32,548 nt of DNA from a virus: the IMG/VR virus record IMGVR_UViG_3300049846_001203, positions 1-32,548 of that record, one strand, 5' to 3'. Positions 1 to 32,548 of this stretch are shown here, piece by piece. Both the position numbers and the translations under genes were made by a program. The first letter of the stretch is position 1. Each line of letters begins with the position of its first letter. Below the pieces are notes generated by a model that had not been told where the DNA came from, did no database searches, and saw only the letters and a list, made by a program, of their open reading frames with translations.

Positions 1-168
1 AAACAAGGGATATAAGATTAGGAATGGCGGATTGGGCAGAGTCAAGGCCATAGTGATCGCGCAACCAATGCTGAGAAACCATGCAGAAATTTCCAGCACA
101 CACCGTAGAGGATTTTCTCGCCAATCCTCTACAATGTAGTCACGAACACTTAATAGCAGTGATTTCAC
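1..168 (-). CDS. Partial small membrane protein (5' end only)
   Basis: An open frame starts at a GTG at 168-166, directly abutting the TAA of the DsbA-like gene (TAA-GTG), and runs 56 codons off the left edge without a stop. It begins MKSLLLSVRDYIVEDW (GTG read as Met). A hydrophobic stretch at about residues 27-56 includes SIGCAITMALTLPNPP, so this looks like an N-terminal cytoplasmic segment followed by one or more membrane segments. From memory, short proteins with this NPP-containing helix occur in T4-like marine phages; no function is known to me. The zero-gap junction implies translational coupling to the gene upstream. The rest of the protein lies outside the window. Confidence 0.6.
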   Translation of the reverse strand, partial: MKSLLLSVRDYIVEDWRENPLRCVLEISAWFLSIGCAITMALTLPNPPFLILYPLF

Positions 169-420
169 TTAGGCCTTGTTCTTGGTTACAATAAGAATTT
201 CTTCAACGGCTTCGAGATCCGTTTGATCCTTGTCAAAGTCGCCCTTGAACGCCTTGGTAATGGCTTTATTAAGCACCGCTGCCTTGATATTCATTTCTTC
301 AGCAATGGCTGCAACAGTTTCCTTGAGTCCAACATTAAGATCATCAATCTCACGCTTGACTTGAACGCCTTCCTGGATCACCTTGGTAAGCTTGGCAATC
401 TGCTCGGGTGAAAAACTCAT
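169..420 (-). CDS. dsbA: DsbA-like double-stranded DNA-binding protein (T4 late transcription)
   Basis: This 83-residue, highly charged, helix-rich protein resembles T4 DsbA, a small dsDNA-binding protein that acts near late promoters. The recognisable part is about residues 29-77: an acidic helix (KETVAAIAEEMNIKAAVLNK) in the place of T4's AKDELGVDGKMFNRL, then a short basic turn and an acidic C-terminal helix. The ATG has a clear AGGAG (427-431) six bases upstream, and a sigma70-type promoter lies at 459-488. It is followed without a gap by the GTG-started membrane protein. This is one of the best pieces of evidence that the window is from a T4-type phage. The assignment is from remembered family pattern, not an alignment. 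Confidence 0.68.
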   Translation of the reverse strand: MSFSPEQIAKLTKVIQEGVQVKREIDDLNVGLKETVAAIAEEMNIKAAVLNKAITKAFKGDFDKDQTDLEAVEEILIVTKNKA

Positions 421-458
421 TTGAATCTCCTATGGTATGAGTAATAAACTACCCACTG

Positions 459-488
459 AGTATAACAGTACCGAACGGTGTAAGTCAA
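459..488 (-). promoter_or_regulatory. Sigma70-type promoter for the DsbA-like gene
   Basis: On the minus strand there is a -35 TTGACT (488-483), an 18-bp spacer and a -10 TATACT (464-459). Expected start is near 452, giving a leader of about 30 nt that includes the AGGAG. The -35 overlaps the end of the cytidylyltransferase-cupin gene, so the DsbA-like gene can be expressed apart from the upstream sugar cassette, probably by host-type RNA polymerase. The spacer holds a small palindrome, ACCGTTCGGT. Confidence 0.65.
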
Positions 489-1255
489 CCAGGATTTCGT
501 TCAATATCGGCTTCTTCACATTGTGAACCATACTGGATCTCAATGAGCCGGCATGGTTCGTTATAAGGATTGGTCAGCTGGTGCCATTCTCCGGCTTGGA
601 TTTCCATGGTTTCATGCGGACCTAAGGTTCTAGGAGGTATCGCGTAGCCCCCAGGCAATGCACCGTAAACATCGCAACGGCCTTCAACCACAAACCAATA
701 TTCGTGACGATTTTTGTGTCGCTGTAGGCTGAGCTTTTTTCCTGGCTCTACAGTAAGCTCTTTGACCTTGGTAGCAGAACCAATCATTGGATGATCATAA
801 AGCACACGATACTCGCCCCATGCCCTGTCTGTTTTGGGCTGCTTCCAGTCGCGCAAGATCCAACTACTGCTGTTCTTTTTATTGGAACCTCCTACGCCAA
901 ACACAAACTCCACACCTTCAATACGCATTTCTGGAATATTTTCGGAGGTTCGATCTCCGCCATTGGCAAAAACAAGTTCAGCATAGCTGTAGCTGTTTTT
1001 TACTTTTTGAATAGCATCGCAAGCCGAGTCATCGTTGTCATTGAAGATAAGTGTTTGATCAACACCTCGAATGCCAGCTACAATTGCCAGCCGTTCGTGC
1101 ATGGGCAAAAAGGCTCGTCCCTTTTTGCGTTCAAGCCAAGCATCGCTGTTGACTCCCACAATTAATAGGTCGCCTAGCTTTTTGGCTTCGGTTATATAGG
1201 CAATGTGTCCGCTGTGTATTGGATCAAAGCCTCCGGTGATTAAGACTATTTTCAT
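485..1255 (-). CDS. Cytidylyltransferase-like / cupin fusion protein
   Basis: This 256-residue protein has two domains. Residues 1-about 130 are a nucleotidyltransferase of the cytidylyltransferase/RfaE C-terminal type: GGFDPIHSGH at 8-17 carries the H14-x-G-H17 nucleotide-binding signature, and NSDAWLERKKGR follows. Such enzymes join a nucleotide to a sugar phosphate, alcohol phosphate or similar. Residues about 150-245 form a cupin like the C-terminal domain of type II mannose-6-phosphate isomerases, with LQRHKNRHEYWFVVEG (H180, H184, E185) and GEWHQL (H225) as likely metal ligands. Together they suggest an activated-sugar enzyme that isomerises and charges its substrate. The start overlaps the methyltransferase stop (ATGA), so the two are probably coupled. 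The exact sugar cannot be read from sequence. Confidence 0.82.
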   Translation of the reverse strand: MKIVLITGGFDPIHSGHIAYITEAKKLGDLLIVGVNSDAWLERKKGRAFLPMHERLAIVAGIRGVDQTLIFNDNDDSACDAIQKVKNSYSYAELVFANGGDRTSENIPEMRIEGVEFVFGVGGSNKKNSSSWILRDWKQPKTDRAWGEYRVLYDHPMIGSATKVKELTVEPGKKLSLQRHKNRHEYWFVVEGRCDVYGALPGGYAIPPRTLGPHETMEIQAGEWHQLTNPYNEPCRLIEIQYGSQCEEADIERNPG

Positions 1256-1860
1256 TGATTATTCTTTCTTAGCATAACAATGCCATGATCTTTGTTTAAT
1301 ACTACATTAAATCCTAAGGTTTCTAGGTAAGGTATAACAGCACCACACTTGCCAGTGTATGTTCCGTATTCATGTGCCCAATATGTGTCATCGCATATTA
1401 CTATTGCTTCATCCGTTAGCATATGAGTAAGCATCAGTGCTTGTCGTAAATGGGTAAATTGACTTTGATGATTATTCATTTCTAAGCCAAACCGTTCTCG
1501 ATATTTTTTTTGTTGTTCTAGAACATGAGATTCGCTGTTATGTGGGTTCCAGTCCCAATCAAAATTATCAAGTAGCACTATGCTAAAGCGAAGATTGTTA
1601 TGGTCTTCTAAAAACTGTTCACCGGTTTGATTAAAAAAATCAACAGGTAAGTCAAAGGGTAATTGTTTAAATTCTTCTCGGTTTTTTTCAATGACATCAG
1701 AATCTACATCTACCGAAAACAGCTGGCGCCCAAGATTTTTGGCTAGCGTGGCAAAAATATAGGTACTTCCATCTCCACGGTCAGAGCCAATTTCTAAGAG
1801 ATCGCCTTCAATGTTGATATCTTTGATAAACTTCAGAGTTTCTGCAAACTTCATCGACAT
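1252..1860 (-). CDS. Class I SAM-dependent methyltransferase
   Basis: This 202-residue protein carries the Rossmann-fold SAM-binding motif I (LLEIGSDRGDGSTYIF), an acidic end of strand 2 (FSVDVDSD) and a motif-IV-like strand VLLDNFDWDWNP. The layout fits the Methyltransf_24 group, often found in sugar and secondary-metabolite clusters. I chose the ATG at 1860 because GGAG (1872-1869) stands nine bases upstream; a TTG at 1875 would add five residues but would bury that ribosome site in the reading frame. It is coupled by ATGA to the cytidylyltransferase-cupin gene, so its substrate is probably part of the same glycan or nucleotide-sugar pathway. Base composition here is AT-richer than in the neighbouring dehydrogenase gene. 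Confidence 0.8.
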   Translation of the reverse strand: MSMKFAETLKFIKDINIEGDLLEIGSDRGDGSTYIFATLAKNLGRQLFSVDVDSDVIEKNREEFKQLPFDLPVDFFNQTGEQFLEDHNNLRFSIVLLDNFDWDWNPHNSESHVLEQQKKYRERFGLEMNNHQSQFTHLRQALMLTHMLTDEAIVICDDTYWAHEYGTYTGKCGAVIPYLETLGFNVVLNKDHGIVMLRKNNQ

Positions 1861-1896
1861 GGTAAATTTCTCCAAATTATTACGATAAGTATTAGT

Positions 1897-2841
1897 ATGA
1901 AGCTATTTACTGAAGTTTTTAACTGCCGTTATCCTATCGTTGCCATGGCAATGAATCAAGTATCTGATTTGCCACTGGCCAGTGCTGTGCGTAGAGCTGG
2001 TGCATTGCCCAGCTTGTCTGTTTTTAATTATTTGAATGTTGTTGGTGATCAGATAGTTTTAATACATGAAAATTTAGAAAAGGATCTTGCAGGGTATCAC
2101 AACGAATTCAATGACTGTGAGCTCTTGCTGAGTCTTAATCTGTCGTCTTTGACTGATCCTTTAATTTTAGAAATGATATTAAAGTATCGTGTCAAGCTCA
2201 TTGAAATTATCAAGGATGACACAGTTTTACCTGATGATGTAGTTGAAAGGCTTCCTAAAATTATTTGGTCTATTAAAGACAACGGCTCATTGATATTTCG
2301 TAAAATTGTAGACAAGGTCGCACACTTAGAACCTGGTGTATGGTCTAAAAACTTAGATGGATTTATTGTTAAAGGGCCAGATGGTGCTGGTCGGGGTTCT
2401 GTAGAAGGGTTAACTCTAGAAGAATCATGCAACATACTTAGAACTAAGTTTCCAGACAAACTATTGATTCCGTCCGGCGGTATTGGAACCAGTCAACAAG
2501 TGAAAGAATACATGTCTCAAGGAGCATTTGCCATTGGCATAGGAACATTGCTGGCTGCTAGTAAAGAAAGTAAAATTTCTGAAGCTACCAAGTTAAAAAT
2601 GATTGGCGCAACATCCGCAGACCTTTCTAAACTTTCCACTGGCACTTATACGGAAACCAAACAAAATGCACTGGTTTTCAGCTCAGATGTCAAAGAAAGA
2701 AATATGAACAATACACGCGGACTCATAGTAGGAATCAAAGATCCAAGCCGAGGCCATGTGTTTGCTGGCAAGTCAATAGACCAAATAAAAGAAATTCTAC
2801 CAGCAAATGATATTATTCAAGGCCTGGTCAAAGATCTATGA
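1897..2841 (+). CDS. Nitronate monooxygenase / IMPDH-like FMN TIM-barrel protein
   Basis: This 314-residue protein looks like the nitronate monooxygenase (2-nitropropane dioxygenase) group of FMN-binding TIM barrels. The N-terminus (CRYPIVAMAMNQVSDLPLASAVRRAGALPSLS) matches the usual start, GFIVKGPDGAGRG fits the glycine-rich mid-barrel loop, and IPSGGIGTSQQVKEYMSQGAFAIGIGTLL (in two parts, about residues 191-219) is the phosphate-binding region. It is the only plus-strand gene among the sugar genes. It diverges from the methyltransferase over a 36-bp gap and overlaps the dehydrogenase-transferase gene tail to tail by 6 bp. Its AT-rich make-up and odd orientation suggest separate acquisition. 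The real substrate is unknown; a role in the glycan pathway is possible but not shown. Confidence 0.75.
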   Translation: MKLFTEVFNCRYPIVAMAMNQVSDLPLASAVRRAGALPSLSVFNYLNVVGDQIVLIHENLEKDLAGYHNEFNDCELLLSLNLSSLTDPLILEMILKYRVKLIEIIKDDTVLPDDVVERLPKIIWSIKDNGSLIFRKIVDKVAHLEPGVWSKNLDGFIVKGPDGAGRGSVEGLTLEESCNILRTKFPDKLLIPSGGIGTSQQVKEYMSQGAFAIGIGTLLAASKESKISEATKLKMIGATSADLSKLSTGTYTETKQNALVFSSDVKERNMNNTRGLIVGIKDPSRGHVFAGKSIDQIKEILPANDIIQGLVKDL

Positions 2842-5196
2842 TGCAGCGTCATTGAGAAACTTAAACAAGGTTCCTTGCAAGTGTGTATCTTTTAGTTCTT
2901 CGTAGATGCGCTTGTTTTCAAAAGCAATAGAACTCAACTGCCCGTAAGTTAGCCCACGAGTAATTGGATCTAGATTACACAACCTCTGAATTTCAGAAAC
3001 GATAGAATTCAATCTATCTCTGTGATTTTCAATCTCGTCGTAGTGCTCATTGAGTACTCCACCAAACGTTCTAAAGCCAAGCTCTCTTAGTTTTTTCAAG
3101 AACCCAGCAGGGCCTACAATAATAAATGGATGACCGTGTGCAATGGCCTTGAATGTTTTTTCTGAAATAAAGATTTCACCTTGATTCCATGTGGTCTCAG
3201 TGATAACACTTAGAATGGTTCTTTGATAGTGGTCACTGACCACAGGCCCGTTAGTAGTAACATCGTATTCGTCAATGACCAGTGGCTTGTCAAGATATTC
3301 TAAAAAGTATCCCTGGGCTACTTCATCGAGATTAGGATCTTTAGCCAAGACATCAGCCGGGCTGAGCTTAAATCCATTGTAGAACTCGCCTTCGGGGACA
3401 AAGCTTACTAAGCCGTGCTGATCTAACTCTCGTCTGCGTAGTTCTGACACCAGTTGACATCTGTGGCTTCTCAGCACTCTGTTGTAGTTTAAAAACCATT
3501 TGTCTTTTTTGGTGTAGTCATGCTCAACATTTATTACTCTGGGATCTATCCACTCGTTGATGCTCATAAAGCTCAGATGATTCTTATATGGATCAACTAT
3601 ATTATTAGATTTCAGTGCTTGTTCAAAAGACAACAGCTCATTGGCATAAATGTACTGGTCATCAGTGACTTCAGGCCAAAACTCACGAAGCTGATTACGG
3701 AACATGATGCCGTGTGCAATGATACCTTCGTGCTGAGTAATAAAGATTATGCGATCTTCAGGCTTCAGTGATATTTGAGATTTGATGCGCTCAATCATTG
3801 GCTTTGCTTGCTCAGCAAAATTAACCTCATTGACCTTTACTTGTGCAATGTAAATGGCCGGTTTGGTCTCATCTAGTTCAAATCTAAAAGTATCATTGAT
3901 TCTTCTAAAAATACTACCACAATGCACAGGCGACAGTAATGCGCCATTGATTCGAGGCTTGTTAAATTTGGGATTGCCATAGTGTATCACACGACAGCCA
4001 GGTACAGAGCTTACACTACGCCATGGATCAACAATGACGCTGCCTGGATGAAATTTGAAATAGAATTCATCTCCGGTGACTTCAACTCCAGTTCCAGCAT
4101 AAGTCACAGCAGGATTATGAGCCAGTAGAATCACTGCTGGGCCAGTGGGTTCTGTTGTGTCTCCAGTAAGCGGATCAAAATAGCTGATTGGAACTCCTGT
4201 GTGTTCAACATAGTGTCCTACCAGTAAGCTGTAACTGCCAATTTCATAGGGCACATAGGGTTTATAGGCTTTACCGTGAATGATCACTGGTAAATTGCTC
4301 TCTCGGGCAAGGTCTGCTAGACGCCGAGCCATGTTAAAGGCCTGTGCATCTCTACTGCCCATGATAGCCTGAAACAAGTCGTAGCCAAGATCAAGTTCTT
4401 GCGAAAGCCAGCGTAGAGCAATGTTATCTCGGGGATGGCAAGCACCAGCATCGCCCATGCCAGCGGTCAAGTAACGCGGTCCAGTGATACGCTGTGTGGC
4501 AGCTTTAAGTGCGTCAGTGACAACATCAACATTGATATTGCCATTCTTCTCAGCCACATCCTGTATCATGTTAACCAAGCCAATCTTGGCACTGATAAAA
4601 GTATTGTAGAAAATCTTAATGGCTTCGGCTTCGTCCCAGGTTCCTACATTTACTCTAGGACTGTTTTCCATCAATGGCTGATAAAAGTCAATGAGTTCTT
4701 GTGCATCGCCCGTTAAAGTTCCGTCGGCGGTGCCAATAATAATGCATTCAGGATTGACCATGTCCCATTTAACACTACCCATGGCAATAAGATAAGGATT
4801 GTATACAAATCTACCGCGTGTTAGATATGGTAAAAGTTGTGTTCTCGTAGTTCCAGGTAACACAGTACTGATCAACACAATCATTTGATCGTCAGTGACC
4901 ACTTGATTCAATTCCCCTAACACACTGATTACAATGCCGTAGTCAAAATTGGTTGGAGGTAAATGTGCTATTGGAGCGTCGCCACCAAATGCAGGGTGAT
5001 GCGGTGTTGGTACTGCTACAAAAATAATATCGCGACCAGCAACTGCTTCAGCAATACTGTCCATCAAGGGTATCTTGGCTTCGGGGTCTTTGACTGTGTC
5101 GTAGCCAACAACATCATAGTGTTCTGCCATGACTTCGGCACAGGGCAAGCCCAGTTTACCGCACCCAATCATAGCTACTTTAGGTTTTACTTGCAT
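2836..5196 (-). CDS. UDP-sugar dehydrogenase fused to glycosyltransferase-like domain
   Basis: This 786-residue protein combines two enzymes. Residues 1-about 410 are a UDP-glucose/GDP-mannose dehydrogenase: IGCGKLGLP (NAD Rossmann loop, 10-18), a central domain with K194 and N198 (EAIKIFYNTF), the catalytic-cysteine loop GMGDAGACHPRDN with C253, and HGKAYKP at 307-313 in place of the usual GLAFKP-type motif. Such enzymes oxidise a sugar C6 alcohol to a uronic acid. From about 415 on is a glycosyltransferase-like domain with FLNYNRVLRSHR and ISEKTFKAIAHGHPFIIVG, shared with the proteins at 5197-6414 and 7954-9240. The start follows the upstream stop with no spacer (TAA-ATG). The fusion implies that the uronic acid is made and transferred by one polypeptide; this is inference. 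Confidence 0.82.
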   Translation of the reverse strand: MQVKPKVAMIGCGKLGLPCAEVMAEHYDVVGYDTVKDPEAKIPLMDSIAEAVAGRDIIFVAVPTPHHPAFGGDAPIAHLPPTNFDYGIVISVLGELNQVVTDDQMIVLISTVLPGTTRTQLLPYLTRGRFVYNPYLIAMGSVKWDMVNPECIIIGTADGTLTGDAQELIDFYQPLMENSPRVNVGTWDEAEAIKIFYNTFISAKIGLVNMIQDVAEKNGNINVDVVTDALKAATQRITGPRYLTAGMGDAGACHPRDNIALRWLSQELDLGYDLFQAIMGSRDAQAFNMARRLADLARESNLPVIIHGKAYKPYVPYEIGSYSLLVGHYVEHTGVPISYFDPLTGDTTEPTGPAVILLAHNPAVTYAGTGVEVTGDEFYFKFHPGSVIVDPWRSVSSVPGCRVIHYGNPKFNKPRINGALLSPVHCGSIFRRINDTFRFELDETKPAIYIAQVKVNEVNFAEQAKPMIERIKSQISLKPEDRIIFITQHEGIIAHGIMFRNQLREFWPEVTDDQYIYANELLSFEQALKSNNIVDPYKNHLSFMSINEWIDPRVINVEHDYTKKDKWFLNYNRVLRSHRCQLVSELRRRELDQHGLVSFVPEGEFYNGFKLSPADVLAKDPNLDEVAQGYFLEYLDKPLVIDEYDVTTNGPVVSDHYQRTILSVITETTWNQGEIFISEKTFKAIAHGHPFIIVGPAGFLKKLRELGFRTFGGVLNEHYDEIENHRDRLNSIVSEIQRLCNLDPITRGLTYGQLSSIAFENKRIYEELKDTHLQGTLFKFLNDAAS

Positions 5197-6414
5197 TTAA
5201 AATGAATCCCAAATATCTTTAATAATTTTAAAAACGACCTCGTCGTTTCTAGGATAACACAACTCTTTCCATTGTTTGTTGAATAGCTTTTGGTTGAAAG
5301 CCAATATTGGCTGCATTTGTATTCTCATGCTCTTTAGCTCATCCAACGACAACATACTTAACCGTTTTAGTTCACTTAGGATCATCCTTATTCGCTGATC
5401 TAGATCAGTCTCTTTATCATAATCCTCATTCCACCATTGGTCAAAGGTCTTATATCCTTGTGATTTTAACAGTTCTAGCATGCCTGAACTTGCAACCAGC
5501 ATAAAAGGATGTCCTACGCTGATAGGTTTCCATATTTTTTCAGAAAAGAACTGCACACCTTCTGTAACATGAGTTTCAGCAACCAGACTCAAAAATGTAT
5601 TGGTATAGTGTTCTGGCACAATGTTTTTATAAGCTGGATTGTTTGCTCCTAAATCCATGTCAAGCTCTAAGGGTATCAGTGAATCTATAGTATCAGCAGC
5701 TTGAGTTAAATTGGTGTGCCAAACACTACGCAAAACTTCATGGGTGTTTTTAACACCGTCGCCGTGATAGCTGATTAGTCCTCTGTCAAACAACTGTTCA
5801 TTGATTATGTGCGCCAGCACCAGTGCGCGGTGTTCTTTTGCTCGTCTATTGTAATTTAAAAAAAGATTTTTTAAGTCAACAGGTTCAAAAGGCACAAGAC
5901 TGTTAACAGGGTCATTCCAACATATAAACATACTGGCTGGGACTTTGGTAAATTGATATTGCTGAGTATCAGCAACATTTTGATTACCGTGTATAAAATA
6001 AACCTGTTGCGAATTTAACTGATGCTGCTTACACCAAGAGTCAAGTATTTCATAATCGCGACTAAATCTGCCATAGCCGCTGTCACCTTCCAGTGGAAAT
6101 ATCAAAACTATTTTACACAGATTATTATGGGCATCATGGATTACTCTGGGGTCAATGCAGTTAAATCCCATATGCTCATGTCTTTCAAAATAATGACTGT
6201 TTCGAATTTGTACTGGAAAAATATATTTTTTACCTAGATTGTGCTCTAGTCCGTGACATTCTATGTCTGGATGTGACATTAAAAAATCCTGATCTATTCT
6301 TTGTTTGCCGTGCGTGGGCAAGTTACTCTTATCTGGATAATCTAATGGAACAGTATTGGGTAACCAATAATTTAGCTCGCTGTCCCAATGCTGAAATACA
6401 AATTTAATCGACAT
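5197..6414 (-). CDS. Glycosyltransferase-like protein (paralogue 2)
   Basis: This protein of about 405 residues shares its C-terminal core with the second half of the dehydrogenase fusion and with the 7954-9240 protein. Shared blocks are FLNYNRRAKEHRALVLAHI, then LSLVAETHVTEGVQFFSEKIWKPISVGHPFMLV and a tail with GYKTFDQWWNEDYD. The E-x(n)-SEK-x(n)-G-x-P pattern resembles nucleotide-sugar-binding C-terminal domains of GT10/exostosin-type transferases; the family is my inference. The start is the ATG at 6414, which overlaps the radical SAM stop by 11 bp; a longer frame back to 6630 would run through the radical SAM gene. No signal peptide or membrane segment is seen, so it acts in the cytoplasm. 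Confidence 0.7.
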   Translation of the reverse strand: MSIKFVFQHWDSELNYWLPNTVPLDYPDKSNLPTHGKQRIDQDFLMSHPDIECHGLEHNLGKKYIFPVQIRNSHYFERHEHMGFNCIDPRVIHDAHNNLCKIVLIFPLEGDSGYGRFSRDYEILDSWCKQHQLNSQQVYFIHGNQNVADTQQYQFTKVPASMFICWNDPVNSLVPFEPVDLKNLFLNYNRRAKEHRALVLAHIINEQLFDRGLISYHGDGVKNTHEVLRSVWHTNLTQAADTIDSLIPLELDMDLGANNPAYKNIVPEHYTNTFLSLVAETHVTEGVQFFSEKIWKPISVGHPFMLVASSGMLELLKSQGYKTFDQWWNEDYDKETDLDQRIRMILSELKRLSMLSLDELKSMRIQMQPILAFNQKLFNKQWKELCYPRNDEVVFKIIKDIWDSF

Positions 6415-7909
6415 CTGCCACTGATTCAGATTCTGCCGCTGGTTCTTCGCTGACAACAATGCTGGCTGCTGCTTCTGCCAATTGTTTAGCTCTAGCCTCC
6501 TCGTAATACTTGCCAGCGTTCTCATAGTAGTAGGCAATTTCAGGAAATACCTTGCAGAAATCTGTGCCATTGCGACGATCTGTTTCTTTGATATAGAGAT
6601 AGAAATCATCGCGAGCTCTGAGATTCTCATCGCTCATTGGCCATTCGGCAACAGCAACATTATAAACTCGTTCAAGATTTTCAACTTCGTGCGGGTAGAA
6701 ACCATTGTGATATGTGACTTCATTGTAGGTTGATATATTTCTTTTCATGAAGTCAACACATCTGGCCAGCTTAACCAACATACTGGTGTCAGCAATCAAT
6801 GCGCTGAGGTATCGTGGATGTCGTAGATAAGGAAAGTCTAGCATCACGCCACGAAGACCACTTTCAGTATTTTTAACCACAGCAGATTGTCTAATGGCCA
6901 AGATATCTCGTAAGAAATATTCAAACCTAGGAATACTCAAGATATTAAAAGTCACCATGATTGTGACTTCCAGTGCTGGGTACTTTAGCATGATGTTCCA
7001 GAGATTATTGTACCAGCGGGTGTAGTTTAATCCCTTGCGAATGTATTCTGCTTGCTCACCATGTGTGTCACAGCTGGTAAAAATCTTTAACTTTTTGACC
7101 AGTTTGTTTTCCACAATGTGATTACATTTTTGTAAAAATTCTTCTAGTAGCTTGTCGTCGACACCTAGGTTACTGTTGATGGCTATTTCAAGTTCAGGAT
7201 TGGGATGTTCAATGATCCAATCTAGTGTACGGAATGTTTCTTTGCTGAGCAAAGGTTCGCCGCCAGTGATGCGAAACACCTTTAGCTTGGGGTACAGTTC
7301 TGGCCACCAACGCCACCATGCATCAATATAAGGATTGGGATCTTTGTGTGGAATAGGAAATTTGCCAATGCTTTTGAGAAATGTCAAATCATGTTCTTGA
7401 TGACCTTGACTCAGCGGAATAGGACCGTGTCGTTTGGTTTCCTGCATCAAGGTACTGCTGATTTCGGGACTGCAATATGCACAGCCAAAATTACACACAT
7501 TGCTGAAGCTGACTTCAACATAAGCAGGAATAACATCTGCGTCCCAAGGCATCTGAGCACTGGATTCTAAAAATGGCTTGCCCCACACTGGATCTGCTGA
7601 CTTCTTGATTCTATCGCTGAAGTGCTGTCCGGGTGCATCCTCTACACGCCAGCAATAGTCACATTCTTTGGGTCGCTTGCCTTCCAGCATTTCCTTGCGT
7701 AGTCCCTTTTTAAAATTGGTATTGTGCAAGGCGCTGGGATTATTTTCTAATTCTGCTACAGGAATCTTGTGTGTGCCAGGGTGGTGGCAACTGTGTGTTT
7801 GCCCAGTGGCCAGGTGAATGGTTACCTGCTGCCATTTGGCCACGCAGTAAGTTGGGCTTACTTGGCTTAGTTCCTTGTGTATCTTAATAAGATGGTGGTT
7901 TGGGTTCAT
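6404..7909 (-). CDS. Radical SAM enzyme (phage twitch/SPASM-like type)
   Basis: This 501-residue protein has the radical SAM CxxxCxxC motif in VCNFGCAYC (C139, C143, C146) and the SAM-contact motif ITGGEPLLS. Extra cysteines before the barrel (C22, C41, C83, C86; note CDYCWRVED) could hold an auxiliary cluster, as in twitch- or SPASM-type enzymes, though here they are N-terminal. The C-terminus is an Ala/Glu-rich tail. Related proteins occur in T4-like marine phages from memory; their substrate is unknown. It sits between two glycosyltransferase-like genes, so a sugar or peptide modification in the same pathway is plausible. A late-promoter-like CATAAATA lies at 7939-7946, 30 bp upstream of the ATG. 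Confidence 0.82.
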   Translation of the reverse strand: MNPNHHLIKIHKELSQVSPTYCVAKWQQVTIHLATGQTHSCHHPGTHKIPVAELENNPSALHNTNFKKGLRKEMLEGKRPKECDYCWRVEDAPGQHFSDRIKKSADPVWGKPFLESSAQMPWDADVIPAYVEVSFSNVCNFGCAYCSPEISSTLMQETKRHGPIPLSQGHQEHDLTFLKSIGKFPIPHKDPNPYIDAWWRWWPELYPKLKVFRITGGEPLLSKETFRTLDWIIEHPNPELEIAINSNLGVDDKLLEEFLQKCNHIVENKLVKKLKIFTSCDTHGEQAEYIRKGLNYTRWYNNLWNIMLKYPALEVTIMVTFNILSIPRFEYFLRDILAIRQSAVVKNTESGLRGVMLDFPYLRHPRYLSALIADTSMLVKLARCVDFMKRNISTYNEVTYHNGFYPHEVENLERVYNVAVAEWPMSDENLRARDDFYLYIKETDRRNGTDFCKVFPEIAYYYENAGKYYEEARAKQLAEAAASIVVSEEPAAESESVADVD

Positions 7910-7938
7910 TAAATTATATCCGTTTTTAATGGCTAGGG

Positions 7939-7946
7939 TATTTATG
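7939..7946 (-). promoter_or_regulatory. T4-late-like box CATAAATA
   Basis: Reads CATAAATA on the minus strand (7946 to 7939), seven of eight bases of the T4 late consensus TATAAATA, in the 44-bp gap between the glycosyltransferase-like gene and the radical SAM gene. Transcription would start near 7933, leaving a leader of about 24 nt. Eight-base AT-rich motifs are easily found by chance. Confidence 0.4.
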
Positions 7947-7953
7947 TTGTATA

Positions 7954-9240
7954 TCAGTACCAGGATTGCTCAATGGCCGCAGCCACCTGGCTGTTGATCA
8001 GGCGTTCAAGCTTTGTTTTATCGCATAGTAAATTTTTGTTATGCTCGACTCGCTCTTGGCACTGATACAATAATCGTTGGAACTTTAAATCACTGAGTGT
8101 AACCACAGATTTCAAACTGGCAACCATTTCGCAGGCTCGTTCTAACGGATTCAATACCAAATCATAGGACTCGTCTATGTAAGGATCAAAGGTTGCAAAG
8201 CCCATGTCGCGCATGTCCTGGAGATAACCAGGCGCTGCCATAATAAAAAATATCTGTTGCATCAGCATGGGCTTCCAGATCTTTTCGCTGGCAAATGTAG
8301 AGTCGGTGAAAAATAAGGTTTCGCTGACTACATTAATTGGATAATCTTGATAAAAGTCTTTGTTTAAGTCCAGTGCATAATTTGTGGAAAATACATCTGT
8401 GTCGGCAATCAGTGGCAGTTGACGATACAGTTGTTCAAAACTGGGCTGTAGATATTCCATGTGACCATTGGCTCTGTACTGCAACTGATTCCATTGATAA
8501 ACAATATCCCAGTCTTGTGGTTTCCAAGTTATTTCTTTTTCGTCAAAGTGTTTGGGCAAGCTAACTGCACCCTGATCAAGTATTTTAAAATATTCCAACA
8601 ATGTGGTCAACAGTATACGATGCGGATGTGGCCTGCGATTTAAGCACATAAAGCGTTTGGTATTGTTCCAAGCAGCTTGACCAGCAGTTACAGTTAATGC
8701 ACCGTGATCTCGCAGTAACCAGTTGGGGAAAAATCCATACCATGCAGTACGCATGTTTTCGCCTAGCCGAAGTTGTCTACACCATTCTCTATACTGACCA
8801 GTTACATTGTAGCTGCTGGAAACATAAAGCACACGATCTACTAGATCGTTTTCCTGTATCCACAGCCACAGATCATCAAATACTTCTGTGGTAAATCCTT
8901 CTTCACTGTAGTCCAGCAATATCAAACAATTAGGATCCTTCCATGCTAGTTGTCGTTGACTGTCTGACATAAACCAAGACTTGATCTTGGCTAATTTTTC
9001 TGTGTTCCATCCGCCGTGTAGGCCAATGGCCACAACATTTTGGCCAGATTGATATTTGTCAAAGGTCAAAAACTCTACAGGCTGCTTGATATATTTAAAA
9101 ACAGAAAAATCCAACTGAGCATGGCCAGTGAAATCCTGTTCACGGTCCTCAGATGTGTTGATATTCTGACAAAGATATCTGTTGGTAATATGCGGATCTG
9201 CTAGATTGTCAGCAACAACATCAGCATAAAAAGTAATCAT
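7954..9240 (-). CDS. Glycosyltransferase-like protein (paralogue 3)
   Basis: This 428-residue protein is the third member of the glycosyltransferase-like family here. It conserves FMCLNRRPHPHRILLTTL (cf. FLNYNRR...HR in the others), VVSETLFF then ASEKIWKPMLMQQIFFIMAAPGYL (split here), and a tail GFATFDPYIDESYD. In this copy the usual G-x-P-F after the SEK helix has become QQIFFI, so the loop differs and substrate use may too. The N-terminal 180 residues are specific to this copy. It follows a strong terminator at 9257-9303 and a TATAAGTA box, so it likely heads the glycan transcription unit that continues through 7909, 6414 and 5196. No membrane segments are seen. Confidence 0.66.
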   Translation of the reverse strand: MITFYADVVADNLADPHITNRYLCQNINTSEDREQDFTGHAQLDFSVFKYIKQPVEFLTFDKYQSGQNVVAIGLHGGWNTEKLAKIKSWFMSDSQRQLAWKDPNCLILLDYSEEGFTTEVFDDLWLWIQENDLVDRVLYVSSSYNVTGQYREWCRQLRLGENMRTAWYGFFPNWLLRDHGALTVTAGQAAWNNTKRFMCLNRRPHPHRILLTTLLEYFKILDQGAVSLPKHFDEKEITWKPQDWDIVYQWNQLQYRANGHMEYLQPSFEQLYRQLPLIADTDVFSTNYALDLNKDFYQDYPINVVSETLFFTDSTFASEKIWKPMLMQQIFFIMAAPGYLQDMRDMGFATFDPYIDESYDLVLNPLERACEMVASLKSVVTLSDLKFQRLLYQCQERVEHNKNLLCDKTKLERLINSQVAAAIEQSWY

Positions 9241-9244
9241 GCGA

Positions 9245-9252
9245 TACTTATA
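9245..9252 (-). promoter_or_regulatory. T4-late-like box TATAAGTA
   Basis: Minus-strand TATAAGTA (9252 to 9245), seven of eight bases of TATAAATA, just after the terminator of the endolysin operon and only five bases before the ATG at 9240. If used like a T4 late promoter the start would fall on the ATG, giving a leaderless message. Confidence 0.4.
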
Positions 9253-9256
9253 GTCA

Positions 9257-9303
9257 AAGAAAAACCCTAACGTGCCAGGATGATCAGTCCGCAGAGGTTA
9301 GGG
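9257..9303 (-). terminator. Intrinsic terminator after the endolysin operon
   Basis: On the minus strand a perfect 7-bp stem CCCTAAC (9303-9297) / GTTAGGG (9271-9265) is followed at once by TTTTTCTTT (9264-9256). The 25-nt loop holds a further GGA/TCC pairing around TGATCA. It lies 26 bp after the GH19 stop and ends the 13684-9330 transcription unit. Confidence 0.85.
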
Positions 9304-9329
9304 CCGTGTTGAAGTTATTTAAGCCAGAA

Positions 9330-9983
9330 TTATTCTTCTTTGTGACCTTCTTCTTCAAAAATGGATTCTAGTACTTCTACAATGTGTTCATAGTGTTTGG
9401 TTCTATCTTCTAGGCCAATTGTACCGCCATTGATTTTCTTGGTTACAGTTAATACATCGCCTTTGTCAGCCCAGTCATTTAGTTTGCGTGTGTTCCAGAA
9501 CCAGCCTGCGCTGAGTACTGCAACAGGATTCTTAGCAACAGAATCAGGATCAGCCAGCAAGTCCATGCCCAAGGCTTTACCGCAATTGCGATAGTTGTCT
9601 TTGCCTGTCAGCTGAATAATGCCACGGCCACGATACTTGTAACCCTCACCTGATGATTCTGCACCATTGCCCATGCGTCCACCATAGACCCGGTTGGCAA
9701 TCTTTTCTGGCTTGCGCTCATATGCCGCAGCAGACTCCATGGAAGGAAAATACTTTTTAAAAATACCACAAAGTCCCTTGGCACTATAGTTTAGGTTTTC
9801 TTCAGTGGTTGCAAAGTTGCCACTTTCATGTCCTGTTTGAGCCAAGAACATGGCCATTCTCTTAGGAGTGTTGATTTCAAAGTCCTCAAATGTTTCATTG
9901 AAGCCAGTGACAAATTTTTCCAAGTTTGCCTTTTTTGCATCGGGCAAACAGGCCTGTAAATGCTCAAGAGTTAATTTGATCAT
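9330..9983 (-). CDS. GH19 endolysin (chitinase/lysozyme family)
   Basis: This 217-residue protein is a glycoside hydrolase family 19 enzyme, the class used by many phages as endolysin to cut peptidoglycan glycan strands. It has the catalytic region AQTGHESGNFATTEENLNY, with E53 as the likely acid and E61/E62 nearby as base, and the substrate-groove block YRGRGIIQLTGKDNYRNCG. The length is that of a bare catalytic domain, with no binding domain. It has no signal peptide or anchor, so release across the inner membrane must rely on a holin; small membrane proteins at 13801-15181 are candidates. It is the last gene of a four-gene operon (gap of 1 base after the 450-residue protein) and is followed by a strong terminator. 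Confidence 0.92.
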   Translation of the reverse strand: MIKLTLEHLQACLPDAKKANLEKFVTGFNETFEDFEINTPKRMAMFLAQTGHESGNFATTEENLNYSAKGLCGIFKKYFPSMESAAAYERKPEKIANRVYGGRMGNGAESSGEGYKYRGRGIIQLTGKDNYRNCGKALGMDLLADPDSVAKNPVAVLSAGWFWNTRKLNDWADKGDVLTVTKKINGGTIGLEDRTKHYEHIVEVLESIFEEEGHKEE

Positions 9984-9984
9984 G

Positions 9985-11337
9985 TTAAATCCTTGTGATA
10001 TATCCAGAGGCTAGTTTCTTATAGCCCTCAGGTACTGCTTTAACTTTTTTGTCAATGCCGCACCAGTATTCGTTTTCAGCCAGTGATTCGTTGGCCTTGA
10101 TTGCGTCAGCAATCTTGTGTGCTTTCTTAATAGTAGATTTTTTTAGTGGAGGCTCGTCGCCTGTGCTTTTCATTGCCTGTGCCATGCCAATGGCATAGGG
10201 ATTTTTAGCAGCTTCGTTGGTACTCATTGTGGCCACTGTGGGCATACCAAACTTCTCAGGTTTAACTCCCCAGAAGAACATGCGATTTGGCAAGCGTCCA
10301 ATTTCTATTTCTTTATAGGTGCTTTGGTCTTGTTCCCAAGCTCTGCGCTTTGCAGTTTCTAGATCCTTGTCAGCGACTTCTTTGCCGTACATCATAAGGT
10401 ACATGATCAGCTTGGGATTTTCACCTTGGAGACCGGAAATAATTTTAATGACATCTTGTTCTGTGCCTGCTTCTTCGCTTCTAAATTGTTCAGCCTTTTT
10501 AACTTCGGCGTCAGTGATACCATACTCTGCAAACACAGGATGTGTTGCTGGATTGCCTTGGGCTTCTTCTACACCGCGTTCGCCAGGTACGCTACCACGG
10601 AAATTTTTCTGCTTGTCAATAAGGTCTCGTAGCTGTTTCATCAAGCGATCAAATGTCACAGGATTTTCCATGTACTTGAGGAATTCTTCTTGACGACCAG
10701 CTTTTAAGAATGCCTTGTACTTGCCTGCTAGGAAACGAGCTTCGGGGTATTCTAATGTAATGGGTTCACCTGCAATGTCAAAGGTTGCATCTTGTCCAGC
10801 GTCTACAGCTTTCATCACAGCCAACATGCTGTCATAGCCGGCATTGCCTGTTTTGCCTTCTGTTACTGCACCTTCGGGCATGTCTGCCATGGGTTCTGCT
10901 GCCTGTGCAGACAAATAGTTGACCACGGTTGACAAATAGTCTTCTGCTACAGTAATCTTAGACTGTACCCATTCTGGCAGATTATCTGTATCTTCCAACA
11001 TGTCATGTAAGCGACTAGCATTCAACATAATAGAACGCAGATCTGATTTGGCCATATCGCCTTCGCGATCATACTCGCCTACATCCTCAGGATTGATATC
11101 TTCTTTGACGCCAAATGCTTCCGGCGGATTTTCTTCAAGCATACGCTCAACTTGTTTAACCCAACCGCTGACATCGCTGGAGCCAATTTCCTCTACATCA
11201 CCAACCCAATCAGCAACATCTTCGGCTGCTGACAAAATTGATTGTGGACCATATTTGGCCAATAAATCTGTGCGGCCAACCATGATACGATGTATAATGG
11301 CGCCTAGTACTGGAGAATCATTGTCTGTCATTTTCAT
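9985..11337 (-). CDS. T4-like phage protein of unknown function, probable virion-associated
   Basis: This 450-residue acidic protein has no function I recognise, but two blocks are familiar from memory in T4-like marine phages: VLGAIIHRIMVGRTDLLAKYG with GDVEEIGSSDVSGWV (residues 10-60), and MAKSDLRSIMLNASRLHDML with NLPEWVQSKITVAEDYLSTV (95-138). The rest is helical and low in hydrophobic runs. Two linkers carry prohead-protease-like sites: VTE before G161, and SLAE before N422 (within ANESLAENEYWCG). The start overlaps the upstream stop (ATGA); a second Met is at codon 3. Position between the 496-residue protein and the endolysin suggests co-expression late in infection. Packaging in the virion is inference. 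Confidence 0.6.
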   Translation of the reverse strand: MKMTDNDSPVLGAIIHRIMVGRTDLLAKYGPQSILSAAEDVADWVGDVEEIGSSDVSGWVKQVERMLEENPPEAFGVKEDINPEDVGEYDREGDMAKSDLRSIMLNASRLHDMLEDTDNLPEWVQSKITVAEDYLSTVVNYLSAQAAEPMADMPEGAVTEGKTGNAGYDSMLAVMKAVDAGQDATFDIAGEPITLEYPEARFLAGKYKAFLKAGRQEEFLKYMENPVTFDRLMKQLRDLIDKQKNFRGSVPGERGVEEAQGNPATHPVFAEYGITDAEVKKAEQFRSEEAGTEQDVIKIISGLQGENPKLIMYLMMYGKEVADKDLETAKRRAWEQDQSTYKEIEIGRLPNRMFFWGVKPEKFGMPTVATMSTNEAAKNPYAIGMAQAMKSTGDEPPLKKSTIKKAHKIADAIKANESLAENEYWCGIDKKVKAVPEGYKKLASGYITRI

Positions 11338-12824
11338 TCACTCGCTTGTGCATAGGCTGCATTTATAATGCTACGAGCCCGAATTTTTGCTTGTTTAGTT
11401 ATTTCCAAAACCGGCGTCATGCCATTGGCAATTTGGTCAACTTCGGCTAGGCTTTCTTTTACTTCTTGTTCATTGATGTGACCAATGATCTTGGCAAAGC
11501 CTTCTTTTGTGTTCAGCATGTTTTGCATAAGTTCTTTGCTTTGTGGTTTAAGGCCATCAAATAGACCTAAAATTTTCTTGGCCAGCAAAGCATCAATTTT
11601 CTGTGTACTACCATCACCCAAACTCAATGCCATTGGTTTTTCATAGTCTGCGGCTTTTCTGATCTGCATGACGATGTTTTTATCAGCAGTGGCTTGGTCA
11701 GTGGCAGTAGCAGCATCTGGGTCCATGTCTTCGTCGTCGGCACGAGCTTCCATGGGCTGATGCAGGTCTAGCTCTGACTGTAATCGATCTGAAATCCAAT
11801 TAATTGGGTCACCGTCGCGTGCCTTGGCAACACCATAAGGCATTTCGTTGAAGTAGTATTCAAAAAGTTCATCATAAAAATCTGGAAAATCTGAAAGGTC
11901 ACCGCCTTCCTTAAAGGCCTTGACTGCTTCAGGATGTGCATCAAGAATAGCAGCAAGTTCTGAACTGTTGGCTTCTTTGATTTCAACACCGGCTTTTTTC
12001 AACGCCGCAATGGCTTCATCGTCTAGCTCTGCTGTGTCTAGTTCAAGTTGACCTTTGTTGTTAAACTTTGTTGCAGTAGTACTGCCTGTCTTGGCGAATT
12101 CTGTTTTGCCTGCGGTACCAGCTGCTGGTATAGTTCCAACAGTACCAATGTCTTCGCTGAATTGACTTTGACGCAAGGGCTGAGCTGCGGCAGCATGGCG
12201 CACATAATAAACTGAGCCGTTGCGTGTGATGTAGTGAGGTAAACGCTGACTGTCACCATTCATAAATTCTGTGCCCTGTACTGGAATACGAGTAACACGA
12301 TTTTCCATGTCGTATAGAATATAAGATTTGCCATCTTGACTGAGTCTTGCTTGATCATAAATCTTAACACTACTAGCACCTACTTGCTGGCGAGCACTCT
12401 GGCGAGCCGCATCGACTCGGGCTTGACGATCTACTTGTGCTTGAGCATTCCACTCTCTGCGCTGTGTTTCTCTTTCAAAATCACGCTGACGAACTCGTTC
12501 ACGATAGTTAGGACTAAAGATATCACTGAGTACTGATCCAACGCTGTGATTAAGTCCTGGATAGTGTGGATTAGCACCACCCTGTGCTTGTGCTGACCCT
12601 GCACCACCAAGAGCAATACCAGCAGCCATCGCAGCTGGAATAATCTTCTTGGCCACATGTTTTAAAACGCCTTTGGCGTCTTCGCTGAGTTGACCTTCCA
12701 CAATAACAATTGTGTCAACGGGGTCTTGGTAGCGTTTTACCTGTTCAAGAATAACGCTTTCATGCAGGCGACTGCTAATTTGCTTAACTACTCGGCCTTC
12801 ATGTATTAATTGAATTCGAATCAT
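11334..12824 (-). CDS. Unknown phage protein with internal signal-peptide-like segment
   Basis: This 496-residue protein is not recognised. It starts MIRIQLIHEGRV, where IHE before G10 resembles a T4 prohead-protease site; a second, LSE before D49, stands just ahead of a basic-hydrophobic segment (HVAKKIIPAAMAAGIALGG) ending SAQAQGG at about residues 56-83, which has the shape of a signal peptide with an AQA cleavage site. Residues 105-150 are Arg/Gln-rich and likely coiled. The C-terminal third is acidic and contains VKESLAEVDQ (455-464), echoing the ESLAE linker of the next protein. Both ends are coupled to neighbours by ATGA overlaps. It could be an injected or exported protein; this is speculation. 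Confidence 0.55.
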   Translation of the reverse strand: MIRIQLIHEGRVVKQISSRLHESVILEQVKRYQDPVDTIVIVEGQLSEDAKGVLKHVAKKIIPAAMAAGIALGGAGSAQAQGGANPHYPGLNHSVGSVLSDIFSPNYRERVRQRDFERETQRREWNAQAQVDRQARVDAARQSARQQVGASSVKIYDQARLSQDGKSYILYDMENRVTRIPVQGTEFMNGDSQRLPHYITRNGSVYYVRHAAAAQPLRQSQFSEDIGTVGTIPAAGTAGKTEFAKTGSTTATKFNNKGQLELDTAELDDEAIAALKKAGVEIKEANSSELAAILDAHPEAVKAFKEGGDLSDFPDFYDELFEYYFNEMPYGVAKARDGDPINWISDRLQSELDLHQPMEARADDEDMDPDAATATDQATADKNIVMQIRKAADYEKPMALSLGDGSTQKIDALLAKKILGLFDGLKPQSKELMQNMLNTKEGFAKIIGHINEQEVKESLAEVDQIANGMTPVLEITKQAKIRARSIINAAYAQASE

Positions 12825-13684
12825 GATTTCTTTTCCTGTTTTGAAAATTCTTTCTTGCTCTCTGGCTCATCGATATCGTGTACATCAAAGCCTAGTCGCT
12901 TAAATTGTTTAAGATAGGGTTGCTCCGTTTCGTCGCTGGCAAAAGTAATCACAGTCTGAGGCGGCCCTTGATTAAAATCACCGGGCTCTGCGTCATCAAG
13001 GTCACTGATTTCCAGACCCAATCTATACCAATCTGTAGTGTCACTTACATCAACCTTGGTTGTACCAGCCGGATAAGGAATTGGCTCACCAGGATCTCGT
13101 CCGTTTTCAGCAATGTAACGCTGTGTCCATTGTTCAGCAATGCCCAAGCATTCTCTTATGAAATTTGCATCTTCGTCGGTGATGCCTCTGCTGCCGCGTC
13201 CGCCACGGCTACGAATACGACCAAGTTCATTGTAGGCAGCAACGATAGTATTTAAGGTATTGGTTAATTGTTTGATATTATGGGCAGCACCACGAAAACT
13301 GCTGCCATGATTGCTTTCTAGATCAGCTGCCAATGCCTGCGCTTCTCTGCGAGCTTTGTCTCTTAGTCCAGCAAGACTGTAGCGGCCTGCGCCGCCCAGT
13401 ACCAAAACTTCTGATGCATTCATTGGATCTTCACGATCCAAGCGATAGATTACATTGTCGCTGTTTAGAGTATGTGCTTCAGTAGTGGCCTGCTCATATA
13501 CTCCCTTACCAATATAGCTGGGTGCTGAATCTGCAGCCTGGCCAACTGCTCTACGAGCATTGCGTCTACGCTGTCTGCGTGTGCGCCCTGCAACAAATAA
13601 GGGGTAAGAAACGGACGCAATGTCTCCAGATGTAGTGGAGGTAGCGTCGGCTTCTTCAGTGGTAATAATCTGTCTAAATCGCAT
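12821..13684 (-). CDS. Unknown phage protein, first gene of endolysin operon
   Basis: This 287-residue protein has no recognised fold. It opens with MRFRQIITTEEAD, which matches the M-x-(L/F)-R-(D/E/Q)-I tag found on three other proteins of the window. A dense basic cluster (RTRRQRRRNARR, residues 34-45) suggests nucleic-acid contact, and GRIRSRGGRGSRG (about 154-166) is a second basic, glycine-rich patch. The rest is Ala/Glu-rich helix followed by an acidic C-terminus that ends in lysines. The gene lies just downstream of an AATAAATA box and a large inverted repeat and is coupled by ATGA to the next gene. A packaged DNA-binding protein is possible. Confidence 0.55.
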   Translation of the reverse strand: MRFRQIITTEEADATSTTSGDIASVSYPLFVAGRTRRQRRRNARRAVGQAADSAPSYIGKGVYEQATTEAHTLNSDNVIYRLDREDPMNASEVLVLGGAGRYSLAGLRDKARREAQALAADLESNHGSSFRGAAHNIKQLTNTLNTIVAAYNELGRIRSRGGRGSRGITDEDANFIRECLGIAEQWTQRYIAENGRDPGEPIPYPAGTTKVDVSDTTDWYRLGLEISDLDDAEPGDFNQGPPQTVITFASDETEQPYLKQFKRLGFDVHDIDEPESKKEFSKQEKKS

Positions 13685-13688
13685 CGAG

Positions 13689-13696
13689 TATTTATT
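13689..13696 (-). promoter_or_regulatory. T4-late-like box AATAAATA
   Basis: Minus-strand AATAAATA (13696 to 13689), seven of eight bases of TATAAATA, five bases before the ATG at 13684. This is the same spacing as TATAAGTA before 9240. Confidence 0.4.
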
Positions 13697-13703
13697 CTTT
13701 TGG

Positions 13704-13746
13704 TAACACTAACTGACTACTTTACTTATCATAATCGTTAGTGTTA
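13704..13746. repeat. Perfect 10-bp inverted repeat in the divergent regulatory gap
   Basis: TAACACTAAC at 13704-13713 and its exact reverse complement GTTAGTGTTA at 13737-13746, 23 bp apart, lie between the minus-strand endolysin operon and the plus-strand membrane-protein cluster. The arms are 33 bp apart centre to centre, about three helical turns, so a dimeric regulator could bind both on one DNA face. In RNA it could form a long-loop hairpin, but neither side has a T-run. Confidence 0.6.
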
Positions 13747-13764
13747 ATAAATGAAGCCAATGGT

Positions 13765-13772
13765 TTTAAATA
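13765..13772 (+). promoter_or_regulatory. T4-late-like box TTTAAATA for the plus-strand cluster
   Basis: TTTAAATA, seven of eight bases of the T4 late consensus. A start near 13778 would give a 22-nt leader with an ACAGGAG ribosome site (13786-13792) before the ATG at 13801. The spacing to both elements is sound. Confidence 0.5.
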
Positions 13773-13800
13773 TGTGTATATTATCAACAGGAGACCCAAG

Positions 13801-14082
13801 ATGGGAGAATTTCTAAAATTAGTAGCCGAAGTCGGCTTCCCAATTGCGGCTGCTATTGCCGCAGGCTATTTTGTATTTTTAACGCTGAAATTTATTCTAG
13901 CTGGTGTCACCAGTAGTGTTAATGGCATCAAGGGCATCATTGGAGCCTTGGACAACCGTGTTAAAACCATGAATCATGATGTGATTCGCATTGACACAGT
14001 GGTCAGCAATGCACTAGGACTCAAACCCGATGTAGACCGTATTGCAAGAGCAGACGGTAAAAATGACGCTCGTCGCGACTGA
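13801..14082 (+). CDS. Small membrane protein, holin-like
   Basis: This 93-residue protein has one long hydrophobic segment (about residues 12-41, GFPIAAAIAAGYFVFLTLKF) after a short N-terminus, then a charged, probably coiled, cytoplasmic tail with DNRVKTMNHDVIRID. The architecture is shared with the 117-residue protein at 14828-15181 and resembles BhlA/UviB-type holin-like proteins. I use the ATG at 13801, which has AGGAG nine bases upstream; the frame is open to 13741, but that start lacks a ribosome site. A role in lysis is inferred only from topology and a signal-less endolysin nearby. Confidence 0.68.
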   Translation: MGEFLKLVAEVGFPIAAAIAAGYFVFLTLKFILAGVTSSVNGIKGIIGALDNRVKTMNHDVIRIDTVVSNALGLKPDVDRIARADGKNDARRD

Positions 14083-14083
14083 T

Positions 14084-14236
14084 ATGAACACCAGTTTGCT
14101 CTTTGAAGCATTCATGGTTTTTTATTTTATTGAATGTGCTGTATTGATTTCGGTTGCTTACTGGTATTATCGAGAGCCCCGGGTCCTTGAAAAGAAAGTA
14201 TGGGATCCTTGGGGCGTTTGGAAAGAAATAAAATGA
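14084..14236 (+). CDS. Very small single-span membrane protein
   Basis: A 50-residue protein with one membrane span (about residues 5-23, including FEAFMVFYFIECAVLISVAY) and a short charged tail ending DPWGVWKEIK. The ATG at 14084 sits one base after the stop of the previous gene; an in-frame ATG at 14063 inside that gene would add seven residues. Neither has a strong ribosome site, so coupling by termination-reinitiation is likely. It overlaps the next gene by ATGA. No function recognised; it could be a lysis regulator or spanin-like part. Confidence 0.6.
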   Translation: MNTSLLFEAFMVFYFIECAVLISVAYWYYREPRVLEKKVWDPWGVWKEIK

Positions 14237-14397
14237 AAATATTTCAAGAAAGCAAATATGATAAGTGGTGGGACAGTTTGCCTAAACACACCCAGGAATA
14301 TCTGAAGTCACAGCCAATTTGGTATGACAGCGACTTATATAAAACTGCGTTCATTGCTTTTGCTTTTGGATTTTTAGTTGGAGCTCTGATTTTCTAA
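14233..14397 (+). CDS. Small C-terminally anchored membrane protein
   Basis: This 54-residue protein begins MKIFQESKYDKWWDSLPKH and ends in a hydrophobic span (AFIAFAFGFLVGALIF). The Trp-rich N-terminus with the WWDSLP motif followed by a tail anchor is, from memory, a recurrent small protein in T4-like marine phages. It overlaps the previous gene by ATGA and the next by one base (TAATG), showing a tightly coupled unit. Function unknown. Confidence 0.68.
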   Translation: MKIFQESKYDKWWDSLPKHTQEYLKSQPIWYDSDLYKTAFIAFAFGFLVGALIF

Positions 14398-14816
14398 TGT
14401 TATACGTTGACTACCATTGGGATTTAACACCTACAGCAATGATACCTGATGCTGAATTAAATACCGATCGACTGCATTGGAAAACCGGTGACTTTTGGAA
14501 AGTGGTAGATATTAACGAAAATCGCAAGGCCTTGGTAAAAGTTGATTCGCTTACAGCAATGATCACTGAACATGCCACTGAAATAAAAGAAAATAACAAT
14601 AAACTTTATCAGTTTGCTGTATACACACGCAGTGACGAGTTTGTTGAAGTAATTAATTGGCTCAGACGAAATAATATTCGTGCTGAAGTGCATTTAAATC
14701 GCACAAGATTCTGGATACCCTACGGTCCAGAATTATTAGAATTTTTATTAACCTGGGGATCTGTTTGTCCACGAGTTGACGATGAAACTGATCATGTGCT
14801 GGGTACCAAGGATTAA
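14397..14816 (+). CDS. Unknown soluble phage protein
   Basis: A 139-residue soluble protein starting MLYVDYHWDLTPTAMIPDAELN. Short blocks such as LHWKTGDFWKVVDINENRKALVKVD suggest a compact beta-rich first half, and FWIPYGPELLEFLLTWGSVCP a helical end. I recall similar proteins from T4-like phages, all unnamed. It is coupled to the gene before it by TAATG and lies 11 bp before the second holin-like gene. Confidence 0.6.
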   Translation: MLYVDYHWDLTPTAMIPDAELNTDRLHWKTGDFWKVVDINENRKALVKVDSLTAMITEHATEIKENNNKLYQFAVYTRSDEFVEVINWLRRNNIRAEVHLNRTRFWIPYGPELLEFLLTWGSVCPRVDDETDHVLGTKD

Positions 14817-14827
14817 GGAGCAATAAA

Positions 14828-15181
14828 ATGGATGTAGGCAATATCGCTGAAATGATTAACAAATACGGATTTCCTGTGATCGCCGCCGGCGGCATGGGTT
14901 ATTTGGTATACTATGTGTGGATTTGGGCTACCAAGGAAATCAAGCCCGTACTAGGAGAAGCCAACACTACCTTGATTGCTCTCATTGACCGTATTCGCAT
15001 GTTAGACAACGATCTTATTCGTTTACAACAAAAGGTCAACACTACACTACACCTACGCGGCAAGATCATTGAAAGTGAGCGTGTGCTAGAAGCCCAAAAA
15101 GTTGACAGCGAAGCTGAAGCCAAATTTAAAAAGGCAGTGGACAATGAAGATAAAAAGACCGCAGCCGCCGGCGAAAGTTAA
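14828..15181 (+). CDS. Small membrane protein, holin-like (paralogue of 13801-14082)
   Basis: This 117-residue protein has one N-terminal membrane span (about 12-36, GFPVIAAGGMGYLVYYVWIW) and a long coiled, charged tail (LIALIDRIRMLDNDLIRLQQKV). It matches the 93-residue protein in GFP at the start of the span and in the D-x-R-x(n)-M-x-(H/N)-D-(V/L)-I-R pattern after it, so the two are probably paralogues, as in holin/antiholin pairs. An AAGGAG (14814-14819) precedes the ATG at good distance. Assignment as holin is tentative. Confidence 0.68.
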   Translation: MDVGNIAEMINKYGFPVIAAGGMGYLVYYVWIWATKEIKPVLGEANTTLIALIDRIRMLDNDLIRLQQKVNTTLHLRGKIIESERVLEAQKVDSEAEAKFKKAVDNEDKKTAAAGES

Positions 15182-15194
15182 CTAACTATACTCA

Positions 15195-15902
15195 ATGGCG
15201 CTATTAATCTACACCCTTGTAGTCACACACCTCACCATAATTTGTGTTACACTATATCTACACCGCAGCCAAGCGCACCTAGGCGTGAGCTTTCATCCGG
15301 TAGTAAGTCATGTCATGCGTTTTTGGCTATGGCTCACAACTGGTATGGTCACCAGAGAATGGGTAGCTGCTCACCGTAAACATCATAGATTCAGCGACCA
15401 AGAAGGTGATCCGCACAGTCCACATGTGTTTGGTATCAAAACGGTATTGACCACTGGCGCATTACTTTACAATCGCGCAACCAAAGACACAGCAATGCTT
15501 GAACAATATGGTCGCGGAACTCCTGACGATTGGATAGAACGCAATCTTTACAGCCGATATTCACGGTTGGGAATTACTTTGCTATTGCTTGTAAATTTAC
15601 TATGGTTTTCTTGGTGGGGACTGCTGATATGGGCTGTTCAAATGATTTGGATACCATTCTGGGCCGCTGGTGTTATCAATGGTCTAGGACACTGGTGGGG
15701 GTATAGAAATGGCGAAACTCGCGATCACAGTAGAAACCTTAGTCCTTGGGGCGTTATTATTGGTGGCGAATGCCTGCATAATAACCATCATTTGGATCCT
15801 GCTAACCCTAGACTAAGTCGTCGCTGGTTTGAGTTTGATATTGGCTGGTTGTATATACGACTGTTGTGCCTATTAGGACTAGCCAAACTGAGAACCCAAT
15901 AA
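15195..15902 (+). CDS. Fatty acid desaturase (acyl-CoA/ACP type)
   Basis: This 235-residue integral membrane protein has the three histidine boxes of membrane-bound di-iron desaturases: HRSQAH (H23-H28), HRKHH (60-64) and HNNHH (195-199), with hydrophobic spans at about 1-22, 40-55, 125-165. It matches the delta-9-type acyl-CoA/acyl-lipid group in box spacing but is short, lacking the extended N-terminus and any fused cytochrome b5. It would introduce a double bond into acyl chains in the inner membrane, using host electron carriers. It ends the plus-strand membrane-protein cluster and overlaps the 2OG-oxygenase gene tail to tail by 24 bp. An acyl carrier protein gene lies 0.7 kb away. No good ribosome site precedes its ATG. 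Confidence 0.92.
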   Translation: MALLIYTLVVTHLTIICVTLYLHRSQAHLGVSFHPVVSHVMRFWLWLTTGMVTREWVAAHRKHHRFSDQEGDPHSPHVFGIKTVLTTGALLYNRATKDTAMLEQYGRGTPDDWIERNLYSRYSRLGITLLLLVNLLWFSWWGLLIWAVQMIWIPFWAAGVINGLGHWWGYRNGETRDHSRNLSPWGVIIGGECLHNNHHLDPANPRLSRRWFEFDIGWLYIRLLCLLGLAKLRTQ

Positions 15903-16601
15903 GCGGAAATTGTCCACAATGTGTTGCCAAACACCCTGAGGACTTTTTGTGTGTGACCACACCAGTTGAGCACTCACTGTAATTCGACGCCCAGGTCCTT
16001 GTAGCACCAGATGTGGTCTATTTGTTCTCAATAGCGCACTGGACACATTACTGGCAGTTTCAAAGTCAAAATCTGGACAGTCTGCCCAAGTTTTACGCCC
16101 TTCCACTAGATCTTGATACCAAGGCACATTCCAGTGGTTGTGATAAACTCCATGGCTTTCTCGTTCGTATGCTACCAGATCATCAACAGGCACATTCCAC
16201 CAACGAATAACGCCCGGGCTTGATGCCAACTCATAGTAGCTTAGGCGAGCTTCCAGCATGACACTTTCACCCGAAGGCAAACGAGTGCCATCCACATGAG
16301 GGTTTAGATTTTCGCCATTGGCGCCGCTGACAAATAAAGTAAAATTGCGACACTCAATGCCCAATGGCTTTAAAAATTCATTGGTATTTTGATGTGTGAG
16401 AGGAAAGAATTTTTTTACATCGGCAGCAGGACTTACTAGTTCTTGTCCCTGCGCTGTTTGTTTTTGAAAGGTTTGATTTACGTATTGAATAAATTTTTGT
16501 TTTTCACTGACTTCCATGCGTAATGCCAGTGGATAAAAATACTCAGGATTGGCCACAGCATCGCTGTAAGGATCCATCCTGAGTAAATTCTTTGCTCCCA
16601 T
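15879..16601 (-). CDS. 2OG-Fe(II) dioxygenase-like protein
   Basis: This 240-residue cytoplasmic protein looks like a 2-oxoglutarate/iron-dependent oxygenase. It has an H-x-D pair in NPHVDGTRLPSG (H102, D104), a candidate distal ligand H197 in RTNRPHLV, and R205/R206 about eight residues later to bind 2-oxoglutarate. The general shape resembles aspartyl/prolyl hydroxylase-like or lipid-hydroxylating members, but the substrate cannot be told. It follows the acyl carrier protein gene by one base, so an ACP-bound acyl or amino-acyl substrate is an attractive idea, unproven. No signal peptide. Confidence 0.62.
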   Translation of the reverse strand: MGAKNLLRMDPYSDAVANPEYFYPLALRMEVSEKQKFIQYVNQTFQKQTAQGQELVSPAADVKKFFPLTHQNTNEFLKPLGIECRNFTLFVSGANGENLNPHVDGTRLPSGESVMLEARLSYYELASSPGVIRWWNVPVDDLVAYERESHGVYHNHWNVPWYQDLVEGRKTWADCPDFDFETASNVSSALLRTNRPHLVLQGPGRRITVSAQLVWSHTKSPQGVWQHIVDNFRLLGSQFG

Positions 16602-16602
16602 T

Positions 16603-16842
16603 TTAATTTAGAATTTTTGGTTTTAGAATTTTGTAAGCCATTTCCATATTTTTAATTGCGTCGGCTTCGTCATCGGTGATTTCAATGCCAAACTTATCTT
16701 CCCAGGCCATTATTAATTCAACAGCACTAAGGCTGTCAATATCCATGTCACTGAAACCAGTATGAATATTGACAATTTTAATGTCTAGAATTTCTTCAAC
16801 TACTTGATTAATTTTTATTTCTAATTCATCAAACTGTGACAT
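16603..16842 (-). CDS. Acyl carrier protein
   Basis: A 79-residue acidic four-helix protein with the phosphopantetheine site DSLS (S37) in MDIDSLSAVEL, followed by the helix-III pattern WEDKFGIEITDDEADAI. Size and charge are those of a free acyl or peptidyl carrier protein. It must be modified by a host phosphopantetheinyl transferase, since none is seen here. It lies 8 bp after the cyclase gene and 1 bp before the oxygenase gene. The divergence of helix I from AcpP types suggests a dedicated carrier, not a copy of host AcpP. Confidence 0.9.
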   Translation of the reverse strand: MSQFDELEIKINQVVEEILDIKIVNIHTGFSDMDIDSLSAVELIMAWEDKFGIEITDDEADAIKNMEMAYKILKPKILN

Positions 16843-16850
16843 TTATTTTC

Positions 16851-18896
16851 TCATTTGCTTGTGGCTCTATAGGTACCGTCCCAATTTGGTGGTAGCCCTT
16901 CATTCATGCGCTCCAGCATATTTTCATAATATTGGCGCAATTCGTTATCTTCTTTGATAAGTTTCTCACATGATTTAATAGCGCGAGTCCAATCTCCACG
17001 ATAATAAGCTGTCAAATATATATCGTGCTGTGTGGGGTTAGTCTTGCCCAAGGTATAGATTTTTACACCCTGTGTCTTACCTTTTACAGCAATGCAGTCT
17101 AGCTCAACCACTGGATATTCGTCTCGCACAAGCTCTGCTGTACGCTGTCCTAGAATAATCTTGACACCATACGGCTTAGACTGGCCCTCGAGTCTTGACG
17201 CCAAATTAACACCGTCGCCAAGACAAGTGTAATCAAAACGCTGATCGCTGCCCATGTTACCCACAACAACGGAGGCAGTATTAATGCCAAGACCCATACC
17301 AAAAGGTGGTACGCCTTCTGCCGCAATTTCTGCATTAAATGCATCTAAACTTCCCATCATTTCCAGTGCTGTCTTAACAGCCTGGTGTGCATGCCTGGGT
17401 TCGTCCACAGGTGCGTTCCAAAATGCCATTTGTGCATCACCAATGTACTTGTCTAGCGTGCCGTTGTTGTCAATGATTTTGCGAGTCATTGCAGTCATGT
17501 AACGGTTCATGATCTTGGTTAAGCCTTGTACATCTTTGCCATAGTGTTCAGAGATTGTGGTAAAGCCTCGTACATCAGTGAACATAATAGATAGTTCGCG
17601 TTCATCGCCGCCTAGTTGTAGTAGTTCTGGATTCTTTTGTAATTTGGCAACCAAGGCCGGACTTAGGTAAGTGCCAAACTGCTTTTTGATCTGTTGTTTT
17701 TGTTTGAACTCCACAACAAATCTTGCAAATAGTGCGTGTCCATACAGCACAACTGCGGCAAATACAACATAGTACATATCCCATAGCTGACTGTAGGTCG
17801 TCCATAGGTACATACCACCTTGTACTGTTCCAAACACTAGGCCTGCAAGAACCAAAGCTGCTGCCCAAATTGGTACTCTAGGCATGGCAAAAATAACAAT
17901 GGCTGCAATCAGCACAATGACCAAAAGCTCAACCAAGTTAGCCCAGGCCAAACGCACAGGACTTTCGCCGTCGATCAGTGTTTGAATAGCTTGTGCTTGT
18001 AAATTATGTGCCCATGTTTCGCCACGAGGTGTGGCAATGATACCGCCAAGTCCTTCTACTGCCAACCCCAGCACTACAATTTTGCCTTTGAGGTCAAGGT
18101 CTCTGCGACTAAGATCTCCCAGCTCGTAGCTGGCAAATTCCTTGTTCCAGCGTAGCCATACACGGCCATTGGCATCAGTGTCTACAATAGGTTGACCAGC
18201 AATGCGTACTTTTTCTACACCAGCTTCGGTCATTTTCATTTGATAGCTTTGCTCGCCGGTGTACACACGAAGTGCTTCAAGCGGCAAACTTGGATAGTAT
18301 TCTTTGTTTACTGTGACTACCAATGGCATACGACGAACAACACCGTCTACTTCGGGTGCCGCAACAGTGGTACCAACACCTCGGGCACTCTGCGCCAGCT
18401 CAGGTCTTGGACTCAGTGCGCCGGGCCAGTTAAACAACCAAATATAAGGATCGCCGCCCATGACAGCAACGCCACGACGAACAGCGTCGGGCTTTTTGTT
18501 TTGTGTGGTAGGTGTTTGTGCAATAACACTAGGAGCTCGATTCAGCGCCTGTGCCAATTCAGCATCACCGCCTAACCTGTCCTTTTCTGTCATGAGGATA
18601 GGAACAACAATGGCGCCTGCACCAAGTTCTTGTATGCGCTTGATGGCCTGTGCTATTTCTCTGCGGTCCCAGGGCCATTGACCAAGTCGTGCCATGCTGG
18701 GCTCGCCGATGTTAATGACCACAACTTCATCACTGGCAGTGACTGTTTCACTGCTTAACAAAGTATCAAAGCCCTTGAGCTGTAGACTTTGTACTGCTGC
18801 CGGATTTGATATCTTGAGCCAGATTAACAAAGCGGCAGTAACAGCCACCCAGGTCACACTCCATACACTGGGTATCATTTTTAAGTACTTTTTCAT
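16851..18896 (-). CDS. CHASE2-domain class III adenylate cyclase (transmembrane receptor cyclase)
   Basis: This 681-residue protein has an N-terminal membrane span (about 12-27), an extracytoplasmic CHASE2 sensor (about 35-310, with INIGEPSMARLGQWPWDRR), three further spans (about 320-393), and a class III nucleotide cyclase domain (about 430-620). Catalytic residues are intact: metal Asp D441 (FTDVRGFTTISE) and D487 (LDKYIGDAQMAFW), base-selecting K483 and T557, N564 and R568 (CLGDGVNLASRLEG). The K/T pair fits class IIIb adenylate cyclases making cAMP. A C-terminal 60 residues (YLTAYYRGDWTRAIKSCEKL) look TPR-like. In bacteria CHASE2 cyclases often sit beside FecR-domain genes, as here. It has its own sigma70-type promoter and a GAGGT site, so it may be made early. 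A full receptor cyclase in a phage is very unusual. Confidence 0.93.
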   Translation of the reverse strand: MKKYLKMIPSVWSVTWVAVTAALLIWLKISNPAAVQSLQLKGFDTLLSSETVTASDEVVVINIGEPSMARLGQWPWDRREIAQAIKRIQELGAGAIVVPILMTEKDRLGGDAELAQALNRAPSVIAQTPTTQNKKPDAVRRGVAVMGGDPYIWLFNWPGALSPRPELAQSARGVGTTVAAPEVDGVVRRMPLVVTVNKEYYPSLPLEALRVYTGEQSYQMKMTEAGVEKVRIAGQPIVDTDANGRVWLRWNKEFASYELGDLSRRDLDLKGKIVVLGLAVEGLGGIIATPRGETWAHNLQAQAIQTLIDGESPVRLAWANLVELLVIVLIAAIVIFAMPRVPIWAAALVLAGLVFGTVQGGMYLWTTYSQLWDMYYVVFAAVVLYGHALFARFVVEFKQKQQIKKQFGTYLSPALVAKLQKNPELLQLGGDERELSIMFTDVRGFTTISEHYGKDVQGLTKIMNRYMTAMTRKIIDNNGTLDKYIGDAQMAFWNAPVDEPRHAHQAVKTALEMMGSLDAFNAEIAAEGVPPFGMGLGINTASVVVGNMGSDQRFDYTCLGDGVNLASRLEGQSKPYGVKIILGQRTAELVRDEYPVVELDCIAVKGKTQGVKIYTLGKTNPTQHDIYLTAYYRGDWTRAIKSCEKLIKEDNELRQYYENMLERMNEGLPPNWDGTYRATSK

Positions 18897-18918
18897 GTGA
18901 ATTTTACCTCGCTAGAAC

Positions 18919-18947
18919 ATTGTAACGGAAGTACTTAGCGAAGTCAA
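18919..18947 (-). promoter_or_regulatory. Sigma70-type promoter for the CHASE2 cyclase
   Basis: Minus-strand TTGACT (18947-18942), 17-bp spacer, TACAAT (18924-18919). Expected start is near 18912. GAGGT at 18910-18906 is nine bases before the ATG at 18896. It fills the 59-bp gap after the curlin/discoidin gene and shows the same -35 as the DsbA promoter. Confidence 0.72.
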
Positions 18948-18955
18948 ATCCTGGA

Positions 18956-20668
18956 TCACTGTCCTTGGTTCACTGTGATCCTAGCACATCCACCTGCTGT
19001 GGCACAGTTACTGGTAATGGAGTAAAACTGTTGAGTACTGCCACTTTGAGTGAGAATGAGTTCTTGTGGCAATCCACTTAGGTTGATTTTGGCCATATGA
19101 CTGGCACTACCTTGCTGAGTAATGTCCACACTTTTGTTTCCACCGCTGAGTGTTACTTCGGCATAGTGACTGCCAGAATCTCGTTGCTGAATAGTCAAAG
19201 AGTTATTGTTATCATTGACTGTGGCAAACACTCCTTTGCCACCACCAGTGCTTTGTTGAGTTATGTTTACAGTATTATTACTGCCCAGTACTCTAAGATC
19301 TGTGTAATTGACTTGTGTGTTGGCTGTGCCAGATTGGGTAACGTTAACTGTATTGCCAGACCCATTTCCATAATACTCGGTATAATTTTGTCGAGTACCA
19401 GTTTGCTGAACGGTAATGGTATTATAGTTGCCTATCTGCTCAATTCGCACCTTGCTGTCATTGGTAGTGCGACCCAAAAAGGCATTGACCTTGGCTGTGT
19501 TAGTGGCGTCAGCACTAAATGGCGCAGAGCTTCCGCCACAGCAAAGACTTCCAGGATTGGACACAGTTGATCCGGATGCAGTTGATGTTGTTGTACTACT
19601 GGAATCATATATGTAGGTGATTTCTGCAATCTGCATACTGTTACAATCTAGACCGCATCCGTCGCCGGCTTTGGTTGTTGGAAAGAAAATATAATAATAA
19701 GCATAAGCAGTGGCATTGGTCACTGGAATTTCAGGGCTGGTCCAAAATCTAGTGTTGCTAAGACTTAAACTACCTTGCTGGATCAGCGTCCAGTTTACAC
19801 CGTCATTGCTGCCATAAAGTTTATAACTGGTAGGATCTCGGCCTGGAAAATCATTGGCTGTGGTCAATTTAAATGCAGTAACAGCACGGCCAGAGTTTAG
19901 TTTTACAGTAACACCAGCATTATACTTGTCAAAGTTCAAGTACTTGGTGTTGGGATTGTTGTCAAATGCATTTGCCGCACCTTCGCCTGCTGGGCTGTTG
20001 TTACTGGTAGGATAGTGGTTGGTAATGTAGATTGCTGCGCCAGCTGTGACATTATTGTTATAAATTGGTGTAGGGGTAGGTGTTGGTGCGCTGGTGTAGG
20101 TTTGTCCAGACGCCAATGGAGTAGTAGAACCCGTTGACGCAAATGTGTTTAGCTGTGTGGTAGTTGGATTTCGGGTACCAGTCCAGGTGTAACCGCCTGT
20201 ACCTGTTAGGCCAGTGTTGGTACTGAACAGTTGGCCAGTGTCGTTATCGCTGCCCATGAAAAAGAAAAATGACTTACCATTGGCATCTGTTCCCATGTTG
20301 ATAACCTTACCAGTACCAATGACGCCTGCTACTGTACCGTTGCTGTTATAAACTTTTGCAGTCCATGGAAAATTGGCATTACCACTGGCTTCAAACTTTA
20401 CATATTGTCCTGTTTGCCAAGACCATTGTCCAGTGGTCCAGGGAATTTTATACATGGTACCTGGATTTGTAGCATAAATTTGACAGGTTGTTGTTCCAGT
20501 ACAGGCACTGACATTCCATTGGCTGTCGGCAATTTGATAACGGCCAAATTGCAAGTCTACGAAAGTTGTTTGTGCCAACGCACATTTAGACATCGCAGAC
20601 AAAAACAGCGCAACAATTAGCCACGCCCAAAATTTTGGCCTAGCTGAATGTAATAGACTTTTAATCAT
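18956..20668 (-). CDS. Secreted discoidin-domain protein with C-terminal curlin repeats
   Basis: This 570-residue protein has a signal peptide (KFWAWLIVALFLSAMSKCALAQ, split over residues 12-33, cleavage after ALA or AQ). Residues about 35-200 are a Gly/Thr-rich region of unknown fold. Residues about 210-365 look like an F5/8 type C (discoidin) carbohydrate-binding domain: AFDNNPNTKYLNF, YKLYGSNDGVNWTLI and a C-terminal DCNSMQIAEITY strand. From about residue 407 there are roughly seven curlin-type repeats, e.g. RIEQIGNYNTITVQQTG, GSGNTVNVTQSG and GSNNTVNITQQS, with regular N and Q positions typical of CsgA/CsgB. It could be a fibre subunit with a sugar-binding head, or a nucleator. I use the ATG at 20668, which gives a proper signal peptide; the longer start at 20704 lies within the 57-residue gene. 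Confidence 0.85.
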   Translation of the reverse strand: MIKSLLHSARPKFWAWLIVALFLSAMSKCALAQTTFVDLQFGRYQIADSQWNVSACTGTTTCQIYATNPGTMYKIPWTTGQWSWQTGQYVKFEASGNANFPWTAKVYNSNGTVAGVIGTGKVINMGTDANGKSFFFFMGSDNDTGQLFSTNTGLTGTGGYTWTGTRNPTTTQLNTFASTGSTTPLASGQTYTSAPTPTPTPIYNNNVTAGAAIYITNHYPTSNNSPAGEGAANAFDNNPNTKYLNFDKYNAGVTVKLNSGRAVTAFKLTTANDFPGRDPTSYKLYGSNDGVNWTLIQQGSLSLSNTRFWTSPEIPVTNATAYAYYYIFFPTTKAGDGCGLDCNSMQIAEITYIYDSSSTTTSTASGSTVSNPGSLCCGGSSAPFSADATNTAKVNAFLGRTTNDSKVRIEQIGNYNTITVQQTGTRQNYTEYYGNGSGNTVNVTQSGTANTQVNYTDLRVLGSNNTVNITQQSTGGGKGVFATVNDNNNSLTIQQRDSGSHYAEVTLSGGNKSVDITQQGSASHMAKINLSGLPQELILTQSGSTQQFYSITSNCATAGGCARITVNQGQ

Positions 20669-20837
20669 ATGTTCTTTTAAACCATGTTGTTTGTTCAAGT
20701 TCATTGAGAATCTCAGAACCTGGTAAGTTAGTTTCTCTTACAGCTAGCTCAATGAAATCTTTCCACCTGGACACATAATACTCGTTTTCTTGGATCCATT
20801 GTTGGTACATTAGTTGAAATAAGTTCATATTTGTCAT
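20664..20837 (-). CDS. 57-residue protein in the FecR/curlin junction
   Basis: Between the FecR gene and the curlin/discoidin gene there is a complete small frame: ATG at 20837, overlapping the FecR stop as ATGA, and a TAA at 20666-20664 that overlaps the next gene's ATG by 5 bp. The product, MTNMNLFQLMYQQWIQENEY..., is aromatic, acidic and without signal peptide; YVSRWKDFIELAVRE suggests an amphipathic helix. Coupled overlaps on both sides argue that it is a real gene. It also explains the otherwise 165-bp hole between two genes that are packed tightly elsewhere. No function recognised. Confidence 0.6.
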
Positions 20838-21934
20838 CGTCGTAGTACTCCGCCGTTTTGTTTAATAAAAACAGTATTACCACCAGCACCACCTGTGCCA
20901 ATTACTTCAGTGGCACTTTGATCGTTGTGTACAATAGTAACTGTGGTATTACTGCTGTAGCCTTGTGTTTTGACTTCAGCATAGTGATCTTCATTGGAGC
21001 GAAAAGCAATGCCGCGTCCGCGACTTTGAATATCTGCTGCTTCAGGATTATTCCATACAACACAAACATGAGTACTGGCGTTACATCCGGTATTACTTGC
21101 TGCCTGTTGTAGCATTAATAGTCTAGCTCTTTCTATGTCTTCGTTGGTTTCTTGAATGCGCTGACTTATTCTTCTCTGCGCTTCGGCTTCTATTTCTGCT
21201 TCTAGTTCTTCACGACGAGTGCGGGTATGCTGCTTTACTGCCTGTGCAACCTCGGGTGGTCTAGAAATAATCAGCAAATTGTTAATTTTTGACTCAACGG
21301 TATTAATGATTACCGGGGGTGTTGGTTTAGTATCAAATGCAATAATATAAGTGGATTCAAATGCTTTGTCAAGTACTACAGTACCAGCCGCATTGGTAAC
21401 CTCAATTCGTCCTACTCTGCAACGATTTTCTTCTAGCTCGTATTTCTTTTGCTCGCTTTCATCTTTGCAACTTGGAAGCAATACCACAAGACTTTGTCCT
21501 GTTTCATCTACGGTCATTGAAAAGTCTGTGCCACGCACAGCAATGTTTGCTGTAGGAGTATTGACTGCAACCTGTTGTGGATTGTTCTTGGCTATTTGAC
21601 CACTGGCATAGCGCACAGTACCCATGCTGACCTTCATGGCCAACTTACCAGCGTCAGATCTGCGAGGATCAAACACAAAATCATCAATTACCAATTTGGA
21701 ATTTTCAGTTATCTTTACCTTGGTGTCATCTTTAAATGTTATAGAACTAGCACAGGCCTGCGTTCTGTAGGTATCCATGCTTTCAATACTGGTTCCTTTG
21801 ACACCAGATGAAACTGCTCGGCCACGTTGCACTTCACACTGAGTACCTTTGTTTTCGCTAACAACCCCAATGGATTGAGCAAAGGCGGTACTCAGCTGAA
21901 GTGATAGCACCAATATCAATGGTGACTTCCACAT
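20834..21934 (-). CDS. FecR-domain periplasmic/secreted protein with curlin-like tail
   Basis: This 366-residue protein has a signal peptide (MWKSPLILVLSLQLSTAFA, cut before QS) and a FecR domain at about 25-165: GVKGTSIESMDTYRT, ITFKDDTKVKITENSKLVID and the strand ANIAVRGTDFSMTV. Residues about 230-275 (RTRREELEAEIEAEAQRR) are a coiled coil. The last 60 residues hold HYAEV, also found in a curlin repeat of the discoidin protein, and end GGAGGNTVFIKQNGG, a curlin-like N...Q unit. FecR domains here are probably polymer- or signal-sensing rather than iron sensors, since no TonB receptor or sigma factor is present. It starts two bases after the curlin gene and precedes the cyclase, matching the usual FecR-CHASE2 pairing. 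Confidence 0.86.
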   Translation of the reverse strand: MWKSPLILVLSLQLSTAFAQSIGVVSENKGTQCEVQRGRAVSSGVKGTSIESMDTYRTQACASSITFKDDTKVKITENSKLVIDDFVFDPRRSDAGKLAMKVSMGTVRYASGQIAKNNPQQVAVNTPTANIAVRGTDFSMTVDETGQSLVVLLPSCKDESEQKKYELEENRCRVGRIEVTNAAGTVVLDKAFESTYIIAFDTKPTPPVIINTVESKINNLLIISRPPEVAQAVKQHTRTRREELEAEIEAEAQRRISQRIQETNEDIERARLLMLQQAASNTGCNASTHVCVVWNNPEAADIQSRGRGIAFRSNEDHYAEVKTQGYSSNTTVTIVHNDQSATEVIGTGGAGGNTVFIKQNGGVLRR

Positions 21935-21936
21935 TT

Positions 21937-22740
21937 TTATCTCGAAATAGCAGTTACTGGATTAACAATAGCACTACTGCTGGTTCTTACAGTAATAGTG
22001 TTGTTGCTACCAGTTGTTTGAATATTTACTGTGGTGTCGTTGGTGCCTTGTTGCTGTGTAGTAATGCTGTTGGTGTTGCCAGTGACAGATGCTATTAGTA
22101 CATGTCCATTGGCTCCAGCAGCGTCAGTTTGTTGCACATTAAAAATATTGCTGCCGCCGCTGATACTAATAGTACTGCTACCATTTGAGCTCTTAAGCTC
22201 TTTGGTGATTTGGTTACTGTCACCTGTGATGCTTATGGTGCTGGTAATATCACTGCCAACAATTTGTTGTAGAATTAAATTTGAATCACCAGTGATTGTT
22301 TCAGTAACAGTATTGCGTAAATTTGCAGCATTGTTAGCGTCACCAATTACCAAGTTGGTAAGGTTACTGTGACCAGTAACTGTGCTTGAGTATGCGTTAT
22401 CGTTTCCTTGGATGTCGTAACGAGTACTGTTGCTATTACCAGTCTGTGTCACTGCAACGGTATTTGAGCTGCCAGTGATTGTAGCATAGTTCGAACTGCT
22501 TGGTGCGGTTGGAAAGAATGTTGTGACACCGGTTGCCGCAACAGACTTTGCCGCAGTAGTTGCAACACCACCAATGTTGTTACTACCTCCCACTTGTTGT
22601 AGTGTTACGGTATTAGAGTTACCAACTTGCTCAATATAAACCTTGTTTGGTCCAGTTGCTGCTTGAGCAAAAGCAACCTGTGGTACAAGTGTGCCTAGCC
22701 CTAGCATCATTGCAAGTGTTAATTTCTTATAAGATACCAT
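21937..22740 (-). CDS. Curlin-repeat amyloid subunit (CsgA/CsgB-like)
   Basis: This 267-residue secreted protein has a clear signal peptide (LTLAMMLGLGTLVPQVAFA, cut before QA) followed by about eight curlin-type repeats of 22-28 residues. Examples are YIEQVGNSNTVTLQQVGGSN, VAVTQTGNSNS, GDSNLILQQI, GGSNIFNVQQTD and GNTNSITTQQQGT. N and Q fall at fixed spacing, the ladder pattern of CsgA beta-strands. E. coli CsgA has five repeats; this has more, with less regular Q positions. It should be exported through the CsgG pore encoded just upstream. No CsgC or CsgE gene is seen. It sits behind a structured 165-bp leader with a TATAAATC box. Confidence 0.87.
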   Translation of the reverse strand: MVSYKKLTLAMMLGLGTLVPQVAFAQAATGPNKVYIEQVGNSNTVTLQQVGGSNNIGGVATTAAKSVAATGVTTFFPTAPSSSNYATITGSSNTVAVTQTGNSNSTRYDIQGNDNAYSSTVTGHSNLTNLVIGDANNAANLRNTVTETITGDSNLILQQIVGSDITSTISITGDSNQITKELKSSNGSSTISISGGSNIFNVQQTDAAGANGHVLIASVTGNTNSITTQQQGTNDTTVNIQTTGSNNTITVRTSSSAIVNPVTAISR

Positions 22741-22818
22741 TTTTCCAATAGGCAGATTATTATGTTCTCTTGCCTACTCTCCTGGGCGCCTTGCCCGCTG
22801 TACCGGATTTCTTATCCG

Positions 22819-22826
22819 GATTTATA
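22819..22826 (-). promoter_or_regulatory. T4-late-like box TATAAATC upstream of curlin
   Basis: Minus-strand TATAAATC (22826 to 22819), seven of eight bases of TATAAATA, between two hairpins and 78 bp before the curlin ATG. A transcript from here would start with the CCGGAT and GGGC hairpins in its leader. Confidence 0.45.
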
Positions 22827-22852
22827 AGTCCTACTACTCTTGGACTTTTTTA
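22825..22852 (+). terminator. Plus-strand intrinsic terminator-like hairpin
   Basis: AAGTCC, 10-nt loop, GGACTT, then a run of T on the plus strand (about 22847-22852). A second, AGATTC-TTA-GAATCT plus TTTT, ends at 22906. Both face against the curli genes, which run on the minus strand. They may stop antisense transcription or end a small RNA. Confidence 0.45.
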
Positions 22853-22905
22853 AATTACTATCTAAGTATTTTTCTTCTTCCTTTACTAGATTCTTAGAAT
22901 CTTTT

Positions 22906-23823
22906 TCATTCCACCTTTGTTCCTGTACCAGCTGCTGGTACCTGGGGTGGCGTATTGGCTTGTGGCGGAACCAACTCATCTTTCTTTACCTCCGGTGCTG
23001 GCAGAGCTGAACTTTGTTCTTTAAAAGACCAATGTCCTTTGCGGGCGCCTTCGTGAATAGTTTGCACAACTGCTGCCTGAACTGCCATGTTTATTGCCTT
23101 GTTAATGCTTTCGTTGATGCCAACACCGGTTTCTGCTTCCACTGCCATTGTGCCACTGTCAACGAATTTTAACACACCTGCTTTGTCCAAATAGCTTAAT
23201 ACTGTTTTGGTAATGGTAACGCTGGTCAATACTTCACCAGTGGCCACACTTACTGTACGCAAATTAACTGTAACAGTATCGCTTTGATATTGTGTTTGTG
23301 CTCCAATGCCAAAAATTCTTACGCCTGAACCACCTGTTAGTTGGTTTGTGTCATAGCCAATGATGCCGCCTTCTATGATGATACCTGCAAACACCATTGG
23401 TGGCAGTGGTCTAGCATCTTTACCTTGATAAAGTTCTCTGGCTTGACGAATCATCTGACGCTCTTTGATAAGATTGTCTAGGCCAACTCGTTCCAATACT
23501 GTAAACCAACGAGCTTCACCAGCATCTTGTAGAGCCTTGATCAAATAGCTTTCTGCACCTTGTGTTACTGCGCTACTCAAACTGGCCACATTGGGCAAGC
23601 TTTTACGCTGTCCAGTTTTATCCATAAATCCGTAGACTGCAACAGGAATTGGGCCACCCGCAGGCGCCTTTAATTTTTCAGACTGGCGCCTTAGATAAGC
23701 ACCTTGGTCAACGACCGGTTCTTCGTATTGATCACCACTGATGCGCTCGCGTATAAATTCACCTGTGGCGCATCCTGAAAGCAATACTGTTAGTGCTGCG
23801 GCTGAAATTAATTTTGTATTCAT
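22906..23823 (-). CDS. csgG: CsgG-like curli secretion pore lipoprotein
   Basis: This 305-residue lipoprotein is a clear CsgG homologue, the nonameric outer-membrane channel that exports curli subunits. It has a signal peptide with lipobox LSGC (Cys18), PIPVAVYGFMDKTGQRK, the central SYLIKALQDAGEARWFTVLERVGLDNL block, and GSGVRIFGIGAQTQYQSDTVTVNLRTVSVATGEVLTSV (about 185-222 in two parts), which corresponds closely to E. coli CsgG's FGIGADTQYQLD barrel-hairpin region. The C-terminus carries a Pro/Ala-rich extension of about 35 residues not seen in E. coli. It follows csgF by 15 bp with an AAGGA site. Presence of a complete pore means the phage need not depend on host curli export. Confidence 0.95.
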   Translation of the reverse strand: MNTKLISAAALTVLLSGCATGEFIRERISGDQYEEPVVDQGAYLRRQSEKLKAPAGGPIPVAVYGFMDKTGQRKSLPNVASLSSAVTQGAESYLIKALQDAGEARWFTVLERVGLDNLIKERQMIRQARELYQGKDARPLPPMVFAGIIIEGGIIGYDTNQLTGGSGVRIFGIGAQTQYQSDTVTVNLRTVSVATGEVLTSVTITKTVLSYLDKAGVLKFVDSGTMAVEAETGVGINESINKAINMAVQAAVVQTIHEGARKGHWSFKEQSSALPAPEVKKDELVPPQANTPPQVPAAGTGTKVE

Positions 23824-23838
23824 AGTATTTTAAAATCC

Positions 23839-24327
23839 TTAAATCTTAAATGCCGCATAAGGCATTACCAACTCTGTGTAATTGTTTGGATTGGCAATTT
23901 CTGAAATTCGCACAACAATGTTGTTACCGTCGATACGCCAAGTAATATTTTGTCCACCAAGATCAATGTCGCCACATGGTCCGCCTGCACTTAGAGGAGT
24001 ACACATTGGTGAACCAGTTGATGAACCAAACAAGCTGTCAGTGATGCGCTTGGCTAATTCACTGTAGATTCTTGTTTCCATACTGGCTTGGAATCTAGCC
24101 TGCGGAGTATTAGCGGCTGCTCTTTCCGCAGCCAGTTTAATTGCATCTGCTGCGGCCTTGTTTTTATCTTTTTGCTGATCTTCTAATTGTTTTAGTGTCA
24201 GCACATGGCTGCTCCAGCCAATGCCCGAGAATGAAGGACTGTTGAAGTTATGTTGAAGTTCGGCAGCAGCAACGGAACTGATAGCGCACATTGCCGCAGT
24301 AACAACAAGACAATTTTTAATTTTCAT
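23839..24327 (-). CDS. csgF: CsgF-like curli assembly accessory protein
   Basis: This 162-residue protein has a signal peptide (CLVVTAAMCAISSVAAA) and then ELQHNFNSPSFSGIGWSSHVL, the mature N-terminus of CsgF that plugs into the CsgG pore and holds the fibre nucleator at the cell surface. A charged helix (LEDQQKDKNKAAADAIKLAAE) links to a C-terminal domain with two Cys (PMCTPLSAGGPCG) and beta-strands. Length is slightly above the 138 residues of E. coli CsgF. It is the first gene of the curli unit, behind an inverted repeat and a TTTAAATA/TATACT region. Confidence 0.88.
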   Translation of the reverse strand: MKIKNCLVVTAAMCAISSVAAAELQHNFNSPSFSGIGWSSHVLTLKQLEDQQKDKNKAAADAIKLAAERAAANTPQARFQASMETRIYSELAKRITDSLFGSSTGSPMCTPLSAGGPCGDIDLGGQNITWRIDGNNIVVRISEIANPNNYTELVMPYAAFKI

Positions 24328-24345
24328 ACAGACTAACCCTAAGTT

Positions 24346-24368
24346 TATAGTGGGTTCATACCACTATA
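24346..24368. promoter_or_regulatory. Operator-like inverted repeat before csgF
   Basis: TATAGTGG (24346-24353) and CCACTATA (24361-24368) are a perfect 8-bp inverted repeat with a 7-bp centre, 19 bp before the csgF ATG. On the minus strand the repeat overlaps the TATACT hexamer (24372-24367), so a bound regulator would block initiation there. As RNA it would fold into a leader hairpin. Confidence 0.55.
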
Positions 24369-24377
24369 GTATAACTT

Positions 24378-24385
24378 TATTTAAA
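24378..24385 (-). promoter_or_regulatory. T4-late-like box TTTAAATA before the curli operon
   Basis: Minus-strand TTTAAATA (24385 to 24378), seven of eight bases of TATAAATA, followed by TATACT at 24372-24367. No good -35 is present for TATACT, so the late-type box is the better candidate, though both could be chance in AT-rich DNA. Confidence 0.4.
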
Positions 24386-24403
24386 AGGAAAGTATGAAAA
24401 ATT

Positions 24404-24421
24404 AAAAAGGTGCTTTAACCT
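24404..24421 (-). terminator. Weak terminator-like hairpin after the 484-residue gene
   Basis: Minus-strand AGGT (24421-24418), 6-nt loop, ACCT (24411-24408), then TTTTT and more T. The stem is only 4 bp, so termination would be partial at best. It separates the nucleotidyltransferase/484-residue unit from csgF. Confidence 0.3.
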
Positions 24422-24428
24422 ATAACTA

Positions 24429-25883
24429 TTACTTTAATTGTCTAGTCTTGGAAGTAACAGTCTTGGACACACCAGCTGGTGTAGTTTCTGTGTCAACAGG
24501 AGTGTTGACCGCAGTCAAGGCCTCAAGCATAGGTCCTGACTCAAAGTAATTGCGAGCATATCCGCCCATCTTGGTAGTACGGAATTGGCAAAGCTTATTG
24601 CTGCCTTTGGCAACTTGTTCGCCTTCGGCAGGCACAGTCCATATTTGAATGGTGCGACTGTTGCCTTTGTTAATGTATTTTACATCTAGATCTAGATGTT
24701 TCATGGCATCTTGCAAGTTATCACTGAATCTGAGAATCTTATAACTGCCTGAACTAATTTTGTCATCTAGTTTAACTACTTCAACATCTTCCAAGGTGTC
24801 ACCTCGAGCATAGATATTGGCAGCACGAGCCAGCTGTTTAACAATGGCAGCTTCTGCACCAGGCTTTTGGTTTTCGATGTGCTCTTCTACATAAGGAAAA
24901 ACCACATCGTCATAAAACTTTAACAAATTGTTATAGACAGTTTCTTCGCCTTGCGCCGGATCAAATTGATCTTTGTGTGCATTGATATTGAGATCAAAAT
25001 TGGTTTTAAACCACTTGCTTAGGTTTTCAAAACTCAACCCGGATGCCTGACCCAGTGTATCACTGCTGTAGGTTTTTAAGCTTAATAGGTTAACCTTTGT
25101 ACCATCAACTTTAAGTGTTAGATCGGCCTTGGTGCCCTTGGCATCACTAGTACCATCACTGACTACATCAATGTGATTGTTATTTTTATCGTTGCGAACT
25201 CGTTCAGTGCTTTGTTTCACGCTGCCTGAGTCGTTAACATATTTTACAGTACTAGATAGTACAGCCTGTAGATCAGGATCAAATTTTCTAGCAGCAGCCT
25301 GCTTTAAAAATGCTTCAGCACTACGAGCAGGAACACGGGCAAGGAAATTTAATGAGTCAGTTTTTACTCCGCGGTCTGGGTACTGAATAGATGAGCTAAC
25401 GGTAAAAACATAGTTCTTGCCGTCAATTTCAGAATTAACATGCCCAATCATGTCCATGATTTGATCTGCGGTTATTTTTCCACCCACAGCAAAAAATTTG
25501 GCAGCAACACACAGACCCATAAACAGTTCCGCTAAGTGTCCGGCATTGTAGTCTTTTTTCTGCTCTAAGCTGGTAAACTCAGTGCCTTTGAATAGTAGGC
25601 TTAGAGGCTGTTCCTGCTCTTCGTCACCAATGGTCATGCGTACTTTTTTAGGCAATGCTGACTTGATGTCGGGGTTGTCTAACGCAGCCTGTAGTAATGG
25701 AATTTGATCCTTGTTAATTACCGCATATGGTTCTGTGAAACGACCACGATACTCAGGATCAATAGGCAAGGGTTTATCAGCATCTACTAGATCAATGAGA
25801 GTGCGTAGATATTTTCCACCGTGCTTGACAAGCTCGGCAGGAGTTAAGTTCTTTTCAACAACTAAAATATCTCGCAGTATCAT
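24429..25883 (-). CDS. Unknown phage protein with possible nuclease-like core
   Basis: This 484-residue protein starts MILRDILVVEKNLTPAEL, carrying the M-x-(L/F)-R-(D/E/Q)-I tag. Most of it is not recognised. The stretch KGTKADLTLKVDGTKVNLLSLKTYSS (about 249-274, given in two pieces: DLTLKVDG and VNLLSLKTY) resembles the D...(E/S)-x-K core of PD-(D/E)xK nucleases, with Ser in place of the second acid, so it may be an inactive or diverged form; this is weak. Its ATG overlaps the stop of the nucleotidyltransferase gene by one base (TAATG). It is the last gene of the 32534-24429 unit. An injected protein is a possible role given its tag. Confidence 0.55.
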   Translation of the reverse strand: MILRDILVVEKNLTPAELVKHGGKYLRTLIDLVDADKPLPIDPEYRGRFTEPYAVINKDQIPLLQAALDNPDIKSALPKKVRMTIGDEEQEQPLSLLFKGTEFTSLEQKKDYNAGHLAELFMGLCVAAKFFAVGGKITADQIMDMIGHVNSEIDGKNYVFTVSSSIQYPDRGVKTDSLNFLARVPARSAEAFLKQAAARKFDPDLQAVLSSTVKYVNDSGSVKQSTERVRNDKNNNHIDVVSDGTSDAKGTKADLTLKVDGTKVNLLSLKTYSSDTLGQASGLSFENLSKWFKTNFDLNINAHKDQFDPAQGEETVYNNLLKFYDDVVFPYVEEHIENQKPGAEAAIVKQLARAANIYARGDTLEDVEVVKLDDKISSGSYKILRFSDNLQDAMKHLDLDVKYINKGNSRTIQIWTVPAEGEQVAKGSNKLCQFRTTKMGGYARNYFESGPMLEALTAVNTPVDTETTPAGVSKTVTSKTRQLK

Positions 25884-26599
25884 TAGATAGTAATTCCTTG
25901 CTTGCTCAATGTTTCTCTGGCATCGGCTAGAATTTGATCCACATCCGGATTATTTTCAAGTGCAGATAGCGCAGATTCAACACTGGTTAACGCAGCACGA
26001 TCATGTTCTTCGCCAAACAACATGTGAGCAATTTCATCTGGTTGATCGCTGATTAACTCATTTGTTTCTCTATTAAGTAGGCCATTGGTAGGGCTCCACT
26101 TATAGCCTGCATGTTTGGCCACTGAACTTAACACCACATGCTTGCTGGCATCTTTGTGTTTGCTGTTGGGGTCAGCAGCCATGCTAAACTTTGCAAACTC
26201 TAGGTTTGGTAAAAACATAAAATCTGTTTGCACATAACCACGGTCTGGTGCTCCGCCAATGGGAGTTTTAAAATGCACACTGACGCCGCTTTTCTTGATA
26301 CAATCTTTGGCATCCATGTTATTTTTACCGCACCAGGCAGTGAGTTTAGCAATCAGTTCATCCTTGCTAATGCCTGGTGGCATACCAATGTCTAGGTCAC
26401 CACTGGTGGCTTTTTTACCAGTGGTGCCTAGCATGTGCGGTACATGTTCGTAGCTGGTAATTTTTTCCAACCAACGAACTGTGGGCTCTACATCTGCTTG
26501 ATTAATGCGTTGCGTGAGAATCTCACCGTCTTTGTTTTTAAAGACATTACCACCTTCTTTAATAACTCGCAGAGTTGATGTAATTTCACGCAATAACAT
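25883..26599 (-). CDS. Nucleotidyltransferase-fold protein
   Basis: This 238-residue protein has the DNA polymerase beta/MNT-type nucleotidyltransferase signature: MLGTTGKKATSGDLDIGMP (G58 to D68/D70) and a third acid in YVQTDFMFLP (D126). Such folds add NMP to proteins, nucleic acids or small molecules. The N-terminus, MLLREITSTLRVIKEGGNVF, carries the shared tag and then VIKE before G16, a good prohead-protease-like site, so the mature protein might begin GGNVFKNKDGE. A second nucleotidyltransferase domain sits in the 1291-residue protein upstream. Coupled by TAATG to the 484-residue gene. Confidence 0.74.
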   Translation of the reverse strand: MLLREITSTLRVIKEGGNVFKNKDGEILTQRINQADVEPTVRWLEKITSYEHVPHMLGTTGKKATSGDLDIGMPPGISKDELIAKLTAWCGKNNMDAKDCIKKSGVSVHFKTPIGGAPDRGYVQTDFMFLPNLEFAKFSMAADPNSKHKDASKHVVLSSVAKHAGYKWSPTNGLLNRETNELISDQPDEIAHMLFGEEHDRAALTSVESALSALENNPDVDQILADARETLSKQGITI

Positions 26600-26601
26600 T
26601 A

Positions 26602-26880
26602 TTACTGTGCTGCCTTCTTCTTACGGGGAGCCGCAGCCTTTTTAGCAGCTGGCTTTTTCTTTGGAGCAGCCTCTTCAGCAGGTGCAGGAGCAGCAGCAGG
26701 TACAGTATCTAGTACTACTAGACCAGCAACGCTGTGAGCTACTGTTTCTGTCTTTTCAGCTGATTCAGGTGTTTCTACCTTGTATGGGGCAGCTGATTCG
26801 TCAGTTGGCTTGTTTTCTTTTCTAACCAAAAACCACCAAACAACTACGGCACCTACCGCTAATACTACTAGAAATTCCAT
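26602..26880 (-). CDS. Small basic-tailed single-span membrane protein
   Basis: A 92-residue protein with an N-terminal membrane span (FLVVLAVGAVVVWWFLV, residues 3-19), a linker rich in Glu/Pro/Ala, and a strongly basic tail (KKKPAAKKAAAPRKKKAAQ) like histone-H1-type DNA-binding tails. The ATG at 26880 is preceded by AAAGGA; the frame is open to 26922, but the longer form lacks a ribosome site and would mask the span. It could tether DNA at the membrane. It is 2 bp before the nucleotidyltransferase gene. Function unknown. Confidence 0.65.
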   Translation of the reverse strand: MEFLVVLAVGAVVVWWFLVRKENKPTDESAAPYKVETPESAEKTETVAHSVAGLVVLDTVPAAAPAPAEEAAPKKKPAAKKAAAPRKKKAAQ

Positions 26881-26904
26881 TTTAGTTTCCTTTAATATTT
26901 TCCA

Positions 26905-26920
26905 GACGAATCTATTCGTC
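26905..26920. repeat. Short palindrome between polyvalent and basic membrane-protein genes
   Basis: GACGAAT (26905-26911) and ATTCGTC (26914-26920), a perfect 7-bp inverted repeat with a 2-bp centre, in the 81-bp gap. It has no T-run on either side, so it is more likely an RNA processing hairpin or a protein site than a terminator. Confidence 0.45.
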
Positions 26921-26961
26921 AAGTAGTGATATATTTAGTGTTATTAGTTTTTAGCGGACGC

Positions 26962-29900
26962 CTAATTTAACAGCAATTTTGTTATTTCATTGCGGTATTT
27001 GGCAAGCATAAGCTTGGTTTTATTGGCCTTTTCAACGGCAGCAGGTGTTGCAGCCTTGTCAAATTTGCTGGAATTGATTACTTTTTCAAACTTTGCGTCC
27101 AGCACACGAGCTATTTGTTGCATCATGTCTTGTTTATTGGCTATATGATCTAGCGCACCTGCGCCAAGTAATTTGGCTTGTTCCATGTCTGTGGCCAGGG
27201 CCTTGATAGTTAATACAATGTCGCTGATGCGCTGTTCGTCTTTGAGTCCGCCATGCTTGGATAAGTTGGCTGGAATTTTGGGTTTAGTTCCATTTGCTAG
27301 TTCATAGTAGTAAGCATAGATATCTGCACCCCAATTTTCTGGATCTAAGCTTACAGTGGCAAGTTCCGTGTCTTTGCTTTGACGGAAACTAACTGGACGA
27401 CCTGCACGAGTCTTTACTTGTACACCTTGTACGCCGATGCTGAGATTTAGTACTTCGGCCAGACTGCTGACCAAGCTGGTATTGATAACACCCTTGACAC
27501 GATATTCAGGTGCCAGCATTCGTGCCCAGTTAGCATGTTCATGATAGGTGTAGATTAGGTCAACTTGTACAGGCCCAGCCGAAGTATCCATGATAACATT
27601 GGTACCGTTGCTGGTGCTGTATTTTGAATGGCCTTGTGTAAATTCTTCTACGGCTGCGGCATATTCAGCAGTACGGCGGGCAGCACCTGTTCCTTCTCGG
27701 CCGTGAATGTAGCACATGACATCTACATCTCCGTATTCTCGTTCAGGATCCTGTGCAAGGTCGCGTTTGTAATAAGTTCCAGACCCCACAGGACGACCCA
27801 TTTTGATTTCAACATCAAGGCCTTTTTGTGCTTGCCACTGATTAAATTCGGTTTCAAATTCTTTTAGTATGCCCACAGCTTCATCAATGATTGCGGGTGT
27901 AATCTTGGTATTCTGTGTGGCGGTACTTGCCCATCCGCCTTCGGCTAAATCTAGTGATTCATCTACAGCATAGAACGGGTCATCACCAAGTCTTTTTAAT
28001 ATAGAATTGATGCGATTTTTAAATTTCTTTATTTCTCCAAGGTCTTCGGCACCAAAATGATTTTGGGGGTCAAGCATGTCTTTATTGATAATATCTCTTG
28101 CAGACTTCACAATATAAGGAATGTCTTTTTCGTTGCTTCTTAGGTCACCTAATTTTAAATTAAGCAGGTTTGCAAAAGACTTTAAAATACCGCTGCCATA
28201 AAATGCATTAATGGTTTTTTCACTGCCTTTGTTTAGCCAACCACTGGGTCCAGTGCCAAAAAAAGGATACCATTTACCAGCTGGAACTGATGCCTTACCG
28301 CCCTCACCTGTACTGATATAAAACGGCATGTTAACACCATTGATATTGACAACCACAGTAATTCTATTGTCAGCAGTATTAACAACTTTTGCAAGTTTGT
28401 TGCCAATCACTGGTAAGTCAACTAGATAGTTCATTTGATTGACATTTTCTAAACCTTCATTGACGCTTTCATTTTTACCAGCTTTCATATTGGCACACCA
28501 ATGCGCCATGCGTTGTTTTTCCCCTGAACTAGCAGCGGCCAATTTACGCAATGCTGTTACACTTTTACTGCAATCTACACCCATGCGCTTGGCAAGTCCT
28601 TTGCGCCCAGGTTTACGACCGTCAGCAAAGTTTTCGTCTACAACATCAACGCTTTCGCTAATAAGCGAAGCATCAGCAAACCAAGGGTCAATGATTACCA
28701 GTTGACCGTTACTGCGGCGCATGACATTTTCTGTGTGCAAATCCCAACCAAGTTTGTTGATACGACCAGTTTTGTACAGCATGGCCATAACCGAATACAA
28801 AAGATTCCAAGCTGATTCATCTTGACTTGATAATTCCTGAACTGTTTGAGCCAGCTTGTTGGCCTTTGATGGCCAGTGCGAATTAATCCATGGATGTGGA
28901 TCAGACAGTTCTTGTTTTACTTGTTCCCAGACGGCACCGTTGGCCACATAGTCACTAAGATACCAAATCATGGCTTCTTCAAAGGTGTTTTTCTTGACAG
29001 GATACAAACGCTCCATGTCAATTTGAATATATTCTTTGTCTAGGACATCAATGGTGTTGTATTCATTAAACACTGGCAAACAAGGTATGTCTGGTCTGGC
29101 TTGACAGAATTCGTAGAACTTTTTAAAGACTTCTACAGCACGACTGCCTGCATCTTCGGGCATGAGAATCTTGATTACATGGCTGGCGTCTTTGGCCCAG
29201 ATTGTACTGTCAGCACCGCTGCCTATTTTTGAATATCCCAGCTTGCGGAATTCTTTTGAAATATCTCGAGCATAAGCAGTACCTGTTTCGGCTTCTTTAA
29301 TGCCCATTACATTAATTTTTGTTTGTTGCTGGAACCTTCTTAGAATTTCATATTCTTGAGGAGAAATCTTTCCAGAATGGTACATCTTGTTGACCAAGGC
29401 TTGAATTTCGGGTGGAATGCCTGCAGGAATTTTTCCTGTCTTTCCCGGAGAGCGATTTATATTTGATACACCGTCAACCTGATCAAAATACTTACGCATT
29501 ACGGACAGCTTGGTAGGATCTTGAGCTTTGTCATTTCCTGCAAAATAGTCACGCATGGTTGCAAGACTGGCTTCTGCTACTTCAGGGTGCCATATCATAT
29601 TTTTAGCACCTTTTACTGTGGGCTGAAAACCATGACTGCGATAAAACTTCATTAGCTTGGCTTGACTAACACGACCTTTGTCCCAAGGGAACAACGTCAA
29701 CGACACACCGTGTTCTTGCGCCATGCCTTGTAGTTCTTTCATTGCACGACTGCCTACACCTTTTCTCAGTGGATATGCCTGTATCCACTTAATTTCCACA
29801 GCATTGGGTTTACCAAAGCTAGGGACAAGTTCAAACATGGAAATTTCTTGTTCTTCACCCGAACCCCAACTCATGACATGATTGTTTTGAAAAGTATGAG

Positions 29901-30837
29901 GATAGCGTGTGTATACTGCATCAATAAACTCTCGGGCTCTGCTTGTATCAGTTTTGCCTAGCTTTATGGTTTCTTCATTCATGGTAACTGAGGTACCCGG
30001 AGCAGGAGCAGTCAATCCAATTTTACCTGGATACAACAGTCCGGATTTAACTCGCTCGCCACCATCAAAATATTTTAGTTCAACAGGTAATGTTTCCCAG
30101 CCCAAGCGTTCAGCAGCCATGATTCTATGATTGCCTTCCATGACCCAGGGTTCGCCATTCCATGCAACACATATAAAAGGAACATACTCTTTGCCGCTGC
30201 TGGTCAATGGCAGCTTACCAGTGTCCTTCATTATCTGCATGATGGCTTTAAGATCGTCTTGCCTTATGTTTCTTTGTTCGCCGCGAGCACCCGGAATACG
30301 AGCCAGAGTACTTACTGGCAGCACCACATGAGAAGGTTGACGCACATAACCAGTGGTGCTGCCCATGTAAGGTACACCAAAGCTATCGCGCCCGCGCTTT
30401 TTAGCATAAGCAATCTTATCTTCAAGCCATTCTTCTCTGGGCACATCCGTGACCAACAAGGCTTCGTTCATTGGTGGTCCGCGATCGGCGGCAACTGCAC
30501 TAGCAATGTCCCACCATTCGCCTGGGAAGTATTCAACTTCCAACATGCTGGCTGGTACTGCACCAGGTACAATAATTTCATTGTCGTCTCTTTGAATGCC
30601 GTCGGGTTTTTGTGGATAAACTCCAAATCTGTTTACTAGATCACTCCAGCGCACACGAAACATGGTTGCGTCAGCGGCATCAACATGATAAAAACCCTCG
30701 TCGGGTTCGTAGGCAAAGTAAACGCCGGGACCCGAATAACCGTCTTGGCTGGGAATTAGTCCTTTGCTTTTTACGCTTTCTAAACCACGCGGCAAGTAAC
30801 CTGCATGATAAACATATTCACCTGGAGTTCTTGTCAT
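26962..30837 (-). CDS. Polyvalent multidomain phage protein (ART-like, ParB-like, GNAT, kinase-like, nucleotidyltransferase)
   Basis: This 1291-residue protein strings together enzyme domains. (1) About 8-115: ADP-ribosyltransferase/KptA-like (VYHAGYLPRGLESVKSKGL, GVYFAYEPDEGFYH). (2) About 125-270: ParB-like (WVMEGNHRIMAAERLG). (3) About 290-418: GNAT acetyltransferase (LRKGVGSRAMKEL, FYRSHGF). (4) About 525-725: protein-kinase-like fold with K556, DLHTEN (D699, N704) and IIDPW (D717). (5) About 740-785: a GRKGLAKRMGVDC...GEKQRMAHWC module. (6) About 800-955: unknown. (7) About 970-1290: nucleotidyltransferase (GDVDVM D1037/D1039, D1093). Linkers between them hold MNEA, VAEA, IKEA, ISES, VNEG, VDES and LAEG, close to the T4 prohead-protease consensus. 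Multi-effector 'polyvalent' proteins are known from phages and are thought to be injected with DNA. The ATG has GAGG four bases upstream. Confidence 0.85.
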   Translation of the reverse strand: MTRTPGEYVYHAGYLPRGLESVKSKGLIPSQDGYSGPGVYFAYEPDEGFYHVDAADATMFRVRWSDLVNRFGVYPQKPDGIQRDDNEIIVPGAVPASMLEVEYFPGEWWDIASAVAADRGPPMNEALLVTDVPREEWLEDKIAYAKKRGRDSFGVPYMGSTTGYVRQPSHVVLPVSTLARIPGARGEQRNIRQDDLKAIMQIMKDTGKLPLTSSGKEYVPFICVAWNGEPWVMEGNHRIMAAERLGWETLPVELKYFDGGERVKSGLLYPGKIGLTAPAPGTSVTMNEETIKLGKTDTSRAREFIDAVYTRYPHTFQNNHVMSWGSGEEQEISMFELVPSFGKPNAVEIKWIQAYPLRKGVGSRAMKELQGMAQEHGVSLTLFPWDKGRVSQAKLMKFYRSHGFQPTVKGAKNMIWHPEVAEASLATMRDYFAGNDKAQDPTKLSVMRKYFDQVDGVSNINRSPGKTGKIPAGIPPEIQALVNKMYHSGKISPQEYEILRRFQQQTKINVMGIKEAETGTAYARDISKEFRKLGYSKIGSGADSTIWAKDASHVIKILMPEDAGSRAVEVFKKFYEFCQARPDIPCLPVFNEYNTIDVLDKEYIQIDMERLYPVKKNTFEEAMIWYLSDYVANGAVWEQVKQELSDPHPWINSHWPSKANKLAQTVQELSSQDESAWNLLYSVMAMLYKTGRINKLGWDLHTENVMRRSNGQLVIIDPWFADASLISESVDVVDENFADGRKPGRKGLAKRMGVDCSKSVTALRKLAAASSGEKQRMAHWCANMKAGKNESVNEGLENVNQMNYLVDLPVIGNKLAKVVNTADNRITVVVNINGVNMPFYISTGEGGKASVPAGKWYPFFGTGPSGWLNKGSEKTINAFYGSGILKSFANLLNLKLGDLRSNEKDIPYIVKSARDIINKDMLDPQNHFGAEDLGEIKKFKNRINSILKRLGDDPFYAVDESLDLAEGGWASTATQNTKITPAIIDEAVGILKEFETEFNQWQAQKGLDVEIKMGRPVGSGTYYKRDLAQDPEREYGDVDVMCYIHGREGTGAARRTAEYAAAVEEFTQGHSKYSTSNGTNVIMDTSAGPVQVDLIYTYHEHANWARMLAPEYRVKGVINTSLVSSLAEVLNLSIGVQGVQVKTRAGRPVSFRQSKDTELATVSLDPENWGADIYAYYYELANGTKPKIPANLSKHGGLKDEQRISDIVLTIKALATDMEQAKLLGAGALDHIANKQDMMQQIARVLDAKFEKVINSSKFDKAATPAAVEKANKTKLMLAKYRNEITKLLLN

Positions 30838-30843
30838 GTTGCC

Positions 30844-31686
30844 TCACATTATATAAATTTTACCAACGGCATCACTGAGCACATCATTGAACATGATTTC
30901 CATGTCTCTTGCTAGCAATTCTGTTGTGTGGCGTCTTTGATTTTCATCACGCAGTTCTGCTGATCGTACAGACATAACTCTAGTAGGCTTCCCCCAGGCT
31001 TGTTGACCATAGCCAATGCTGACAGGCAACGGGTTGAGAGTAATCTGTCCTGTTCCTAGGTACTGTGCAAAAATCTCATAGAGGAATTCATATGGTCTGC
31101 GTATGTCGCCTTCGCGACTGCTACGCTGAGTACCAATGGCATTGAATAGAGCATTATACTCTTTGCTAAGTTCAAACTTTAATTGCCCGCCTGGGTTGCC
31201 AGTCCGGCCATAAAAGTCCCCTAGTATCTGATTGACGTTGCTAAAGAAATGTCGTTCAGCTTCTTGCCAAGCACCACCTGCATCGCGTTTTCCTCTGCTG
31301 CCAGCAGTGATAGCGTGACCAAATCTGTGTGCCATTAACCAGGGTGTAAGCATACGCTTGGCATCGCCTTTGTTGCCAACAAACACAATGGTGATGGCAT
31401 CTTCGTGTCCTCGAACAATTTCTTCCCCATCGTCACCAAATATGATTTTTACAGTCTCAGGATCCATAGGCCCGTACTCGCTGTAACGACCTGTGCCTGA
31501 TATGTTGCTAAAGAACAAGCGAAAATCATAAGGTGTTTGTTCAAAGAATCGTTCGGCCTTGATACGATTGCGTGGATGCGGAACTAGCTTTTTATCCGGA
31601 CCTCTAAAAGGACCTGGCTTGTCAAAGTCACCCAATGGCTGATAATCAGCCATGGGTACTTCGCTGAGTATATCACGCAATCTCAT
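30844..31686 (-). CDS. Unknown phage protein with degenerate metallopeptidase-like motif
   Basis: This 280-residue protein begins MRLRDILSEVPMADYQPLG, with the shared N-terminal tag and LSE before V10. Its core has WLMAHRFGHAI (H120, H124), which looks like the zinc-binding HExxH of metallopeptidases with Arg in place of the catalytic Glu. A later YEFLYEIFAQYL supplies possible extra ligands. If it is of that fold, it has probably lost peptidase activity and kept a metal or substrate site. It is coupled to the gp88-like gene by TGATG and followed by the polyvalent gene after 6 bp. Other explanations for the HRFGH segment are possible. Confidence 0.58.
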   Translation of the reverse strand: MRLRDILSEVPMADYQPLGDFDKPGPFRGPDKKLVPHPRNRIKAERFFEQTPYDFRLFFSNISGTGRYSEYGPMDPETVKIIFGDDGEEIVRGHEDAITIVFVGNKGDAKRMLTPWLMAHRFGHAITAGSRGKRDAGGAWQEAERHFFSNVNQILGDFYGRTGNPGGQLKFELSKEYNALFNAIGTQRSSREGDIRRPYEFLYEIFAQYLGTGQITLNPLPVSIGYGQQAWGKPTRVMSVRSAELRDENQRRHTTELLARDMEIMFNDVLSDAVGKIYIM

Positions 31687-32534
31687 CAGTGAAACAACAG
31701 GTAACTGCCAATCACATCATTGCGGTTAGCTGAATTATCACCGTCTCCAGGCATGACAATCACATTCCACTTTGGTGCATCACCAACCGGAGTGTCCATC
31801 ATCTGATCATATGTAAGAATACTGTCTTTGTCAATGGCATAGTGTTTGGCCATGCGTGTTTTAAAGTCCTCAAGATTCTCTGGGCTGGCAAATTGCATAC
31901 GGCCCTTGGCATCCTTGATTAGATTTAATCCTTTTCGCGCCACTAGATCAAAGAACATGTCCTTGGGCACTACCTTGCTGTGCTTGACTCGTTTGAAGTC
32001 AACTTTCTTTTCTTGTCCACTAAGTGCGCCTTGGCTAAAGTTCATGTTGAAGTTCTTGGGACGATCGCCAGTGGCTACATCTGCAATCTTGGTATAAGCA
32101 TAAAAGCCCACATCAGGATTGTCACGAGCAACACCATAGGCCATGTCAAGATATTCAGGACTAAAGAAGTCTCCAGCATCATGCCAACGCACTACAACAC
32201 GAGCACCCTTCTTGGCCATTTTAGATCTTGCGGCAGCAATTTCTGCATTTAGCTTGTTTTTAAATCCTTCAGGGTCGTTGAGCAAGAAGTTAAGCATACG
32301 AGCTAGACCCATGCTTACTGCTTTGAACATTACATAGCTGCCCTTCATAGCATAGCAGTAAGTCTTACAAGCACCAGCACCTGGGCAAGTGTCTACCACA
32401 ACAAACTGTCCAGTCTTTTCGTTTACAGCAAGACCTTTAAGAGCCGGCAAACCAATATCAAAGATTGCTTCGGTTCCAGTTTCACTGTGTTGCATCTTGG
32501 CATTTTGTCCTAGAATGCTGGCTGGTCTTGTCAT
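31686..32534 (-). CDS. gp88-family phage protein
   Basis: This 282-residue protein belongs to the phage 'gene product 88' family, named after mycobacteriophage gp88 but widespread. Marks are the N-terminal MTRPASILGQNAKM, GLPALKGLAVNEKTG, the cysteine cluster DTCPGAGACKTYCYAMKG (about 48-65) and VVRWHDAGDFFSPEYLDMA with an aromatic YAYTK strand. The Cys-rich loop could bind a metal or cluster; function is unknown. It is a good phage marker. The start is at the window edge with AGAAAAGAAATC before the ATG, a weak ribosome site. It is the first visible gene of the unit that runs to 24429. Confidence 0.82.
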   Translation of the reverse strand: MTRPASILGQNAKMQHSETGTEAIFDIGLPALKGLAVNEKTGQFVVVDTCPGAGACKTYCYAMKGSYVMFKAVSMGLARMLNFLLNDPEGFKNKLNAEIAAARSKMAKKGARVVVRWHDAGDFFSPEYLDMAYGVARDNPDVGFYAYTKIADVATGDRPKNFNMNFSQGALSGQEKKVDFKRVKHSKVVPKDMFFDLVARKGLNLIKDAKGRMQFASPENLEDFKTRMAKHYAIDKDSILTYDQMMDTPVGDAPKWNVIVMPGDGDNSANRNDVIGSYLLFH

Positions 32535-32548
32535 GATTTCTTTTCTAA

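Follow-up and report, generated by a model that had tools for sequence, protein, structure and literature searches.

A CHASE2 receptor cyclase with a lineage-conserved promoter in the curli module of a jumbo phage clade

The window analyzed here, a 32,548-nucleotide viral record of IMG/VR from an aquatic jumbo phage, contains a gene for a CHASE2 receptor adenylate cyclase at the end of a curli-type fiber module (Table 1). The cyclase has its full set of domains and active-site residues and evolves under purifying selection, its place in the module is syntenic across related phages, and in the window's clade the cyclase and the fiber genes are preceded by two different promoter classes. The best explanation, at a probability of about 0.6, is that the gene encodes a membrane-bound, cAMP-making CHASE2 receptor that belongs to the envelope module and is driven by an early promoter, separately timed from the late fibers.

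Table 1. Features of the cyclase locus and the curli module, with window coordinates.
Feature	Coordinates	Strand	Basis
CHASE2 receptor adenylate cyclase, 681 aa	16851..18896	(-)	Pfam, AlphaFold helices, alignment, purifying selection
CHASE2 domain, residues 24-333	17898..18827	(-)	PF05226, 146-148 bits
Class III nucleotidyl cyclase domain, residues 434-616	17049..17597	(-)	PF00211 (Guanylate_cyc), 72 bits; residue conservation; PDB relatives
Predicted private sigma-70-type promoter, TTGACT-17-TACAAT	18919..18947	(-)	Conserved in clade, absent elsewhere
Secreted curlin-repeat protein with F5/8 type C (discoidin) domain (second curlin)	18956..20704	(-)	PF00754, PF07012
Secreted FecR-domain protein	20834..21934	(-)	PF04773, alignment, AlphaFold, PupR-like fold
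First curlin-like fiber protein	21937..22740	(-)	Position, N-x-V-x-Q repeats; same place as annotated curlin in Melnitz and HTVC008M
CsgG secretion pore	22906..23823	(-)	PF03783, 172 bits
CsgF	23839..24327	(-)	PF10614, phrog_35372
Late-type box TTTAAATA upstream of csgF	24378..24385	(-)	TAAATA conserved near csgF

The cyclase and its gene module

The 681-codon cyclase open reading frame begins with an ATG at 18896 and ends at 16851 on the minus strand; the range given by the initial annotation, 16851 to 18947, also takes in the promoter discussed below. The same annotation described a CHASE2 receptor with an intact active site, and both points were borne out. The profile search that it proposed for CHASE2 gave a PF05226 match of 146 bits over residues 24–333, and the six catalytic residues that it named (D441, K483, D487, T557, N564 and R568) are all present at exactly those numbers. 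Among 84 phage homologues these positions are nearly invariant: D441, K483, D487 and R568 are found in 84/84, N564 in 83 and T557 in 81. Together they supply the two metal-binding Asp, the substrate Lys plus Asp/Thr and the transition-state Asn plus Arg of a class III cyclase.

CHASE2 receptors usually combine a periplasmic sensor with a cytoplasmic cyclase, and the modeled phage protein agrees with this layout. A first transmembrane helix (residues ~12–30) is followed by the periplasmic CHASE2 domain, three transmembrane helices (~319–407), the class III cyclase domain and a conserved C-terminal tail, so that CHASE2, membrane helices and cyclase domain stand in the order that identifies a CHASE2 receptor adenylate cyclase. 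In the AlphaFold model (mean pLDDT 81, with values of only 35–50 at the active-site loops 544–573) helix 12–30 leads into a mixed α/β domain, and three long helices spanning 319–407 come before the cyclase domain. A lysine/threonine pair, here K483/T557, predicts ATP as the substrate and a class IIIb type of enzyme, and from these residues we infer that the cyclase makes cAMP from ATP. The solved structures closest to the catalytic domain are CyaB, Cya2, CyaC and the cyclase portion of the phytochrome-cyclase 6fht (31–34% identity). The protein has the catalytic fold and residues of the class IIIb cyclases CyaB1, CyaB and CyaC (PDB 6fht, 3r5g and 1wc0) but differs from them in its input, which is a periplasmic CHASE2 domain with three transmembrane helices rather than a GAF, PAS, MASE2 or soluble element.

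The cyclase gene has a dN/dS of 0.066 relative to a 92% identical relative (L003) and values of 0.06–0.10 along its length, indicating purifying selection. In the tree, the phage cyclases group together, separate from seven bacterial cyclases (support 99/100), and within this clade the window's jumbo group is monophyletic (support 100/99). A 297-kb jumbo phage contig contains a cyclase gene (L147:7431-10298) that is broken near the position of residue 594 by a 267-aa open reading frame with a T5orf172 domain, which is homing-endonuclease-like; no Rfam intron match was found at the interrupted gene.

On one strand, the window's module reads csgF-csgG-curlin-FecR-curlin-cyclase with the cyclase last, the gene content and order of a phage curli (T8SS) module. 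Relatives were confirmed in 586 viral stretches, and wherever a related viral locus extends 4.5 kb or more upstream of the cyclase, the order csgF<csgG<fecR<AC is kept (51/51). Two isolates, Melnitz (OM43 host) and HTVC008M (Pelagibacter host), match the window in gene set and gene order. The first curlin-like protein has no Pfam match of its own. The second curlin is an amyloid fiber subunit with a likely sugar-binding part, and its discoidin fusion is kept in the clade (L004, L007). Several clade members have amidoligase-type open reading frames inserted between the second curlin and the cyclase (L004:7687-9951, L007:6683-8677).

The FecR-domain protein consists of a signal peptide, a FecR fold, a long helix and a five-strand tail. 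In 35 aligned phage FecR proteins the signal peptide passes directly into the FecR fold and the anti-sigma part is absent. The modeled fold resembles the periplasmic signaling domain of PupR (E 8e-5). Despite this PupR-like fold, we rejected an iron-responsive anti-sigma factor, since a signal peptide replaces the anti-sigma part. The FecI/FecR arrangement of a cytoplasmic N-terminal anti-sigma domain, one transmembrane helix and a sigma partner gene is not seen, and no sigma-factor gene was recognized among the window's Pfam matches, the FecR protein matching PF04773 only. A secreted protein that partners the fiber and sensor is a better reading of the phage FecR than an iron regulator. When a profile of its tail was compared with the module's open reading frames, the second curlin was the best match, at a marginal E of 0.006–0.05, and for this reason the curlin-like character of the tail is suggestive only.

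Promoter classes of the cyclase and fiber genes

The private TTGACT-17-TACAAT promoter proposed by the initial annotation was located at 18947–18919. From the window alone a chance match is plausible, as 12 kb of the window contains 25 promoter-like sites (22.7 in shuffles) and the cyclase promoter by itself is not above chance; comparison across relatives rules chance out. TTGAC-17-TANNNT lies no more than ~55 nt from the cyclase start in 10/10 close relatives (L002–L011), a comparison that amounts to about seven independent sequences, L002 being identical to the window and some others being close pairs. A script searching for TTGAC-N18-TANNNT within 100 nt recovered the site in 8/10 clade loci (0.04 expected), and the remaining two (L009 and L010), which it missed because an upstream start had been chosen, were added by eye. 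The gene that precedes the cyclase varies among these relatives (the second curlin, an amidoligase-like open reading frame, others), and the promoter is kept despite the differing upstream DNA.

One clade member, L006, sits in a 285-kb contig, and the genes flanking the module in the window are common to both. The gp23 capsid gene of this contig is 62–64% identical to those of jumbo phages such as GAP32, CBB and PA5oct, its nearest relatives being jumbo phages of Sinorhizobium, Cronobacter, Pectobacterium and Pseudomonas. One strand of the contig has 58 TTGAC-17-TANNNT sites (~7 expected); 28 such promoters lie directly 5' of genes, all on the same strand, and the genes that follow include a primase, two exonucleases, a dNMP kinase, UvdE, an AAA ATPase and the cyclase. 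The cyclase promoter thus belongs to a sigma-70-type class that is found ahead of replication genes, on one strand.

The fiber genes are associated with a different element. In 9/9 clade loci (1.5 expected) and 18/42 others (4.5 expected), TAAATA lies no more than 80 nt from csgF, with no enrichment upstream of the cyclase, FecR or csgG. In the 285-kb contig TAAATA precedes the genes for the tail sheath, tail tube, head decoration and a virion protein as well as csgF; it also lies 5' of some other genes (radical SAM), and it does not occur within 150 nt of gp23. The initial annotation's attribution of late-type boxes to the curli genes is right for csgF, because the TTTTAAATA box 5' of csgF is conserved; the exact TATAAATA does not occur in the window.

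Because TTGAC-17-TANNNT precedes replication genes and TAAATA precedes tail and head genes, we assign them to early and late classes. On this assignment the cyclase would have an early-type promoter and the fiber operon a late-type one. The suggestion that the cyclase comes early and the fibers later is consistent with these classes, from which we infer the timing.

Proposed signaling role and alternative readings

We propose that the membrane receptor would make cAMP from ATP, with a homodimeric class III cyclase in the cytoplasm reading out the periplasmic CHASE2 domain, and that CsgG and CsgF would export the curlin fiber proteins together with the secreted FecR-domain protein and its curlin-like tail. 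By analogy with bacterial pairs of FecR and CHASE2 cyclase genes (see below), FecR or fiber assembly is likely to be the input to CHASE2, through a putative FecR/CHASE2 contact. Most phages would translate the cyclase as the final gene of the fiber operon. In the window's clade it would have moved onto its own host-sigma-70-type promoter, with the fiber genes retaining their late-type promoter. Since its promoter is of the replication-gene class and that of the fiber genes is late-type, the cyclase would be in the membrane early, ahead of the fibers, where it would raise cAMP or signal the state of the envelope from the first stages of infection. The roles proposed in the literature that we found on phage curli genes are sibling capture, lysis timing or uptake; were the cyclase early and the fibers late, the signaling part would have a role independent of fiber building, which would narrow these options.

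In the window's clade the target of cAMP is probably a host protein; in a sister jumbo lineage it is probably a cNMP-binding membrane protein encoded by the phage. No cNMP-binding protein was found in the 285-kb relative, Melnitz or HTVC008M, and only two of the phage records searched carry one. This protein (218 aa; L103:1187-1843, minus strand, and also L125–L138) combines a cNMP-binding domain of the kinase type with a hydrophobic C-terminal part, and a scan found it in 14 contigs. In the sister lineage the CHASE2 cyclase lies 14–17 kb from it in 6/6 contigs that extend at least 14 kb on the cyclase side, the other eight ending sooner; one of the six is a 297-kb contig with gp23. The 218-aa protein is a possible cAMP receptor. 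We suggest tentatively that some jumbo phages could have a complete cAMP circuit of their own, composed of an envelope-sensing CHASE2 cyclase and a membrane-anchored receptor, and that in the window's clade the sender could have shifted from the late fiber operon to an early promoter, allowing envelope sensing and cAMP signaling from the outset of infection. If so, a phage lineage that has both cyclase and cyclic-nucleotide receptor would clearly exemplify a second-messenger circuit run by a virus.

An early, separately timed cyclase has to be weighed against a gene that is simply the last of a late curli operon, encoding a late feedback sensor of fiber secretion to which the private promoter adds little. 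Loci outside the clade fit this well: in 59 of them the cyclase directly adjoins the gene before it or overlaps with it (median distance −1 bp), the gaps in Melnitz and HTVC008M are 15 and 8 bp, and the promoter is present in 0/64. Within the clade, by contrast, the gap is 45–686 bp, and every member keeps the 17-bp-spaced promoter despite unrelated intervening genes such as the amidoligase-like open reading frame. As judged from these comparisons, the predicted private promoter is conserved in the window's lineage, and the cyclase elsewhere is apparently coupled translationally to the fiber operon. In the window itself, a 59-bp gap and the conserved promoter take the place of such coupling, and read-through from the upstream late operon may cross this gap into the cyclase. 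We regard a purely late role as rather unlikely. The initial annotation assigned an early cAMP rise a further consequence, the reprogramming of host CRP-dependent genes for catabolite control or biofilm formation. The early-type promoter and the frequency of CRP-like proteins in bacteria (control genomes) accord with this. CRP-like sites, however, show no enrichment: the window has 12 (22.7 expected) and the 285-kb relative 14 (11.3 expected), and phage genes are therefore not a CRP target; the relative lacks a cNMP-binding protein of its own, and the module is also present in phages of Pelagibacter and OM43. The catabolite-control proposal gained no support, and host CRP reprogramming is unlikely.

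A role in Pycsar-like signaling against other phages or defense, as superinfection exclusion or a decoy, draws on the sister jumbo lineage, in which all six testable contigs pair a class III cyclase with a cNMP-binding membrane protein, as in the Pycsar anti-phage system; PADLOC Pycsar models match both proteins. These matches reflect only the shared class III cyclase and cNBD homology, and the differences are several. The K483/T557 pair predicts ATP and not a pyrimidine, the cyclase is phage-borne and has a receptor sensor domain, the receptor is missing from the window's 285-kb relative, and the sister-lineage genes are non-adjacent. The combination of a pyrimidine cyclase and an adjacent cNBD effector that marks Pycsar is not found, and we consider this role improbable. 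Least weight of all, close to none, goes to bacterial DNA mis-called viral or to a decaying hitchhiker gene. Cyclases and curli are typically bacterial, but the same gene order occurs in isolate phage genomes and beside T4-type genes, the 285-kb relative carries gp23 and has flanking phage genes in common with the window, and the low dN/dS and invariant active site are at odds with decay; synteny and selection rule out contamination or decay. The one match to a genome contig comes from a phage contig that had been placed in a Flavobacteriaceae MAG. This MAG includes contigs with pelagiphage cyclases (L084, PAHL01000013.1, and L096), and L084, flanked by T4-type structural genes, is a mis-binned phage.

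Bacterial counterparts and other features of the window

FecR and CHASE2 cyclase genes adjoin in the alphaproteobacteria Ruegeria (two strains), Paracoccus, Shinella and Rhizobium BG4 and, inverted, in Ensifer, and clusters of CHASE2-cyclase, FecR, TPR and PDE genes occur in Campylobacterota (PMC9239204), in agreement with the earlier statement that the two are paired in bacteria. Curli operons of Sphingomonas, Limimaricola, Azospirillum and Aureimonas contain neither FecR nor a CHASE2 cyclase. Both halves, the FecR-cyclase pair and curli, occur together in 0/12 bacterial loci examined, all of them on plasmids. The further proposal that the phage took a whole signaling-plus-envelope module from one bacterium therefore finds no support among these plasmid loci. 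Because the pair and the curli operon are separate in the bacteria sampled, the phage module looks like two bacterial modules joined, within this limited plasmid sampling. The bacterial pairs resemble the phage genes in that a CHASE2 class III cyclase gene adjoins one for a FecR-domain protein that is secreted or periplasmic; they differ in that the examined pairs are without curli, the phage FecR has the curlin-like tail and the phage cyclases form a separate clade.

The module of Pelagibacter phages, FecR and cyclase included, has been published (Wittmers et al., 2022; PMC9599517), and the cyclase gene is therefore not new. Earlier phage papers describe curli genes without the cyclase (PMC7029224; PMC9004378), and CHASE2 is named in none of the three. 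The window shares with the pelagiphage type VIII secretion (curli) module csgF, csgG, curlin, FecR, second curlin and cyclase, in the HTVC008M/Melnitz order. It differs in its jumbo-myovirus lineage, in the cyclase's own sigma-70-type promoter, in the discoidin domain on the second curlin and in that no histidine kinase was found within the window. The window's jumbo-myovirus lineage is absent from the pelagiphage curli literature found, and no paper linking jumbo phage with curli and CsgG was found in the literature searched. The gene and module are of kinds already known. What appears to be new within the literature and data searched is the jumbo lineage, the rewired promoter and the linked receptor.

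The window has no tRNA or Rfam matches. Just downstream of the cyclase region, on the opposite strand, lies a fatty acid desaturase gene (15195–15902) that most clade members keep. A 786-aa protein (2836–5196) begins with a UDP-glucose/GDP-mannose dehydrogenase part, and no Pfam family matches its long C-terminal part. Two long open reading frames on one strand, 5197–6630 and 6404–7909, overlap by more than 200 bases, for which reason the start of the 5197–6630 gene probably lies further in.
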